Shown: one piece after another, positions 1-64,000 of the stretch
How positions within the stretch are numbered: position 1 is the stretch's first letter
Layout of the letters: every line of letters begins with the position of its first letter
Assembly (NCBI GenBank): GCA_011170375.1
Contig: DUEV01000002.1
Location: forward strand, 62,001 to 126,000
Direction: 5' to 3'
DNA length: 64,000 bases
DNA from: Dehalococcoidia bacterium
GTDB taxonomy: Bacteria; Chloroflexota; Dehalococcoidia; Dehalococcoidales; Fen-1064
Program-made: the position numbers and the translations under genes
The notes under the pieces: model-generated
Databases searched by the model: none
Seen by the model: only the letters and a program-made list of their open reading frames with translations
What the model was told of the DNA's origin: nothing

Positions 1-802
1 GAATAGACTTTCCTGATGTTCCTGCCCGTTTCGACCAGGCGGCGTCAACCCTGGTATCCCAACCTGTCAAATCCTGCGGCTCTGTCGCCACGGCCGACCC
101 CTGTTCAGCAAGTTCAACGGTGACATCACCAGCCCCCCTCGGACGGATAACCTTTACTCCGGGAGAAGCCTCCAGATATTTGGCAAAGGTAGCATAACCC
201 AGAGCACGAAAATCAAAGCTGGGGTCTAGGCGCTGAATTGTCTGGTGAAGCTTACTCCCCACAACCCGCCCCTCTTCATCAATTGACGCCTCGACAGCAC
301 GTATCAGTAGGGCATCCCTTTTCTTTCTCTTACTAGGACGTATCTTTGTCCGCTGACGGCCAGTCTTCTCCAAATAGTAATAACGATCGCATGATATTAC
401 CAGTGAATGCGGCGCTGTTTCCTCACGCCCAGCCCCAATAACCGCCTTCCCGGCAGCCCGCAGGCGGTTCACCAGCGAGACAAAATCACTATCAGAAGAG
501 ACTATTACGAAGGTATCTACCGGCGACTGGTACAGTAATTCTATAGCATCAATGGCAAGCCTGATATCACTGGAGTTCTTGGATTGAGCAGCGTGAAACA
601 ACTGGATTGGCTCAATTCCTAATTGAAGAAGCTGGTCCCGCCGGCTGCCAGCCGTCGACCAGTCACCATAAGCCCTCTTCACAATAATTCGCCCGACATG
701 TGATAGCTGGTCGAATAGCCATTGTATTGAGTCCAGGCCGACATTCTCAAAATCAATCAGAACGGCAAGTTGCCGGTCGGCTATCGGTTCGCCTGTTGTC
801 AT
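1..802 (-). CDS. NYN-domain (LabA/DUF88-like) protein with C-terminal OST-HTH/LOTUS-like domain, partial
   Basis: Translated by hand from an ATG at 802 reading leftwards; the frame stays open to base 1, so the C-terminus lies outside the window. The N-terminal half has the NYN (PIN-like RNase fold) signature: LIDFENVG near residue 17, acidic residues in DIRLAIDAIELL, and VIVSSDSDFVSLV, which carry the Asp residues that bind metal in this family. After a Lys/Arg-rich linker (RTKIRPSKRKKR) the C-terminal part resembles an OST-HTH/LOTUS RNA-binding domain (DPSFDFRALGYATFAKYLEAS). Known members of this architecture are putative RNA-processing nucleases; the substrate here is unknown. A GGAGG-type site (ggaggtctaag) precedes the ATG, which supports the start. 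Confidence 0.8.
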   Translation of the reverse strand, partial: MTTGEPIADRQLAVLIDFENVGLDSIQWLFDQLSHVGRIIVKRAYGDWSTAGSRRDQLLQLGIEPIQLFHAAQSKNSSDIRLAIDAIELLYQSPVDTFVIVSSDSDFVSLVNRLRAAGKAVIGAGREETAPHSLVISCDRYYYLEKTGRQRTKIRPSKRKKRDALLIRAVEASIDEEGRVVGSKLHQTIQRLDPSFDFRALGYATFAKYLEASPGVKVIRPRGAGDVTVELAEQGSAVATEPQDLTGWDTRVDAAWSKRAGTSGKSI

Positions 803-955
803 CTTAGACCTCCCCGTTCACTTTCAGAGTCCGTATAGACTATTATCATGTTCCACTCCAATGTAGTGCCTTAAAGGGATATTGTCAATCCTGAGGCTTT
901 GACAAACGCTATCCTGCTGCCTAAGATATCCTCAGAGGGCTTTCAGGTATATAAC

Positions 956-1228
956 ATGCCAGTAATTGAACTGATACCAGACCTATCCAGTTGCATCGAG
1001 ACCGTAGCCAAGCGTGAATACGAGAAGGTCAGCAAGGCGCTACTCACGGCTGCCAAACGGGACGAAGAACTCGAACAGAAAGTGGAAACATTGAGACTCT
1101 TCCTCGAAAACATGGACTTCAGGAAGCTGCGCTCAGAGTCAGAGAAGCATATCCTGAATGGTAAAATTGTGAAATTCATTATTTCCCTGGATAATGGACG
1201 GCCCAAGTACGAAATGCAAGTATCCTGA
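956..1228 (+). CDS. small hypothetical protein, predicted helical
   Basis: An unrecognised protein of 90 residues if started at the ATG at 956 (MPVIELIPDLSS...). A TTG at 899 in the same frame would add 19 residues but has no clear ribosome site. The middle is rich in Lys and Glu (KREYEKVSKALLTAAKRDEELEQKVETL) and likely forms a long amphipathic helix or coiled coil. The C-terminus (KFIISLDNGRPKYEMQV) could be a beta strand pair. It stands alone between the divergent NYN gene and the potassium transport operon. No function is assigned. Whether it is a real gene is moderately certain, because the antisense strand is also open over much of it. Confidence 0.45.
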   Translation: MPVIELIPDLSSCIETVAKREYEKVSKALLTAAKRDEELEQKVETLRLFLENMDFRKLRSESEKHILNGKIVKFIISLDNGRPKYEMQVS

Positions 1229-1355
1229 CAAGCTACCTCCCACTGCTACCGACCAGTCCAAAGCAAGCCCGCTATTAGTATTCAAAGGCAAAATTAGACT
1301 GTCATGCTCACATTATCAAGTGTGGTACAATTGAGCAATCAGGGGCTGTCATAGC

Positions 1356-2783
1356 ATGAGCCAACCAGAATGGGTTCCGACTAGAAAACCGGGTGACAGG
1401 GTATTACGTATACCTAGGGTCAGGTCCTGGCGTGTCCCTATTCCGCTTGTCGCAAAGCCAAGAACGGGTGGGGCTTCATCCCTGATTCTGATCTATGGTT
1501 TTGCCGGTGTAATCATACTGGGCACTCTTCTGCTGATGTTGCCGGTCGCAAGCAAAACAGGACAATCTACCTCTTTTGTGGACGCCCTCTTTACATCTAC
1601 TTCAGCGGTCTGTGTTACCGGTCTGGTGGTGGTGGATACTGCTGACCATTGGAACTATTTCGGCCAGGGGGTGATTCTTACCCTGATCCAGATAGGCGGA
1701 TTCGGCTTCATGACGAGCGCGACGCTTTTCTTGCTGATGTTTGGACGGAGAATTGGTCTTCAGGAGCGACTGCTTATCGGAGAATCAATGGGACTAGCCA
1801 GACCGGGAGGCGTGGTCAGACTTATCAGGCGAATGGCAATATTCACCATCTCTGTAGAGATTGTTGGTGCTGCGGTTTTCTACGTGAGACTATCAATGGA
1901 AGACCCTGAGGGTATGTCATTATGGCGGTCCGTCTTTCAATCTGTCTCCGCTTTCAATAATGCTGGCTTCGATGTGTTCGGAGGCTTCCGCAGCCTGTCC
2001 GGTTTTATAGAAGACCCTTTGATGCTGCTGGCAACAGCAGTCCTGATTATCCTCGGAGGTATTAGCTTTCTGGTATTAGCTGACCTGTTCCGTACCCATA
2101 GATTCGGTCGACTGTCTCTGGACAGTAAACTGGTCCTTTCCACCACAGTCCTGCTTCTGGTCTTCGGAACGCTGGTTATACTGCTTACAGAGTTCGCCGA
2201 CCCGGATACGCTCGGGGGTCTCTCCCTACCACAAAAAGTACTCAATGCTTTCTTCCAATCCGTTACTGCTCGAACCGCCGGCTTTAGTACAATCAGCATG
2301 GCGAATTTGGCTAACTATGCACTATTCTTCACAATGCTTCTTATGTACATCGGTGGTGCAGCTGGCTCCACTGCCGGCGGAATCAAGGTCAATACCTTCG
2401 GCATGCTGACGGCCACCATGTGGAGCACCTTGAGGGGGAGGGAACGCCCCGGGGTATTTGGTCGAGCATTTAACCCCCAGCAGATATATCGCGCACTGGT
2501 TGTGGTAATGCTCTCTATCGGGATGCTCGCAATAGTGGTCTTGCTGCTTACGGTTACAGAGGAATTTCGATTCCTTGACGTGCTCTTTGAAGCTTTTTCT
2601 GCCTTCGGAACGGTCGGGCTGACCACAGGTATAACTTCTCAACTTTCAGTGGCTGGCCGACTGATCATAGTTGCTACCATGTTCATCGGCCGGCTGGGAC
2701 CCCTTACTCTAGGGCTGTCCTTGATTCAGCGACAAAAGCCAACCAGCTACCGGTACCCAACAGATAACGTAAGGATTGGATAG
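1356..2783 (+). CDS. ktrB: TrkH/KtrB-family potassium transporter, membrane subunit
   Basis: 475 residues with eight or more hydrophobic segments. It has the four-fold M-P-M architecture of TrkH/KtrB/HKT cation channels: pore loops with the selectivity-filter glycines appear as SAVCVTGLVV, AFNNAGFDVFGG, TARTAGFSTIS and FGTVGLTTGI. It would form the K+ (or Na+-coupled K+) permeation path in the cytoplasmic membrane. A cytosolic RCK subunit is encoded 9 bases downstream, so the pair is an operon. The short length and the single-RCK partner are closer to KtrAB than to E. coli TrkH/TrkA; the exact subtype is inferred. Confidence 0.92.
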   Translation: MSQPEWVPTRKPGDRVLRIPRVRSWRVPIPLVAKPRTGGASSLILIYGFAGVIILGTLLLMLPVASKTGQSTSFVDALFTSTSAVCVTGLVVVDTADHWNYFGQGVILTLIQIGGFGFMTSATLFLLMFGRRIGLQERLLIGESMGLARPGGVVRLIRRMAIFTISVEIVGAAVFYVRLSMEDPEGMSLWRSVFQSVSAFNNAGFDVFGGFRSLSGFIEDPLMLLATAVLIILGGISFLVLADLFRTHRFGRLSLDSKLVLSTTVLLLVFGTLVILLTEFADPDTLGGLSLPQKVLNAFFQSVTARTAGFSTISMANLANYALFFTMLLMYIGGAAGSTAGGIKVNTFGMLTATMWSTLRGRERPGVFGRAFNPQQIYRALVVVMLSIGMLAIVVLLLTVTEEFRFLDVLFEAFSAFGTVGLTTGITSQLSVAGRLIIVATMFIGRLGPLTLGLSLIQRQKPTSYRYPTDNVRIG

Positions 2784-2792
2784 GAGGCAAAC

Positions 2793-3473
2793 ATGACAAA
2801 ACAAATTGCCGTAATAGGACTGGGACGATTTGGCGTCAGCGTTGCCAGCACTCTTTGTGCTTTAGGAAACGACGTGCTGGTGATAGACAGAAGTGAGAGC
2901 AAGATTCAAAACATATCACAAGATGTAACCCACGCCGTTCAGGCTGACGCAACTAACGAAACGGTCCTCAAGGAACTGGGCCTTTCTAACTTCGAAATGG
3001 CAATAGTGGCGATTGGTACTGACATCAAGAGCAGTGTTCTGTCTACTATTTTGCTCAAAAAACTCGGTATTCCACATGTCATCGCCCGGGCAAATGATGA
3101 CCTGCATGGCAGCATTCTAGAGAGAATCGGAGCGGACATCGTTACCTATCCAGAACGTGAGATGGGTATCAAAATCGCACAGGGGGTAACGCTAGCAGAG
3201 GTATCTGACTATATGTCAGTCGTGGCGGGATACGGTGTTGCCAAGCTCGCTGCCCCACCCTACCTCGTTGGGGAGAAGCTGTCCGACCTGGGATTTGGCT
3301 ACAAAGAGAGATGGGAAGTGGCGGTATTCCTGATACAGCGTGGTGATGAGGTAATTGTTACTCCGACACCAGGCCAGAAGATCGAAGCTGGCGATATCCT
3401 GGTGCTGGCGGGCAGCAATGAAAAGCTGGAGAAACTGCTGGCCGAGGCCAGGAAAAACAAGAAGGAAGAATAA
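2793..3473 (+). CDS. ktrA: TrkA/KtrA-type RCK regulatory subunit of potassium uptake
   Basis: 226 residues. The N-terminal RCK_N Rossmann fold shows the nucleotide loop GLGRFGVSVA (from residue 9), an acidic end of beta-2 (VIDRSE), and QADATNETVLKELG. A C-terminal RCK_C (TrkA_C) domain starts near residue 135 (EVSDYMSVVAGYGVAKL...) and ends in ILVLAGSNEKLEKL. This is the single-RCK length typical of KtrA; rings of this protein gate the membrane subunit in response to ATP/ADP or NAD(H). An AGGAGG site lies 5 bases before the ATG, and the gene directly follows ktrB. Confidence 0.92.
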   Translation: MTKQIAVIGLGRFGVSVASTLCALGNDVLVIDRSESKIQNISQDVTHAVQADATNETVLKELGLSNFEMAIVAIGTDIKSSVLSTILLKKLGIPHVIARANDDLHGSILERIGADIVTYPEREMGIKIAQGVTLAEVSDYMSVVAGYGVAKLAAPPYLVGEKLSDLGFGYKERWEVAVFLIQRGDEVIVTPTPGQKIEAGDILVLAGSNEKLEKLLAEARKNKKEE

Positions 3474-3507
3474 AGGACATCTCTGCACTTTGAGTATGCA
3501 TCGACTT

Positions 3508-4770
3508 TCACCCGACGGGTCTTATCACCCGTGGCTCAAACTCGAAAGTCCTCAGATAATCGGCTACTGTTTCCTCTCTCCTTATCAGCTTGACCTGTCC
3601 ATCACGGCACAGCAGGAGCTCTTTGGGACGCAGCCGACCGTTATAGTTGAATCCCATGGCGTAGCCATGGGCGCCGGTATCATGAATCAGCAGGATGTCG
3701 CCTTCATCTACTTTCGGCAGGGACCGCCCGATGGCGAATTTGTCATTGTTTTCACACAGCGAGCCGGAAACATCGACCGTCTCCACCGCTCTGCTCTCAC
3801 CATTGAGCACCGTAATGTGATGATAGGCCCCGTATAGTGCTGGACGTATCAGCGATGACATGCAGGCGTCAACACCGACATATTCACGGTACTTCGACAT
3901 TCTATTTGTTACCGAAACAACCAATGCCCCGTGAGGTCCAGTTATAGCCCGACCGGCCTCCATGTAAAACCTAGGAGTGTAGCCAGCCCTTTGTTCGAAC
4001 TGTTCAAGCAGGGTTCTAGATTCCCCAGCAAAGGCAGTCATGTTAAAAGGCCTGTCATCCGGCTTATATGGAATACCTATCCCACCTCCGACATTGATGA
4101 ACTGGAAGGTAATACCCAGCTGCATGGAAACCATTTCAGTCACTTCAAGGAGCATTTTCACGGTCTCGACCATGTACCGATAGTCCAGCTGGTTGGAGCA
4201 TATCATAGTATGCAGACCAAAAGTCTTTGCTCCCCTCTCTATTGCACGTCGGTAAGCTTCAACAATTTGCTCGTGCCGTACGCCATATTTCGATTCAACC
4301 GGGTCGCCAATCATCCTGTTACCGGTACGCCTCGGGCCAGGGTTATATCTGAAGCAAATCAGCTCGGGAAATACAGGCACTTTGTCGATGAGAGTGATAT
4401 CATCGAGGTTCAATATACACCCACCATCAGCGCCGGCTACCTTGAATTCTTCAACCGTCGTATTGTTGGAGGTGAACATTATATCCAGGCCAGAGGCACT
4501 GATACTACGGCTCATTATAAGCTCAGCGATAGAACTACAGTCGAATCCAAAACCCAGTTTCTGCACAATCTTTAGTATTTCAAGATTGGGGGTGGCTTTA
4601 ACCGCAAAATACTCCCTAAAACCGTAGACATCTCTGAAAGTTTCTTTTAAGAGCTCGCCGGTATCAATGATGCCCTCTTCGTCGTAAATATGAAAGGGGG
4701 TACCAAATTCCCTTACCACTTCGCGCAAAATCGGATGTAACCTTTGCTCAAACATATGTGACATGGGCAT
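3508..4770 (-). CDS. lysA: diaminopimelate/ornithine decarboxylase-family PLP enzyme
   Basis: 420 residues of the fold-type III PLP decarboxylase family. The PLP lysine sits in YFAVKATPN (about K58), the glycine loop that binds phosphate is NVGGGIGIPY, and MEAGRAITGP follows. The C-terminal barrel carries the catalytic cysteine region as GSLCENNDKF, where diaminopimelate decarboxylases usually read G-x-L-C-E-S-x-D. The expected reaction is meso-diaminopimelate to lysine + CO2. No other lysine genes are nearby, and a related specificity (ornithine, arginine or carboxynorspermidine) cannot be excluded. It is convergent with ktrA, with a 34-base gap. Confidence 0.8.
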   Translation of the reverse strand: MPMSHMFEQRLHPILREVVREFGTPFHIYDEEGIIDTGELLKETFRDVYGFREYFAVKATPNLEILKIVQKLGFGFDCSSIAELIMSRSISASGLDIMFTSNNTTVEEFKVAGADGGCILNLDDITLIDKVPVFPELICFRYNPGPRRTGNRMIGDPVESKYGVRHEQIVEAYRRAIERGAKTFGLHTMICSNQLDYRYMVETVKMLLEVTEMVSMQLGITFQFINVGGGIGIPYKPDDRPFNMTAFAGESRTLLEQFEQRAGYTPRFYMEAGRAITGPHGALVVSVTNRMSKYREYVGVDACMSSLIRPALYGAYHHITVLNGESRAVETVDVSGSLCENNDKFAIGRSLPKVDEGDILLIHDTGAHGYAMGFNYNGRLRPKELLLCRDGQVKLIRREETVADYLRTFEFEPRVIRPVG

Positions 4771-4968
4771 GAGTCTATTCCCTTATTGGTCGTATTTTCT
4801 CACATCCCACCCTACTGGCCGATGTTCCAGACCAATTATTATACCAAAATAATCGTGATGTTGTTTGCCTTAAGAAGAGCACTAATTGAGTAGCTACCAT
4901 TCTACGCAAGCTAACTACTAGGACTATAGGCGAGTGCTCTTTATGCCTAAAACTGCTGGTACCGTCAT

Positions 4969-7026
4969 CTATTGTTGCATTGCCTTCAATTCTTCCACGG
5001 TAATGTGACAATAGATAACGTGGTCATGCGAGTCTGGACCGACGCGTTCAGGTGGTGGGGTCTGGTCACAAATAGGACCAAGCTTGCGGGGACAACGCCC
5101 GGCGAAGAAACAGCCTTGAAAGCGCTCGAGAAGGGTGGGCACTGCACCAGGGAGCCGTATAGTAGTCGGTTTAGCGTCCGGATCAGGTACAGGCGCAGCT
5201 GAAAGCAACGCCTCTGTGTAGGGATGCATCGGCGGTTTTAATACACTATCCGCAGGTCCCGATTCAGCTACATGCCCGGCGTAGAGTACCATAATATCAT
5301 CAGAGACATAGCGCACCACGCCTAAATCGTGCGATATAAAGATATAGGAAGTGCCTTCTTCTCTTTGGTGTTTTCCCAGCAGGTCGAGCACCTGAGCCTG
5401 GACGGAAACATCCAATGATGAGACCGCTTCGTCAGCTATAATTATTTCAGCATTACCCGCGAATGCACCTGCCAGCGCAACCCGCTGCTGCTCACCGCCA
5501 CTCAACTCACCAGGCAGACGCCCCAGATATGCGGGGTCGAGACCGACGGCCTGTAACAACTCTGCGGCGCGCTCACGACTTTCCTTTCGGTTTAGCCCCG
5601 CTAATTTCCGTAGAGAACGAAGGATGGTATGGCTGATAGGAAGCTGCGGGTTTAGAGAAGCCGTCGGGTTCTGAAATACCATCCTCAGTGCATCACGCTG
5701 TTGCCGATTTCTCTCTTCCACCTCAGGAGCGAGGTCTTCTCCCCGCAATTTAAGCTCACCGCGGTTTCGCGGGGTAAGGCCGGCCACTGTCCGTGCCATT
5801 GTGGTCTTGCCAGAGCCACTCTCGCCAACAACACCAAGTGTTCGACCTGACCTGACATCGAAATCAGCGTCCACGAGTGCCCGTACGGGTGGTTTTACCC
5901 GAGGGCCAAAAAACAGGTACTTCCGTTGCCACCTACCATAGAACTTTCGTAAATTTTCAGCCGTAAGTACTAATGAGCCTTCGTGGTCAATTTCCTCACG
6001 TGGTATCTCTTTTTCCCAGAGTCCTTTTTGGACATCATTCCAGAAAAAACAACCTGACTCATGCTCATTACCTGCGTTGAACATCTCAGGTGCTTCTTCC
6101 TGACATTGGTCTTGCACCATCGGGCACCGCGAGGCGAACAGGCATGCATCAATATCGTCCCTTGACGCTTCATAGACCACCCCTGGAATACTGATGAGTT
6201 TGGTAGTTACTTCGTCCTCAGAGATTGGACGTGGCACACATGACAACAGCCCAGCCGTATAGGGATGGTGAGTATTCTTAAACAACTCACGTACCGGTGC
6301 CTGTTCAATCACCTGACCAGCATACATCACAGCGACACGGTCAGCGACACGTGCAATAACACCCAGGTTGTGACTCACAAACAGGATGCCAGCCCGAACA
6401 CGTCTCTTGAGATCAACCACCAGGTCCAAAATGGTTGCCTCCGTGGTGACGTCAAGACCTGTTGTGGGTTCGTCCATTATCAGTAAGTCCGGGTCGCACG
6501 CCAGTGCCAGAGCAATGACGATTCGCTGCTGCATTCCGCCGCTTAACTCATGTGGATAGCGCCTGCCGATATTCGCCGGGTCGGCCAGTCCAACACTTTC
6601 AAACAGTCTGACAGTACGCTCATGAGCCTGTTGAGAGCTTAAGTTAAGATTGGTCTGCAGGGACTCTTCAACCTGAGGCCCAACCCGCATCGAGGGATTT
6701 AGAGACGTAGCCGGGTCCTGGTAAACCATAGCAATACGGTTGCCACGCAGCTCACGTACTTCAGAGGCCGACATTTCGGTTATATCTCTGCCCTCAAAGC
6801 TAATATGCCCTTCGACACGGTGTATTCCCGGAAGATAGCCCATGATTGCGAAAGCAGCCGTGGACTTCCCACATCCTGATTCGCCAACGAGACCGAGTAC
6901 TTGGCCACGCATAATCTCAAAGGAAGCGTCTCGAACTGCATGAACCACCCCCGTCGGTGTATAAAAGGTGACGGCAAGTTGGTCCACCTGTACCAGTGGA
7001 GCTATTCCCTGTTGCTTTTCATTCAT
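4969..7026 (-). CDS. ABC transporter, two fused ATPase domains (DppD-DppF type)
   Basis: 685 residues holding two complete oligopeptide-type ATPases in one chain. Domain 1: Walker A GLVGESGCGKST, signature LSGGMQQR, Walker B LLIMDEPTTGLD. Domain 2 (from about residue 350): Walker A GVVGESGSGKTT, signature LSGGEQQR, Walker B IIIADEAVSSLD. Each domain ends in the Opp/Dpp C-terminal element with its cysteine motif (FASRCPMVQDQC and FAGRCPRKLGPIC). The start codon overlaps the upstream permease stop by four bases (ATGA), so translation is coupled. It powers import by the two permeases and the lipoprotein encoded upstream. The substrate is probably a peptide, nickel chelate or opine and cannot be fixed from sequence. 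Confidence 0.92.
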   Translation of the reverse strand: MNEKQQGIAPLVQVDQLAVTFYTPTGVVHAVRDASFEIMRGQVLGLVGESGCGKSTAAFAIMGYLPGIHRVEGHISFEGRDITEMSASEVRELRGNRIAMVYQDPATSLNPSMRVGPQVEESLQTNLNLSSQQAHERTVRLFESVGLADPANIGRRYPHELSGGMQQRIVIALALACDPDLLIMDEPTTGLDVTTEATILDLVVDLKRRVRAGILFVSHNLGVIARVADRVAVMYAGQVIEQAPVRELFKNTHHPYTAGLLSCVPRPISEDEVTTKLISIPGVVYEASRDDIDACLFASRCPMVQDQCQEEAPEMFNAGNEHESGCFFWNDVQKGLWEKEIPREEIDHEGSLVLTAENLRKFYGRWQRKYLFFGPRVKPPVRALVDADFDVRSGRTLGVVGESGSGKTTMARTVAGLTPRNRGELKLRGEDLAPEVEERNRQQRDALRMVFQNPTASLNPQLPISHTILRSLRKLAGLNRKESRERAAELLQAVGLDPAYLGRLPGELSGGEQQRVALAGAFAGNAEIIIADEAVSSLDVSVQAQVLDLLGKHQREEGTSYIFISHDLGVVRYVSDDIMVLYAGHVAESGPADSVLKPPMHPYTEALLSAAPVPDPDAKPTTIRLPGAVPTLLERFQGCFFAGRCPRKLGPICDQTPPPERVGPDSHDHVIYCHITVEELKAMQQ

Positions 7027-7949
7027 GGATGTGTACCTTTCAGCGGAAGTCTACGGGCCTGCCGGACACCATCGGTCAGAAGATTAACACCAATGATAAG
7101 CGTAGCGACAGCAAAGGCCGGAGCCAGTGCCACCCACGGCGCCGCCACGAGGTATCTCCTACTTTCACTTATCATCAAACCCCAATCAGGTGACGGCGGC
7201 TGCACACCGAGACCAAGAAATCCAAGCGAGGACGCCAATAGAATCGCATAGCTCAGGCGTACTGACAACTCTACAGCCAAAACAGACCATGTGTTGGGCA
7301 GTATCTCCCTGAAGATGATATAGGGAACAGGCTCCCCCCGCATGCGTGCGCTCTGGACAAACTCCTGCGTCTTCAACGCCAGCGTGGTACTTCTCATCAC
7401 CCGGGAAATCGGTGGCATAAAGACGACGCCGATGGTCAGTATAATATAAACCGCACTTTTACCCAGGCTCGTCAGCACGAGAAGGGCCATTAGTAAAGAC
7501 GGGAATGACATCACGCCGTCCATAATACGCATGACGACCTCGTCTGTCTTACCACCCTTGTAACCGCTACCCATACCAACTATGGTACCCAGGGCTATAC
7601 CCAGCAGCGCCCCCGCGGCCGATATTCCGATTATGGAACCTGCCCCGCTCATCACACGGCTCAGTATGTCTCGTCCGAATACGTCAGTACCCATCAAAAA
7701 TTGCCACGATGGCGCTTCCAGTTGATGCTCTAGGTGGTGCTCGAGTGCATCATAGGGCGCTAACCAGGTGCCCAAAAGGGCAAGTATGAGGTGTATCAAT
7801 ACTATTGGCAGGCCAATGCGCCCTGCCGGGGTACGCAGTGCCAGCGTGAATATATTTCTAACAGTTCGCACGATGGCAACTATTCCCGAACCACCGGCAC
7901 GGAATACCGCAGTCCAATCTGTTCTTGTGATAGTGTAATTTGTCATCAT
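7023..7949 (-). CDS. ABC transporter permease, DppC/OppC type
   Basis: 308 residues with an N-terminal transmembrane segment, a DppC-type N-terminal linker (HHLEHQLEAPSWQFLMGTDVFGRDILSRVMSGA) and a BPD_transp_1 core of about five further segments. The EAA-like cytoplasmic loop is SARMRGEPVPYIIFREILPNT. GTDVFGRDI is a hallmark of this subfamily. It overlaps both neighbours by four bases (ATGA junctions) in a compact permease-permease-ATPase operon. It forms the translocation pore with the DppB-like protein. Confidence 0.92.
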   Translation of the reverse strand: MMTNYTITRTDWTAVFRAGGSGIVAIVRTVRNIFTLALRTPAGRIGLPIVLIHLILALLGTWLAPYDALEHHLEHQLEAPSWQFLMGTDVFGRDILSRVMSGAGSIIGISAAGALLGIALGTIVGMGSGYKGGKTDEVVMRIMDGVMSFPSLLMALLVLTSLGKSAVYIILTIGVVFMPPISRVMRSTTLALKTQEFVQSARMRGEPVPYIIFREILPNTWSVLAVELSVRLSYAILLASSLGFLGLGVQPPSPDWGLMISESRRYLVAAPWVALAPAFAVATLIIGVNLLTDGVRQARRLPLKGTHP

Positions 7950-8890
7950 GATATCCGAATCCGTGGATTAAGGAGTCCATAACTCAGGTCTGCAAACAGG
8001 TTACTGACGGCATAGGTCATGGCAATTATTAGTGACAGTGCCTGCAACATGGGAACATCACGACTCACGATGGCAACCAGCAGCAAACTCCCTATACCGG
8101 GATAGGCAAAGACGTTCTCTACGATGATTAACCCCCCTAACATCCAGCCAATATTGACAGCAATGACGCTGATTGTCGGTAGCATGGCATTCGGGATGAT
8201 ATGTCTGAAAATAATGCGTCGCATCGGCAGGCCCTTAAGAATCGCCGTGCGTACATAGTCTGTCTCCATCACGTCAATCACGTTCGCCCGGGTCATTCGC
8301 ATAATATAGGCGAACAGGACACCGGTCATGGTGAGTGTCGGTAAAACCAGGATTGAAGGCCTCGTCAACGGGCTGGTCCCGGGGAGTAAAATACTGGATG
8401 AGGGTAACCAGTCAAGCCAGGAAGCAAAGATAACGATGAACAGTATCCCGGTCACGAACTCCGGCAGTGATATCCCCACCAGACTCATGATACTGACAAA
8501 CTGGTCCCCGAACGAGTTGCGACGCACTCCTGCCCATACACCCGTAATCACCGCTGTCGGTACCGATATCACGAATGCAAATATAAGCAGGATGACCGAG
8601 TTATACAGTCTCGGCCCGATAACCTCGGCAACCGGTTTTTTGTATTTAAGGGATTCGCCTAAATCACCCTGCAGGGCGCTCCCGATCCAATCGAAATAGC
8701 GGACATAGGCGGGGCGGTCCAATCCCATCGAGGCGCGTAATGCCGCCAGGCTTTCGGGAGTTGCAGATTGGCCCAGCTGTTGCTGAGCAGCATCACCCGG
8801 CAGTACTTCGGTAACCATAAAGATAATTACTGAGACTACCAGGAGAGTAAGAATTATGAGGCTTAAGCGTACCGCCAGAAACCGCACCAT
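7946..8890 (-). CDS. ABC transporter permease, DppB/OppB type
   Basis: 314 residues, about six transmembrane segments. The N-terminus (RLSLIILTLLVVSVIIFMVTEVLPGDAA) is typical of DppB/OppB, and the EAA loop reads RTAILKGLPMRRIIFRHIIPN. It is the partner of the DppC-like permease just downstream (4-base overlap) and is separated from the lipoprotein gene upstream by 132 bases containing a strong hairpin. That spacing suggests the binding protein is made in excess over the membrane parts. Confidence 0.92.
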   Translation of the reverse strand: MVRFLAVRLSLIILTLLVVSVIIFMVTEVLPGDAAQQQLGQSATPESLAALRASMGLDRPAYVRYFDWIGSALQGDLGESLKYKKPVAEVIGPRLYNSVILLIFAFVISVPTAVITGVWAGVRRNSFGDQFVSIMSLVGISLPEFVTGILFIVIFASWLDWLPSSSILLPGTSPLTRPSILVLPTLTMTGVLFAYIMRMTRANVIDVMETDYVRTAILKGLPMRRIIFRHIIPNAMLPTISVIAVNIGWMLGGLIIVENVFAYPGIGSLLLVAIVSRDVPMLQALSLIIAMTYAVSNLFADLSYGLLNPRIRIS

Positions 8891-8943
8891 GGTAGTATAA
8901 CCAGCCTTGGTCTAAGCTTCATTTTATAAGACATCACAGGCAA

Positions 8944-8983
8944 AACGGCGTACCCGGAACTATTATTCATCCGGGTCGCCGTT
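8944..8983 (-). terminator. intercistronic hairpin between binding-protein and permease genes
   Basis: Inverted repeat: AACGGCG (8944-8950) pairs with CGCCGTT (8977-8983), and CCCGGA (8953-8958) pairs with TCCGGG (8970-8975), giving a long G+C-rich stem with a small internal asymmetry and an 11-base loop. On the transcribed (minus) strand only a short run of four T follows, so it may be a leaky terminator or an mRNA-stabilising stem protecting the binding-protein message. It lies just after the lipoprotein stop codon. Confidence 0.6.
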
Positions 8984-9022
8984 CGCCCATGAAATACAGC
9001 TTTCTTATGTTATTACGAGTCT

Positions 9023-10582
9023 CTAGTCCGTTAACCACGCCTCGGTCAGGTACAGCCAGTTATTGGGATGGGCGCTGACCCCACGGACATTATCAAGCAA
9101 TCCCAGGAAAACTGGCCTGAATACGGCGATAATACGGGACGCATCGTCAATCAGAATCTCCTGGACTTCTGCATAGGTCGCCTGACGTTCCTCAAGCGTA
9201 GTTTCACCACGTGCTCTCACGATTAAATCATCCAGTTCTGGGATACACATGTACGTCTCATTCCACGCAGTACCGCAGAGGTAGACAAGACTGAGGGCCT
9301 GATCCGGTGGGCGGTAGTTCCAGTTGACCACCGTAAAAGGTTCAACCAGCCATACCGAACCCCAGTAGACGTCCTCGGGGTCCTGCTGGATAGTGATATT
9401 TATGCCAGCAGGTTCAGCCGATTCTTTTAATGCAACGGCAGCTTCGACCATACCCGGCCCGATAGTGCTGGTGTGCAATGTTAGTTCCAAGGGTAGTTCG
9501 ACTCCGGCCTGCTCCAGTAAGTCCCTTGCATGGTCAGGGTCATAGGCCGGACTGTCGACAAAGAGGGCACTATGGGGGTCAGTGGGGGGAATGGGTATGT
9601 CATTTGCGACCACTCCATGCCCTAACAGGGCTACCTCCAATATAGCCTCGCGGTCGGTCGCCGCCTGGACAGCCTGACGTACCAGCTCGTTATCGAAGGG
9701 CGGTTCTGTCACAATCATGGCGAAGTTGATGTAAGTGCCACTGGCTACCTCCGACACCACCACTCCAGCGGTGGCTTCGACGGAGTCGACAGAGATGGCA
9801 TCAAGCTCATGATATACATCAACGCTCTTGTCTTTAATCGCTTCCGCCCGGGTCTCCGGCTGAGTCATGTAGTAGAAGATTACCTCATCGAGGTAGGGCA
9901 AGCTATTTCCTTCAGCATCCTCCATCCAGTAATCGGGATTACGCTCGAAAACGGCGCGCTCACCCGGCAGGTACTCCGTGTTGATAAATGGTCCCGTACC
10001 GAACTCCTCGTTATCGAATCTGTCGGGGTCAATATCCGACGGCATTATCCGTGCCTGAACGATACAGAAAGCTTCTGGCAAGAAGGCGTTAGAACTATCG
10101 GTCTCAAATTGGACGGTGTAGTCATCAATCTTGGTGACTTCGGTGATGGATGCCAGTGATGCTGCAGCAACAGAACCCACATCCGGGTCAAGTAGCCGGT
10201 TGATAGTGAAGACGACGTCATCAGCGTTGAAAACCTTGCCATGATGGAACGTCACGCCCTCGCGTAGTTCTAATGTCCAGACTGTAGCATCCTCATTTGG
10301 TTCCCAGGACGTTGCCAGCATCGGTTGTAGCGTGCCGTCATGCGAACGCCAGATTAGATTATCGTAGCAGGCCTGGCCAAATGCGTAGTCCATACTCGAT
10401 GCGACATAGGCAGGGTCCAATGTGCTGGTGTCCGAACCCATAACGACACGCAGGGTCCCCCCGTATTTAGATTCCTCTTCTTCTTCCTCTTCCTGCTCTC
10501 CTTCTTCCCCTCCACATGACCACGCCACCAGAGTCAGTGCCATGATACAGCTGAGGAATAACCATAAAAATTTTCGCTTCAT
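9023..10582 (-). CDS. ABC transporter substrate-binding lipoprotein, family 5 (DppA/OppA type)
   Basis: 519 residues. An N-terminal lipoprotein signal (MKRKFLWLFLSC..ALTLVAWSCGG) puts the lipidated cysteine near residue 23, followed by an acidic linker EEGEQEEEEEEESKYGG. The mature part is a SBP_bac_5 protein: GGTLRVVMGSDTSTLDPAY at its start, ATSWEPNEDATVWTLELREGVTFHHGKVFNADDVVFT in the middle, and a domain II closing with VRGVSAHPNNWLYL. It captures the solute outside the membrane for the permease/ATPase complex encoded downstream. An AGGAGG site lies close before the ATG. The signal and linker closely resemble those of the beta-propeller lipoprotein at 38980-39974. Confidence 0.92.
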   Translation of the reverse strand: MKRKFLWLFLSCIMALTLVAWSCGGEEGEQEEEEEEESKYGGTLRVVMGSDTSTLDPAYVASSMDYAFGQACYDNLIWRSHDGTLQPMLATSWEPNEDATVWTLELREGVTFHHGKVFNADDVVFTINRLLDPDVGSVAAASLASITEVTKIDDYTVQFETDSSNAFLPEAFCIVQARIMPSDIDPDRFDNEEFGTGPFINTEYLPGERAVFERNPDYWMEDAEGNSLPYLDEVIFYYMTQPETRAEAIKDKSVDVYHELDAISVDSVEATAGVVVSEVASGTYINFAMIVTEPPFDNELVRQAVQAATDREAILEVALLGHGVVANDIPIPPTDPHSALFVDSPAYDPDHARDLLEQAGVELPLELTLHTSTIGPGMVEAAVALKESAEPAGINITIQQDPEDVYWGSVWLVEPFTVVNWNYRPPDQALSLVYLCGTAWNETYMCIPELDDLIVRARGETTLEERQATYAEVQEILIDDASRIIAVFRPVFLGLLDNVRGVSAHPNNWLYLTEAWLTD

Positions 10583-11117
10583 TTTTCCTCCTAATTCTTT
10601 TTATTGAATAGCTTTCTCTGTAAGAATCACTCCTTTCTATAAATTTATTTGGGAGAATTCAAGCAGGTGATATATAACCAGAGGTGCGTAGCGCTATATT
10701 GAGCTAAAAATCTGGGGGGTAAAAGGCAGAGGATAAAAAAGTACAGCTTAAGTAAAATATAACTAGACTTTCAAATAAAAGGTCTCTTCACAGTTCTATC
10801 TTCTCTATCTCCCTAAACTCACGTAATAATATACTGGCCAGTAAACTAAATGTGGGTTTAATGACGTTTGATATTGTAAATAGTCTGTCTTTACTTGTCA
10901 ATGCGGCTGAGAGTTATGACACTCTAGTGACCAGAGGCACTGAATGCAGTTCTCGGCAGTTTACGCAGCTTCTTTAGACTAATCTACACGTGGAAAATCT
11001 CAATAACGACAGTATACGGACACCGCTAACCTCCACCACGCACAAAAAAGTGATTCGCCAAAGCTACGCCCGGATGATTATCCCACCGGCTACGGGCGCA
11101 GGGCAGCACTATTAAGC
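10583..11117. other. long intergenic region upstream of the ABC importer operon
   Basis: 535 bases without a supported gene. It holds the Shine-Dalgarno of the binding-protein gene next to 10583, an A+T-rich untranslated leader of about 280 bases, and a consensus promoter at 10873-10901 reading left. Near its right end, the inverted repeat CGCCCG (11067-11072)/CGGGCG (11093-11098) lies after the DUF3343 stop and lacks a T run. Nothing else recognised. Confidence 0.6.
10873..10901 (-). promoter_or_regulatory. sigma-70-type promoter for the ABC importer operon
   Basis: On the minus strand TTGACA (10901-10896), a 17-base spacer, then TACAAT (10878-10873): six of six and five of six matches to the -35 and -10 consensus with ideal spacing. 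Transcription would begin near 10866, leaving a leader of about 280 bases before the lipoprotein ATG. Confidence 0.65.
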
Positions 11118-11348
11118 CTATTGCTTATCAAGAAAATATACGGCGTCAAATTCAATCTTTGCATCGTCGAGCACCAGCTTAATTTTCTCGCGGCAATCCC
11201 AATCAAAACGCAAGGCAATTCCGCAATCGCTGGAAAATTGACGCGGCGTTGGTACCAGCTTGATAGAACAACCTTCTGTCTTTAACAGCTTTTCTGCCTG
11301 CATAACCGATGAGGTCGTATAAAACAGGACTACGCCATATTGTGTCAT
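11118..11348 (-). CDS. DUF3343-family protein (putative selenium/sulfur carrier partner)
   Basis: 76 residues, the usual size for DUF3343. It has a predicted alpha/beta fold (YGVVLFYTTSSVMQAEKLLKTEG...LVPTPRQFSSDCGIALRFDW) with one conserved cysteine in SSDCGIAL. Comparative genomics places this family with YedE-type transporters, TusA-like proteins and a cysteine desulfurase-family enzyme in selenium-using prokaryotes; its biochemical role is not established. Its ATG overlaps the stop of the desulfurase gene (ATGA), so it is the last gene of the selenium operon. Confidence 0.85.
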   Translation of the reverse strand: MTQYGVVLFYTTSSVMQAEKLLKTEGCSIKLVPTPRQFSSDCGIALRFDWDCREKIKLVLDDAKIEFDAVYFLDKQ

Positions 11349-12493
11349 GATTCGATAACCTTTGCGATTGCCTGTATTGCTTCTTGAACGTCTTCTAGTG
11401 TCGTGAAAACTCCGGGTGCTAACCGGACTGTCCCTTCAGGAAATGACACAATTGTTTTGTGCGCTGCCGGAGCACAATGCAAACCTACTCGGGACAGTAT
11501 TCCGTACTCCTCATCCAATCTTAATCCTATTTCAGAAACACTCTTTCCGGCAACTGTGAAAGAGACAATAGCCACCGCGCGTTCGGTATCAAGAGTCCCG
11601 TATATCCTCACCTGTGGAAGGGTGGATAGGCCGTCAAGCAAAGCCTGACTTAGCTTTTTCAAATGGTCCCTTATTTCGTCAACTCCCCTATCCTTCACCC
11701 ACTTCAAGCCAGCACCAAGACCGGCAATTCCAGCCAGATTAGCCGTGCCACTTTCGAACTTATCAGGCAGGTCATCGGGTTGCTCATCCGATTCCGAGCG
11801 GCTTCCAGTACCTCCGCGCATTAGCGGCTCAATCTGTGAGACTTCAACATCATCAGCAATAACAAGTCCTCCGATACCCGGAGGCCCCTGTAGCTCCTTA
11901 TGTCCGGTGAATGCCATCAGGTCAATCCCCATTGCCGGTACATCTATGGGAAGTGCTCCAGCCGTCTGAGCGGCATCCACCAGCAGCAAAGCACCAGCCC
12001 GGTGAGCGATAGAGGCAATCTCAGTAATCGGCAACAGCGTTCCCGTCACATTACTGGCATGGGTCATTACGATAAGTTTCGTAGTGGAGCCCGTCGCTCG
12101 TTCAAACTTGCTTATGTCAAGAGTACCGTGAGCAGCGCAGGGTACAATGGTCAGGTGGATACCCTGTCTTTCCAGGCTGCGTAACGGGCGCATGACCGCG
12201 TTGTGCTCTATAGAACTGATTACAACATGGTCTCCCGGTTTTAATATACCCCTGAGAACCAGATTGATGGCATGGGTAGCATTACTGGTGAAAATTATCC
12301 GCTGCGGGTCAGAGATATTGAAAAACTGGGCGATTTCTTCCCTGGTGTCATATACTACCCGTGCCGCCGCGATAGACAGGCGGTGTCCGGAGCGACCGGG
12401 ATTGCCCCCGGCATGCTCCAGCACGTCGGTCATGGCTTTTAATACTTCTGGCGGTTTCGGCCAGGACGTTGCCGCATTATCCAAATAAATCAT
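11345..12493 (-). CDS. cysteine desulfurase/selenocysteine lyase-family PLP enzyme
   Basis: 382 residues of aminotransferase class V. MIYLDNAATSWPKP opens the protein; the PLP lysine is in AFTGHKELQGPPGIGGLV; the mobile-loop cysteine that accepts the persulfide or selenide is in SRVGLHCAPAAHKT. RGGTGS is the phosphate-binding segment. The subgroup resembles the desulfurases that sit beside YedE/TusA/DUF3343 genes and are linked to selenium metabolism. In that role it would mobilise Se or S from (seleno)cysteine onto a carrier for selenophosphate synthesis. It overlaps the TusA-like gene upstream and the DUF3343 gene downstream by four bases each. Confidence 0.88.
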   Translation of the reverse strand: MIYLDNAATSWPKPPEVLKAMTDVLEHAGGNPGRSGHRLSIAAARVVYDTREEIAQFFNISDPQRIIFTSNATHAINLVLRGILKPGDHVVISSIEHNAVMRPLRSLERQGIHLTIVPCAAHGTLDISKFERATGSTTKLIVMTHASNVTGTLLPITEIASIAHRAGALLLVDAAQTAGALPIDVPAMGIDLMAFTGHKELQGPPGIGGLVIADDVEVSQIEPLMRGGTGSRSESDEQPDDLPDKFESGTANLAGIAGLGAGLKWVKDRGVDEIRDHLKKLSQALLDGLSTLPQVRIYGTLDTERAVAIVSFTVAGKSVSEIGLRLDEEYGILSRVGLHCAPAAHKTIVSFPEGTVRLAPGVFTTLEDVQEAIQAIAKVIES

Positions 12494-12711
12494 TTTCTCA
12501 TCATGAGATGGACTTCGTCCTCAGACCGCTCATCTATGTCTATTTCCCAACCCAGGTTTTTAGCAATGCGCGATACATTCTCTCGAGCTGTGTTATTATC
12601 AACAACGACTTCGAGGGTCCCCTTCGAAAGTTTCTGCAACGCCTGGCGGGCCAGCATTGCTGGTTGGGGACAGGAAAGCCCGCGGGCATCGACCATGTTT
12701 GATTCACCCAT
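12490..12711 (-). CDS. TusA/SirA-like sulfur (selenium) carrier
   Basis: 73 residues. It contains the family motif DARGLSCPQPAMLARQAL, with the C-P-x-P cysteine near residue 14 that carries persulfide or selenide, and the two-layer alpha/beta pattern of TusA (TLEVVVDNNTARENVSRIAKNLGWEIDI). It is the short single-domain form, not the longer YedF. Between a YedE-type transporter and a desulfurase, its cargo is most likely selenium, which is inferred from context. It lies 11 bases after yedE and overlaps the desulfurase start. Confidence 0.88.
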   Translation of the reverse strand: MGESNMVDARGLSCPQPAMLARQALQKLSKGTLEVVVDNNTARENVSRIAKNLGWEIDIDERSEDEVHLMMRK

Positions 12712-12722
12712 AAAACTACCTC

Positions 12723-13826
12723 CTAAGTTCTAGCTTCCCGCATCGTAAGCCCAATGACAATGCAGATAACCAGTCCGACTATTACTGTTGCTGGGCCAAA
12801 AGCGGCGACACCAGATGGCGAGCTGGCAACCGAGAAGGTGTGAGAAAAGCCACCGCCGACGAGCATCCCGGCAAAGAACATGACGGCATCGCCGTCACCT
12901 TCACCAGCCAGGAAAAGCTGTCGTCCGGGGCAACCGCCCGCCAGGGTAAAGGCAAGTCCCGCCAGCACCATACCACCGAAGTTCCAGAGACCGTTGGTAT
13001 GGGCTACCGGCTGACCCTCAAAGCCAGCGGCAAACTGGCCCAGGATAAGATTGGTGACAAAAGCAACAACAATCAGCACCAGTACGCCATTGAGCAAATG
13101 ATTATCGCGGAGAAGTATCATATCGCGAATAGCACCAACTGTGCAGAAACGACTGCGTTGTGCCAGGAATCCGATGGCAAGACCAAATACTAAGGATACC
13201 GCCAGAGGAGCGTACATGGCGCCGGGGCCTGTTTCAGAGAAAAAAATAGGACCGGTAAGGTTGCCGGAAGTATCCCGGCCGAATTGGGGTTCGACCAGCA
13301 GGAAGACCAGTAAGAGTATCATGAATGCCGGCATTATCCAGCCGAGCGCTTTTGGTGCCGGGCGATTTCTGCCCAGACTGAACCCCATACGCAGGAAAAC
13401 AATACCTAAACCAACACCGACTACCAGACCGAGAATGCCCAGGATAGCGTTCCAGTCACCCCCGGCAAGACGCAGATAAGCACGCCAGGGGCAACCTAAA
13501 AATACCAGGGCACCAAACATAGCGAACATGCCGAGAAGAAAGCGAACAAGAGGTGCTGAGCCGGTACGGGGTTTAAACTCGCGGAAAAGGAGTGCTGCAA
13601 TAAAAGCACCCAAAAAGCCGCCAATAATCTCAGGGCGGATATATTGCACAACGCCGGTATTGTGCAGACCCAGGGCACCAGCAATGTCACGGGCAAAACA
13701 CGCCATGCAGATACCCATGTTGCCGGGATTGCCCAGCTTGACCAGCACCGGCGCGAGGACACCTATAACAGCACCGGTGATAATCGGTCCCCAGCGGGAG
13801 GTAAGAAAGCGCAGAATTGAGGTCAT
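12723..13826 (-). CDS. yedE: selenium-metabolism membrane transporter of the YedE/YeeE family
   Basis: 367 residues with about ten transmembrane segments, made of two YeeE/YedE (Sulf_transp) halves. The cysteine motifs typical of the selenium-linked subgroup are visible: FLGCPWRAYLRLAGGDWNA in the first half and TLAGGCPGRQLFLAGEGDGDA in the second. It probably moves a selenium or sulfur species across the cytoplasmic membrane, for use by the TusA-like protein and desulfurase encoded just after it. The ATG at 13826 is preceded by GGAAGGAG, which is itself one arm of a hairpin (see leader). A promoter at 14065-14093 and a 230-base leader suggest regulated expression. Confidence 0.88.
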   Translation of the reverse strand: MTSILRFLTSRWGPIITGAVIGVLAPVLVKLGNPGNMGICMACFARDIAGALGLHNTGVVQYIRPEIIGGFLGAFIAALLFREFKPRTGSAPLVRFLLGMFAMFGALVFLGCPWRAYLRLAGGDWNAILGILGLVVGVGLGIVFLRMGFSLGRNRPAPKALGWIMPAFMILLLVFLLVEPQFGRDTSGNLTGPIFFSETGPGAMYAPLAVSLVFGLAIGFLAQRSRFCTVGAIRDMILLRDNHLLNGVLVLIVVAFVTNLILGQFAAGFEGQPVAHTNGLWNFGGMVLAGLAFTLAGGCPGRQLFLAGEGDGDAVMFFAGMLVGGGFSHTFSVASSPSGVAAFGPATVIVGLVICIVIGLTMREART

Positions 13827-13832
13827 AAAAAG

Positions 13833-13893
13833 GCTCCTTCCATCATGAATATCATCCAGCTACACGGAGAAACTCAGGACGAAGGAGCTTCGC
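13833..13893 (-). promoter_or_regulatory. two mutually exclusive hairpins sequestering the yedE ribosome-binding site
   Basis: On the minus strand GCTCCTTC (13888-13881) pairs perfectly with GAAGGAGC (13840-13833), which contains the yedE Shine-Dalgarno and is followed by CTTTTT running into the ATG. The same left arm can instead form a local hairpin, CGAAG-CTC-CTTCG (13893-13881), which would free the ribosome site. This is the layout of a translational or transcriptional on/off switch; the controlling signal is not known. Confidence 0.5.
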
Positions 13894-13895
13894 GG

Positions 13896-14015
13896 CTATT
13901 CAGTGATAACAAGCTTCGAGGCAACGCCATGAGCATCCCACGCAGCTAGAAGTAAGTAATGCGACACGCGCATTACGCTAACACTGATTCAAACTCAGCG
14001 GTAAGGCAGCATCAC
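13896..14015 (-). other. candidate leader ORF with two in-frame UGA codons upstream of yedE
   Basis: After a near-perfect ribosome site (AAAGGAGGT, 14030-14022) comes GTG-ATG (14015-14010) and four further codons, then UGA (13997-13995), GTT, UGA (13991-13989) and 30 sense codons to a TAG at 13898-13896. Read as ordinary code it is a six-residue leader peptide (MMLPYR). If both UGA are read as selenocysteine it is a 39-residue peptide with a Sec-Val-Sec motif. A perfect 8-bp stem lies 12 bases after the second UGA. The strong ribosome site argues that it is translated; selenocysteine insertion is a hypothesis. Confidence 0.4.
13956..13976 (-). promoter_or_regulatory. SECIS-like hairpin in the yedE leader
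   Basis: On the minus strand GTAATGCG (13976-13969), loop CGTGT, CGCATTAC (13963-13956): a perfect 8-bp stem with a five-base loop whose second base is G. The loop begins 20 bases after the second in-frame UGA of the leader ORF, inside the spacing known for bacterial SECIS elements (roughly 16-37). It could equally be an ordinary leader hairpin. Confidence 0.4.
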
Positions 14016-14064
14016 AGCGTTACCTCCTTTCTAAATTGAAATAGACAACAGTCAGCTTATAAAC

Positions 14065-14093
14065 ATTATACAGGAAGCAGATTCTACGTTCAA
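14065..14093 (-). promoter_or_regulatory. sigma-70-type promoter of the selenium operon
   Basis: Minus strand TTGAAC (14093-14088), 17-base spacer, TATAAT (14070-14065): five of six and six of six consensus matches with ideal spacing. Expected transcription start near 14058, giving a leader of about 230 bases before the yedE ATG. Confidence 0.7.
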
Positions 14094-14131
14094 TACTTAC
14101 GAAGCTAACTTAAGTACCTGCTACCATCTGC

Positions 14132-14641
14132 CTAAATAGTAATACCCTTGTACCAAGCCACTAGTTTTTTCTTCCCCATTACCTCGGTAACCTTGCTTAC
14201 ATCTCCGAAGTAGATGCAATGACTGGGACACGCATCCATACAGGCCGGCTGTCGCCCTATGTCTATTCTAGCGGCACACATGTCACATTTCTGCGCTACT
14301 GCTTTATCCTCGTCGAACTGCATTACTCCAAGGGGGCAGGCATCAATGCAGTCTTTACAGCCGATACAAAGCTCGTCATTAACCAGAACGATGCCATCCT
14401 CTCTTTTGCTTATGGCATCCACCGGACAGACGTCTTTACAGGAAGGTCGGCTACAGTGCATGCAATGGGTAACGATATATCTCAGCTGCAGTTTCCCCTC
14501 TATCTCACGAGGGGTATCGGGATACACCCGAATCCACCGTGGGCCGACGGAGATGTTATGTTCCTGCTTACAGGCAACCTCACAGGCATTACAGCCAACA
14601 CAATCCGCACTATTGACCACAAGGGTGTATTCCGTTGCCAT
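14132..14641 (-). CDS. four-cluster 4Fe-4S ferredoxin subunit (HycB/DmsB/PsrB type)
   Basis: 169 residues with sixteen-cysteine architecture for four [4Fe-4S] clusters: CVGCNACEVACKQEH, CMHCSRPSCKDVCP, CIGCKDCIDACP and KCDMCAARI...PACMDACP. It has no signal peptide or membrane anchor, so it is a cytoplasmic electron carrier subunit. Its start codon overlaps the stop of the molybdopterin catalytic subunit, with which it should form a complex. It is the last gene of a four-gene set starting with the acyl-CoA ligase at 18348. Confidence 0.92.
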   Translation of the reverse strand: MATEYTLVVNSADCVGCNACEVACKQEHNISVGPRWIRVYPDTPREIEGKLQLRYIVTHCMHCSRPSCKDVCPVDAISKREDGIVLVNDELCIGCKDCIDACPLGVMQFDEDKAVAQKCDMCAARIDIGRQPACMDACPSHCIYFGDVSKVTEVMGKKKLVAWYKGITI

Positions 14642-16755
14642 TAATCCTCCTCCTCGGCCGGGTAGATATTACAAAGCAGGACCCTCAGGTTGGTCGAGCC
14701 CATAGGCGGGTCATAGCCTGCCGGGTCATTATCGGTAATGATATTTATGTTAGACCTGTCCCAGCCGTGGCCTGGTGTTGTTACCTCAGGGAACCACCAG
14801 CCATGCTGAGCAGCGATCACCCGGGGGTTAATACCAGTGGTCAGCCTTGCCCGTTGCTTAACTCTACCTCTGGGACTCTGGATAAATACCCAATCACCAT
14901 CCCTGATGCCATGTCTTTCGGCTGTCTCAGGGTGAATCTCTACGATAGGGTCAGGATGGATTTCGCGCAGCCAAGGAATCATGCGGTTTTCAGAATGAAA
15001 GAATACAGGGAGCCTGGCCCCGGCTGTCAGGATATATGGGTATTCACTGGCCATATCTGGTCGATTGACCGGACTTTCCGGTATCTCACGATATTGAGGC
15101 AACGGGTCATAGCCCCAGTTTTCAAAGGTAGTAGAGTAAAGCTCAACCTTTCTGGTAGGGGTAGAGAAGCCCTTCTTTTCATGCTTTCTGTATTCCATTT
15201 CCCCCCTGAGGTAAGGCATATCTTCTACCTTCTCCCACGTCAGACCGGTCGGCTCCAGGATGTAGTCGAAAGCGTCTTCCACGGTATCAAACCAGTATTC
15301 CTTTTGCCCCAGTCGTTTACCCAATTCCATGAAAATCTTATGGTCCTGCCAGCATTCGCCAATCTGCACGATTTTACGTCTCGGAAATATATACCCACCG
15401 CGACACCAGTATTGACCGAGATAATTCATCTCGAGCCAAGTCGCTGCTGGCAGGAAAATATCGGCCAGCTCAGCCGTGGGCGTCAGGAAGAAATCAGCAA
15501 CCACCAGAAAATCAACCTGGCTTAACGCCCGGTATACCTCTCTAGCATTGGCCCGGGTTATCACCGGATTAGAGCCATGAAGCTGCACTGCCTTCACCGG
15601 ATACGGCTCACCGGTCAGAATGGCATCCCAGACTACCTTTGGCGTGACCAACGCCACTCGCTGCGCCAGCTTGTAGGTGTTGCCACCCAGTTGCTTCTCT
15701 CTCTGTTCAGGAGGTAGTTCTCGATGCATCCCGAACTGGCTTACTGTCCGCATCGGTGGTGGTACGAAGAAGGCATTCCCACCAGGAATATCCAGATTCC
15801 CGGTTATGGCCATGAGGTCGGTAAGTATACGATTATTGTCTGTGCAATTAATAGTCTGCTCAATAGCCACCCCCCACTGGATGCAGGCAGGCCTGGTTTG
15901 AGCATAGAGTCGGGCAGCTTCTCTTATTTTATCGGCTGGTACCCAGGTGATATCCTCCACCTTATCCAGCGGGTATTCCTTCACCCTTTCGACGAACTCG
16001 TCCCAACCGTGAACATGCTTCTCCACGAACTCCTTGTCATAGAGGTCTTCGTTGATTATGACGTTGGCCATGCCCAAGGCCAGGGCGGTGTCAGTACCCG
16101 GCCTGAGCTGTAACCAGATGTCCGCCCGTCCTGCCAGATAGGTCAATTTCGGGTCTATGACAATGAGTTTCGCTCCTTCGGAGAGCACTCTAGACAGGTT
16201 CTCTCCGGTATACTCGTCTGGATTAGTCCAGACCACGTTACAACCCCACACCATGACGCATTTCGGGTCTTTATCATAGTCGCATACTGGCAGACCACCA
16301 CAGGTTATTAATGTAGCCCCTACTCTGGAGACATAGCACATATGTCCTGCCGTAAGCACGTTTGGTGTCCCCAGCAGGTTAGCAAGGCGGTACAAAAACG
16401 CTTCGTAGTCGCGGCCAGTCCCCTGTCCCAAGACAATGGACTCGGCACCATATTTTGCTATTATCTCTTCATATTTCGTGGCTATGGTATCCAGAGCTTC
16501 GTCCCAAGATATGCGCTGCCACTTCCCCTCCCTCTTTTTACCAGTTCGCTTGAGAGGGTATGTAACACGGTCGGGGTGGTATACCAGCTCTTTAAAGGCC
16601 AGACCCCTACTACACATGGTGCCGTGATTGGTGGGGCACTCCGGGTCACCTTCAATATTGGTAATGCGGCCTCCTCTGACGTGCACGAGCACGCCGCAAC
16701 CGCCATGGCACCCACGACAATTACTCCTGATTATCTGTTCTTGAACGGCCTCCAT
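14641..16755 (-). CDS. molybdopterin (bis-MGD) oxidoreductase catalytic subunit
   Basis: 704 residues of the DMSO reductase superfamily. The N-terminal [4Fe-4S] motif is CRGCHGGCGVLVHV...CSRG, followed by GRDYEAFLYRLANLLGTPNV. The likely metal-ligand region reads AGHMCYVSRVG, suggesting a cysteine ligand rather than selenocysteine or serine. The C-terminal molydopterin-binding domain shows ARLPVFFHSEN and RDGDWVFIQSPRGRVKQRA. No Tat signal is present, so it is cytoplasmic. Electrons pass to the four-cluster ferredoxin encoded downstream. Linked to a CoA ligase and next to benzoyl-CoA genes, it may oxidise or reduce an aromatic substrate; this is inference, and no known specificity was recognised. 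Confidence 0.88.
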   Translation of the reverse strand: MEAVQEQIIRSNCRGCHGGCGVLVHVRGGRITNIEGDPECPTNHGTMCSRGLAFKELVYHPDRVTYPLKRTGKKREGKWQRISWDEALDTIATKYEEIIAKYGAESIVLGQGTGRDYEAFLYRLANLLGTPNVLTAGHMCYVSRVGATLITCGGLPVCDYDKDPKCVMVWGCNVVWTNPDEYTGENLSRVLSEGAKLIVIDPKLTYLAGRADIWLQLRPGTDTALALGMANVIINEDLYDKEFVEKHVHGWDEFVERVKEYPLDKVEDITWVPADKIREAARLYAQTRPACIQWGVAIEQTINCTDNNRILTDLMAITGNLDIPGGNAFFVPPPMRTVSQFGMHRELPPEQREKQLGGNTYKLAQRVALVTPKVVWDAILTGEPYPVKAVQLHGSNPVITRANAREVYRALSQVDFLVVADFFLTPTAELADIFLPAATWLEMNYLGQYWCRGGYIFPRRKIVQIGECWQDHKIFMELGKRLGQKEYWFDTVEDAFDYILEPTGLTWEKVEDMPYLRGEMEYRKHEKKGFSTPTRKVELYSTTFENWGYDPLPQYREIPESPVNRPDMASEYPYILTAGARLPVFFHSENRMIPWLREIHPDPIVEIHPETAERHGIRDGDWVFIQSPRGRVKQRARLTTGINPRVIAAQHGWWFPEVTTPGHGWDRSNINIITDNDPAGYDPPMGSTNLRVLLCNIYPAEEED

Positions 16756-16798
16756 ACAGTGGCTATCCCCTTTCTACAATTCCAGATATTAGATGATA

Positions 16799-16951
16799 TT
16801 AGATAATGTCAGCTAAATCACTTACGTTTATCTCAAGCACCCTGATACTTGCCAACATACGCTCAACGTTTCTGTCAATGGCCTGGACTTCACCTGACAT
16901 TTCTTTGAGTTCAGTAACCTGTTTTTTAATAGCCTCAATTGTTTGGGCCAT
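16799..16951 (-). CDS. 50-residue predicted coiled-coil protein
   Basis: A short frame between the acyl-CoA ligase stop and the molybdopterin subunit start: MAQTIEAIKKQVTELKEM, then SGEVQAIDRNVERML, ending NVSDLADII and TAA. Hydrophobic residues recur at heptad-like spacing (I, I, V, L, M...V, I, V, M, L, I, V, L), so it should be one long helix that can dimerise. Same strand, with gaps of 26 and 43 bases to its neighbours, so it is co-transcribed with them. Start chosen at the only ATG; the ribosome site is weak (AAAGAAAG region). It may be an assembly or scaffold peptide. No family recognised. Confidence 0.5.
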   Translation of the reverse strand: MAQTIEAIKKQVTELKEMSGEVQAIDRNVERMLASIRVLEINVSDLADII

Positions 16952-16977
16952 TTTCTTTATGTCGTCTTTCTTTATCT

Positions 16978-18348
16978 CTATTTCTCCCCTCCCCTACGTA
17001 AATCCTTAAACCTCTTGGCTTTTACATCATATCTCGGTAAGGTGCCATACTCATGAAACTCTATATTATATCCCAGATTAGTCTTCACCCTGAGCTGGTC
17101 GACCAAATTACTCTTGATTGTGCCAGCAGTATTTTCCTGCCCTGGAATCAGCTCTACCTTCAGTGTTATGTCATCCAGGTCACCCTGTTTGGCCACAGTT
17201 ACTTCATATTCGTCACCCAGTTCCGGAACTCCTCTAACTACTTCCTCAATTGATGTGGGTGCAAGTAGTACTCCTTTGACCTTAGTAATATCATCTGTTC
17301 GGTTTATGATGCCGCCCTGCAGTAACCGGAAGGTCCGACCACATTCACATTCTGCCACACCCAGCTGTGCCAGGTCCTTTGAATCAAACCTGATACACGG
17401 TTGAGCTGTACGGTCAAGGGCAGTTATTATCAGCCTGCCGGGCCTTCCGGGCTCAGTAATGAATTCACCAGTTTGGTCGTCCTCTATCTCAACCAAAAAC
17501 AAGGCTTCATTGATATGCAAGCCAGATTGGTAGGTGCATTCATAGCCCCAGGCACCTATCTCCGTAGCACCAACATGACCGTAAACCCTGGCTCCCCAAG
17601 TTTCTTCCATCCTTTTTCTGGTTGCCGGTATGCTACCCCCAGGTTCACCAGCAACAGTTATGGTTTTTATCTGTAAATCTCTAGCCGGGTCTATACCTAA
17701 TCTCCCTCTTGCGATATCGCCCATGCCCAATACATAGGTTGGTGTTGCCATAAAGGCAGTGGCTCTGACCTCTTGCATTTTTAGTATCCTTGCCTCGGTG
17801 TTTAACACTCCTCCAGGGATCACTTCACAGCCTAATTTCTCTGCCCCATAGTGTGCCGCCCAGAAGGCAATAAACACATTGTAACCAAAGGGGAAGAAGA
17901 CCCGGTCAGAGTCACGATATCCCTGGGCATATAAGATATAAGCCCAAGCCTCTGACCACCACTCCCAGTCCTGCCATGTGTCGGCCTGATATACTGGCTG
18001 CCCCGTTGTACCACTGGTCTGATGGTATTCGACGACCTGTTCTATAGGCACAGACAAAATATCGCCGTAAGGGTAAGGCGTTTTTCCTTGCACTTCCCTC
18101 AGCATCGATTTCTCTATCTTAGGAACCTTCCGTATGTCATCGAATGTCTTGATGTCTCCTGGCTCAAGACCAGCGTCATGATACAATCTGCGATAAAATG
18201 GTGAATTCTCATAAGACCATTTTAAAATTCGCTGGAATTTCTTTAACTGTAGTGCCCTGAGTTTTTCCTGAGGCAATGTCTCAAGAATTGGGTTCCAGTA
18301 TTTATCGGTACCAGTTGTTACCATCATAGAATTCTTTCGTTTTGCCAA
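16978..18348 (-). CDS. phenylacetate-CoA ligase-like (PaaK family) AMP-forming acyl-CoA ligase
   Basis: 456 residues, close to the usual PaaK length. The AMP-binding loop is YHQTSGTTGQPVYQ, followed by FPFGYNVFIAFWAAHYGAEKLG, the adenylation motif YGHVGATEIGAWGYEC, and a C-terminal lid with IINRTDDITKVKGV and YDVKAKRFKD. The family activates aryl or arylacetic acids to CoA thioesters with ATP. Gene order (ligase, coiled-coil, molybdopterin subunit, ferredoxin) suggests the CoA ester or its acid is handled by the oxidoreductase. It is divergent from the had gene across a 240-base gap. Confidence 0.85.
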   Translation of the reverse strand: MAKRKNSMMVTTGTDKYWNPILETLPQEKLRALQLKKFQRILKWSYENSPFYRRLYHDAGLEPGDIKTFDDIRKVPKIEKSMLREVQGKTPYPYGDILSVPIEQVVEYHQTSGTTGQPVYQADTWQDWEWWSEAWAYILYAQGYRDSDRVFFPFGYNVFIAFWAAHYGAEKLGCEVIPGGVLNTEARILKMQEVRATAFMATPTYVLGMGDIARGRLGIDPARDLQIKTITVAGEPGGSIPATRKRMEETWGARVYGHVGATEIGAWGYECTYQSGLHINEALFLVEIEDDQTGEFITEPGRPGRLIITALDRTAQPCIRFDSKDLAQLGVAECECGRTFRLLQGGIINRTDDITKVKGVLLAPTSIEEVVRGVPELGDEYEVTVAKQGDLDDITLKVELIPGQENTAGTIKSNLVDQLRVKTNLGYNIEFHEYGTLPRYDVKAKRFKDLRRGGEK

Positions 18349-18476
18349 TTATGCCATAAATGGGACTAGCAAGCTACAAGCGATAATTTTATGGGCAACT
18401 TCTGTATGACCTTAAAGGAGAGGAGGTAAATCTGCAAAGGTTATAATACACGGGTGGATATGAGCCACAGTTTCAA

Positions 18477-18505
18477 TTGACAACCCCGATTCAAATAGAT
18501 AGAAT
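18477..18505 (+). promoter_or_regulatory. sigma-70-type promoter for had-oah-dch
   Basis: TTGACA (18477-18482), 17-base spacer, TAGAAT (18500-18505): six of six and five of six consensus matches. It sits about 85 bases upstream of the had ATG in the divergent spacer. Confidence 0.65.
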
Positions 18506-18588
18506 CAGACGGGTTTCATCTTAGCATTGTCATACAATCCCATGTCGGTCGAATTGATATAAGGAATGATGTCGGTGAAGGAGGGAAG

Positions 18589-19662
18589 ATGGCAAAGGTG
18601 CCTGACAAAATCGAAACATGGCAGATGGTAGAACCAGGAAAGCTGGCCAGAGCCAGCCTCGACGTCCCTGAGATGACACCCGGTGAGGTCCTGGTTGAAA
18701 TTGCTGGCTGCGGGGTATGCCATACTGACCTCGGCTATTTTTATGATGGCGTGCCTACGGTGAATCCGCCGCCACTAACCCTGGGGCACGAAATCAGCGG
18801 AAAAGTAGTGGCCGGCGACAATGCTTGGCTGGACAAAGAGGTAATCATACCGGCAGTGATGCCTTGCAATAATTGTCCCATTTGCGCTGCTGGCAAAGGT
18901 AATCGCTGCTTGGCCCAGAAGATGCCCGGCAACAGCATGGGGATCTATGGTGGTTTCTCCAGTCATATTGTCGTCCCCTCGCAGGATTTGTGTCCGGTTG
19001 ATAACAGAGGCGACACTCCCCTTGAGCATCTGGCGGTGGTCGCCGATGCGGTAACCTCACCTTACCAGGCTGCCATGAGAGCGGAACTCCAACCCGGTGA
19101 CCTGACTGTCGTGATTGGCACGGGTGGAGGTCTCGGCTCCTACATGACACAGATTTGCGCTGCCCTAGGAGCAAAAGAAATAATCGGAATCGACATCGCC
19201 CCTGCAAAGCTGGAGAGGGCCCTGAAATACGGGGCAACTCACACTATCAACTCGATGGGTAAGAGTGCCAGAGAAGTCAGAGATGAATTCCGGAACTACT
19301 GCCGGGAGAAAGGTCTGCCATACAATTATGGGTGGAAGGTCTTTGAGTGGACCGGCACCGAGCCCGGACAGGAGATTGCCCTGGAGCTACTGTCCTTCCT
19401 TTACACACTGATTATTGGTGGCTACGGTATGCAGAAGAATCAATATCAGCTGTCAAGGTTAATGGCCTTTAACGCTGATATCAGGGGCACGTGGGGCTGT
19501 TTACCAAAATATTACCCCGAAGCCCTTAGCCTGGTCGTGGAAAAGAAGATAGAGATAGAACCTTTCATAGAAATCAGGCCGATGTCCCAGATTGAGCAAG
19601 CGTTTGAAGACGCTCACCAAGGGAAATCGGAAAAGAGGATAATACTGACCCCCGATTTTTAA
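18589..19662 (+). CDS. had: 6-hydroxycyclohex-1-ene-1-carbonyl-CoA dehydrogenase
   Basis: 357 residues, zinc-dependent medium-chain dehydrogenase. Catalytic zinc region GCGVCHTDLGYFYDG and GHEISGKV; structural zinc loop CNNCPICAAGKGNRC; NAD loop IGTGGGLGSYMTQ. FDA-like C-terminus IRPMSQIEQAFEDAHQGK. Sequence features and gene order (had-oah-dch) match the NAD-dependent enzyme that oxidises the 6-hydroxy ring intermediate of anaerobic benzoyl-CoA degradation (called bzdX in Azoarcus). A GAAGGAGGG ribosome site precedes the ATG. First gene of the set. Confidence 0.9.
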   Translation: MAKVPDKIETWQMVEPGKLARASLDVPEMTPGEVLVEIAGCGVCHTDLGYFYDGVPTVNPPPLTLGHEISGKVVAGDNAWLDKEVIIPAVMPCNNCPICAAGKGNRCLAQKMPGNSMGIYGGFSSHIVVPSQDLCPVDNRGDTPLEHLAVVADAVTSPYQAAMRAELQPGDLTVVIGTGGGLGSYMTQICAALGAKEIIGIDIAPAKLERALKYGATHTINSMGKSAREVRDEFRNYCREKGLPYNYGWKVFEWTGTEPGQEIALELLSFLYTLIIGGYGMQKNQYQLSRLMAFNADIRGTWGCLPKYYPEALSLVVEKKIEIEPFIEIRPMSQIEQAFEDAHQGKSEKRIILTPDF

Positions 19663-19693
19663 ATTAACAAACGATTCAAAGTGGAGGTATAAA

Positions 19694-20836
19694 ATGGCTT
19701 TAGACTGGGTGCCGAGAGACAACGAACTGAAAGACCATCAGGTTTTTGGTGATGAGCACTTTGGCACCGAACCACCTTGTACCATGTTCGAGAAGAGACC
19801 ACTGGTTAACCCTGATACTGGGGAGACGATTGATGGCCTTTACACTGCCTGGATTACCCTCAACAATCCTACCCAGTATGGTTCCTACACCACCGAGATG
19901 GTAAAGGGAGTTACCGCCGGTATGCACAAGGCGTCAGTGGACCGGAGTATCGTCGCTACCATATTTACCAGTGTCGGTGACAGGGCATTCTGTACTGGCG
20001 GTAATACCAAAGAATATGCCGAGTACTACACCAGAAGACCAAAAGAATATGCTGACTACATGGACCTTTTTTCAGGTATGGTGGACGGTATCCTGAAGAG
20101 CCGTGTCCCGGTAATCTGCCGGTGCAATGGCATGCGGGTCGCTGGCGGTCAGGAGATTGGTCAGGCCTGTGACCTGACAGTCGCGGCCGACACTGCGCAG
20201 TTCGGTCAGGCAGGGACGAGGCATGGTTCTACGCCGACCGGCGGTTCCAGCGACTTTTTGCCGTGGCAGTTGCCGACTACGGAGCTGGCGATGTGGAACT
20301 GCTTCTCCAACGAGATGTGGAGCGCCTACAAGATGGAGAGGCTAGGCTTTATTACCAAGGCTGTCCCGATTAAGAAGAATGACAAAGGTGAGTGGGTAAG
20401 AGACCCGAGGGTCATTACTGATAAATACGTGGAGAACGGAGAGATAGTCTACGGCGAATTCAAGAAAGGAGAAGAATTCAGGCAAGGCACCGACATCTTG
20501 AAGGGACTTCAAACTGACTGGTCATTGCTTGACGGCCACATCAATAGAATGGTCTGGACGATAGCCAATCTTATGCCACTCTGTGTAATGATGACTATCG
20601 AGTCTATAAGGATGAAGAAAAAGTACTTCTGGGACGAGACCAAGGTGCATGCCATATACTGGCTGGCAGCTAATATGAATACCGAGGCCTGGCTCGGCTT
20701 CAATGCCTTCAACACGGCGAACCTTACCGGCCAGCGTGAGATAGATTTCATCAAATACCGCCAGCTTGTAGCCCAAGGACACCAGTATGATGAGGAACTG
20801 ATGGAACTGGTGATGCCCAAACCCAAGCAAGAATAG
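19694..20836 (+). CDS. oah: 6-oxocyclohex-1-ene-1-carbonyl-CoA hydrolase (ring-opening)
   Basis: 380 residues, a crotonase-fold enzyme with the long N-terminal and C-terminal extensions typical of Oah/BamA. Hallmarks: GLYTAWITLNNPTQYGSYT, AFCTGGNTKEYAEYYTRRPKEY, CNGMRVAGGQEIGQACDLTVA and FGQAGTRHGSTPTGGSSDFLP. It adds water to the oxo-ene ring thioester and cleaves the ring hydrolytically to 3-hydroxypimelyl-CoA; it is the standard marker gene for anaerobic aromatic degraders. It follows had by 31 bases with its own GGAGG site. Confidence 0.93.
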   Translation: MALDWVPRDNELKDHQVFGDEHFGTEPPCTMFEKRPLVNPDTGETIDGLYTAWITLNNPTQYGSYTTEMVKGVTAGMHKASVDRSIVATIFTSVGDRAFCTGGNTKEYAEYYTRRPKEYADYMDLFSGMVDGILKSRVPVICRCNGMRVAGGQEIGQACDLTVAADTAQFGQAGTRHGSTPTGGSSDFLPWQLPTTELAMWNCFSNEMWSAYKMERLGFITKAVPIKKNDKGEWVRDPRVITDKYVENGEIVYGEFKKGEEFRQGTDILKGLQTDWSLLDGHINRMVWTIANLMPLCVMMTIESIRMKKKYFWDETKVHAIYWLAANMNTEAWLGFNAFNTANLTGQREIDFIKYRQLVAQGHQYDEELMELVMPKPKQE

Positions 20837-20864
20837 TTGGAATCACCAGCTAAGAGGTAGAGAC

Positions 20865-21635
20865 ATGGAGTTTCAAAATATTACCCTGGAGAAAGAGGGG
20901 GGGATAGCCAGACTCACTATTAATCGGCCTCCGGTCAACGTAATAAACCATGAGACCTTAACGGAAATCAATTCCGCTCTGGAAGAACTAAAAGAGGATG
21001 AAGAGACAAAGGTCGTGCTGGTTCGCGGAAGCGGAAACCGGGCTTTCTGTGCCGGGGTAGAGGTAAAAGACCACCTTGGGGAAATGATGCCCAAGATGAT
21101 GGCGGAATTCGAGAGGATGTTCCGGCTCCTGAGAAGTCTCGGCAAACCGAGTATTGCTGTGGTGAACGGCGTGGCTTTAGGGGGAGGGTGTGAACTCGTC
21201 GCGGGCTGTGATATGGCCATCGCTTCTGAGAAAGCTGAGCTTGGTCAGCCAGAAATACGATTGGGTGGTCTGGCACCGGCCGCTGCGGGACTGTTTTCCA
21301 GGATAATGGGAGAGAAGAAGGCCTTCGAGCTTATCCTCGTAGGGGAGAATATCAGTGCCAGAGAAGCCGAGCGAATCGGCCTGGTAAACAAAGTTGCACC
21401 GGAAGAAGAATTAGAGAGCGCTGCCGAGGAGCTTGCCGGGAAATTCCTGGAGAAAAGCAGCCTCAGTATAAAACTCGTCAGAGACGCTTTCTATCAATGC
21501 GCCGATGTCGCCGAATTTGATGGGGCTATGCAAAAGGGAACGGAACTGGGAATCGAGACCTGGGAAACAGAAGACGGCCAGGAGGGACTAAATTCCTTCC
21601 TGGAGAAGAGGCCCCCTGTCTGGAAAAACAGGTAA
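20865..21635 (+). CDS. dch: cyclohexa-1,5-diene-1-carbonyl-CoA hydratase
   Basis: 256 residues, crotonase family. Oxyanion-hole segments AFCAGVEVKDHL and NGVALGGGCELVAGCDMAIAS; then ELGQPEIRLGGLAPAAAGLF. The Glu pattern and the match to BzdW/BamR/Dch, together with its place directly after had and oah, identify it as the hydratase acting on the dienoyl-CoA product of benzoyl-CoA reductase. A generic enoyl-CoA hydratase is the main alternative, but context strongly favours Dch. Confidence 0.85.
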   Translation: MEFQNITLEKEGGIARLTINRPPVNVINHETLTEINSALEELKEDEETKVVLVRGSGNRAFCAGVEVKDHLGEMMPKMMAEFERMFRLLRSLGKPSIAVVNGVALGGGCELVAGCDMAIASEKAELGQPEIRLGGLAPAAAGLFSRIMGEKKAFELILVGENISAREAERIGLVNKVAPEEELESAAEELAGKFLEKSSLSIKLVRDAFYQCADVAEFDGAMQKGTELGIETWETEDGQEGLNSFLEKRPPVWKNR

Positions 21636-21694
21636 CGTAATAGAATACGACAACGCCTCTATAAACATCAAAGGGTTCTGACTGGCGAATATAA

Positions 21695-22351
21695 TCAGGT
21701 CTTGGTCGATACCACAATAATTCTTCTTGAATCGTCCTGGAGGCTCACGGCTTCATCATAGCCTCCGAAGAATCTCATTTGACCAAACCCCGTTTTGCTT
21801 AGGGCTTCTTTGATGTTTTCCTCGGTCTTGCCATAGCTGGTCATATTAATAGTGATGTCACCAGCCGACCATGAAGTAATGTACTGCTCCCCTCTAACTT
21901 TACCGTGAGGAGTATCCATGAGCATTATTCCCCCGCGCTGTAAAACTCGGGACAATTCAAGCAATAACATTTCCATCTCAAGGTTGTTCTGGCAGTAACC
22001 AAAACCTCCGTGCAGGCTATAGATGGCCTCAAAACAACTGTCGGGAAACGGCAAGTGATAAGCGCTTGCCTGGATCACTTTTAACCCTTGGTTTCCAGCC
22101 AGTTCTACCATCTTTCTGGATATATCTACCCCGAAAAGTTCTCTTTTGCCGTCATAAAGGAGCTTCATGGTGCGCCCTGTACCACAACCCACATCCAGAA
22201 CAGTTCTTGGTCTTTGGATGAACGTTACGATGAATTTCTCCTCTGCCTCTAACGAAAGAAAGCTAAACCTAGTACTCTCGATGAAACTCTCATAGTACGG
22301 AGCCATAATATCGTAGAATTCCCGCGGGCTCAGCATCTCATTTTCATTCAT
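21695..22351 (-). CDS. SAM-dependent class I methyltransferase
   Basis: 218 residues, Methyltransf_11/25-like. Motif I is VLDVGCGTGRTMKLL (about residue 71), motif II acidic residue in ELFGVDISRKMVELA, motif III/IV in YSLHGGFGYCQNN and VLQRGGIMLMDTPHG. Substrate unknown. It is convergent with dch and divergent from the PaaX-type regulator, so it is probably a separate unit. Nothing ties it to aromatic metabolism beyond location. Confidence 0.8.
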   Translation of the reverse strand: MNENEMLSPREFYDIMAPYYESFIESTRFSFLSLEAEEKFIVTFIQRPRTVLDVGCGTGRTMKLLYDGKRELFGVDISRKMVELAGNQGLKVIQASAYHLPFPDSCFEAIYSLHGGFGYCQNNLEMEMLLLELSRVLQRGGIMLMDTPHGKVRGEQYITSWSAGDITINMTSYGKTEENIKEALSKTGFGQMRFFGGYDEAVSLQDDSRRIIVVSTKT

Positions 22352-22534
22352 GCTGGTATTCCAGACCTAATCCTGTGGTAGTTGTCAGGACTGTAGCACA
22401 TTCTTGATGACAAGTAAATGCCCTTGAAATCCGTCTCTACCACCGCCGATTGGCCTCTGTTTTCTCGACGATTTTCATTGTCTTGTGTCTCCGAAGACAT
22501 TCAATATTTTGCCCAAAATAGGCATTTTTGCGCA

Positions 22535-22563
22535 TTGACAGACTAGTTCGTATGTGATAATAT
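22535..22563 (+). promoter_or_regulatory. sigma-70-type promoter for the PaaX-like gene and benzoyl-CoA reductase operon
   Basis: TTGACA (22535-22540), 17-base spacer, TAATAT (22558-22563). Start of transcription expected near 22570, 39 bases before the regulator ATG. The downstream genes follow with short gaps, so this may drive the whole reductase operon, with autoregulation by the PaaX-like protein possible. Confidence 0.7.
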
Positions 22564-22608
22564 TTATATGTCGTAAGATTTACGCCCTATGTTTGGAATG
22601 ACATAGCA

Positions 22609-23430
22609 ATGTTTGGGCCAAGGTCGGCAATGCTAACCCTATACGGTGACTATGTTCGCCATAAAGGTGGCGAAATTGGCATTGGTAGCCTGATTAAGCT
22701 GTTAGGTAACTTCAATCTTTCCCAGCAGTCCATAAGATCGGCCGTATCGAGAATGTGTCGAGCCGATTTGCTCAAAGTACGACACGACGGCACGAAGAGT
22801 TACTATTCATTGACAAGAGATGGCTTTGAGCTATTGGACAAAGGGGCCCAACGCATCTTCGAGCGAGACAAGAGCAAGTGGGACGGAATCTGGAGCATTG
22901 TTGTTTACTTCATCCCCGAAGAGAAGCGACAGGCCAGAGACCGGCTGCGGCAGGAACTGAGCTGGATGGGATACGGACCCCTGAGCGAAGCTACCTGGAT
23001 CTCACCCCATGATTTAAACAGGGAAGTATTGAATATCGCCGAAGAGCTTAAAATCAGAAAATACGTACAGGTCTTTCAATCCAAACACCAGGGTTTCGCC
23101 GATGCCCAGAGCATAGTATCCCGTTGCTGGGACCTTGACCGGGTTCATAAGAAATACGCCAGCTTTATTGCCAAATACCGACCCAAGCTGGATAGCCATT
23201 TGATGTTCCTTCAGGCTGGGAATTCTATCGAACCGAGCCAGTGCTTTGTCGAGAGGTTCAACCTCATTGACGAATACCGGAGGTTGCCTTACTTTGACCC
23301 TGACCTGCCCGAGGAGCTCCTCCCTCGAAACTGGCTACGCTCCCAGGCTGACAACTTGTTTCATGAGTATCATGACTTGCTCACTGAGAAAGCCAATGAA
23401 TACTTTAACGCGGTACTAGAGGAATACTAA
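22609..23430 (+). CDS. PaaX-family transcriptional regulator
   Basis: 273 residues. An N-terminal winged helix (FGPRSAMLTLYGDYVRHKGGEIGIGSLIKLL...SQQSIRSAVSRMCRADLLKVRHDGTKSYYSLT) is followed by the PaaX central domain (RIFERDKSKWDGIWSIVVYFIPEEKRQARDRLRQELSWMGYGPLSEATWISP) and the PaaX C-terminal domain. Known PaaX repressors sense phenylacetyl-CoA; here the effector is probably an aryl-CoA such as benzoyl-CoA, since the gene sits 20 bases before the benzoyl-CoA reductase genes. The start ATG is preceded by a consensus promoter but only a weak ribosome site. Confidence 0.88.
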   Translation: MFGPRSAMLTLYGDYVRHKGGEIGIGSLIKLLGNFNLSQQSIRSAVSRMCRADLLKVRHDGTKSYYSLTRDGFELLDKGAQRIFERDKSKWDGIWSIVVYFIPEEKRQARDRLRQELSWMGYGPLSEATWISPHDLNREVLNIAEELKIRKYVQVFQSKHQGFADAQSIVSRCWDLDRVHKKYASFIAKYRPKLDSHLMFLQAGNSIEPSQCFVERFNLIDEYRRLPYFDPDLPEELLPRNWLRSQADNLFHEYHDLLTEKANEYFNAVLEEY

Positions 23431-23450
23431 ATCGGGAGCTAAGTAGCAGG

Positions 23451-24596
23451 ATGGAACCAATCGAAAAATTTCTCGAAGTATGGCGACACCGCCACGATTA
23501 CGCCAGAGACTGGAAAGCCAGAACGGGGGGAAAGGTAGTGGGGTACTTCTGCACCTATGTCCCGGAGGAGATATTATATACCGCGGATATCCTCCCCGTC
23601 AGAATCCTGGGAGGACACGAGCCGCCAAACCTGGCATCTCCTCACGTATTCGATATGTGGTGCCCTTTCTGTCGCGACTGCCTGAGCCAGGGCCTGGCAG
23701 AGAAATACGACTATCTCGATGGCATTATGATAGCCCAATCATGTCTACATGTGCGCCAGGCTTTTGGCGCGTGGGAAATCCATATACCCACGCCATGGAA
23801 ATACTATCTTTGTATGCCTAATGCTGTACGGAGCCCGAGAGCAAAGCCCTTCCTCGCCGGAGAATTAGCCAGTTTTAAAGAAGCGGTAGAGGAATGGACC
23901 GGCAAGCCCATCACTGACGAGGCCCTCGACAAAGGCATAGAAATCATGAATACCAACCGCCGGCTGATGAAACAAGTCTATGAGTTCCGGAAAGAGGACA
24001 TTCCCCCCGTCATCGGTACTGAAGCTATGATGATGGTCTGGGCCAGCCAGCTTATGGATAAGCGAGAGCATAACGAGCTTCTGAAGCAGTTTGTAGAAGA
24101 ACTCCCCAACCGAAAACTTGAGCGAGACCCGGGTATCAGGCTGATGATTGTCGGCAGTGAGAACGACGACCGACCATTTATGGAGATGGTAGAATCGATT
24201 GGCGGTATTTTTGTCATCGAAGACCACTGTACTGGTTCAAGGTATTTCTGGGATGAAGTCGTCCCCGGCGAAGACCGGATTTCAGCAATTGCGAACCGGT
24301 ATTGTGACCGGATACCATGCCCCAGCAAGGACTGGGGAGCCACTGACTGGCAGCGAAAGCGGTTTCCCCACATCTTGAATCTGGCACGAGAATACCGGGC
24401 TGAAGGTGTCATTCTAACTCAACAAAAGTTCTGCGACCCCCATGAGTGTGATATCCCCAGCTTAAGGCGGTATCTTGAGGACAATGGTCTCCCCTGCTAT
24501 TTCCTCGAGTTTGAGGTTACTGTGCCCGTAGGGCAGTTTCGCATCCGGGTGGAAGCTTTCCTAGAGCAGATAAGGGCGGAGGAACTATTCGTTTAG
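23451..24596 (+). CDS. bcrC: benzoyl-CoA reductase subunit C (BcrC/BzdN)
   Basis: 381 residues, the size of Azoarcus BzdN. HgdB/BcrC fold with N-terminus KVVGYFCTYVPEEILYTADILPVRILG. Cysteines expected to bind the active-site [4Fe-4S] cluster are present: CPFCRDCLSQGL (C71, C74, C77), EDHCTGSRYFW and KFCDPHECDIPSL. With BcrB it forms the module that reduces the benzoyl-CoA ring, using low-potential electrons from the ATPase subunits. First reductase gene of the order C-B-D-A, which matches bzdNOPQ. Confidence 0.92.
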   Translation: MEPIEKFLEVWRHRHDYARDWKARTGGKVVGYFCTYVPEEILYTADILPVRILGGHEPPNLASPHVFDMWCPFCRDCLSQGLAEKYDYLDGIMIAQSCLHVRQAFGAWEIHIPTPWKYYLCMPNAVRSPRAKPFLAGELASFKEAVEEWTGKPITDEALDKGIEIMNTNRRLMKQVYEFRKEDIPPVIGTEAMMMVWASQLMDKREHNELLKQFVEELPNRKLERDPGIRLMIVGSENDDRPFMEMVESIGGIFVIEDHCTGSRYFWDEVVPGEDRISAIANRYCDRIPCPSKDWGATDWQRKRFPHILNLAREYRAEGVILTQQKFCDPHECDIPSLRRYLEDNGLPCYFLEFEVTVPVGQFRIRVEAFLEQIRAEELFV

Positions 24597-24632
24597 TCCG
24601 AGAAGAGTCTCACTAGGCAGGAGCACAAAAAG

Positions 24633-25955
24633 ATGGCTGAAACGAAGTATCACACCAAAGGTCTGGAGTGCTGGGATAAGGCCAAAGAGCTGAGGACGAA
24701 ATATTATAAGGACTATGCCAAGGCCCATGATAGAGGAGCCCTTCGCTGGGAGGGTGGGGCCTGGTCATTCGACGCCCTTCCCCAGGCACTCGAGGGGGAG
24801 GTCCATCCTCTCACTGAGGAGCCCTACGGGGCCAGTGTAGGCGCTGACCCCGAGACCCAGGTCAGGTACCAAGAAGCAGCCGAGGGCAAATGGGGATGCG
24901 CCCGTGACCTCTGTGCCTACCTGCGCAGCTATTGGGGCTCCATTATACTCGATGAATACTTCTTCGGCGGAAAGTGGCCAAAGGCAGATTTCATCTTTCA
25001 GAACCACATATGCTGCAGCCACGGCAAATGGCTTCAAGTGGTTGCCGAACTTGAGGGTGGTCAGATTCCCTACTTCTGCTTTGATGTCGGTGCAGGACCT
25101 TATGACAAAATAGGCGAGCGACAGATTAACTATGTAGTAGAGCAGCTCTACGATGGAATAGAGTTTCTTGAAAAGACCACCGGCAGAAAAATAGTTGACG
25201 AGAAGCTGATTCAGAACGTCTACAATACCTACCGTTCCGCCTGTTACTGGTCAAAGGTATGCGAGCTAAACCAAGCCATTCCTGCCCCTCTGGACGAAAA
25301 AAGCATGTACTCTCTATATGTCCTGGGAACCTTACAGAAATCTTCACAGGAAATAGCCGATTTTTACGTAGAGTTATACGAAGAGGTAAAGGAGCGCGTG
25401 GCTAATCAGATTGCCGCAGTGGGTAATGAACGGTGCCGGGTGCTGGGTGACAGCCAGCCCCCCTGGGGTTTCCTGAGAATCCTTCGGTACATGGAGGAGT
25501 ATGGCATAGTCTCCATCGGTAGTCTTTACACTTTTTCGCTTATTGGCTGGTGGCAGATAGACGATGATGGAAACCTGGTACCATACCCCACGCTTGAGGA
25601 TCAGGGTATAACCATCAAGGATAGAGAGCATGCCCTGCGGCTTCTGGCAGAGGGAGAACTCAGAGGCAAACTCATGTGGGCGCCATTCTATGGGGCCAAG
25701 TTTAAGAATGAACTGGTGAAAAAGATAGCCCGGCAGTGGAAATGTGACGCAGCCATGATTCACCTAAACCGCGGTTGTGAAGGAACCGCCATGCATCAGA
25801 TGGAGCTAAAAATAGCCCTGGCGGAGACGGGGCTACCCGTTATGACCTATGAGGGAAATATGGCCGATGAGAGGGAATTTGACGAGGCCCGAGATATGAG
25901 GCTTATCGACCTCTTCCTTACTGAGACTATGGGCTTGAAGAAATTAGCCGATTAG
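24633..25955 (+). CDS. bcrB: benzoyl-CoA reductase subunit B (BcrB/BzdO)
   Basis: 440 residues, close to Azoarcus BzdO. Segments typical of BcrB: FFGGKWPKADFIFQNHICCSHGKWLQVV, where the cysteine pair supplies a cluster ligand, PYFCFDVGAG, RVLGDSQPPWGFLRILRYMEEYG, and HLNRGCEGTAMHQMELK with the last ligand cysteine. It binds benzoyl-CoA together with BcrC. It lies 36 bases downstream of bcrC and 8 bases before bcrD. Confidence 0.92.
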   Translation: MAETKYHTKGLECWDKAKELRTKYYKDYAKAHDRGALRWEGGAWSFDALPQALEGEVHPLTEEPYGASVGADPETQVRYQEAAEGKWGCARDLCAYLRSYWGSIILDEYFFGGKWPKADFIFQNHICCSHGKWLQVVAELEGGQIPYFCFDVGAGPYDKIGERQINYVVEQLYDGIEFLEKTTGRKIVDEKLIQNVYNTYRSACYWSKVCELNQAIPAPLDEKSMYSLYVLGTLQKSSQEIADFYVELYEEVKERVANQIAAVGNERCRVLGDSQPPWGFLRILRYMEEYGIVSIGSLYTFSLIGWWQIDDDGNLVPYPTLEDQGITIKDREHALRLLAEGELRGKLMWAPFYGAKFKNELVKKIARQWKCDAAMIHLNRGCEGTAMHQMELKIALAETGLPVMTYEGNMADEREFDEARDMRLIDLFLTETMGLKKLAD

Positions 25956-25963
25956 GAGAGGAG

Positions 25964-26794
25964 ATGTTAGTTGCCGGTATAGACGTTGGTGGCAAGAATG
26001 TGCATATCGTTCTCATGAAGGACGGCACGATGCTGGAGAAAGGTGCAGCACCAACCGGAATAAAGAAAGCAGAAGCAGTCGAGCAATTATACGATAAAGT
26101 GCTCCGGCAGGCAGGTTTGAAACGGGAGGATGTCGAGCACGTTGTCGCTACTGGTAGCTCTGGCCGCAGGGTTACTTTCGCTCAGGGAGTAATCCCCGAG
26201 GCTGCTGCTGATGCCCGTGCGGTAGTCCGACTTATTCCTTCGGCAAGGACTATCATCGATGTGGGAGCGGAAGAAGGCCGAGCGATAAAGATCAACTCCG
26301 AGGGTAGAGTGCTGGACTTTGCTATCAATGAGAAATGCGCTGCTGGGACCGGCACCTTTGTTGACACCATGGCCCGGGCTCTGGAGATAACGGTGGAGGA
26401 GATGGCCAAGGCCTCACTCCAGTCGACCCAATCTATCCCGATGAATGCCCAGTGTGCCGTTTTTGGTGAATCCGAGGTGGTCTCGCTGATTCATGCCAAG
26501 ACACCGAAGCACGATATCGCCCGGGCAGTACATGATGCGATAGCGGGACGGATTGGCTCGGTAGCCCGGATAGTAGGACTCGAAAAGGACGTTGTGATGA
26601 TTGGCGGTGTAGCTAAAAATACCGGCTTTGTTGAGTCGTTAAAAAGAGAGCTGGCTACGGACGTGCTAATACCGGACGAGCCAGATTTTGTGGGGGCTCT
26701 GGGGGCAGCAGTGGCGGCAGAGACCGGAGTAATCGAGGAAAAGGTCGAGACTCGAGTGGTGGAGCGGCAGGACTATGAAGAAAGCAGCAATTAA
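25964..26794 (+). CDS. bcrD: benzoyl-CoA reductase ATPase/activator subunit (BcrD/BzdP)
   Basis: 276 residues of the ASKHA BadF/BadG/BcrA/BcrD ATPase family. Phosphate-1 loop VAGIDVGGKNVHIVLM; cluster cysteine in NEKCAAGTGTFVDTMA; second cysteine in IPMNAQCAVFGESEVV; adenosine loop MIGGVAKNTGFVESL. Two such subunits bridge one [4Fe-4S] cluster and use ATP hydrolysis to push electrons to the BcrBC module. Its length matches the short BzdP form rather than the long BcrA of Thauera. Start is supported by GGAGAGGAG upstream. Confidence 0.9.
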   Translation: MLVAGIDVGGKNVHIVLMKDGTMLEKGAAPTGIKKAEAVEQLYDKVLRQAGLKREDVEHVVATGSSGRRVTFAQGVIPEAAADARAVVRLIPSARTIIDVGAEEGRAIKINSEGRVLDFAINEKCAAGTGTFVDTMARALEITVEEMAKASLQSTQSIPMNAQCAVFGESEVVSLIHAKTPKHDIARAVHDAIAGRIGSVARIVGLEKDVVMIGGVAKNTGFVESLKRELATDVLIPDEPDFVGALGAAVAAETGVIEEKVETRVVERQDYEESSN

Positions 26795-26824
26795 GCAAAC
26801 GCTTAATAATGGAGGTTCACCCCG

Positions 26825-27754
26825 ATGGCTGAGGAAGTGAGAGAATTCTGGAGGTGGCCGGAGTCCCACTGGGCAAATCCGGACATTGACTGGAAACAGG
26901 GTAAGATAATCACTTCTGGGGTTGATGTCGGTTCGGTAAGCACCCAGGCAGTAATTATGGTTGACGGGGAACTGTATGCTTTCAGCAGTACCCGTACTGG
27001 CTCAGACAGCCCAGACAGTGCCCTTAAGGGACTGAGCATCGCCCTGGAAGGGACCAGCATGACAGCGGACAACATCGACTACTGCATCGGCACTGGCTAC
27101 GGAAGGGTGAATGTACCCATGGCACAGCAGACGATAACTGAGATTGCCTGTCATGCCCGTGGGGCCAATTTTGTGTATGGCTCTGCCGTAAGGACAGTGA
27201 TGGACATGGGTGGGCAGGACTGCAAAGCTATTCGTTGCGACGAGCGAGGCAAGGTTATCAAGTTCATGATGAACGATAAGTGTGCCGCTGGGACCGGTCG
27301 GGGTATGGAGGTGTTTGCTGACCTTATAGGGGTACCTGTTTGGGAGATTGGCCCGCGCTCATTTCAGGTGGAAAAAGAGCCTCCCATGATAAGCAGTACC
27401 TGCGTCGTGTTCGCCAAGTCGGAAGTCGTCGGACTTCTCGAAGAAGGCGAGCCTGAGAATGATATTATCGCTGCTTACTGCGCCGCCATGGCCCACCGGA
27501 TTGTCGAGCTACTGAATCGTCTGGGAGTAGAGAAGGAGTTTGCCATCACCGGAGGCATAGCCAAAAACGAGGGGGTAGTGAAGCGACTGGAGAAGGAGAT
27601 AGATGTTAAGACCATGGAGAAGGTCTGGCACAACCCCGAATATAACTCCCGAAACTACCCATTCGACACACAGATTATTGGTGCCCTGGGGGCAGCCCTC
27701 TTCGCCATGGCCCTGCTGGAAAGAGGCAGAGTGAAGAGTGCCAGAAAGGCCTGA
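26825..27754 (+). CDS. bcrA: benzoyl-CoA reductase ATPase/activator subunit (BcrA/BzdQ)
   Basis: 309 residues, the second ASKHA ATPase subunit. An N-terminal extension (REFWRWPESHWANPDIDW) precedes the loop SGVDVGSVSTQAVIM. Cluster cysteine in NDKCAAGTGRGMEVF, second cysteine in SSTCVVFAKSEVVGLL, adenosine loop AITGGIAKNEGVV. The short length and the position after the BzdP-like gene fit BzdQ of the Azoarcus-type enzyme. It forms a heterodimer with BcrD. Confidence 0.9.
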   Translation: MAEEVREFWRWPESHWANPDIDWKQGKIITSGVDVGSVSTQAVIMVDGELYAFSSTRTGSDSPDSALKGLSIALEGTSMTADNIDYCIGTGYGRVNVPMAQQTITEIACHARGANFVYGSAVRTVMDMGGQDCKAIRCDERGKVIKFMMNDKCAAGTGRGMEVFADLIGVPVWEIGPRSFQVEKEPPMISSTCVVFAKSEVVGLLEEGEPENDIIAAYCAAMAHRIVELLNRLGVEKEFAITGGIAKNEGVVKRLEKEIDVKTMEKVWHNPEYNSRNYPFDTQIIGALGAALFAMALLERGRVKSARKA

Positions 27755-27762
27755 GGTAAAGG

Positions 27763-28077
27763 TTGTTAGCCAATTACGGTTTCAAAGACGGGTCGGGAGA
27801 TTGGTTCCTGGTAATCGACACCGACAAATGTGATGGTTGCGGTAAGTGCGAAGCGGCCTGCCCGGCAAACGTGCTTGAAGTGGGCCCCGATGAGTATGAT
27901 CCCTTTCGGGAAGAACCTGTGGCGAAGGTAAGAGAAGAGGAGCGTAAGAAGATTAGATATAGCTGTGCCAGTTGCCGACCTGGCTACGGTGAGGAACCCA
28001 CCCCATGTGTTATTGCCTGTGAATCAGGGGCTATTTATCACTCAGAGGGATGGAAGTTTTTATACGGCAAACAATAA
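27763..28077 (+). CDS. ferredoxin feeding benzoyl-CoA reductase (BzdM-like)
   Basis: 104 residues with two [4Fe-4S] sites: CDGCGKCEAACP and a second one with an expanded spacing, CASCRPGYGEEPTPCVIACESGAI. Start taken as TTG at 27763, with GAGGT just upstream; no ATG lies before the first cluster. In Azoarcus the ferredoxin bzdM directly follows bzdNOPQ, the same order as here, and is the electron donor of the reductase. It is followed by the BzdV-like oxidoreductase that would reduce it. Confidence 0.85.
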   Translation: MLANYGFKDGSGDWFLVIDTDKCDGCGKCEAACPANVLEVGPDEYDPFREEPVAKVREEERKKIRYSCASCRPGYGEEPTPCVIACESGAIYHSEGWKFLYGKQ

Positions 28078-28131
28078 CTCTGATTCATAATTAGGATTTT
28101 TTGACCTGCTCAGTGAAACCCAAGGACGAGC

Positions 28132-30627
28132 ATGATTAGTCTTACTATCGACGAAGTCAAGGTTACTGCTCCCGAGGGAATGACAATTCTGGAGGCCGCC
28201 CTACAGGCAGGCATTTATATCCCCCACATTTGCTCCCACCCCTTTCTGCCTGCGGTTGACGGTTTAAAACCAGCAGAATTCATCTATCAGGGTGAATTAC
28301 GCCTTGAGAATAAGAAGCCACACCTGGAATACGAGGGCTGCCAGCTCTGCGTGGTGGATATCGAGGGGGGTGAGGGCCTGCAGCGAGCCTGTAATGCCCC
28401 GGTGGTAGAAGGAATGGTGGTCTACACCGATACATTAGAGATTCAGGAATTCCGACGCGACCGTCTGATGGATATCTTGAGCAGGCATCCTCATGCCTGC
28501 CTCACCTGTGCCCAGAAGGAAGGCTGTGCCCGGTTTCCTTGCTCCACAAACGTGCCAGAGGAGGAGAGGTGCTGCCCTTTATTCGGCAAATGTGAGTTGC
28601 AGCGGGTAGCCGAGTATATCGGAATTAAGCCGGAGACCTCACGTTACGTCTTCAGAGACCTGCCTGTCATAGAGGACGAGCCTTTATTTAAGCACGACTA
28701 CAACCTCTGCATCGGATGTACCCGCTGTATCCGGGTCTGTCGGGATGTACTGGGAGTGGGGGCCCTCGATTTCGTCTTCGATGAGGATGGACAAGTAACT
28801 GTAGGCACGGTGTGTCCCGCCCTCAGAGAGTCTGCTTGCCGGTTCTGTACTGCCTGTGTGGAGGTCTGCCCCACTGGTGCCTTGCTGGATAAAGAGGAAT
28901 TCACAGAAGCTCCTTGCCAGACCTCTTGCCCTGCTGGAGTAGATGTCCCCCGCTACGTGAATCTTCTAAGTGAGGGGGAATTCGCTGAAGCTGCCGCCGT
29001 CATACGCGAGGCCGTGCCCTTCCCCCGGGTGCTGGGATACATTTGCCTCCATGACTGTGAGCTAAAGTGCCGCCGTGGAGATTTGAATGAGCCGATTGCC
29101 ATCAGGGCCTTGAAGAGATTCGCCGCCGAACACGACGACAGGCGTTGGAAAGAGAAGCTCAAACCAGTCACTGCTACGGGTAAGAAGGTGGCCGTAGTGG
29201 GGTCGGGGCCGGCGGGGCTAAGCGTCGCTTACTATCTAAACAGACTAGGACACGCGGTTACAATATTTGAAGCTGCGTCAAAGCCTGGCGGGATGATGCA
29301 GACCGCCATTCCCCGGTTCCTGCTGCCTCAAGAAGTACTCGATGAGGAAATCAAGGAGATTATCAGTTCTGGCATCGAGCTCAGACTGAGCAGTCCGGTG
29401 GAGAGTATTAGCAGCCTTCTTGAAGAGGGGTACGATGCCGCCCTATTGGCCATTGGTTTACAGGAAGGAAGTAAAGTATCCATCCCGGGCAGCGATCTGG
29501 AAAATGTCCTCATCGGTCTTGATTTCCTGAGGGATGTCAGCGAGGGGAAAAAGGTCAGCCTAGGTCAAAAGGTGCTGGTTCTTGGGGGTGGTGGAGTGGC
29601 TTGCGATGTGGCACGGACTGCCAAACGTCTTGGAGCTCCACTGGTATCCATGGTCTGCCTGGAGTCTCGAGAAACCATACCTGCCCCTTCGCATGATATC
29701 AGTCAGACAGAGGACGAAAGGATAGAGATTATCCCCTTTCGCTCCTTTAAGCAAATTCTTGGCGAAGACAATCGGGTTAAGGGCGTGGAATGTCTCCAGG
29801 TAAAACGGGTGGAGTTCGATGAAAACGGAAAGCTCCACCTGGAGACGGTGCCTGATTCGGAGCACACCCTAGAAGCCGATACAGTCATCTTTGCCATTGG
29901 TCAAGCACTTGACTGCCAGTTTGCCGAGAAAAATGGACTCGAGCTCAGCCGCTGGGGCACAGTAAAGGCCTCTCCAGAATATCCAGAGACCAGCCTGAAA
30001 GAGGTATTCGTCAGTGGTGACGCTTTAACTGGTCCTGCTTCAGTTATCGAAGCTGTTGCTACCGGCAGGAGAGCAGCCATCTCAATCGACCAATACCTTG
30101 GTGGGGGAGGTATCCTGAAAGAAGACCTGAGCGACAAAGAAGTCCCATCCTATTTGGGTCGGATAGAGAGCTTTGCAGAAAAAGCCAGAATAAATCCTCC
30201 TCTTCTCCCTGCTGAAGAGCGAGCGTGTTCTTTTGAGACAGTGGAGCTTTCTCTGGATGCCGAGCAGGCAGTGGCTGAGAGTAATCGTTGCCTCAGGTGT
30301 AACCTGAGAGCCAGTATTTCCAAACCCGTTTTACCCCCGCAGCAAAAGCTATGGGTAGAGTTCAACCTTGAAAACGTAAATCAGGCGCCTGAGTCGGAGG
30401 GAGTCTATCGGCTGCTGGATGAACAGGAGAACGTCATTTATATAAAAGGAGCCATGAACCTGCGTCAGGAGCTTGAGGAACAGCTAGAGCTACGTGAAAC
30501 GGCCTGCTACTTCGCCTACGAAGAGGAGCCAATGTACACCCAGCGAGAGAGCCAGCTCTTGCAGCAATACATTGCCGAGCATGGCCAAATGCCCGAAGGA
30601 AATCAGGAGCTAGATGACCTCTTTTGA
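28132..30627 (+). CDS. BzdV-like NAD(P)H:ferredoxin oxidoreductase with extra C-terminal domain
   Basis: 831 residues. Domains in order: N-terminal [2Fe-2S] ferredoxin-like (1-110; HICSHPF...CQLCVVD...RACNAPV), NuoG-type His/Cys cluster (HPHACLTCAQKEGCARFPC), two 4Fe-4S motifs (CIGCTRCIRVC and CRFCTACVEVCP), then a GltD-like part with TSCPAGVDVPRYV, FAD loop VVGSGPAGLSVAYYL and NAD(P) loop VLGGGGVACDVART. The last 85 residues (from about 745) form a GIY-YIG-like element, SEGVYRLLDEQENVIYIKG. It would transfer electrons from NAD(P)H or another donor to ferredoxin for the benzoyl-CoA reductase. It ends the reductase set bcrCBDA-ferredoxin-bzdV. Confidence 0.88.
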   Translation: MISLTIDEVKVTAPEGMTILEAALQAGIYIPHICSHPFLPAVDGLKPAEFIYQGELRLENKKPHLEYEGCQLCVVDIEGGEGLQRACNAPVVEGMVVYTDTLEIQEFRRDRLMDILSRHPHACLTCAQKEGCARFPCSTNVPEEERCCPLFGKCELQRVAEYIGIKPETSRYVFRDLPVIEDEPLFKHDYNLCIGCTRCIRVCRDVLGVGALDFVFDEDGQVTVGTVCPALRESACRFCTACVEVCPTGALLDKEEFTEAPCQTSCPAGVDVPRYVNLLSEGEFAEAAAVIREAVPFPRVLGYICLHDCELKCRRGDLNEPIAIRALKRFAAEHDDRRWKEKLKPVTATGKKVAVVGSGPAGLSVAYYLNRLGHAVTIFEAASKPGGMMQTAIPRFLLPQEVLDEEIKEIISSGIELRLSSPVESISSLLEEGYDAALLAIGLQEGSKVSIPGSDLENVLIGLDFLRDVSEGKKVSLGQKVLVLGGGGVACDVARTAKRLGAPLVSMVCLESRETIPAPSHDISQTEDERIEIIPFRSFKQILGEDNRVKGVECLQVKRVEFDENGKLHLETVPDSEHTLEADTVIFAIGQALDCQFAEKNGLELSRWGTVKASPEYPETSLKEVFVSGDALTGPASVIEAVATGRRAAISIDQYLGGGGILKEDLSDKEVPSYLGRIESFAEKARINPPLLPAEERACSFETVELSLDAEQAVAESNRCLRCNLRASISKPVLPPQQKLWVEFNLENVNQAPESEGVYRLLDEQENVIYIKGAMNLRQELEEQLELRETACYFAYEEEPMYTQRESQLLQQYIAEHGQMPEGNQELDDLF

Positions 30628-30657
30628 TTCAGTAAATTCTTACTATGGGAGGTAAAA

Positions 30658-31845
30658 ATGACCGAAAGGAACGCCTGTATTGTCGGAGGTGGCATGTGCA
30701 AGTGGGGTGTCAGGGAGGCAAGCTATATAGACATGGTTCAGGAAGCAGCCAAGGAATGCCTCGATGATATCCCCGGGCTGAAGCCAAAAGATATCGACGG
30801 CCTGCTTTTTGCCTCTGCCTTCGTGGGAAGACGGTCGGTCCAGGCCAACACGGCTCCTGTTGTTGCTGAGAGACTGGGACTAAAACCCACATCAATCTGT
30901 GCCAGGGTAGATGTCCTGTGTGCCAGTGGAAGCACCGGAATTCTCCTAGCAACAGGACTCGTAGAGAGCGGGATGTCCGACATAGTGATGGTAGTAGGCG
31001 GCGAAAAGCTTTATACCCCCGAGAGATGGCAGGTGCAGTATGACGAAATTGCTGCCATAGACCATGATTGGGACTCTCCGCAGGGCATCGGTCCTCCTCC
31101 GATATGGTTTGCCCTGACTGCCAAGGAGCATATGAAATACTACGGCACCAGAAGGGAACAGTTTGGGACAGTATCGATAATTAATTACGACTATGGTTTC
31201 AGCAATCTAAAAGGTCACTTCCAGAGGCAACTGACGATGGATGACGTCCTTAATGCTGCTGAAATAGCCGCACCTCTTAATCTGTACGATTGCTGTCCGC
31301 TGAGCGACGGCTCGGCAACCGTAATTATTGCCTCCGAGGAAAAAGCAAAAGAGCTCAGCGATAGACCCCCCGTTTATATCCTGGGAGGGGCCCAAACATC
31401 ACTGCACAGCGTAACTGCCAACTGGCCGGGGGACCACCTGGGAGACTGGCCACACCTGAGACTGGCAGCCGAAAAGGCCTATGAGAGAGCCAAGATAGAC
31501 TCTAAAGAAGTCGATGTCGCTCAAGTACATGATTGTTTCAGCATTTCTGAGATTATCGAATTAGAAGAACTGGGGTTCTGTCCAAAGGGTGAAGGCGGGC
31601 CTTTCGTGGAATCAGGTCAGACGAAGATCGGGGGCAGTATTCCCGCGAACACCGATGGTGGTCTGATATCCTGCGGGCATCCCTTTGGTGCAACCGGGAT
31701 TCGTCAGGCTATGGAGATTCTGAAGCAACTCCAGGGAAGAGCCACCAATCAGATTGAAGATGCTGCGGTTGGCCTTACTCACAACCTGAGCGGCGTCAAC
31801 GTGGAGCATACAATTGTCATCTACAGCAGAGAACCGAGGAAATAG
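30658..31845 (+). CDS. thiolase-family acyltransferase (SCP-x/BbsB-like)
   Basis: 395 residues. The active-site cysteine is in RVDVLCASGSTGILLATG, a histidine in VAQVHDCFSISEIIELEELG, and the second catalytic motif is DGGLISCGHPFGATGIRQ. This subgroup works together with a small DUF35 zinc/OB protein, which is encoded 12 bases downstream. Likely reaction: CoA-dependent cleavage of a 3-oxoacyl-CoA, for example in beta-oxidation of the ring-opened product or, as in the BbsAB pair, of an aryl-substituted intermediate. The specific substrate is unknown. Confidence 0.85.
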   Translation: MTERNACIVGGGMCKWGVREASYIDMVQEAAKECLDDIPGLKPKDIDGLLFASAFVGRRSVQANTAPVVAERLGLKPTSICARVDVLCASGSTGILLATGLVESGMSDIVMVVGGEKLYTPERWQVQYDEIAAIDHDWDSPQGIGPPPIWFALTAKEHMKYYGTRREQFGTVSIINYDYGFSNLKGHFQRQLTMDDVLNAAEIAAPLNLYDCCPLSDGSATVIIASEEKAKELSDRPPVYILGGAQTSLHSVTANWPGDHLGDWPHLRLAAEKAYERAKIDSKEVDVAQVHDCFSISEIIELEELGFCPKGEGGPFVESGQTKIGGSIPANTDGGLISCGHPFGATGIRQAMEILKQLQGRATNQIEDAAVGLTHNLSGVNVEHTIVIYSREPRK

Positions 31846-31857
31846 AGGAGGCAGGCA

Positions 31858-32355
31858 ATGGCGGTATCAGGGATACCTTTTTTAGAGGGACGATATTCCC
31901 CTACTTTCGACCTGTGGCCGATAGAGGCCAAGGAGTTCAACCGGATTCATACATTCTATGAGAACCTTCGTGAAGGTAAGTTCACCACAACCAAATGCAA
32001 GCAATGCGGACGGGAGTCATATCCACCTCGCGTGATATGCCCGGAGTGTTACTCTGATGAGCTTCAGTGGATCGAGCTACCGAAGAAGGGGAAGGTGAAA
32101 GCCGTCGTGGAGAAGCTGGGAGGCGTCCCGATATGCTTCGAGCCACCACTAATTGATGCCTGGATTGACCTGGGTGAGGGGAGTCCTGTCAGACACGTGC
32201 TCAGCCGGGTAATAAACTGCCCCCCAGAAAGCCTCAAAGAAGGTGACGAAGTCCAGCTGGTGGTATTTGAGGTTCCCTCCCATCCTATTGAAATCAGGCG
32301 GGAGACCATAATGGCCGAGAGGGTATTCTTCGCCTTTGAGCCTGCAAAGAAATAG
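31858..32355 (+). CDS. DUF35 OB-fold/zinc-ribbon partner of the thiolase
   Basis: 165 residues. A rubredoxin-like zinc ribbon (TKCKQCGRESYPPRVICPECYSDEL, four cysteines) is followed by the DUF35 OB fold (LQWIELPKKGKVKAVVEKLGGVPICFEPPL...GDEVQLVVFEV). In known cases such proteins bind the thiolase and help to place the acyl-CoA. The start is supported by GGAGGC upstream. It is last in the run of plus-strand genes from 22609 and convergent with the first glycyl radical enzyme. Confidence 0.88.
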   Translation: MAVSGIPFLEGRYSPTFDLWPIEAKEFNRIHTFYENLREGKFTTTKCKQCGRESYPPRVICPECYSDELQWIELPKKGKVKAVVEKLGGVPICFEPPLIDAWIDLGEGSPVRHVLSRVINCPPESLKEGDEVQLVVFEVPSHPIEIRRETIMAERVFFAFEPAKK

Positions 32356-32401
32356 GTTGGAAATAGCGCTCAGGGTAATATCCCCTCCGCTTCTGCCTTC
32401 T

Positions 32402-34810
32402 TCATGTAGAATGGTATTCCATCCGGGATATGATATCATCCTGAATTGCCTTGGTTAGCTGTACAAAGTAAGCACTATAACCAGCCACTCTTACAATTAA
32501 GTCACGATATTTCTCCGGGTTATTTTGAGCTTCCACCAATGTCTCCCTGCTGATAACATTGAACTGAATATGCTTGCCATTCATGCTGAAATAGGTCTTT
32601 ATCAAGTCGGACAGCTTTCTCAAGTCTTCAGTCCCCTGCAACGCCGATGGATGGAACTTCACGTTCAGCAATGTTGACTGGAAGGGTGTCTGGTCTACTG
32701 CGGCACAACTTCTAATCAGTGCCGTCGGGCCATGAGTATCTTTACCCTGCGCGGCCGATACTGTACCATCAGCCAGGTTTTCTCCAGCATATCTACCATC
32801 GGGAGTAGCACCAACCAGGGAACCACCTGGCCCATGCGCTGTGATCGAGACGCCCGCTGGCTTTATTGTCCCTCCCCAAACTGTATGAAAACTTACCGCT
32901 GTATCAGTCCAAAACTTATAAAGTTCTCCGGCAATCAAATCTACATACTCATCGCCATTTCCAAACTTGGGTGCTGCCAGAAACAGCTTTCTCATTTCTC
33001 CGTATCCATCTCCCTGCCAGTCTGCCGCGAGGGCAGCCTTCAGCTCCCTCATGGGTACCCTCTTTTCATCAAAGACAAGCTTATTGACGGCCGCCATTGA
33101 GTCCGCGACGTTTATCATGCCAACCGCATTCAAGCATGCCCCATTCTCAAGCGGTAAAGTGCGGTTAAAGATATCTTTCCCTTCCTTGATGGCATCGGCA
33201 AAAAGTATAGAGGCGATGGGAGAAGCCTGGAGGTAACTCAGGTGTTTCAACAGAATATTGTGTTCCTCTGCCGCCATACTCATAAAATAGCCAAGCTGTT
33301 TCTTAAATGCTCCCATGAAGTCATCAAATGACTCGAAGCTCTCAGGGTCACCAGTCTTGAGGCCGACCTGGTCCCCGGTATTCGGGTCAATGCCATTGTG
33401 CATAAAAACGTCAAAGACCAGAGGCACAATGAACATGCCGTAGGCCATAGTACTACCTGATTTGCCCGGTACATTACCTTCAAGGCATCCACCCAAAGCG
33501 TAATTACGCGCCTCTTCAAGCGGGACGCCCTGGTTAACAAAATACTCGATATAAGACTTGTCACCAACGAAGGCAGGCATCCCAACACCAGTCCTTACCA
33601 CCTCAAGTGCTTTGAGCATAAGCTCATCAGGTGTCCCTTCATGGACCCTGACTGTTACAGTATGGTGAGGGGTCTGGCAGTCCTTGGCCGCTTCGAGAAT
33701 CAAGTAGGACAGCTCATTGGTAGCATCTTTGCCATCGGGCGTTACCCCACCGATTACCCAGTTGTTCCACCTGGCCATTCCTGCCCACTTATCACGCTGC
33801 ATCTGGCCGCCCGCAATACCGTTTACTTGCATAACCTTAATTCGAAGACACTCCAGTAACTCCAGCACTTCTTCGTCGGTGATTCTGCCCTCTTCTTTAT
33901 CCTTCTTGTAGTACGGGTACATATACTGGTCAAACCTGCCGCCGGCTGTAGTTCCTCCAGCAATCGTTACCCAGATAAACCAGAAGGACTGCATCGCCTC
34001 GTAAAACGTCCTTGGTGGATTAGCCGGTACCCAACTGCACGTTTCCGCTATCCTCTCCAGCTCTTTCTTTCGTACCGGGTCTTTTTCTTTAGCTGCCATT
34101 TTTGCCGCCAGGTCAGCGAATCTTCCGGCGATGCGAACAAGAGCAATGCTGGCAATGATTACCGCATTTAGAAAATATGCCTTCTCTATAGATTCAGCAC
34201 CCATAAATCTCAGGTTTCGCAGCTCTTCTTCCGCATCCCCTATTACTTTATTGAGACCATTATCGATTGCTATCGCAAAGTCCGGAACGTCCAAGCCTCG
34301 CGCAGCGCCGACACCGGACGACGCACCCCAACCACTTCCAGCAGCACCATATCCGCGTGCTTCTTCTCTCTTTTTCCATGGTGGGAGGAGAATTCCCGAT
34401 TTGATGAAAGGCCACAACCTTTCGTCGTCGTACAAGGATCCCCTTCTGAAATTGAGATTCGCCGCTCTGGTCTTCCAGTAATCATCCAACGACCTTAGTT
34501 CAGCTTCATCCTCGTCAGAAAGTACTAACCCTTGTTTTCTAAGCCCGACCATTTCTTCCTCAGGCCATGTTGGGCAGGCAGCCTCAAGGCCCCATGGTTT
34601 GGCTGCCACGTTACCTACAATGAGTTCGCCGTCGTCGATGAAGATGGTCCTCTTGTCCAGGTAGTTGGCGAACGCTTTCGCTGACCTTAGAATTCGCGGC
34701 AGTTCCTCTGTCTCTTTCCACGACTCTGTAATTAACCGAACCCTTTCAATACAGATTGGATATTTCTCCAAGTCAATACATTCCTTCAGTTTCTTTACTC
34801 TGTCGTTCAT
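32402..34810 (-). CDS. glycyl radical enzyme 1 (PFL/dehydratase-like)
   Basis: 802 residues with an N-terminal PFL-like domain and C-terminal glycine-radical domain. Thiyl cysteine in NYALGGCLEGN (C442) with the Glu two residues on (E444), the GCxE pattern of C-C, C-O or C-S bond-cleaving members such as diol dehydratases and arylacetate decarboxylases. Radical glycine in RVAGYSAYF (about G777, 26 residues from the end). It has no double cysteine as in pyruvate formate-lyase and no companion small subunits as for benzylsuccinate synthase. The substrate is unknown. Activation would come from the radical SAM protein at 43138-44070. It is divergent from glycyl radical enzyme 2. Confidence 0.9.
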   Translation of the reverse strand: MNDRVKKLKECIDLEKYPICIERVRLITESWKETEELPRILRSAKAFANYLDKRTIFIDDGELIVGNVAAKPWGLEAACPTWPEEEMVGLRKQGLVLSDEDEAELRSLDDYWKTRAANLNFRRGSLYDDERLWPFIKSGILLPPWKKREEARGYGAAGSGWGASSGVGAARGLDVPDFAIAIDNGLNKVIGDAEEELRNLRFMGAESIEKAYFLNAVIIASIALVRIAGRFADLAAKMAAKEKDPVRKKELERIAETCSWVPANPPRTFYEAMQSFWFIWVTIAGGTTAGGRFDQYMYPYYKKDKEEGRITDEEVLELLECLRIKVMQVNGIAGGQMQRDKWAGMARWNNWVIGGVTPDGKDATNELSYLILEAAKDCQTPHHTVTVRVHEGTPDELMLKALEVVRTGVGMPAFVGDKSYIEYFVNQGVPLEEARNYALGGCLEGNVPGKSGSTMAYGMFIVPLVFDVFMHNGIDPNTGDQVGLKTGDPESFESFDDFMGAFKKQLGYFMSMAAEEHNILLKHLSYLQASPIASILFADAIKEGKDIFNRTLPLENGACLNAVGMINVADSMAAVNKLVFDEKRVPMRELKAALAADWQGDGYGEMRKLFLAAPKFGNGDEYVDLIAGELYKFWTDTAVSFHTVWGGTIKPAGVSITAHGPGGSLVGATPDGRYAGENLADGTVSAAQGKDTHGPTALIRSCAAVDQTPFQSTLLNVKFHPSALQGTEDLRKLSDLIKTYFSMNGKHIQFNVISRETLVEAQNNPEKYRDLIVRVAGYSAYFVQLTKAIQDDIISRMEYHST

Positions 34811-35035
34811 TGCTACCTCCCGGCTACAATCGCGAAATCTTTGTTCAGCTCAGTCACCACATATCTACTCAGAGTATACCACTCTACCACTTTTAAAAGC
34901 ACATCGTACGGTGTTTATTGATGCGAGCAAGGCATGCTCCTCCGTGTTATACTTATATTATCAAGTGAGGTTATGCTCGTCGACCGAGGCGACGACCAGT
35001 GGAAATGAGACTATTATCATCCTGGTCAGGAGGCA

Positions 35036-37435
35036 ATGGTGAACCCGAGGATAGCGAAACTCAGAGAGGGACTTCAGGTAGAAAGCTTGCCAATCTCTTC
35101 CGAAAAAGCCCGACTCCTCACAGAATCATTTAAACAGACGGAGGGCGAACCTCAAATAATCAGGAGAGCCAAGGCCTTAGCTAACACATTGGATAAGATA
35201 TCGATTTTCATTGAAGACGGTGAGCTTATCGTCGGTAATGCCTCCAGCAGACCGATGGGACTGGAAATTGATTACGACTACGGTATCTGGTCTCAGGAAG
35301 AAATAGACTCGATTAAGCAAGAGGGCTACACAATTTCCGTCGAGGATGAATCAGCGATAATATCGATGAACGAGTACTGGAAGGCGAGAACCCTTGTCGG
35401 CAGGTCAGGAGAAATGTTCGACGAAGATAGGTTGTGGCCATTCAAGCAATCGGGAGTAGCCCTTCCGCCATGGAAAAGTCGGGAAGAGGGAAGTGGAGGA
35501 GGCTATGCCCAGGGTGGCATGGGGCTGGGACCGGGTTTTTACTTATTTGGAGTGGACTTCGCCAAGGTACTCAATGAAGGTCTCAGTAAAATAGTAAAAG
35601 ATGCAGAGGCAGAGCTAAAGAACGTAAGATTTACCAGTACCGATGCCTTTAAAAAGGCGGATTTCCTCAAATCTGTAGTTATTGCTAACGAGGCTATTAT
35701 TCATTTCGCTAACAGGTTTGCTGGCCTGGCGGCAGAAATGGCAGCCAAAGAAAAAGACCCGACACGAAAGAAGGAACTGGAACGGATAGCGGAAACGTGC
35801 CGCCGGGTGCCAGCCAACCCGGCCAGGACTTTCTATGAAGCCATACAGTCGTTCTGGTTCACTTTCCTGCTGATAAATCCGTCCACCACTGCTGCGGCAG
35901 GCAGGTTTGACCAGTATATGTACCCGTTCTATAAGAAAGACAAAGAAGGGGGAAGAATTACTGACGAAGAAGTTCTTGAGTTACTGCAATGCCTGCGGAT
36001 AAAAGATATGCAGATAAACCGGACTTCGGGTAGATTTAATCGACAGAAAAATGCGGGGATAGCCAAATGGCACAACTTCACCATTGGTGGGGTAACGCCT
36101 GAGGGCAAGGACGCTACCAATGAGCTTTCATACCTCATTCTTGAGGCAGCGCTAAGGTGTCAGACCCCCCACCACACCATAACAGTCAGGGTCCATGAGG
36201 AAACCCCCGAACCTCTCATGTTGAAAGCCCTGGAAGTAGTCAGGACAGGGATTGGCATGCCGGCATTTATCGGAGACAAGTCTTACATCGAGTACTTGCT
36301 TAGCGAAGGTGTTCCCCTTGAGACAGCACGGGACTATATAATGACGGGATGTCTTGATGTGAATATTGTTGGGCAATCTCGTATTGGGGCCTACGACATG
36401 TTTATTGTTCCGCTGGTCTTTGATATTTTCATGCACAACGGCATCGACCCGAACACGGGCAAACAGGTCGGACTCAAGACCGGAGACCCTGAAAGCTTCG
36501 AGTCATTTGATGATGTGATGCAAGCATTTAAGAAGCAGCTTGCCCATTTTATGAGTATGGCGGCGGAAGGGAACAATATCCACCTGCGAGTAAACGCTGA
36601 ACTATTCCCGGACCCGTTCCGTTCCTCACTGATGATTGACGCTATCGAGGAAGGTAAGGACATCCTTGACCGCACCCTGCCCCTTGAGAATGCGGCCGTG
36701 CTCAATGCAGTTGGCATGATAAACGTCGCGGACTCGCTGGCATCGATAAAAAAGCTCGTCTTCGATGATAAGAAGGTTACCATGAAAGAGCTGAAGTCCG
36801 CCCTCGCCGCAGACTGGCAGGGAGATAGATACCAGGAAATCCGGAGGATGTGCCTGGCAGCGCCTAAATACGGGAACGACGATAGTTATGTCGACTCAAT
36901 AGCCAGAGAACTCTACCGGTTCTGGGCGGATACGGCAGTCACATTTGACACTATCTTCGGTGGGAAAAACAAACCGACCGGCATCTCAATTTCGGCACAG
37001 TGGCCTGGAGGAGCACTAACCGGTGCTACACCCGATGGTAGGTATGCCGGTGAGTGCCTGGCAGACGGTACCATGTCACCCATGCGAGGCCGGGATACTC
37101 ACGGACCTACGGCGGTGATTAGAAGCGCAGTAAAGATAGACCAGGCACCCTACCAGGCTACCCTGCTGAACATGAAGTTCCACCCTTCAGCACTACAGAC
37201 GACAGAAGACTTGAAGAAATTGGCTGACCTGATAAAGATCTACTTCAGCCTGGGTGGGAAGCACATTCAGTTCAATGTTGTCAGCAAGGAGACACTAATA
37301 GAGGCGCAAGAGCATCCAGAGGACTACCGCGACCTGGTTGTCAGAGTGGCCGGCTATAGTGCCTACTTCGTGCAACTGGGTAAAGTAATACAGGATGAGA
37401 TTATCGCGCGGACAGAGTACCAGGGGGCCTCATAA
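35036..37435 (+). CDS. glycyl radical enzyme 2, with GCLD in place of GCxE
   Basis: 799 residues, closely similar to enzyme 1 along the whole length (for example the stretches FYEAIQSFWF, GGRFDQYMYPFYKKDKE-like and NGIDPNTG). The thiyl cysteine motif is MTGCLDVN (C439-Leu-D441), so the usual general-base glutamate is an aspartate. Radical glycine in RVAGYSAYF (about G773). The first 150 residues and the region before the cysteine differ from enzyme 1, suggesting another substrate. A CAGGAGG site precedes the ATG. The MmgE/PrpD gene starts 3 bases after the stop, so the two are translationally linked. Confidence 0.9.
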   Translation: MVNPRIAKLREGLQVESLPISSEKARLLTESFKQTEGEPQIIRRAKALANTLDKISIFIEDGELIVGNASSRPMGLEIDYDYGIWSQEEIDSIKQEGYTISVEDESAIISMNEYWKARTLVGRSGEMFDEDRLWPFKQSGVALPPWKSREEGSGGGYAQGGMGLGPGFYLFGVDFAKVLNEGLSKIVKDAEAELKNVRFTSTDAFKKADFLKSVVIANEAIIHFANRFAGLAAEMAAKEKDPTRKKELERIAETCRRVPANPARTFYEAIQSFWFTFLLINPSTTAAAGRFDQYMYPFYKKDKEGGRITDEEVLELLQCLRIKDMQINRTSGRFNRQKNAGIAKWHNFTIGGVTPEGKDATNELSYLILEAALRCQTPHHTITVRVHEETPEPLMLKALEVVRTGIGMPAFIGDKSYIEYLLSEGVPLETARDYIMTGCLDVNIVGQSRIGAYDMFIVPLVFDIFMHNGIDPNTGKQVGLKTGDPESFESFDDVMQAFKKQLAHFMSMAAEGNNIHLRVNAELFPDPFRSSLMIDAIEEGKDILDRTLPLENAAVLNAVGMINVADSLASIKKLVFDDKKVTMKELKSALAADWQGDRYQEIRRMCLAAPKYGNDDSYVDSIARELYRFWADTAVTFDTIFGGKNKPTGISISAQWPGGALTGATPDGRYAGECLADGTMSPMRGRDTHGPTAVIRSAVKIDQAPYQATLLNMKFHPSALQTTEDLKKLADLIKIYFSLGGKHIQFNVVSKETLIEAQEHPEDYRDLVVRVAGYSAYFVQLGKVIQDEIIARTEYQGAS

Positions 37436-37438
37436 ATA

Positions 37439-38812
37439 ATGGATGAGTCTCTAGTACTGGCAAAGCACATTTCCAACATCCGTTACGACGACATTCCTCA
37501 TAGTGCTGTAAACATCACAAAAAAGAGCCTTCTTGATGGACTGGGCGTGACACTGGCTGCTGGTACTATGGGTGAAGGTTGCCGACAATTTGTCGACCTG
37601 GCTGTAGCCGAAGGCGATAAAAAAGAAAGCACAATCATTGGATTTGATGCCAAGGTAACAGCGTCTATGGCCGCATTTGCCAATGGTTCCATGGCACATG
37701 CGCTGGACTTTGAAGACGCTCATGATAAAGCACTTACCCATCCCAACGCCGCCGCGATACCGGCTGCCCTTGCAATAGCTGAATCTATCGGGAACGTAAG
37801 CGGGAAAGAGCTCATCACGGCGCTCGCTCTCGGAAGCGATATTACCTGCCGGCTCGGTCTTGCCCTGACAGAGGACCCCATTCAATATGGCTGGTATACG
37901 CCCCCAATTCTCGGTGCCTTCGGAGCTACCGCCGCAACCTGTAAGCTGCTGGGGTTGAGCCCGGAGCAGATACTGGATGCCCTTTCTCTGACCCTCTGTC
38001 AGGCAACGTGTAGTGCCGAACTCACCCACAGTGACCGTTCGCTGGTCAGGTCTATTAGGGATGCCTTCTCCGCCAAGGCAGGTGTGTTATCGGCACAGCT
38101 CGCCGAAAGAGGCGTCATTGGCTTTGAGAAACCGATAGAAGGCGAAGCCGGTCTTTTCCGGCTATATGCGAGAGAAAACTACGACCTCATGGCACTGACA
38201 GATGGACTCGGCGAAATATTCGAGGGCGCCAATGTCAGCTTCAAGCCGTGGCCGAGTTGCCGCGGTACTCATTACTTCCTAGAAGCGACACTCCAGATTA
38301 TGAATACCCATGATATTAAGCCGGCTGACATCGAGTATATAAAACTTGGTATTGGCCCAAGCCCGCTTGCCAGGGCTCTCTGCGAACCTCTGGAAACCAA
38401 GCAGTGTCCGAAAACAGCCATCGATGCCAAGTTCAGTATACCCTTCGTGGTAGCTCTGGCCTCGGTCTGCAGGGAAGTTGCCCTGAAACATTTCACCCCG
38501 GAAGCTATAGCAGACCCGGAGGTGCTCGAGGTCGCCCGGAAGACAACTTACGAGCAAGACAGTAATCTGGAAGCTAAAGAGGGCATGGTCGAGCTAAAGT
38601 CCAAACAGGGGGTGTTCCGCCTGAAAACACCAGAATTCGCCTACGGCCACCCCAACAATCCGATAAGCGAAGAGCTACTGGTCAAGAAGTTTATGGATTG
38701 CGCTGCACATTCGGCAAAACAAATTTCGAGTGAACACCTCAGCAAGCTAGTGGAAATGATTCTGCACCTGGAGAATGTCGGGAACATCGGAGAGATTACA
38801 GCGTATCTCTAG
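37439..38812 (+). CDS. MmgE/PrpD-family protein
   Basis: 457 residues, the normal length. N-terminal helical domain with FANGSMAHALDFEDAHD...HPNAAAIPAALAIAESIG and a C-terminal domain with FKPWPSCRGTHYFLEATLQI and DAKFSIPFVVALA. Known members are 2-methylcitrate dehydratase, cis-aconitate decarboxylase and related enzymes on small polycarboxylates. Tight coupling to glycyl radical enzyme 2 implies it acts on that enzyme's substrate or product, for instance a dehydration or decarboxylation step; this is inference. Confidence 0.85.
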   Translation: MDESLVLAKHISNIRYDDIPHSAVNITKKSLLDGLGVTLAAGTMGEGCRQFVDLAVAEGDKKESTIIGFDAKVTASMAAFANGSMAHALDFEDAHDKALTHPNAAAIPAALAIAESIGNVSGKELITALALGSDITCRLGLALTEDPIQYGWYTPPILGAFGATAATCKLLGLSPEQILDALSLTLCQATCSAELTHSDRSLVRSIRDAFSAKAGVLSAQLAERGVIGFEKPIEGEAGLFRLYARENYDLMALTDGLGEIFEGANVSFKPWPSCRGTHYFLEATLQIMNTHDIKPADIEYIKLGIGPSPLARALCEPLETKQCPKTAIDAKFSIPFVVALASVCREVALKHFTPEAIADPEVLEVARKTTYEQDSNLEAKEGMVELKSKQGVFRLKTPEFAYGHPNNPISEELLVKKFMDCAAHSAKQISSEHLSKLVEMILHLENVGNIGEITAYL

Positions 38813-38865
38813 CCTGTGTTTCTACATCGTCTCTACCTTAACTAGAGTCCCCGGTCAGGCTTTTT
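38811..38865 (+). terminator. possible terminator after the MmgE/PrpD gene
   Basis: AGCCTG (38811-38816) can pair with CAGGCT (38856-38861), followed by TTTTTC. The stem is only 6 bp with a long loop, and the first bases overlap the stop codon, so support is modest. It lies at a convergent junction, where termination is expected. Confidence 0.35.
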
Positions 38866-38979
38866 CAAAATATGTCACACAATACACACCACGGTACTCA
38901 CTACGCCTTAGCGGTAACACTGTACCACAAACCCGTGGAAAGCGGAACGTGGTCGGCTGTAATAGTCAATGCATCCGTC

Positions 38980-39974
38980 TTAAGAATCAATTCGTGATAC
39001 TTTAGCTCGGTAATTTTCATCTACCCACAGTACCCATATAGAACCTTCACCAAATGCGATATCTATAGGATCACCAGGAATATCTATTGTATAAATGAGT
39101 GCTTTAGTACGAGAGTCAATCACTGACACTGTTCCATCCATACGGTTTGCTACCCACACTGCACTTTTACCAAAAGCAATTCCGAAAGGATTATTTCCGA
39201 CCTGGATTGTCTGTACAACTTGGTTAGTTTCAATATTAATCTCTGATATCGCATTATCGTCGGAATTTGAAACCCATACCGAGTTGTCACCAAATGTTAA
39301 GCGAACAGGGCTTGCACCCACACGAATTGCTTCTCCTTCAACTTGATTCGTCTGGGGGTCAATCCTGTATACACAGTTTCCAGTAAATGTAGTCACCCAG
39401 ACGGCTCCCTCAGTAACTAAAACATCAAATAAGCCACTGCAACCAATATAAATGTCTTCTACAACTTCATTTATTTCAATGTCAATCCTTGAAATAGTGC
39501 CATCATCGCTATTGGCTACCCAGACGGAATTCTCACCAACAGCTACTCCAGCAGGGGCGTTACCAACATCTATTTGTTCGCATGTATTTTCACCTAAATC
39601 ACAGCGTGCAAGATAATTCCCATCGACGCACGTAAACCAGACAGAGCCATATCCTACTGCAACATCAAAAGCACCAAGGCGAGCCGATTGTTTCACGGCC
39701 TCGTTCCATTCAGGGTCTATCATCACAACATAGCTTAAATTATTGGCTACCCAAATACCCTCTTGCCCAACTGTTATTGCCGTGGGATTACTATAGTCGC
39801 CACCAACATCAATGTGACAACTATTAATGGCTCCTTTTCTATTACTTCTTCTTCCTCCTCTTCCTCTTCCTCTTCCTGTTGACCATCTACAGGTTTCGTC
39901 CCGCCGCAAGACCACGCTACCAGAGTCAATGCAACAAGACAGCTAAGAAATAACGACAGGGTTTTGCTTTTCAT
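38980..39974 (-). CDS. YncE-like beta-propeller lipoprotein, frameshifted near the poly-Glu linker
   Basis: Signal peptide MKSKTLSLFLSCLVALTLVAWSCGG begins at 39974 after a GGGAGGT site. It runs through an acidic Glu-rich linker but then stops at 39774. The propeller, about six repeats of 40-45 residues (patterns like VWVANSDDGTISRIDIE and NNPFGIAFGKSAVWVANRMDG), is in the frame one base back. The frames overlap from 39774 to 39915, so one missing base, perhaps in the A4 run at 39835-39838 or in the GAA/GAG tract just beyond, would restore one protein of about 330 residues. This could be a sequencing slip, a recent mutation or a phase-variable tract. As a lipoprotein it would face outside; its ligand is unknown. 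Confidence 0.72.
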
Positions 39975-40107
39975 CACCCACCTCCCGAGTCGATTTCGGG
40001 TGGAGTGCGCCAATGATAGCACTGTGAACGGGAGAAATCAAAGGGGAAAAAGGAAGGTTTTTAAACGAACGGCAGGTTGCTAACAAGAGCGTATTTCGTC
40101 AATTGTA

Positions 40108-41241
40108 TCAAGCTTCTTGAATGAGTACTTCATCACCCTCGATAACATATTTGGCGTTGAGCCCCTGGTCCCGCGTAATCTCCTCCATGTAACCGACCAC
40201 TTCATCGAACCGCTCATCCTGCGAACTTAGAATCTCCGGCTGAGACTGTTTGTTTATATAGGTGGGTAGAAAAGAAACGCTCTTTATCTCTTTATTAGAG
40301 ATAACGCATTTGGCAATCATCGTTTTCCTCGAATCAGGGGGGAGGAAATAGGTGGGGTACTCGGGGTCTGGCTGCCAGTTAACGTTAAGTACACTTATTT
40401 CTTTATGCCCCGGACTTTCCAGGATTTCCTTGGTTGGAGACAGGTCCAGAGCAAAATTGCAGAGGCTATAAAAGATTACCTTACCAGCATAGACCTCGAT
40501 ACCCTTGAGGATGTGAGCATGATGTCCCAGTATCAGGTCAGCCCCGGCGTCAATCGCCACTCGGGTAACCTCCCTCTGGTAGTCGGCTATCACGGCCGGG
40601 ATGAAATGAATTCCCCAATGCATGGATAGGATGACTAAGTCGGCCTGAGACTTTGCCTGCCTGATATCATTCACCATCGCCTTCAGGTCATCCTTGTGAG
40701 GGAAGGTATGTGTTCGACTCGGTGTCCCTGGCTGGTCGTGCTCAATCTGCTCGTATAGGGTGAAACCCCTCATGGGAGCGCAACCCGGACGGTTTATCTC
40801 AGCCCAATACCCCTGTGGCAGGATAGTGTTGTAAGCCAGAAAGGCTATTCTCGTTCCCTTACATTCAACAAATGCCGGCTTCCGAGCCTCCTCAATATTG
40901 CTGCCCACACCTATGACCGTAAGGCCCTGCTCTCTAAGGGCATTGATGGTATCAAAAAAGGCTTCACGGCCCCAGTCCATGCAATGATTGCTCGCAAAAG
41001 ATACGATATTAAAACCAGCCTCTTTAATTGCCTGAGCGGTTATCGGGTCAGCCCGCATGGCAAGCCTGGCTTGCGGCAGAGGTGTCCCACGGTGAGTCAG
41101 ATTGATTTCGAGCTGACAGAAAGCAATGTCAGCCTGTCCGAGAGTAGCCGCAACACGCTGAAATATAGAGCTGGGGTCTTCCCTGTAGGGAGCTACATCA
41201 CCAACAGCATACAGCACCAAATCGTCAGCCTTATTTACCAT
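40108..41241 (-). CDS. CapA-like metallophosphoesterase-fold protein 1
   Basis: 377 residues from ATG 41241, chosen because AAAGGGG lies six bases before it; a GTG at 41259 in frame would put that site inside the gene. PGA_cap/CapA family: VLYAVGDVAPYRED, ICQLEINLTHRG-like, VSFASNHCMDWG, ILSMHWGIHF, GADLILGHHAHILKGIE and KVIFYSLCNFAL match the metal-site motifs of calcineurin-like phosphatases. Despite the capsule name there is no signal peptide or anchor, so it is probably cytoplasmic. Two more homologues lie at 44150 and 54265. Function unknown. Confidence 0.82.
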   Translation of the reverse strand: MVNKADDLVLYAVGDVAPYREDPSSIFQRVAATLGQADIAFCQLEINLTHRGTPLPQARLAMRADPITAQAIKEAGFNIVSFASNHCMDWGREAFFDTINALREQGLTVIGVGSNIEEARKPAFVECKGTRIAFLAYNTILPQGYWAEINRPGCAPMRGFTLYEQIEHDQPGTPSRTHTFPHKDDLKAMVNDIRQAKSQADLVILSMHWGIHFIPAVIADYQREVTRVAIDAGADLILGHHAHILKGIEVYAGKVIFYSLCNFALDLSPTKEILESPGHKEISVLNVNWQPDPEYPTYFLPPDSRKTMIAKCVISNKEIKSVSFLPTYINKQSQPEILSSQDERFDEVVGYMEEITRDQGLNAKYVIEGDEVLIQEA

Positions 41242-41278
41242 GTGATTCCCCTTTCCCACGTATGTCTGGAGTCAACCC

Positions 41279-41308
41279 AGTATAAGATAAATTGAGTATC
41301 TTTGTCAC
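41279..41308 (-). promoter_or_regulatory. candidate promoter for CapA-like gene 1
   Basis: Minus strand GTGACA (41308-41303), 18-base spacer, TATACT (41284-41279): five of six matches to each consensus box. It lies about 40 bases upstream of the gene start in the divergent spacer. Confidence 0.45.
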
Positions 41309-41444
41309 AATTGGACACAGACCACTTTGTGCATTATATTATAGTAGATATTTTCCCTGGCCTTGTACTTAATTAACATGCAAATTGAAGCCACGGTGTC
41401 ATACTATCTCCCGCATTATCCACTACTATAGGAGGTGATGACCT

Positions 41445-43031
41445 TTGTCAGAAGGGCTATTATTGAAAGAACTGTCCCGTTATAACGCCGGCACTTTCGC
41501 AGATATTATCTACAGAAATGCACTGCTTTATCCAAACCAAGAAGCCTTCGTATATGGCGATACTAGAATAACCTTCTCTGAGTTCAATACGAGACTGAAC
41601 AAGCTGGTTCATGCCTTACATGAGATGGGCGTGAGGAAAGGGGATGTACTCGGCATCCTGTCCTGGAATTGTCTCGACTGTGTCGAGGTATACGGGGCAG
41701 CGATGAAGGGAGGATTCATTGCCTCACGTTTTAACCCCCGCCTAACGGGAGATGAGCTGGATTACACCATCAACTATTCAGAATCCAACACTCTCTTTGC
41801 GGGACCTGAATTAGCAGAAGTGGTCAGTTCTATCAGGTCGCGCGTGTCTAAGGTCAGGAATTTCGTCTCTTTCGGAAGTGCTGCTCCCAATATGATAGCC
41901 CACCATAACCTGCTGGCATCACATGAGGGCAACGAGCCCGATGTCCAGGTGCACGAGGACGATCCCGTCAGTATCATTTACACTAGCGGCACTACCGGTT
42001 TGCCCCGTGGCGCCCTGTACACTCACCGCTGTATCGTAGAAGACGCCAAAACGCTGGTCATTAACATGGGCCTGCAAAGCGACGACCGTCACATCCAGAT
42101 ATCACCTCTCTTTCACATCGCCGGGGACACCATCCTGCGTGCCTTCCTTTACGTTGGCGGATGCAACGTTATCCTGAAATCCTTTGACCCGGCAACTACA
42201 CTGCAGACCATCCAGGATGAGAAGGCAACCCACATGATGATGGTACCGACCCATGTTGTAGCTATGCTCGGGCTGCCTGATGCGAGTAAGTACGATATCA
42301 GCTCTATGAAGCTCATGTGGTACGGCGGTTCACCTATGCCTCTTGAGGTATTGAAGCAAGGCATGAAGATTTTCGGCCCTGTTTTTGCACAGGGGTATGG
42401 CCAGAGTGAAAGCGGACCAGCCATTTCCCACCTGTCGAGAGAAGACCACAATGCCATGTATGGGTCGGAGGAGGAACAGAAGAAACTCCTGTCGGCTGGC
42501 CGACCAGATGTCGGGGTCCAGGTCAGAATCGTGGATGACGAAGGTAATGATGTTGGGCTGGGTGAATTGGGTGAGATAATAGTAAAGAGCAAGCATATCA
42601 TGGTCGAATACTGGCACAAGCCAGACGATACCCGCGCCAGCATTATCGACGGTTGGCTTCATACCGGAGATGTGGGCTACTATGATGAAGAGGGCTATAT
42701 CTATATTGTCGACCGGAAAAAGGACCTGATTATTTCCGGTGGGGAGAACGTCTATCCGAGAGAAGTGGAAGAGGTCCTATACCAGCACCCTGCGGTTCTG
42801 GAGGCGACTGTTATCGGTATTCCCGACCCGTACTGGGTAGAGAAGGTTCACGCCATAGTAGCCACGAAGAGGGGAACAACTACCAGCGCTGAAGAGCTAA
42901 TTGCTTTCTGCAAAGAGCGAATCGCTGGCTATAAAACGCCAAAGTCGGTGGAGTTCATGGATTCCCTGCCCAAGAATCCTACCGGTAAGATCCTAAAACG
43001 CGAGCTAAGGGAGAAGTACTGGAAGGGGTGA
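41445..43031 (+). CDS. AMP-forming acyl-CoA synthetase (FadD/long-chain or aryl acid type)
   Basis: 528 residues, ANL superfamily. P-loop VSIIYTSGTTGLPRGALYTH; HISPLFHIAGD-like motif; FAQGYGQSESGPA; WLHTGDVGYYDEEGYIYIVDRKKDLIISGGENVYPREVE; and the C-terminal lysine in LPKNPTGKILKRELR. The start is TTG at 41445, four bases after a full GGAGGTGATG site. It activates a carboxylic acid with ATP and CoA. Position between the glycyl radical enzymes and their activase suggests the acid is a product of that chemistry; the substrate cannot be read from sequence. Confidence 0.9.
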   Translation: MSEGLLLKELSRYNAGTFADIIYRNALLYPNQEAFVYGDTRITFSEFNTRLNKLVHALHEMGVRKGDVLGILSWNCLDCVEVYGAAMKGGFIASRFNPRLTGDELDYTINYSESNTLFAGPELAEVVSSIRSRVSKVRNFVSFGSAAPNMIAHHNLLASHEGNEPDVQVHEDDPVSIIYTSGTTGLPRGALYTHRCIVEDAKTLVINMGLQSDDRHIQISPLFHIAGDTILRAFLYVGGCNVILKSFDPATTLQTIQDEKATHMMMVPTHVVAMLGLPDASKYDISSMKLMWYGGSPMPLEVLKQGMKIFGPVFAQGYGQSESGPAISHLSREDHNAMYGSEEEQKKLLSAGRPDVGVQVRIVDDEGNDVGLGELGEIIVKSKHIMVEYWHKPDDTRASIIDGWLHTGDVGYYDEEGYIYIVDRKKDLIISGGENVYPREVEEVLYQHPAVLEATVIGIPDPYWVEKVHAIVATKRGTTTSAEELIAFCKERIAGYKTPKSVEFMDSLPKNPTGKILKRELREKYWKG

Positions 43032-43137
43032 TGAAGGAGGCTTTGTATCTGACGTTTCTGTGAACGTAACGGTATCAAAACAAGCTGCTGTCACTCCACA
43101 GAAGGCGTCTTTTGTGTTACAGACTGAAGACAATATA

Positions 43138-44070
43138 ATGGATAACAATGAAACAGCAGCCACCAAAGGCGTGATTTTCAATATACAAACTTACTCCATT
43201 CATGATGGTCCCGGAATCAGGACCACCGTTTTCTTGAAAGGGTGCCCGTTACGTTGCCTCTGGTGCCAGAACCCTGAGTCGCAGGTATTGCAGCCGGAAA
43301 TTTTCTTTGATAGCGAGAAATGCACCGGATGTGGGAAATGTGTTCAGGCTTGCCCCAATGGGGCCATCGAAATCTGTGAGGGGCGTTCGAGTACGAACCG
43401 GGAGCTCTGCCAGGGTACCGGAAAGTGTACCGAGGTATGTCCCAATGAGGCCAGAAATCTCATAGGGAGATATGTCACCGCCGGGGAGGTCTTTAAAGAA
43501 GTGGCCGCAGACTCGATATTCTACCAGAGGTCGGGGGGCGGCGTCACTCTCAGCGGCGGTGAACCATTAGCCCAACCCCAGTTCGCTATTAACCTGCTCA
43601 AGCTCTGTAAGGATGGCGGTATACATACCGCCATCGATACCTGTGGCTATGCCAGGTGGGAAACCGTGAAGCAGGTGCTGGAACATGTTGACCTAGTGCT
43701 GTACGATTTCAAACATATGGACCCGGTAGAACACGAGAAATATACCGGGGTATCAAACGATTTGATACTGGATAATGTTAAAAAAATCCATCATGACCTG
43801 TCCATCCCCATTATTGCCCGGATACCTATAATACCGGGCTACAACGATTCTGTTGAAAACATAGAGGCAACAGCCAGGTTCATAACGACTGAACTGGGGG
43901 ATGCGATAAGTGTTCATCTCCTGCCTTATCATAAGCTCGGTGAGAGTAAATATGACAGCCTGGAAAAGGTGGGTAATCCGGTATCCATTACACCTTCCAG
44001 CGAAGAACACATGGCAGAATTAAAGAAGATTGTCGAGTCTTTCGGGCTAGTGGTGCATACCGGAGGATAA
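43138..44070 (+). CDS. glycyl radical enzyme activase (radical SAM, with two ferredoxin clusters)
   Basis: 310 residues from ATG 43138; a GTG at 43060 would add 26 residues, but its GGAGG site is about 20 bases away. The radical SAM cluster is CPLRCLWC (C-x3-C-x2-C), preceded by SIHDGPGIRTTVFLKG. An inserted dicluster ferredoxin domain shows CTGCGKCVQACP and CQGTGKCTEVCP; the second has Gly-Thr where a cysteine is usual. SGGEPLAQPQF is the SAM-binding motif. It installs the glycyl radical on its partner enzymes, and it is the only activase visible for the two radical enzymes in the window. Confidence 0.9.
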   Translation: MDNNETAATKGVIFNIQTYSIHDGPGIRTTVFLKGCPLRCLWCQNPESQVLQPEIFFDSEKCTGCGKCVQACPNGAIEICEGRSSTNRELCQGTGKCTEVCPNEARNLIGRYVTAGEVFKEVAADSIFYQRSGGGVTLSGGEPLAQPQFAINLLKLCKDGGIHTAIDTCGYARWETVKQVLEHVDLVLYDFKHMDPVEHEKYTGVSNDLILDNVKKIHHDLSIPIIARIPIIPGYNDSVENIEATARFITTELGDAISVHLLPYHKLGESKYDSLEKVGNPVSITPSSEEHMAELKKIVESFGLVVHTGG

Positions 44071-44149
44071 GAGCTCATATACCCGGCCGTATTGATGCCA
44101 GACGACTTTTATCGTAGAATCAAACAGGATTAACGGGGAAACATGAGGG

Positions 44150-45271
44150 ATGGCTGACAAGACACTAACACTGCTGGCGGTAGGTGATTTAATCCTCGAC
44201 CAACCAGAGGCAGAGACCTATTTCGAGTTTGTAGCGCCAGTATTAAGGTCGGCGGATGTCGTGGTTGGGCAGGGGGAAGTCGTCTTTACCGACCGTAGTG
44301 TCTGCTCAACGACTGACGTACCTTCTCCACCCTGTGACCCGAAAAACATGAGCGCTCTGCCCTTTGCCGGCTTCAACGTGATTACCCTGGCCGGCAACCA
44401 CATCTGGGACTCAGGTGCGCCGGGAATAGAGGATACGATAGCTGGGCTACGTAATTATGGTATCGCCTATACCGGCGCCGGAATGAACATCGACGAGGCC
44501 AGACAACCAGCCATCATCGAGCGTAATGGAACGACTTTTGGTTTTCTATCTTATAATTGCGTTGGGCCCAAGGAGTCCTGGGCAACCAATAAAAAGGCGG
44601 GGTGTGCCTACGTAAGAATCATCACGCATTACGAACTGGACCACGCCACCCCCGGCGGTCCTCCGACGATATACTCCTTTGCTGAGCCTAAAAGCCTGGA
44701 ATTAATGGTACAGGATATCCAGAAGCTAAGGCCCCTTTGTGATGTTCTGGTTGTCGCTCTGCACAAGGGCATCGGGCATGTACCAAGCAAGCTGGCCATG
44801 TACGAACAACAGGTCTCGTATGCCGCTATCGATGCCGGGGCCGACCTGATTCTGGGACATCATGCTCACATACTCAGGGGAATTGAGCAGTACAAAGGCA
44901 AAACGATATTTCACGGCCTGTGCAATTTTGTTACCGTTACTCTGGCTCTCTCAGCCGATAAGGCCCAGAGCTCCGATGAGTGGGCCATAAGAAGAAAGGA
45001 ATTATTCGGTTTTGCTCCGGACCCTGAGTACCCAACGTATCCCTTTCACCCTGAAGCAAAGCAGACAATTATCGCCAAGTGCACCATAGGTGATGGTAAA
45101 ATATCTCAGACAAGTTACCTTCCCTGTTTTATAAACAAACGGGGACAACCTGAGATACTTAAGAATGACGAAATGGGACAACAGGCCTTCGAATATATGG
45201 ACAAGATAACCCGAGCGGCCGGTCTAAACGCTCGGTATAAATGGGATGGCAATGAAGTATTAGTCCATTAA
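44150..45271 (+). CDS. CapA-like metallophosphoesterase-fold protein 2
   Basis: 373 residues, PGA_cap/CapA family. Motifs: LLAVGDLILDQPEAETYFE, VGQGEVVFTDRS, VITLAGNHIWDSG, VVALHKGIGHVP, GADLILGHHAHILRGIE and KTIFHGLCNFV. No signal sequence or transmembrane segment. It is much closer to the homologue at 54265 than to the one at 40108 (shared tail PDPEYPTYPFHPEAK...IIAKCT). It opens the gene set that continues with the MoaD-like and tungsten-enzyme genes 27 bases downstream. Role unknown. Confidence 0.82.
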   Translation: MADKTLTLLAVGDLILDQPEAETYFEFVAPVLRSADVVVGQGEVVFTDRSVCSTTDVPSPPCDPKNMSALPFAGFNVITLAGNHIWDSGAPGIEDTIAGLRNYGIAYTGAGMNIDEARQPAIIERNGTTFGFLSYNCVGPKESWATNKKAGCAYVRIITHYELDHATPGGPPTIYSFAEPKSLELMVQDIQKLRPLCDVLVVALHKGIGHVPSKLAMYEQQVSYAAIDAGADLILGHHAHILRGIEQYKGKTIFHGLCNFVTVTLALSADKAQSSDEWAIRRKELFGFAPDPEYPTYPFHPEAKQTIIAKCTIGDGKISQTSYLPCFINKRGQPEILKNDEMGQQAFEYMDKITRAAGLNARYKWDGNEVLVH

Positions 45272-45297
45272 TAAGGAGTCCGGTTAAAGAAAATAGA

Positions 45298-45570
45298 GTG
45301 GGTATTAGTATAAATATTCATCCCAGCTTACGTCATCTAACCAACGAACAGGAGGTAGTACAGACCAGTGGGAGCACCGTCGGTCAGTGCCTCGAGCAAC
45401 TGGTCGCTCAGTTCCCCGATATTAAAGAGGGGCTGTTTGCCAAAGACGGTAAATTACTCGATTATGTCACAGTGTATGTGAATGGAGAGAGCGCCTATCC
45501 AGAAGAGCTGGCTAAGTCGGTTCACGACGGTGACGAGCTTTATATAGTGATGATGATTGCTGGAGGGTAG
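45298..45570 (+). CDS. MoaD/ThiS-like ubiquitin-fold sulfur carrier
   Basis: 90 residues from a GTG at 45298 with AAGGAG about a dozen bases upstream. Beta-grasp pattern (ISINIHPSLRHLTNEQEVVQTSG...VTVYVNGESAYPEELAKSVHDGDELYIVMMIAGG), ending in the Gly-Gly needed for thiocarboxylation. Placed before a zinc ribbon and a tungsten oxidoreductase gene, it is likely the sulfur donor for pterin-cofactor (molybdopterin/tungstopterin) synthesis serving that enzyme. Confidence 0.85.
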   Translation: MGISINIHPSLRHLTNEQEVVQTSGSTVGQCLEQLVAQFPDIKEGLFAKDGKLLDYVTVYVNGESAYPEELAKSVHDGDELYIVMMIAGG

Positions 45571-45586
45571 GAAAGGAGACTGCATT

Positions 45587-45835
45587 TTGAGCGAAGAAAC
45601 AACGTCAGAGAGCGTAGCCAAAGGGAGGACTTACGGAGCGTTTAGATGTCTAAATTGCTTTGAAAGGGTCACCGTACCAACACGGACGAAAACACACAAG
45701 TGCCCTCATTGTGGTTTCGAGTGGCGTATTTCATGGATAGCCCCTGACTTTCCTAGAATAAGAGGCCCGGTCTGGGATGTAAACCGGCGGCTAGCTGAAG
45801 AAGCTACGGCCAAGGAGAAAGATGGGAGGGAATAG
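45587..45835 (+). CDS. small zinc-ribbon protein in the tungsten-enzyme operon
   Basis: 82 residues from TTG 45587, which lies eight bases after GAAAGGAG; an in-frame ATG at 45557 lies inside the previous gene and is less likely. CLNCFERVTVPTRTKTHKCPHCGFEWRISW gives a C-x2-C...C-x2-C zinc site, followed by a Trp-containing tail (IAPDFPRIRGPVWDVNRRLAEE). The family is not recognised. Between the MoaD-like protein and the oxidoreductase it may help cofactor insertion or assembly. Confidence 0.7.
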   Translation: MSEETTSESVAKGRTYGAFRCLNCFERVTVPTRTKTHKCPHCGFEWRISWIAPDFPRIRGPVWDVNRRLAEEATAKEKDGRE

Positions 45836-45837
45836 AC

Positions 45838-47745
45838 ATGGCTCTAAATAGGCAGATAGCTTACATTGACCTGACCACAGGCGATGTCAAGATGAAACCA
45901 ATCCCCATCGAAATACGGAAGCTGTTTCTTGGTGGCCGAGGGCTTGACATGTATTTGATGTACAACCATATAGAGCCTGGCATTGACCCTCTGGGACCGG
46001 ATAATGTGGTGTTTGTCAGTGCCGGGATTCTGGGCGGTACCCTGGCCTCAGCCTCGTCCAGAACCCATATCGGTGGTAAGTCCCCACTTACCGGATTTAT
46101 TGGTAGTGCTAACATGGGCGGTTTCTTTGCTCCGGAGCTAAGGTGGGCTGGTTTTGACCATATCGTAATAAAGGGCAGAGCAGAAAAGCCTTCCTATCTA
46201 TGGATTAATAACGGGGAAATTGCGATAAGGGATGCAGGAAGCATCTGGGGGCAGACAGTCCATGATACCCAGCAGATTATACGAGAAGAACTGGGTGACC
46301 GGGATATCAAGGTGCTCACCATAGGTCTGGCCGGCGAAAAGCTGGTCAGGTTTGCTAACGTTATGACCGGCATGAAAGATGCCGGCGGCAGGTCAGGAAT
46401 GGGTGCCCTTCTCGGCTCTAAGAACCTCAAGGCAATAGCTGTCAGGGGCACTATGGACATAAAGATAGAGCACCCCGAAGAAGCTCTAGAGTACAACAGG
46501 AAAATAATCAGTCAGATTACGTCAGCCAAAGTATCTCAAACACAGGGGAAACTGGGGACGCCCTTCATCTGGGGAGCGACCAATACTCAAGGTCTTATCA
46601 GGGTCAGAAATTTCCAGCTCAACCAGCTTGAGAACGCCGATGAAGTCGAACCTGAGGCTCTGGAAGAACTCGCTACCGGTATGGCCGGATGCTTCGGCTG
46701 CCAGGTCCATTGTCGTTCAAAATATATCATACCCGAAGGTCCCTACGCCGGCGTCTACGATGAAGGGCCCGAGTACACTTCACAGGGAGCCTTTGCCGGG
46801 GAACCCGGCTGCAGAAGCGCCAACACCATCCTGGTAGGTAATCACCTGGTGAACATTTACGGCTTAGACAATCTGGAAACAGGTAGTATGATTGCCTGGG
46901 CAATGGAGCTCTATGAAAAAGGAATCCTGACCATCAAGGATACCGATGGTTTGGAACTGAGGTTTGGTAATGACGAGGCTCTCATCGAGATGGTGCACCG
47001 TATTGCCAAAAGGCAGGGACTGGGCGACATCTTAGCCGAAGGACCGCTTAGGGCAGCGGAGAAGATTGGCAAGGACTCTATAAAATACCTTATCCATGTC
47101 AAGGGAATGAGCAACCTCCACTCGGACGAGAGGGCGACACCAGCCCTGGCACTGGGAATAGCCACCGGCTCCAGGGGAGCCGATCACCTGAGAAGTCGAC
47201 CTGCCATTGACCTGTATCACCTGCCGGAATCGGTATTACGCAGCATATACAGTCAGCCAGTCCCATATGATGGTCCCCTGAGCTCGGACTATCACGACTA
47301 CGAAGGTAAACCATGGCAGGTCCGATGGCAGGAGATGTGCTATGAGGCTGTAGATTGCCTTGGGATATGCAAGTACCACACCGTCTTCCTCGGTGCTACC
47401 CTACCCAGCTTTGAAGAATGGTCCGAACTGCTTTATTACAATACCGGCCTGGAGCTATCACCACTTGATATCTGGAACGTGGCCGACAGGGCTTATAACA
47501 TAGAAAGGCTATTTAATATCCGCGAAGGAATGACCAGAGAGCATGACTGGCTGGTTGACCGCTACTTCGACGAGCCTACCAAGCTTGGTATCCCCAATAT
47601 CCAAGGTAGGACGATAGACAGAGACAAGTTCAAAAGGATGATAGATGAATATTACCAACATCACGGCTGGGACGAGAATGGAGTCCCTCGTCCAGAGACT
47701 CTGCAAAAGCTGGGCATAGAAAATGAGCCATCCCACATGCTTTAA
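45838..47745 (+). CDS. tungsten-type aldehyde:ferredoxin oxidoreductase-family protein
   Basis: 635 residues with the three AOR domains. The N-terminal domain has RQIAYIDLTTGDVK and FLGGRGLDMYLM, then SRTHIGGKSPLTGFIGSANMGGFFAPELRWAGFD. The [4Fe-4S] ligands are in AGCFGCQVHCRS plus the later DCLGIC. It binds a tungsten bis-pterin and the cluster in the cytoplasm. Substrate may be an aldehyde/carboxylate pair; the related BamB catalytic subunit of class II benzoyl-CoA reductase is in the same superfamily and is of similar size, so an aryl-CoA role is possible but not shown. It is followed by a four-cluster ferredoxin. Confidence 0.88.
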   Translation: MALNRQIAYIDLTTGDVKMKPIPIEIRKLFLGGRGLDMYLMYNHIEPGIDPLGPDNVVFVSAGILGGTLASASSRTHIGGKSPLTGFIGSANMGGFFAPELRWAGFDHIVIKGRAEKPSYLWINNGEIAIRDAGSIWGQTVHDTQQIIREELGDRDIKVLTIGLAGEKLVRFANVMTGMKDAGGRSGMGALLGSKNLKAIAVRGTMDIKIEHPEEALEYNRKIISQITSAKVSQTQGKLGTPFIWGATNTQGLIRVRNFQLNQLENADEVEPEALEELATGMAGCFGCQVHCRSKYIIPEGPYAGVYDEGPEYTSQGAFAGEPGCRSANTILVGNHLVNIYGLDNLETGSMIAWAMELYEKGILTIKDTDGLELRFGNDEALIEMVHRIAKRQGLGDILAEGPLRAAEKIGKDSIKYLIHVKGMSNLHSDERATPALALGIATGSRGADHLRSRPAIDLYHLPESVLRSIYSQPVPYDGPLSSDYHDYEGKPWQVRWQEMCYEAVDCLGICKYHTVFLGATLPSFEEWSELLYYNTGLELSPLDIWNVADRAYNIERLFNIREGMTREHDWLVDRYFDEPTKLGIPNIQGRTIDRDKFKRMIDEYYQHHGWDENGVPRPETLQKLGIENEPSHML

Positions 47746-47777
47746 CATCCGTAACTCACTCTAAGGAGGACTATTTC

Positions 47778-48275
47778 ATGGCTAAGGTTCTGGTAATAGA
47801 TTACGAGAAGTGCACCGGCTGCCGACTATGCGAGCTGGTCTGTTCGGTAAAACACGAAGGTGTCAGCAATCCTGCCCGGAGCAGAATAAAAATAGTTAAG
47901 TGGGAGATGGAGGGACGCTACGTCCCGATGAGTTGCCAACAGTGCGAGTCGGCCCCGTGTCAGGCGGTGTGCCCGGTAAATGCTCTCTCCAGAGACGAGA
48001 CGCTGAACAGAGTGGTGGTTGACTATGATACGTGCATTGGCTGCCGGATGTGTGTTGCTGTCTGTCCCTTCGGGGCCATGTCATTCGACGTTCTGGCCAA
48101 AAGGATAATTAAGTGCGACCTGTGCGATGGTGCTCCCTTATGCGCCGACTTCTGCGAGGTGGACGCGATACAATATGTGGATGCCAGTCAGCAGAGTACC
48201 ACTAAGCAGGTAACTGCGGCAGATAAGCTATCAGAAATCATGCAAAAGGTTGCCCAGGCAATATCGACTGTCTAG
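47778..48275 (+). CDS. four-cluster 4Fe-4S ferredoxin linked to the AOR-family enzyme
   Basis: 165 residues. Cysteine motifs CTGCRLCELVCSVKHEG, CQQCESAPCQAVCP, CIGCRMCVAVCP and KCDLCDGAPLCADFCE, the layout common in ferredoxin partners of AOR-family enzymes (also BamC-like). A GGAGG site precedes the ATG, 32 bases after the oxidoreductase stop. Cytoplasmic electron transfer subunit. Confidence 0.92.
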   Translation: MAKVLVIDYEKCTGCRLCELVCSVKHEGVSNPARSRIKIVKWEMEGRYVPMSCQQCESAPCQAVCPVNALSRDETLNRVVVDYDTCIGCRMCVAVCPFGAMSFDVLAKRIIKCDLCDGAPLCADFCEVDAIQYVDASQQSTTKQVTAADKLSEIMQKVAQAISTV

Positions 48276-48340
48276 TACCAGACTCGGCTAAGAATGGAAC
48301 GACCTGGTTATACTTACCCGTCACCTAGCAGTGTGAGAAA

Positions 48341-49645
48341 ATGGACAAAGATTTACCTATCTGGATACTTGAACCCGAACTGACGGAAAAGAGGGACTCA
48401 TCGGCGCGGAAGCTATTCGAGGGAGGACAGAGGACACCCCACATCCCGGAAACTATCAGTATATATGACATCAAGCGGCGAATAAGAGCGGTAAGGGAAT
48501 ACGCTCGTAACAATCTGGACATGTTCGTTGCAGAGCTCAAGAATAATCTGAAACAGAAATACCCGCAGGTAAAAGTAAAATCAGCCCAAGATAGTACCGA
48601 AGCGGTAGAATATATCACCCGAGTCTCAGACGGACTTAATGTTGTCTCTATCAACAACTCCAGTATTGTTGCCCAGGAATTGAGGCCGGAACTGACAGCC
48701 ACTGGCTTTACAGTAGTCAACTCGTACCTTAACGAATTCGATGTCGAGAAAAGAAGCATACTTGATTACTGGGACCTTCCTCGTTTATCGGACAAAAATC
48801 TTTTAGGCACATTCGAAGTATCGATAAAGACGGCTGGCCTTGACCCTACCAATGACACTAAGAAATATCTGGCCGTGTTGGGAGTCAACGCCATTTCAGC
48901 CGAGGACTGTACCGTCTTCTTCCTCGAGCATTTCTCCAATATACACAATGACCTGAGACAGGCCGAAAAGGTTCTTCTGGTCGTAGGCCTGGACAAGATA
49001 GTCAAAGACAGAAAGGATGCCATCTTCCAGACTAAATGCATGGGTATCTTCGGTATGGAAAGCGCCCTGCTTGGTATCGGACCGAAATCAGAGGGAACGC
49101 TGTCTCTCGACGAACTGGGGCTCCTGCCATCCGATAAGAGCAGAGAACTACACGTAATTATCCTGGATAACGGCAGAAGCAACCTGCTGCAAGTCAAATA
49201 TGAGGACCTGTTCTTATGTATTGGCTGCCGGGCATGTAATCAACATTGCCCAATCCAGCACTCCTTTACCAACGTTGATTATATCTGGACCCCGCGGAAC
49301 TTCTTAAACCAGTTCCTCAGTGGTAGGAGCGACTCTATTGACGTGTGCCTGCACTGCGAGGCCTGCCGCATGGAGTGTCCGTTGGATATCGACCTCCCTC
49401 ACCTGATGTGGCAGGCGAAGATGGATTATGTCAACAAGCGCAGCCCGTCGTTTTACCACCGTATACTGGGAAGGCCGGAGCTACTGGCCAGGCTCGGTAC
49501 CCCCCTTGCCCCGCTGGCCAACCTTCTCATGAATAATGGCCTGATAAGAAGCCCCATGGAGATAATCACCGGCATCGACAGGAAAGCCACCCTACCCAAG
49601 TTCCATTCCCGCACATTTAAAAAATGGTTTAGAAAAAATGCCTGA
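48341..49645 (+). CDS. LutB/LldF-like Fe-S protein with LUD domain
   Basis: 434 residues. N-terminal LUD-like region (residues about 40-270, e.g. YAVLGVNAISAEDCTVFFLEHFSN-like stretch with KVLLVVGLDKIV) followed by a dicluster 4Fe-4S domain: CIGCRACNQHCPIQH and CLHCEACRMECPLDIDLPH. Similar proteins (LutB) carry electrons in lactate oxidation with a CCG-domain partner, which here is the next gene (8-base overlap). There is no lactate-specific LutA/LutC set, so the complex probably serves the AOR-family enzyme or another dehydrogenase. Confidence 0.85.
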   Translation: MDKDLPIWILEPELTEKRDSSARKLFEGGQRTPHIPETISIYDIKRRIRAVREYARNNLDMFVAELKNNLKQKYPQVKVKSAQDSTEAVEYITRVSDGLNVVSINNSSIVAQELRPELTATGFTVVNSYLNEFDVEKRSILDYWDLPRLSDKNLLGTFEVSIKTAGLDPTNDTKKYLAVLGVNAISAEDCTVFFLEHFSNIHNDLRQAEKVLLVVGLDKIVKDRKDAIFQTKCMGIFGMESALLGIGPKSEGTLSLDELGLLPSDKSRELHVIILDNGRSNLLQVKYEDLFLCIGCRACNQHCPIQHSFTNVDYIWTPRNFLNQFLSGRSDSIDVCLHCEACRMECPLDIDLPHLMWQAKMDYVNKRSPSFYHRILGRPELLARLGTPLAPLANLLMNNGLIRSPMEIITGIDRKATLPKFHSRTFKKWFRKNA

Positions 49646-50375
49646 GAAACTGATTGGCGATAAAAAAGTAGTCTTCTATACGGGGTGTTTTGCCAACTAC
49701 TATTACCCCGAGGCAGGACAAGCTACAGTAAAGGTATTACGAAAAAATGGGGTACAGGTTATCGTTCCCGACCAGGTATGCTGCGGTCTACCAATGATAG
49801 CCAAGGGGAACACCAAAGGGGCATACAAGAACCTAGAATACAACGTCAAAACACTCAGTCAGGCAGTTGCCGACGGGTATGCAATAGTAACCACCTGCTC
49901 CAGTTGCGGTCGAATGATAAAGCGAGACTATCCGCTATTACTATACAGCGAACAAGCGAGTCTTGTAGCAGAGAACATTTACCATATCACTGAGTACCTG
50001 CTGAAGCTGCACAGAATGGGCCAGCTAGATACGGGGTTCAAATCTCTCCCCCAGACCGTCTTCTATCATACCCCGTGCCATCTGATGGCCCAACAGATAG
50101 GCGATGTGAGCGTTGAGGTGCTAAAGTTAGTCCCGGGCATAACCATAAACCATGTCGGTCGCGAGTGCTGCGGAATGGCCGGTGCTTATGGATATGAGAA
50201 AAAAAACTACAAACTGTCTCGAGAAATAGCCGATAAGCTATACAGCGAAATAGAAGAAAATCCCACCGACCGAATAGTAACCGACTGTGGCGGTTGCAAG
50301 CTGCAGATAGAGGCTGGCACAGGGCAAAAGGCAGACCACCCCATCATCCTGCTCCAGGAGTCCTACGGAATATGA
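49638..50375 (+). CDS. CCG-domain (HdrB/GlpC/LutA-like) Fe-S protein
   Basis: 245 residues with two cysteine-rich CCG domains: GCFANYYYPEA...CCGLPMIAKG...CSSC and TPCHLMAQQ...CCGMAGAYG...CGGC. Such domains hold unusual Fe-S clusters, as in HdrB of heterodisulfide reductase, and pass electrons to thiol/disulfide or quinone partners. It overlaps the LutB-like gene by 8 bases and the next gene by 4 (ATGA), so the three form a coupled unit. Confidence 0.88.
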   Translation: MPEKLIGDKKVVFYTGCFANYYYPEAGQATVKVLRKNGVQVIVPDQVCCGLPMIAKGNTKGAYKNLEYNVKTLSQAVADGYAIVTTCSSCGRMIKRDYPLLLYSEQASLVAENIYHITEYLLKLHRMGQLDTGFKSLPQTVFYHTPCHLMAQQIGDVSVEVLKLVPGITINHVGRECCGMAGAYGYEKKNYKLSREIADKLYSEIEENPTDRIVTDCGGCKLQIEAGTGQKADHPIILLQESYGI

Positions 50376-51817
50376 AAATGGAGGACAAAAAGCCCTCGCT
50401 GGAAGAGGTATTCTCCCCGTGTGGTGTGGCTGTTGTCGGCGCCTCCCCGACGGGGAACACCGCTTTTGTTAGAGGCCTTCAGGAAGCAGGATTCCCTGCT
50501 ATCTACCCCGTTAATCCCAATCATACCGAGGTCCTTGGACTACCATGCTATCCCAGCCTCCAAGCCATCCCCGGAGTAGTGGACCACGTCGTGGTTAGCA
50601 TCCCTGCGGAGTCGGCCCTGGCCTTGCTGGATGACTGTGCCGCCAAGGGCGTCAGGTCGGTACACTTCTTCACCGCTGGCTTTGGCGAGACAGGACAGAA
50701 GGAACGCACCGAGCTAGAAAGATTGATGCTAGAAAAGGCCAGAGCGGGTGGCTTTCGTATCATTGGCCCCAACTGTATGGGCTTGTTCGTCCCTAAAAGC
50801 CACCTGTCCAATGCCGCCTTTGGAAAGCCTCTGGAACCGGGAACGATTGCTTTCATCTCTCAGAGTGGTGGCAATGCCCACGACCTTCCTTTCCACGCCC
50901 GCCCCAGGGGGCTACGCTTCAGCAAGATAGTTAGCTACGGAAATGCGCTCGACGTGGACGAGAGCGAGTTGCTCCAATATCTCGCGCAGGACCCTGAGAC
51001 CGATATCATCGGTGCCTACATAGAGGGCATTAAAGATGGCAGGCACTTTCTAGAGGCGTTGAAGAAGGCGGCTGCCCGAAAGCCGGTGGTAATCTATAAA
51101 GGCGGCACAACTGAGGCCGGAAGAAGGGCTGCCTATGGTCATACGGCCAGTCTGACCAGTTCAGCGGCTGTCTTCGATGCTCTGTGTCGACAGTTGAATA
51201 TAATCCAGATAGATGACATGGAGGAGCTGGTAGACGTAGTGGTGACACTTCGCTTCGCCAGTCCTCTCCCACGCGGCACCGGTGTTGCCGTCGTAGGTAC
51301 CGGCGGTGGTGCCACTGTTCTGGCTGGTGACGAAATTGAAAAAGCGGGGCTCCGCTTACCACCCCTTCCCCAGGAGATAGGAACAGAACTGAGGGAGTTT
51401 CTACCTCTGGCTGGTAGTATCTTCGGTAACCCCCTTGATGCCAGGTCTCTTATGTCAGTGGAAGGTGTCTCGGCAATACTGAACAGGCTTGGCAAGCTTC
51501 CAGAGATCCACATGTTTGTCTATCACCTTGGCTTTCATCCTGCCAGCCACTGGAGCAGTGGTAGACTCTCATCAAACTTACTGCAACTAACTAACGCCCT
51601 GCTGGAGGCGAAGCGGTCAACCGGCAAGCCTGTCCTGCTAGCGCTGCGGCGCCCTCCTGACATTGTCGGCACGCAAAATTTCCTAGCTGCTCAAGAGGCA
51701 TTCTCCGGAGCCGGACTCCCCGTTTTCTATTCAGCACGTCAGCTAGCCAAGGCTATGGCCCGTGTCGTGACCTGGCATCAGGCAAGAAATAGTGGGGGTG
51801 GGGAAACAGCAGACTAA
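50372..51817 (+). CDS. acyl-CoA synthetase (NDP-forming) alpha-type subunit
   Basis: 481 residues from ATG 50372, which overlaps the previous stop (ATGA); an in-frame ATG at 50294 would overlap it by 82 bases. CoA-binding domain VAVVGASPTGNTAFVRGLQEAGFPAIYPVNP, GPNCMGLFVPKSHLSN, a ligase domain with SQSGGNAHDLPF, and the phosphohistidine site AAYGHTASLTSS. This is the domain set of ADP-forming acetyl-CoA synthetase alpha. The ATP-grasp beta part is not fused and is not seen in the window. It would convert acyl-CoA to acid with ATP gain, or the reverse. Last gene of the 44150-51817 set. Confidence 0.85.
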   Translation: MKMEDKKPSLEEVFSPCGVAVVGASPTGNTAFVRGLQEAGFPAIYPVNPNHTEVLGLPCYPSLQAIPGVVDHVVVSIPAESALALLDDCAAKGVRSVHFFTAGFGETGQKERTELERLMLEKARAGGFRIIGPNCMGLFVPKSHLSNAAFGKPLEPGTIAFISQSGGNAHDLPFHARPRGLRFSKIVSYGNALDVDESELLQYLAQDPETDIIGAYIEGIKDGRHFLEALKKAAARKPVVIYKGGTTEAGRRAAYGHTASLTSSAAVFDALCRQLNIIQIDDMEELVDVVVTLRFASPLPRGTGVAVVGTGGGATVLAGDEIEKAGLRLPPLPQEIGTELREFLPLAGSIFGNPLDARSLMSVEGVSAILNRLGKLPEIHMFVYHLGFHPASHWSSGRLSSNLLQLTNALLEAKRSTGKPVLLALRRPPDIVGTQNFLAAQEAFSGAGLPVFYSARQLAKAMARVVTWHQARNSGGGETAD

Positions 51818-51836
51818 AATCAACAGGGGGGCTATT

Positions 51837-51865
51837 TTGACAAGCTGTCTTGGAGTGGTTATATT
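51837..51865 (+). promoter_or_regulatory. sigma-70-type promoter for the UGSC selenoprotein operon
   Basis: TTGACA (51837-51842), 17-base spacer, TATATT (51860-51865). Expected transcription start near 51872, just before a 10-bp inverted repeat in the leader. It indicates the selenoprotein starts its own transcript rather than continuing the AOR operon. Confidence 0.65.
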
Positions 51866-51874
51866 ACTAAACGG

Positions 51875-51925
51875 AAAGGGCCACTTAGCTGACCAGAGCA
51901 CTTCTGTTGGAAATGGTGGCCCTTT
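51875..51925 (+). promoter_or_regulatory. leader RNA hairpin upstream of the selenoprotein gene
   Basis: AAAGGGCCAC (51875-51884) is the exact reverse complement of GTGGCCCTTT (51916-51925). The 31-base interior can form a smaller CAGA/TCTG stem. Only three T follow, so it is not a clear terminator. It begins within a few bases of the predicted transcription start and ends 39 bases before the ATG. Likely a structured 5' leader; possible regulation unknown. Confidence 0.55.
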
Positions 51926-51963
51926 GACATACTACCTGTAGTCTTAAAAGAGGTGATGGACTG

Positions 51964-53604
51964 ATGAATACGGTCATTAACCCGAGAGGCCAACTCCCTG
52001 CGACGCAACAAACACCTATGGCACTTCGTCTCGATTCTCTGGGTGGAAAAACAATATATATTTTGGACGTACGTTGGCCATATACGCACCAGTTTATCGA
52101 AGAGATGCGCAATGTGCTTTCTGAGAGATATCCCGATACACAGTTCGTAATCAGGGACAAAGCCGGGTCTTATGGCGAAGATGACCCGAAGCTGTGGGCC
52201 GAGATACAGGGACATGGTGATGCTGCAATTGTGGCGGTCGGACACTGAAGCACCTGTGCGCCGGCGGTCGTCGCGCATTGCACAACGCTAGAAAAGCGAG
52301 GAGTTCCTACTGCGCCTGTTGTTACCGAAGTGTTTGCCCCCCTCGCCAAAATGCATGCCAAGCTGGTAGGAAAGCCCCGTCTCCGAATTACCTGTGTCCC
52401 CCATCCAATTTCGCGAGTGCCCTCTCCAGTATGTCGGGAATATATAGAGGGTACTGACCCGATAAGCAGCCGGCTGGTTATCGATGAGATTATCGAAGCA
52501 CTGACAGACACATTATCGGAGGATGATAAGCGTACCGATCTTGAAGAAAGGCCAGTACCGAGGCTGATAGGGCCGGACTCCGAGGAAAACCTGCAACGCT
52601 TCTTCCTTGAAAATGGGATGACTGACTATCTCCCAATAGTGCTTCCTACCGAAGAAAGAGTGGCCGAGATGCTCAAGGGAACCAGCCACAAAGCTGATGA
52701 GTTGGTTGGCGAATTACGCGCCGGGTATGAAGCGGGGAGTTTTACCGTAGAGCAGGTTGCCGCTAATGCGGTAATGGCAGGGGCCAAACCTGAATATATG
52801 CCGGTTATTCTGGCAATGGCAGCATCCGGGGTGGCGGCCATTTCCACCTCCACGCAGTCTTTCGCCAGGATGATAGTGGTCAACGGCCCAATAAGGAACG
52901 AGATTGGGATGAATTCGGGATGCGGTGCGCTGAGTCCTTTCAATCAGGCCAATGCCGTCATTGGCCGGGTGGCTACATTGATGTCCATTAACCTGGGCAG
53001 GGGAGGAGTACCGAACCTGACATACTGGGGTTCTCAGGGTAACACCCTCAACTACAACCATGCTACCTTTGCTGAGAATGAGGAGGGTTTGCCCACCGGT
53101 TGGCAACCTTTCCATGTGCAAAAAGGGTTCAGGCCAGAGGAGAGCGTGGTCAGTTTCTTCCACGGGTACAGTCTCTGGCACTGGAAAAATACCTATGAGA
53201 AAGAAAAGCACGAGGCAATTCTCCATATGGCGAATTGGGTCTTGCCCTCCGGTGGTTACAAGAGCGGATTTGGCCTGTTATTGGACCCAATAGTAGCCGA
53301 AGACCTGGTAAGAGAAGGTTATCCCACCAAGGAATCCCTCAGCCAGTACTGCTACGATAATACCCTGCTGACTCTTGGGGAGTTCTGGCAATATCACCTC
53401 GTGGAAGGTTTCAGTCTTCCAGCAGCCCAGAAGGACATTGAACCGTATGCCTCGTGGTTAAAACAACCGGAGGACACGCTGATAAACAGGTACCGAAGTC
53501 CCGATGAAATCAGCGTACTGGTAGTAGGTGGCAAAACGAACGACTTCTGGCAGGCTGGAGACTGGCGCTACATAAGCAGTTTTTCCATAGATGATTGGAG
53601 GTAG
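51964..53604 (+). CDS. UGSC-family selenoprotein (Sec95-Ser-Thr-Cys98), read through in-frame UGA
   Basis: One 546-residue protein. The frame from ATG 51964 meets TGA at 52246-52248 and stays open without another stop to 53604. Across the TGA the translation reads AAIVAVGH-U-STCAPAVVAHC then TLEKRGVPTAPVVTEVFA, which matches the UGSC family (U/C-G-S-C motif followed by LEK.GIPT..V.TE.F). Sec95 and Cys98 form a redox-like U-x-x-C pair. A long C-terminal domain follows (about 200-546: PTEERVAEMLKGTSHKADELVGEL, NAVMAGAKPEYMPVILA, VVNGPIRNEIGMNSGCGAL) as in full-length members. A GGTGATGG ribosome site precedes the ATG. A SECIS-like hairpin starts 8 bases after the TGA. Function is unknown; a selenium-dependent redox or reductase role is inferred. 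Here the motif is USTC, not UGSC. Confidence 0.88.
52257..52277 (+). promoter_or_regulatory. bacterial SECIS element
   Basis: TGCGC (52257-52261) pairs with GCGCA (52273-52277); inside, one bulged C (52262) and GGC (52263-52265) pairing with GTC (52270-52272, one G-U) leave the apical loop GGTC (52266-52269). The loop begins 17 bases after the UGA at 52246-52248, within the known bacterial range. A bulged base plus a GGUC loop is the arrangement recognised by SelB in the E. coli fdhF element. Confidence 0.75.
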
Positions 53605-53646
53605 AGAGGCCGATAACACGAAGGGAGAATGGAGACGAGAAAGAGC

Positions 53647-54192
53647 ATGACCAACACTCCTGTTAATAACCAAAATCCGGTACCAGGCAGCTTTCACCTC
53701 AGCGCAGTCCCGGTCGGGGTGAGTATAAAGACCACCATCGAACGTGGTGATGCCTATTCGGCACCGGCAATCTATGACGTAGAAATCACTCTTCTGGAAA
53801 TTGTACGTGGGGAAGATGCCTGGGAACGTATCAAGGTACAGGGCGTTTCCACTGAGCCACCGAAGGTCGGTTTCGAGTATATTCTTGCTCGTATTAGATT
53901 CGGGTATTCCCGTCGGGGAAGAGGGTTAGATGACGAGGCTTATAAACTAACGGAAGGCCAGTTTGCTGCTGTCTCTGCAGACGGCCAGACGGAATACATG
54001 ATTCCCACTGTCCTGCAACAGCCACAACTGGTCGATACAATATTTCACTCAGGCGAATCTCGTGAGGGCTGGATTATATTACAGGTGCCAGAGGATGAGA
54101 AGAAACCACTGCTAGTCTATAAACGCGAGCATGTCGAGGGTGTATACGGGATATGGAGGCATGTGTGGTTTCAACTCTATCAGCAGGCATAA
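53647..54192 (+). CDS. hypothetical protein downstream of the selenoprotein
   Basis: 181 residues from ATG 53647 (preceded by GGAGACGAGAAAGAG); ATG 53629 would add six residues. Predicted mostly beta: VGVSIKTTIERGDAYSAPAIYDVEITLLEIVRGEDAWERI, YILARIRFGYSRRG, FAAVSADGQTEYMIPTVLQQP, SGESREGWIILQVPEDEKKPLLVY. This resembles the immunoglobulin-like DUF4352/telokin-like pattern used by secreted proteins, yet there is no signal peptide. Co-directional with the selenoprotein gene, which ends 42 bases before this start. Function unknown. Confidence 0.65.
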   Translation: MTNTPVNNQNPVPGSFHLSAVPVGVSIKTTIERGDAYSAPAIYDVEITLLEIVRGEDAWERIKVQGVSTEPPKVGFEYILARIRFGYSRRGRGLDDEAYKLTEGQFAAVSADGQTEYMIPTVLQQPQLVDTIFHSGESREGWIILQVPEDEKKPLLVYKREHVEGVYGIWRHVWFQLYQQA

Positions 54193-54264
54193 CGACACAA
54201 ATCTGGTAATCCATAGCTGATAGAGTTCTTATTTTGACTTCCAATACAGAGGGAGGACAGAGAC

Positions 54265-55389
54265 ATGAATAATAAGACAGTGACCATGCTGGCTGTCGGC
54301 GATATAATTCTGGGTCCAGACGCCGAATCATTCTTTACGTTAACAATACCGACACTCAAAGAAGGCGATGTGGTGATCGGACAGCTGGAGGTCCCTTATA
54401 CCACAAGGGACGCCAACGCTATGGCCTTGGGTCGCGACCCGAGTACTCTGAACGCATTAGTATCTGCCGGCTTTGATTTGGTCACACTCGCCGGTAATCA
54501 TATCTATGATGCGGGTGATGCCGGGGTAGAGGATACCATTAACTGGCTACGAGGGCATAACATTGCCTTTGTAGGGGCCGGTATGGACTGGACCGAAGCT
54601 ACAAGCCCCACTATTCTTAAGCAGAACGGTACGCGATTTGGTTTCCTGTCTTACAATACCGTCGGGCCGAGGTCTACGTGGGTTGCCAGACGAGAGGCTG
54701 TTGATAAGCCGGGATGTGCCTACATAGATGTCGCTACCTATTATGAACTGGCTCACGCCAACCCCGGAGGCCCACCCGCGGTTTACACCTTCGCCAAGCC
54801 CCAAAGCATAAGAGCTATGCGTGATGATATAAGCAGACTCAGGGAACTCTGCGATGTCCTCGTAGTCTCTTTCCATAAGGGAATCGTCCACACGCCGATA
54901 AAGCTGGTAGATTATGAGCAGGAGATATCTTATGCGGCTATCGACGCCGGGGCTGACCTTATATTGGGACATCATCATCATATACTAAAAGGTATTGAGC
55001 TATACAAAGGCAAAGCAATCTTCCACGGACTGTGTAATTTTGTATGTTGGCTGCCAAGCCTGGCTCCCAAACCTGACCAGGACCCTCAGTCCTGGGCGAG
55101 GAGGAGGAGAGAGCTATTTGGTTTTGAGCCTGACCCCGAGTATCCGACCTACCCTTTTCATCCTGAGGCCAAGCACACTATCATTGCCAAGTGCACCGTA
55201 GATAACGGCAAAATTTCCCGGGTCGGTTATCTGCCCTGCCTGGTCAACAAGCAGGGACAACCTGAGGTAGTCAAGAATGACGAGAGACGGCAGCAGGTAT
55301 TCGACTACATGGATAAAATCACACGAGGTGCAGGTCTAAATGCACGGTTCCGTTGGGAAGGAAACGAAGTGGTTATCGAAGCGCCATGA
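54265..55389 (+). CDS. CapA-like metallophosphoesterase-fold protein 3
   Basis: 374 residues, PGA_cap/CapA family: MLAVGDIILGPDAESFF, VIGQLEVPYTTRD, LVTLAGNHIYDAGDAGVEDT, VVSFHKGIVHTP, GADLILGHHHHILKGIE, KAIFHGLCNFVCWLP. Very similar to the protein at 44150, including the tail NARFRWEGNEVVIE against NARYKWDGNEVLVH. No signal peptide. It sits between the selenoprotein genes and the divergent BcrC/BcrB-like pair. Role unknown; the three copies suggest a shared function with each local enzyme set. Confidence 0.82.
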   Translation: MNNKTVTMLAVGDIILGPDAESFFTLTIPTLKEGDVVIGQLEVPYTTRDANAMALGRDPSTLNALVSAGFDLVTLAGNHIYDAGDAGVEDTINWLRGHNIAFVGAGMDWTEATSPTILKQNGTRFGFLSYNTVGPRSTWVARREAVDKPGCAYIDVATYYELAHANPGGPPAVYTFAKPQSIRAMRDDISRLRELCDVLVVSFHKGIVHTPIKLVDYEQEISYAAIDAGADLILGHHHHILKGIELYKGKAIFHGLCNFVCWLPSLAPKPDQDPQSWARRRRELFGFEPDPEYPTYPFHPEAKHTIIAKCTVDNGKISRVGYLPCLVNKQGQPEVVKNDERRQQVFDYMDKITRGAGLNARFRWEGNEVVIEAP

Positions 55390-55567
55390 CTCTCGCGGGC
55401 CTGGCTTAGTGAAATATTATCCAAGGTATTGATTTGGTAGTGGTGAAAAGAGTAAAATCACACAAGATTACGTAGTAAAACTGGTTATTGACACACCCGC
55501 CCCTGTTGCCTGAATGCGGCAGTTTCAACCTAAAAACACGGATAAATAAACATGGGCAGGTTATTGT

Positions 55568-56740
55568 ATGCGTGGGGGTGAAAGATTGACTAGCGAGTCA
55601 GCGTTTGAGGAAATACAAAGACATTATCAGCAGCGTGACCTGGCTGCCAGGGAATGGAAGGGGAACGGAGGGAAGGTAGTAGGTTATTTCTGTGACGCCG
55701 TCCCAGCGGAAATAATACTGGCGGCTGGCCTATTCCCCATCAGGCTCAGCGGCGACCCGCATGGTAGGACAGACGTAGCCAGACAGAACGTTATACCAAG
55801 ATTCACTGCCCGCGAGGACTTCGTACATTCCATACTCAACATGTTATTGACCGGCGAATATGATTTCCTGGACTACCTGGTTATTCCACATACTAGGGAC
55901 TCCATTCATCGCCTATACCAGCTCATAGCTATGCTGAAGGATTCTGACCCCTCCCTGCATCTCCCGGAAATTTTCTTCCTTGACAGTATTCATACCACCT
56001 TCTTTTCGGGTGGGCTTTACAATCGTGACCGAATGCTCGAGCTTAAGGAGAGGCTAGAAGAGTGGTCGGGGAAAAAGATTACCAGCGAAGCATTGTCTCG
56101 AGTAATAGCTATCACCAACGAAAATAAGGTGCTGCTGAAAAAAGTAGCTGCCCTGAGAGCCGCCGAACCACCCTGCGTCTCGGGTGTAGAAGCACTCCAG
56201 ATAATCGGCTCATCCATGTTTATGCTTAAAGAGGAGCACAACAAACTGCTCAAGGAATATCTGGATGGTACTGATAAGCTACCTGCTCGAAATGGTACCA
56301 GACTATTTGTCTCAGGCAGCCCCCTGGACAGTCTTCAACTATTTGAAATCATCGAGTCCTGTGGGGCCACGGTTGTGGCCGATGATAACTGCTGGGGCAA
56401 CCGATACTCTGATGTCCTGATTGATACATCCCTCGACCCGTTTGAGGCCATTGCTGACAGGTATCACAATAGGTCACCGTGCTCCCGGATGTATCCTATG
56501 AGCCGGAGATTAGAGTATTGCTTGCAGAATGTTGTGGAGGCAAAAGCACAAGGGGTGGTTTTCAACGTCTTCAGACACGATGCCGCTGAAATCTGGGAAA
56601 TCCCTGGCAAGACAAAGGCATTGGAAGAGAAGGGAATACCTTCCGTCTATTTCAGGAATCAACCATACCTGATATCTGAACCAGAGCCATTAAAAGCCAG
56701 CATCGAGGAATTGATTGAAAAAATCCAGGATAGCCAGTGA
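55568..56740 (+). CDS. divergent BcrC/HgdB-like protein lacking two expected cluster cysteines
   Basis: 390 residues from ATG 55568; a TTG at 55586 after GGGGGTGAAAGA is an alternative start. It clearly belongs to the 2-hydroxyacyl-CoA dehydratase D / BcrC family (GGKVVGYFCDAVPAEIILAAGLFPIRLSG; SGVEALQIIGSSMFM; ESCGATVVADDNCWGNRYSD). Compared with the BcrC at 23451, the DMWCPFCRDC region has become PRFTAREDFVHSIL with no cysteine, and the last CDPHEC site is FRHDAAEIW. Only the middle cysteine (DDNCWGNRY) is kept. It may bind a CoA thioester without the usual [4Fe-4S] cluster. Paired with the next gene. Confidence 0.78.
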   Translation: MRGGERLTSESAFEEIQRHYQQRDLAAREWKGNGGKVVGYFCDAVPAEIILAAGLFPIRLSGDPHGRTDVARQNVIPRFTAREDFVHSILNMLLTGEYDFLDYLVIPHTRDSIHRLYQLIAMLKDSDPSLHLPEIFFLDSIHTTFFSGGLYNRDRMLELKERLEEWSGKKITSEALSRVIAITNENKVLLKKVAALRAAEPPCVSGVEALQIIGSSMFMLKEEHNKLLKEYLDGTDKLPARNGTRLFVSGSPLDSLQLFEIIESCGATVVADDNCWGNRYSDVLIDTSLDPFEAIADRYHNRSPCSRMYPMSRRLEYCLQNVVEAKAQGVVFNVFRHDAAEIWEIPGKTKALEEKGIPSVYFRNQPYLISEPEPLKASIEELIEKIQDSQ

Positions 56741-56775
56741 GTCTACTAGAGATATCGAAGATATGAGGTAATGCT

Positions 56776-57999
56776 ATGACCAGTGATAGAGGTGCCGCAC
56801 AGCTAGAATCCGCTAACGCGATAAGGGCTTACCAGAGAGAATGGCTCGAGGATACGAGGCAGAGAGTAAAACAGGGTGAACCTTTCGCAATATGCAATGG
56901 TGATGAGTTCGAGGAAGTATTCAATATCATGGATATTCCGGTCATAGTCATTAATTACTGGAACTCGATTATTGCGACCAAGCGGATGACTGAATACTAC
57001 GGTGATGTACTCACTAAGCGGGGTTACCCGGCTAATTACTTTGCGATGGGACTGGCTTCCACCATAGACAACGACCCGGAGACTGCACCCTGGGGAGGAC
57101 TGCCCAAACCTGCCCTCATAATAGGGGGCACTAAGAGTGATACAGAGATGAAAGTGCTGGAAATCTGGGCCCGTGAGTATGGTTGTCCTTTCTTCCCGTT
57201 AGACTTCGGCTTGGATGCTGTCCCCGAGCTGCCAAAGTATCCACCGCCACCCCGATGGTGGGAAATGATGGCAGAGCACTGGGACGGATTAATCGACTCC
57301 CGCAGACTGGATTTAAGGGTCGAAGAAGAAAAAGCACTGATAAACTTCATTGAGGTCACAACCGGTAGAAAACTCAGCATGGCCAAGCTGGAACAGGGTC
57401 TGGAGCTACTAAACGAACAGGAAATGCTATGGGGAAAAGCGCGTGATTTGATAGCCGAGACAATCCCCTGCCCTGTAAGCCTGCGTGACCAGCTTGCTGT
57501 GTATCAGGCACAGTGGCACCGGGGCACGGTCAGAGGACGCGATTTTATCAAAGCATACTACGAAGAGGTGAAAGAGAGGGTTGAAAACGGCGTAGCGGCC
57601 TGCCCAAATGAAAAGCTCAGGCTGCTGTGGATGGCAGGGACGCCGCCCAGTTGGGCCAAGTGGGCCGAGGAAGAATACGGCGCTGTTTGTGTTGCTTCCC
57701 TGTTTAGCTCCATTCCGATAGACTCCTATTATCGGGCTACTATCAATGGTGACGTGATGAGGGCCTTAGCCAGTCGTCATATGGTACTGTTCTTGGAAAC
57801 CCCCGACTGGCGGTTGAAGGATGCTAAAATACACCAGTGCAACGGCGTTGTTGAAACGGCCAATCCTTCTGTACCATCGTTTAATAAGAAATTGTTCGAA
57901 GAAGCTGGCATGCCATTATGTCAAATTCCCAGGGACAGGGACGACGAAGAGGTTAGGTCTGTCCTTTCCAACTTTATTGAGACGCGTTTACTGTCCTGA
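56776..57999 (+). CDS. divergent BcrB/HgdA-like partner protein
   Basis: 407 residues, same superfamily (CNGDEFEEVFNIMDIPVIVINYWNSIIATKRM; FIEVTTGRKLSMAKLEQGLELLNEQ; RLLWMAGTPPSWAKWAEEEYGAVCVASLFSS). Against the BcrB at 24633, the HICCSHGKW segment is replaced by FAMGLASTIDND without cysteine, while a cysteine remains at HQCNGVVE where BcrB has RGCEG. It lies 35 bases after its partner and should form a heterodimer with it. No ASKHA activator is nearby, although the BcrA/BcrD pair could act in trans. Substrate unknown, perhaps a 2-hydroxyacyl- or aryl-CoA made by the CoA-transferase encoded next. Confidence 0.78.
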   Translation: MTSDRGAAQLESANAIRAYQREWLEDTRQRVKQGEPFAICNGDEFEEVFNIMDIPVIVINYWNSIIATKRMTEYYGDVLTKRGYPANYFAMGLASTIDNDPETAPWGGLPKPALIIGGTKSDTEMKVLEIWAREYGCPFFPLDFGLDAVPELPKYPPPPRWWEMMAEHWDGLIDSRRLDLRVEEEKALINFIEVTTGRKLSMAKLEQGLELLNEQEMLWGKARDLIAETIPCPVSLRDQLAVYQAQWHRGTVRGRDFIKAYYEEVKERVENGVAACPNEKLRLLWMAGTPPSWAKWAEEEYGAVCVASLFSSIPIDSYYRATINGDVMRALASRHMVLFLETPDWRLKDAKIHQCNGVVETANPSVPSFNKKLFEEAGMPLCQIPRDRDDEEVRSVLSNFIETRLLS

Positions 58000-58053
58000 C
58001 ACACAGTTTTCAATCAAAGGCAGTGTGAAATTTATAGTTTGAGAGGTTTTTTG

Positions 58054-59256
58054 ATGAGTGAATCGAATACCAAAGATAATCCCGGAGCCCTGAACGGGGT
58101 TAAGGTGGTGGACCTGACCCGTGCTCTGGCAGGCCCCATCTGCACGATGATTCTGGCGGATATGGGTGCCGAAGTAATTAAAGTCGAGGAGCCCCCTCGA
58201 GGTGGTGGTGAGGGTATAAACCGGTTATCAACAGGCGCCGGACCCCAACCATTTATCAGGAATAAAAAAAGCGTTACCCTCAACCTGCGAACAGATAAAG
58301 CAAAGGACATTTTGCGTCGCTTTGTTCAGTGGGGGGATGTGCTGGTAGAGAACTACCGACCCGGCTTTATGAAGCGAATAGGTTTCGACTATCCGGCAGT
58401 ACAGAAACTCAATCCCCGTATAATCATGACCTCTATTTCCGGTTATGGCCAGACTGGCCCTTATTCTCAGCGGGCAGCGTTCGAGCCGGTAGGCCAGGCA
58501 ATGGGCGGGCTTATGAGTGTCACCGGTCCCGCTGACATGCCCCCGATGGATGCAGGGGCGGCCGTCGCCGACATAGGCACGGGCGTATTCGGGGCACTCG
58601 GAACGCTGCTGGCCCTCTACCATCAGCAGGCTACGGGACTGGGACAACATGTTGATGCCTCTCTGGTGGAGAGTATCGTGTTTCTGATGGGTCTAAACCT
58701 GTCGTTCTATGCTACGGGGCAGCCTATTGCGAAGGGGGGCCTGTTCGGTGGAGCGCGGACGCCCGGGGGTGGCATTTTTCTGACTAAAGACGGTCACTAC
58801 ATTATCATTATGGCTCAGGCTGACCAGCATTGGGCTTTAATGGCGCGTATTATGGGCCGGGACGACCTGGCGACCGACCCCGATTACGTGGCCCGCGCCG
58901 ACAGGGCCAAGCACGGGGTTGAAATAAACGACATGATGGCGGAATGGGTCCGTCCTCGCACTATTGATGAGGTCGAGGAAATCATGGACAAGGCAGGTAT
59001 TCCCTTCGGCAGAGTCCAGACGGTAGAAGACATGCTGAAAGACCCGCACCTAAAAGCCCGAGAGCGATTTTACTACTTCGATTTTCAGGGCAAGATGGTG
59101 CCTATGATTGCTCCCTATCCTGTTTTATCAGGCACGCCTGGCTCTGTTCGTACCCTCTGGCCAGTGACAGGCCAGCATAACGAAGAGATATATCAAAACC
59201 TCCTGGGATTCTCTCCTGAGGAATTGACCACCTTCAAAAGCGAAGGCGTTATTTAG
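58054..59256 (+). CDS. class III (CaiB/BaiF family) CoA-transferase
   Basis: 400 residues from ATG 58054, six bases or so after GAGAGG; an upstream TTG at 58039 would put that site inside the gene. CoA-binding segment GVKVVDLTRALAGPICTMILADMGAEVIKVEEP, then KSVTLNLRTDKAKDIL, the catalytic aspartate in AAVADIGTGVFGALGTLLAL, and VDASLVES. It moves CoA between acids without forming a covalent anhydride intermediate of the class I type. With the two dehydratase-like genes just upstream, it recalls the FldA-FldBC set for aromatic 2-hydroxyacids. Confidence 0.9.
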   Translation: MSESNTKDNPGALNGVKVVDLTRALAGPICTMILADMGAEVIKVEEPPRGGGEGINRLSTGAGPQPFIRNKKSVTLNLRTDKAKDILRRFVQWGDVLVENYRPGFMKRIGFDYPAVQKLNPRIIMTSISGYGQTGPYSQRAAFEPVGQAMGGLMSVTGPADMPPMDAGAAVADIGTGVFGALGTLLALYHQQATGLGQHVDASLVESIVFLMGLNLSFYATGQPIAKGGLFGGARTPGGGIFLTKDGHYIIIMAQADQHWALMARIMGRDDLATDPDYVARADRAKHGVEINDMMAEWVRPRTIDEVEEIMDKAGIPFGRVQTVEDMLKDPHLKARERFYYFDFQGKMVPMIAPYPVLSGTPGSVRTLWPVTGQHNEEIYQNLLGFSPEELTTFKSEGVI

Positions 59257-59280
59257 CCAACGAAATAGACAGGGGCCGAT

Positions 59281-61023
59281 ATGTCAAGTTCGATTCTCAT
59301 TGATAGCAATGTACCTATGGAAATGCGGGACGGCATGGTGCTCCGGGCTGACATATATCGTCCGGACGATGATGAGAAACACCCCGCCATATTTATGCGC
59401 GCTTATCGCAAGGTCTTCGGTCGTGTCGGTCATCTGGACATCTTCGCAGCTACCCGTGCTGGTTATGCTCTGGTTACCCAAGTTATTAGAGGGAGAGGTA
59501 GCTCGGAGGGCGAGTGGCACCCGGAAGAAGCGAGCACAGTTGAAAGCCAGGACGGCTACGACTCTGTGGAATGGATAGCCGAGCAACGCTGGTGCGACGG
59601 TAATGTTGGCATGATGGGTTACTCTCATGCCGGAGGTATGGCGGCACAGACCGCCATGATGAATCCCCCTCACCTCAAGGCCATAGCCCCCTGGTCATCC
59701 GGTGTTGGACAGCGACAGGGCGGGCCTGGAGGTTTCAGACCACCGAATACAGGTGGGGCAATATCGTTTATTACGGCACTGCTCTGGCTACCAAATGAGG
59801 CTGCCGACGTCGTTAACAGACTGGAGCGACAGGGGCAGGATGTCACCGAGATGCGTCGCAGTCTCGAGTGGGCACGTACCAACCCGGAGGAATACTACAA
59901 CTTCTTACCACTCAAAGACGTACCCTTTGCCCAGTTTGAACGTATTGGCCAGTTGTGGCAATTCCGTCTACGCGGTGTACCTCAGACTGAGGAAGCAAAA
60001 GAAGTCAAGACCTATGAAAGGGTAATGGTGCCATGCTCCCACCTCACCGGGTGGTATGATGGGGTTTCCTCAGCCTCGTTCGAGAGCTTTATGAATATGC
60101 GGACACGAGGTGGGTCACAGCTTGCCCGCGAAGGCCAGCATATTATCTCGGGCCCATGGGCACACCTCCTCGAACTGGGAAATCACCTGGGTGCCATGAA
60201 CTACGGTGCCGGACTGGGCAGGCCACCGAGTAACCATCTCATTGATTTCTTTAATCGGTATCTACGTGGAGAAGAGGTCAGGATACCACCTGTCATGTAT
60301 TTCCTGATGGGCAGGAACGAGTGGCACGAAGCTGACAGCTGGCCACTCTCCCAAACCCAATGGCAGAGGTTCTATCTCCACAGTCAGGGAAGTGCTAACA
60401 CCTCCTCGGGCGACGGTTTGCTGAGTCGTGACGAACCGAGTTCAGAGCAACCTGATACCTTTACCTATGACCCCCATAATCCTGTGCCGACCGTTGGCGG
60501 GGGTCTGGTAGGTTCTCCAGCCGGGCTTGGTTTTACACCGGGTCCCCTGGAGCAGTCCGCTATTGAAAGGCGTAACGATGTTCTGTGTTACACCACACCG
60601 GAGCTCAAGGAGGACATCGAAATAACCGGTCCGATAGAGGTGCACGTCTTTGCGGCTACATCGGCCCGAGATACTGACTTTACCGCTAAGCTGGTTGACG
60701 TATATCCCGATGGCAGGTCGCTTAATCTGGTTGACGGTATTAAGCGCGCTCGTGGTCTGAAATCGGAATACCAGCCGGAACTGATTAGTCCCGACGAAAT
60801 CAAAGAATACGTTATCACCCTGGGCCCTACCAGCCAGCTATTCCGCAGGGATCATCGTATCCGTGTCGATATCTCGAGTAGTAACTTTCCGCTGTACGAC
60901 CGCAACATGAATACGGGCAATCATATTGGCGAGGATAGCGTCGGCATTCCGGCAAAGCAAACAGTCTATCACGAAGCGGACTATGCCTCTTATATAGACC
61001 TACCAGTTATACCCGATAAGTGA
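59281..61023 (+). CDS. CocE/NonD-family alpha/beta hydrolase (X-Pro dipeptidyl-peptidase S15 type)
   Basis: 580 residues. N-terminal RDGMVLRADIYRPDDDEKHPAIFMRAYRK; nucleophile elbow GMMGYSHAGGMAAQT (Ser about residue 119); the C-terminal jelly-roll domain (ITGPIEVHVFAATSARDTDFTAKLVDVYPDGRSLNL...HRIRVDISSSNFPLYDRNMNTG) is typical of CocE and glutaryl-7-aminocephalosporanic acid acylase-like esterases. It has no signal peptide. Likely hydrolyses an ester or amide; no native substrate can be deduced. It lies 24 bases after the CoA-transferase on the same strand. Confidence 0.88.
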   Translation: MSSSILIDSNVPMEMRDGMVLRADIYRPDDDEKHPAIFMRAYRKVFGRVGHLDIFAATRAGYALVTQVIRGRGSSEGEWHPEEASTVESQDGYDSVEWIAEQRWCDGNVGMMGYSHAGGMAAQTAMMNPPHLKAIAPWSSGVGQRQGGPGGFRPPNTGGAISFITALLWLPNEAADVVNRLERQGQDVTEMRRSLEWARTNPEEYYNFLPLKDVPFAQFERIGQLWQFRLRGVPQTEEAKEVKTYERVMVPCSHLTGWYDGVSSASFESFMNMRTRGGSQLAREGQHIISGPWAHLLELGNHLGAMNYGAGLGRPPSNHLIDFFNRYLRGEEVRIPPVMYFLMGRNEWHEADSWPLSQTQWQRFYLHSQGSANTSSGDGLLSRDEPSSEQPDTFTYDPHNPVPTVGGGLVGSPAGLGFTPGPLEQSAIERRNDVLCYTTPELKEDIEITGPIEVHVFAATSARDTDFTAKLVDVYPDGRSLNLVDGIKRARGLKSEYQPELISPDEIKEYVITLGPTSQLFRRDHRIRVDISSSNFPLYDRNMNTGNHIGEDSVGIPAKQTVYHEADYASYIDLPVIPDK

Positions 61024-61030
61024 GACGGCC

Positions 61031-61834
61031 TTACTGTCCGGTAAACTTTGGCGGTCGGCGCTCCCGAAACGAAACCCCAGATTCCTGCAGGTCATGCGGA
61101 GCTCTACGGGCTTGAGTAAGACCCCAGTGCTCGTTCACCAGTTGTTGTTCAAAGGCAGATTCCATACTCTGTTGTAGGACGCGCCGCGTTGACTGCATAG
61201 CTACCGGCGGCCAGAATGCAATTTGGTTAGCCAGTTCTAATGCTTCATCAATAAGTCTGTCAGCCGGAACCAGGCGGTCAAGCAGTCCGATTCGGTAGGC
61301 CTCATCGGCCTCAACAAAGCGGCTGGTATAGATTAAATCACAAGCACGACTGTAGCCCACGATACGGGGCAGGAAGAACGACATGCCGGTATCGGGACTC
61401 AGACTGCGCTCAATGAACACCACTTTGAAACGCGTATTCTCTGTGCCTATCCGTATATCACAGGCAAGAGCCACCGACATACCAGCGCCAGCAGCCACAC
61501 CATTCACAGCCGCGATTACAGGCTTGTCCAGTGTGCGATAGACTGCCATAGATAGTCTGCCCACCCAGCCATAAACATCCAGACGCTCCTGCCGAGGGGG
61601 TTGTTCATCTCTAGCTGGTGGGCGAGCACCGCCTAAATCAACGCCGGAACTGAATCCACGCCCGGTACCAGTTAATATCACGGACCAGACATCGTCGTCA
61701 TTGCGTATCTCCTGACAGGCCTCTATAATGCAATCCTGCAACTCTTTGTTTAAGGCGTTTAGCCTCTCCGGCCTGTTCATGATCAATATCGCTACCCGTT
61801 CCCGCCGCTCTATTAACAAAGGACTCTCAGACAT
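61031..61834 (-). CDS. enoyl-CoA hydratase/isomerase-family protein
   Basis: 267 residues, crotonase fold. Oxyanion segments GRGFSSGVDLGGARPP and NGVAAGAGMSVALACDIRIGTEN; catalytic-region FIERSLSPDTGMSFFLPRIVGYSRA, close to the PaaG/isomerase subgroup with an Asp (D) near the usual second Glu position. C-terminus SGVSFRERRPPKFTGQ is typical. It is convergent with the CocE-like gene and on the same strand as the carboxylesterases. Hydration or isomerisation of an acyl-CoA double bond is expected; the substrate is unknown. Confidence 0.85.
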   Translation of the reverse strand: MSESPLLIERRERVAILIMNRPERLNALNKELQDCIIEACQEIRNDDDVWSVILTGTGRGFSSGVDLGGARPPARDEQPPRQERLDVYGWVGRLSMAVYRTLDKPVIAAVNGVAAGAGMSVALACDIRIGTENTRFKVVFIERSLSPDTGMSFFLPRIVGYSRACDLIYTSRFVEADEAYRIGLLDRLVPADRLIDEALELANQIAFWPPVAMQSTRRVLQQSMESAFEQQLVNEHWGLTQARRAPHDLQESGVSFRERRPPKFTGQ

Positions 61835-61873
61835 TTTTCACTCCTCTACTATGTTTTGCCATTACAACAACAT

Positions 61874-61910
61874 AGAAGGGGTGAGTAAACAGGTAAGTCC
61901 CACCCCTTCT
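61874..61910 (-). terminator. 10-bp inverted repeat between carboxylesterase and enoyl-CoA hydratase genes
   Basis: AGAAGGGGTG (61874-61883) is the exact reverse complement of CACCCCTTCT (61901-61910). It lies after the carboxylesterase stop and before the hydratase start. No clean T run follows on either strand, so it may be a terminator, a processing site or a stabilising stem. Confidence 0.45.
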
Positions 61911-61930
61911 GATACCGTGAATACTAAGAA

Positions 61931-63487
61931 TTAGCGACGTATTTCGATACCCTGCCAGGCATCGAGTTCTTCACGTAACGGGTCAACTTCCGCTTTACAC
62001 GGGACATCGAAAAGCATCGTGGCACGGTGCTCAGCAGAATAAGGCTCCCATTTCGGAATTCCCGGATGATTGGGGTCGCCACTGCGTGCAAAGGATGCCC
62101 AGGCATCTCTCATCTGTGCCGCCAGTTCGTGTTTATCAGGACGGTCACCGGCCATGCCCACGTCGTCGGTAATATCAAACACGAACGGAATCTCAAGACC
62201 ATGGCCTGCCTTAAAAAGACCCCCGAGGAAATCGGACTGCCAGTTAAACAGGTACATATATACCGGGGCAGGGCCACCGGCTGCCTTACGTTCAGCGAGC
62301 TGGATAGAGCGTATCCGCGCTCCCTCACTCTGAATCGCTATTAACAGGTCCCAGGGGGTAGCATCCGGCCGTGTCTTCTTGTAGACACCAATTACGCTAT
62401 CCACTTTGTCACCGAGCATAGGTGTCAGGCGCTGGCGTAACTCTTCGTCGGTAAGCCGTCGACGTCTGGGATCTGCAGCCAGGAAAGTTGCACTCTCGTC
62501 ACGGTTGGTGCCGATGATGAGCGGCACCTCTGCTGCCGTCGGGGCTGCCACCGGGTCGAATGGGTGGACAGGATAATAATTCCCCTCTACCACAGGGGAA
62601 AACCGCATGATGGCACCCCTCGGTGTCCCCATCATACCTGTATCAGGCCGCTGTGGTAACTGGTCTAAGGCATCCAGTAGCTGCTGAGCCGGTACTTCCT
62701 GAAGTTTCTCTATTTCATTTTTCTTGATGTTCAGCACGGCCAGCAGGCGTTCAGCCAAGTCCGAGGCTTCACTGGCATCGACACCTCGTATTCCCGCACC
62801 ACTCTGAATAGAGGCCCGGTTGAACAGGCCTTTTGCTGAGGGTAGGGCCAGCATCGTACTGACCTTGGCACCACCACCGGACTCACCGAATATCATTACC
62901 CGGCCGGGGTCACCGCCGAACGTCTCAATGTTGTTCTTGACCCACTCAAAAGCCAGTACCATGTCCAGCGCTCCTGCCACACCTGAGCCGGCATACTCTT
63001 CACCGATAATATCCGCCAGGTGCAGGTGACCGAAGACGTTCAGCCGGTGGTTAATGGTAACGACGACCACGTCGCCACGTTTGGCCAGGTTAGCGCCATT
63101 ATACTGCGTCTCCGAACCGGCACCCTGGGCAAAACCACGACCGTGTAGCCACACCATCACCGGGCGCTTGCCGCCGTCCTTTACAGCCGGCGTCCACACG
63201 TTCAGCACCAGGCAGTTCTCACTCTGAGGGAGCAATATGGTATGCCCTTCGGTGCGGGTAATTGACCAGAGCCTGGCCTCATCGACCAGCGAACTCGTCT
63301 GCGGACAGATCGGGCCGAAGGAGCCGGCGTACCGTACACCCGCCCAGGGCTCAACCGGAACTGGTGGCAGGAAACGGCGTTTGCCACCGGTCGGAGCACC
63401 ATAGGGAACACCCTTGAAGGTGTGAACTTCCCGCTCCATTATTCCGGCAATATTTCCCCCCGTAGTTTCGACAATTGTCACGTCCAT
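61931..63487 (-). CDS. type B carboxylesterase (para-nitrobenzyl esterase family)
   Basis: 518 residues, COesterase family, alpha/beta hydrolase. Oxyanion loop [14 protein letters not shown]; nucleophile Ser in [14 protein letters not shown] (GESGGG where GESAGG is usual); acid residue in [13 protein letters not shown]; catalytic His in [12 protein letters not shown]. No signal peptide, so cytoplasmic. Native substrate unknown, possibly aromatic or small esters. It is preceded, on the same strand, by a second, closely related esterase that crosses the window edge. Confidence 0.9.
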
Positions 63488-63593
63488 TTCTCTTTCCTTC
63501 CTATTCTCCTACAGCAACATTCATACCATGACCATTGTCTGTCTTTTACCAAATCTTTGTCAAGATATTCTCCGAGAAGTCGAATTATTTAAG

Positions 63594-64000
63594 CTAGGGA
63601 ATTACCTCCATACCTTTCCAGGCATCAAGCTCCTCACGGGCCGGGTCAATCTCTAGACGACACGGCACATCCAGGAGCATGGTAGCGCGGTTGTCAATAG
63701 TATATGGCTCCCACTTCGGTATCCCCGGATGGCTGGGGTCTCCGTTGCGTGCGAAAGCTGCCCAGGCCCCACTAACGGCTGCCGCCAGTTCTTGCTTATC
63801 GGGGCGGTCACCAGTCATGCCCACATCATCAGCAACATCAAACGCGAAGGGAATCTCGAGGCCATGTCCTGCTTTGAAGAGGCCACCAAGGAAATCGGAT
63901 TGCCATGTCAAAAGGTACATGTAGACAGGAGCAGGACCACCAGCCAGCTTACGTTCTACCATATTGATACAACCTATTCGCCTGTCTTCACTGGTAATAC
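63594..64000 (-). CDS. second type B carboxylesterase, C-terminal part only (runs off window)
   Basis: The frame stays open from the stop at 63594 to base 64000; a methionine at 63962 is internal, since the residues before it (ITSEDRRIGCIN) line up with the same region of the neighbouring esterase. The visible 135 residues match that esterase closely, with the catalytic His in [12 protein letters not shown] and the shared tail [10 protein letters not shown]...EELDAWKGMEV. This indicates a tandem duplication. The N-terminal catalytic Ser and Glu lie outside the window. Confidence 0.85.
   Translation of the reverse strand, partial: ITSEDRRIGCINMVERKLAGGPAPVYMYLLTWQSDFLGGLFKAGHGLEIPFAFDVADDVGMTGDRPDKQELAAAVSGAWAAFARNGDPSHPGIPKWEPYTIDNRATMLLDVPCRLEIDPAREELDAWKGMEVIP

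Follow-up and report, generated by a model that had tools for sequence, protein, structure and literature searches.

A USTC-type UGSC-family selenoprotein encoded across an in-frame UGA in a Dehalococcoidia genome, probably a distant relative of GrdB and PrdB

One reading frame across the UGA

The locus studied here, within a 64,000-nt stretch of the genome of a Dehalococcoidia bacterium (hereafter, the window), poses a simple question: Do two consecutive open reading frames encode two proteins, or a single selenoprotein in which a UGA codon is read as selenocysteine (Sec)? Mechanical ORF listing returned pieces of 94 and 424 amino acids (aa), in line with the original prediction that ordinary gene callers would split this gene. 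The sequence also bore out the claim of a shared frame: from the ATG at 51964 to the TAG at 53602-53604, the frame is the same on either side of the TGA at 52246-52248, from which 27 open codons lead to the first subsequent start, GTG 52330. The features discussed below are collected in Table 1.

Table 1. Features of the locus, in window coordinates.
Feature	Position	Strand	Remarks
USTC-type UGSC-family selenoprotein gene	51964..53604	+	546 aa, Sec = residue 95; UGSC domain, then partner domain
Shine-Dalgarno-like GAGGTGA	51950..51956	+	7 nt upstream of ATG 51964; read in sequence
UGA codon, probable selenocysteine U95 of U-S-T-C motif	52246..52248	+	TGA in L017-L022, TGC in N. galegae; sel genes and tRNA-Sec
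UGSC domain (PF24696, residues 4-154)	51973..52425	+	Crosses UGA; 101.2 bits; Rossmann-like alpha/beta predicted
Putative bacterial SECIS-type hairpin within coding sequence	52256..52278	+	Conservation, fdhF plan, pairing
Partner ("C") domain, residues 187-546	52522..53601 (profile core 52582-53532)	+	No invariant Cys
187-aa neighbour gene	53629..54192	+	Adjoins USTC gene in Dehalococcoidales copies and L019-L021

A reading of the two pieces as separate genes, the first ended by an ordinary UGA and the second starting at GTG 52330, is what the ORF listing delivers, but sequence comparison has already refuted it and we give it practically no credence: A conserved UGSC domain crosses the UGA, the 27 codons beyond it show conservation of the protein and, strongest of all, of synonymous sites, and uninterrupted Cys homologues exist. 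The Pfam UGSC model scored 101.2 bits on the joined protein (gathering score 25), compared with 38.7 bits before the TGA and 42.8 bits after it; one domain thus runs across the TGA, in agreement with the claim that the joined protein is UGSC-like on both sides of the stop. Because the UGSC domain continues for some 60 to 90 residues past the UGA, the fused domain that follows comprises about 355 residues (190-546), not the 450 originally proposed.

A scan of a genome collection yielded 79 related loci. All close relatives (L017-L022, 43 to 95% identical; from Dehalococcoidales, Deltaproteobacteria, and one Gammaproteobacterium) carry TGA at the Sec position together with the U-S-T-C motif, as do seven Chloroflexota USTC homologues for the TGA. 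UGSC genes occurred in 32 of 301 Chloroflexota genomes, and almost every match had exactly one TGA. Natural Cys versions were found as well, as had been asserted for the family: Rumen Clostridia have Cys in place of Sec (motif CSTT), and Neorhizobium galegae plasmids encode a 45%-identical fused homologue (GH-C-STCAPAV) with TGC at the Sec position, which is uninterrupted in strain 7g (L154). The window gene accordingly displays the pattern by which selenoproteins are recognized, an in-frame UGA at a position where homologues have either Sec/UGA or Cys. No homologue ended at the UGA or started after it, setting aside the SM23_61 copy (L021:647-2277), where an apparent frameshift after the UGSC domain splits the gene.

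The existence of Cys versions would also fit a sequencing error or a decaying pseudogene, with TGA standing in for TGC or TGT. An error is excluded because the TGA recurs in independently assembled genomes of other organisms (L017-L022 and the Chloroflexota homologues), spanning several phyla, and the reading as a whole, decay included, is vanishingly improbable given a complete Sec machinery in the genome and purifying selection on the gene to either side of the UGA. The closest pairs have low dN/dS before and after the codon; between the window gene and L017, dN and dS were 0.033 and 0.554 before the UGA and 0.023 and 0.279 in the main part after it. UGA recoding inherently raises one further option, namely that termination at low selenium releases a short product of 94 aa that has a separate function. 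We regard this dual output as highly improbable, since such a product would be missing the catalytic centre along with half the domain, and no homologue stops at the UGA.

Comparison thus confirms, as far as sequence can, that 51964-53604 is one 546-residue selenoprotein gene, as originally predicted from the two ORFs; TGA orthologues, Cys homologues, and sel genes agree on this point. Other relatives were also seen. The conjugative IncP plasmid p2-T1 of Acidovorax sp. T1 carries a UGSC-partner relative with a UGA (L153:7929-9473), close to IS1071 and to aroA, an EPSP synthase gene; the plasmid's gene table has only a 96-aa hypothetical protein at this locus, a case that illustrates how annotation loses UGA-containing genes. 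A haloarchaeal Cys form (CGSC) on a Natrinema plasmid (L152:7971-9666) consists of a UGSC gene immediately followed by a partner gene. In rumen Lachnospiraceae (L024:11250-13001, L032, and L047), fused relatives are without Sec or Cys and usually without the resolving Cys, and the domain may there have a non-redox use. A phage search found no homologues.

A conserved hairpin past the UGA and the selenium machinery

If the UGA is recoded, a bacterial SECIS hairpin is expected just past it. A bulged hairpin with a GGUC loop does begin at the eighth base beyond the UGA, as had been described, with a stem (52256-52261/52273-52278), a bulged C (52262), three further base pairs, and a GGUC apical loop (52266-52269) at +17. 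An Rfam scan of the UGA site gave no match to a SECIS family, and the stability of the hairpin is ordinary (z = 0.27), so that its folding energy is no evidence for a SECIS; thermodynamic folding as the sole evidence was dropped as uninformative, and comparison was used instead.

Across five orthologues, the 12 codons past the UGA showed 79% synonymous-codon identity, against a gene mean of 50% (SD 8). Only 5 of 534 windows along the gene reached that level, and each of them overlaps the UGA site. In the USTC clade, every TGA member places GGUC 17 nt past the UGA on a 3-bp upper stem, and most have the bulged base. Over 12 sequences, 94.9% of the cells were paired versus 14 to 64% when the strands were slid, and two pairs had changed on both sides; a shuffle control was weaker, with 26 to 27 of 500 shuffles scoring as high. 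By these measures, the hairpin is conserved in sequence, position, and pairing. It shares its plan with the SECIS of E. coli fdhF (taken from the genome record), i.e., a stem, a bulged base, 3 bp, and a GGUC loop, which lies 17 nt from the UGA in the window and 18 nt in fdhF, whereas the stem sequences differ and the bulge is a C in the window and a U in fdhF.

The genome that contains the window (2.28 Mb, 17 contigs, 95% complete) was searched for the machinery that a Sec-encoding gene needs. All of selA, selB, selD, and tRNA-Sec (anticodon TCA) were present, clustered within about 6.5 kb at 12 to 18.5 kb on contig C8. Among genomes with a TGA homologue, selA and/or selB exceeded the cut-off in 16 of 16, compared with one of seven rumen genomes with Cys or a lost residue (one-sided Fisher test worked by hand, about 7e-5; incomplete assemblies blur both sides). 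Taken together, the comparisons leave us almost certain that SelB and tRNA-Sec insert Sec at the UGA, under the direction of the hairpin whose GGUC loop lies 17 nt farther on.

Two further UGA-containing genes were seen in the same genome. Its selD (L097, C8:12129-13046) itself has an in-frame TGA, and SelD looks like a selenoprotein; a second UGSC-partner fusion (L010, C15:52580-53080, minus strand) has a TGA and the motif U-G-T-F, without the resolving Cys.

A USTC clade and kinship to GrdB and PrdB

The UGSC family, which first came from metagenomic selenoproteome surveys, is already known and uncharacterized, and the window gene is a distinct variant of it. The protein scored below the cut-off of the NCBIfam equivalog NF041046 (77.1 bits; cut-off 125), which the two-gene UGSC protein L050 passes with 135.6 bits. 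Its motif is U-S-T-C in place of the literal U-G-S-C, with UxxC kept; this involves two changes, Gly to Ser and Ser to Thr, where the original prediction had described a single Thr for Gly at the third position. In a tree of 106 UGSC domains, 14 USTC rows and six rumen Cys rows formed one side of a branch with 100/100 support, and USTC therefore marks a deep subfamily common to several phyla. The rumen Cys branch is long, and its exact place within the clade is weakly supported (93/65). Judged by this tree, USTC characterizes a deep sister clade within which Cys is found in some rumen Clostridia.

An AlphaFold2 model of the window protein, built on a 60-row alignment (pLDDT 89, pTM 0.87), predicts a Rossmann-like alpha/beta domain for the first ~185 residues, with Sec between a strand (87-93) and a helix (98-111). 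The best structural matches were Rossmann-like, cobalamin-binding, and receiver-type domains (Z 8 to 10.5). The top VIA match for the whole model, chain H of an MCR activation complex (Z 10.5), stood barely above the other Rossmann-like rows and was left uninterpreted. Sequence searches of the PDB with the protein, with both alignments, and with GrdB gave no match.

Profile comparison pointed to a more specific relationship. The iterated UGSC profile recovered GrdB proteins at their Sec motif, and hhalign of 104 UGSC domains against seven GrdB sequences gave 95.5% probability (E = 1.4e-8, 91 columns) with Sec aligned on Sec, the property on which we base the assignment to a GrdB/PrdB superfamily. 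Control comparisons were nil (reversed GrdB, 0.5%; GrdE, 2.2%; nothing for the partner domain against either). For a typical UGSC protein, the next NCBIfam matches were PrdB, GrdH, GrdB, and GrdF, weak (E = 0.02 to 0.13) and all at the motif. The USTC clade alone matched GrdB more weakly (55%, E = 1.2e-4), and the GrdB family PF07355 matched neither the window protein among its Pfam hits nor anything in its genome at E ≤ 1. From profile and model together, the Sec-Ser-Thr-Cys centre very probably belongs to a Rossmann-like domain distantly related to the Sec domain of GrdB/PrdB, with a strand before the centre and a helix after it; common ancestry of the two Sec domains is likely. PrdB/GrdB-like selenoproteins with the motifs U-P-L-C, U-P-N-C, or U-A-L-C were also seen at L137, L145, L147, and L148, with UGSC in the same genomes.

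An earlier account, the Global Ocean Sampling study of 2008 (PMC2398784), suggests in its treatment of UGSC a thioredoxin-like fold, and the family could be understood as a thioredoxin-like redox protein. The UxxC motif and the thioredoxin-like domains and thioredoxin-reductase-like genes nearby (see below) would suit that account. Against it stand the predicted fold, which looks Rossmann-like instead, the kinship to GrdB/PrdB, and a partner domain conserved as strongly (N, R, E, and W) as a catalytic or substrate-binding domain would be. We consider a thioredoxin-like redox protein the less likely reading, although the fold search itself leaves room for a thioredoxin-like fold.

The partner domain, redox neighbours, and a proposed reaction

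Among 108 UGSC cases, a set partly drawn with the window protein as query, the partner domain was fused downstream in 34, encoded by the gene directly upstream in 53, and encoded directly downstream in 15, with few exceptions. When loci were selected solely with the UGSC model, 27 of 29 had it, and one of the two without it (L114) is 0.3 kb away from where its stretch ends. The partner domain thus accompanies UGSC almost everywhere, fused or adjacent, a near-obligate pairing that is new here. In two Poribacteria loci (L065 and L066), the partner domain was present and no UGSC gene was found within about 6 kb.

The partner domain (~190-546) had no relative in Pfam, NCBIfam, or PDB sequences. 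Modelled alone (pLDDT 82.6), it gave no convincing match to a solved structure; a kinship to class I fumarases, suggested by the top Foldseek rows (E = 8e-4), was rejected at a TM score of 0.21 and an rmsd of 17; the VIA-align Z did not exceed 5.1, and profile comparison with E. coli FumA showed no similarity. Its invariant or near-invariant residues are D, P, N, R, E, W, and G. Glycine and proline reductase complexes have a pyruvoyl partner with a cleaved Cys (GrdE or PrdA); the partner domain showed no similarity to GrdE and has no invariant Cys, so that it is not a pyruvoyl precursor like GrdE, and a GrdE-like role was dropped. Considering the near-obligate pairing, we think that the domain most likely holds the substrate, with a fair margin of doubt.

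Redox proteins recur around these genes. About 20 of 80 separate partner proteins bear an N-terminal thioredoxin-like domain with CPTC, and thioredoxin-reductase-like flavoprotein genes adjoin the UGSC-type gene in L022, L157 (the same gene as L125), N. galegae, and L104, with such a gene one gene away in Variovorax; the two that were translated contain CASC. This recurrence of thioredoxin-like domains and thioredoxin-reductase-like genes beside UGSC-type genes is new here. No thioredoxin or thioredoxin-reductase gene was found adjoining the window copy. Apart from the partner domain, neighbours differ by lineage, and a conserved-neighbour search over 610 neighbours returned only generic recurring genes (catabolic and transport). 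In N. galegae VafX2, the gene stands after malonyl-CoA decarboxylase and malonyl-CoA synthase genes; the window gene has an acyl-CoA-ligase-like gene on one side and CapA-like, HgdB-like, and CoA-transferase genes on the other. These two neighbourhoods suggest carboxylic-acid catabolism, nothing more definite. Homologues of the 187-aa neighbour matched DUF4352 weakly, under its cut-off, and two CapA/PGA_cap paralogues in the window (44150-45268 and 54265-55389) flank the aldehyde ferredoxin oxidoreductase and UGSC genes.

The model that best accommodates these data is a dithiol/NAD(P)H-driven reductase in which Sec would attack a substrate held by the partner domain. SelB and tRNA-Sec would decode the UGA, guided by the hairpin, and the fused partner domain would hold the substrate; the selenolate would then attack the substrate at an electrophilic centre, in the manner of the glycine and proline reductases, the Cys three residues after Sec would resolve the intermediate as a selenenylsulfide, and its re-reduction would fall to a thioredoxin or a thioredoxin-reductase-like protein at the expense of NAD(P)H. 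A dithiol-recycled selenium reductase is supported by the redox partners, by what PMC10298544 describes of glycine and proline reductase chemistry, and by the C-F cleaving GrdB relative in PMC10838667. For the reaction itself, reductive cleavage of a C-heteroatom bond beside a carboxylate would be the leading candidate, a tentative one. As a whole, the combination of a recoded UGA, a GrdB/PrdB-related Sec domain, a substrate-holding partner, and dithiol recycling is the best explanation and, in our estimate, rather probable.

A broader proposal is more speculative. UGSC and its partner might form a widespread, unrecognized second branch of GrdB/PrdB-type selenium reductases, found also in bacteria of aerobic habitats, in which a Rossmann-like domain with Sec or Cys attacks an alpha-substituted carboxylate held by a new-fold partner, with dedicated thioredoxin/thioredoxin-reductase-like recycling and no pyruvoyl subunit. 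The GrdB/PrdB link, the partner domain, and the redox partners provide a concrete enzyme hypothesis for the UGSC family. Since the cultured rhizobium N. galegae naturally has this fused protein with Cys, its function could be tested without selenium machinery.

Set against known systems, what is new here is the GrdB/PrdB relationship, the near-obligate partner domain, the USTC clade, and the redox partners. With the UGSC family (PF24696/NF041046), the window protein shares the domain across the Sec site, the UxxC centre, and Sec itself, which nearly all Chloroflexota members have; it differs from the family proper in its USTC motif, its place in a separate 100/100 clade with the rumen Cys forms, and its fused partner domain. 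A UGSC/Unknown_1 fusion was already noted in Figure S1A of PMC2398784, in which UGSC is joined to a conserved domain of unknown function, most likely the same one; it was noted there as one example, whereas here the partner is fused or adjacent at nearly every UGSC locus, with gene order either way. With GrdB and PrdB, the Sec subunits of glycine and D-proline reductase (PF07355 and TIGR04483), Sec-x-Thr-Cys aligns Sec on Sec, as does the downstream pattern (E)IE..G(I/V)P...T...PHP, whereas the window protein is remote from them, unmatched by PF07355, and has neither a GrdE/PrdA-like pyruvoyl partner nor the N-terminal half of GrdB.
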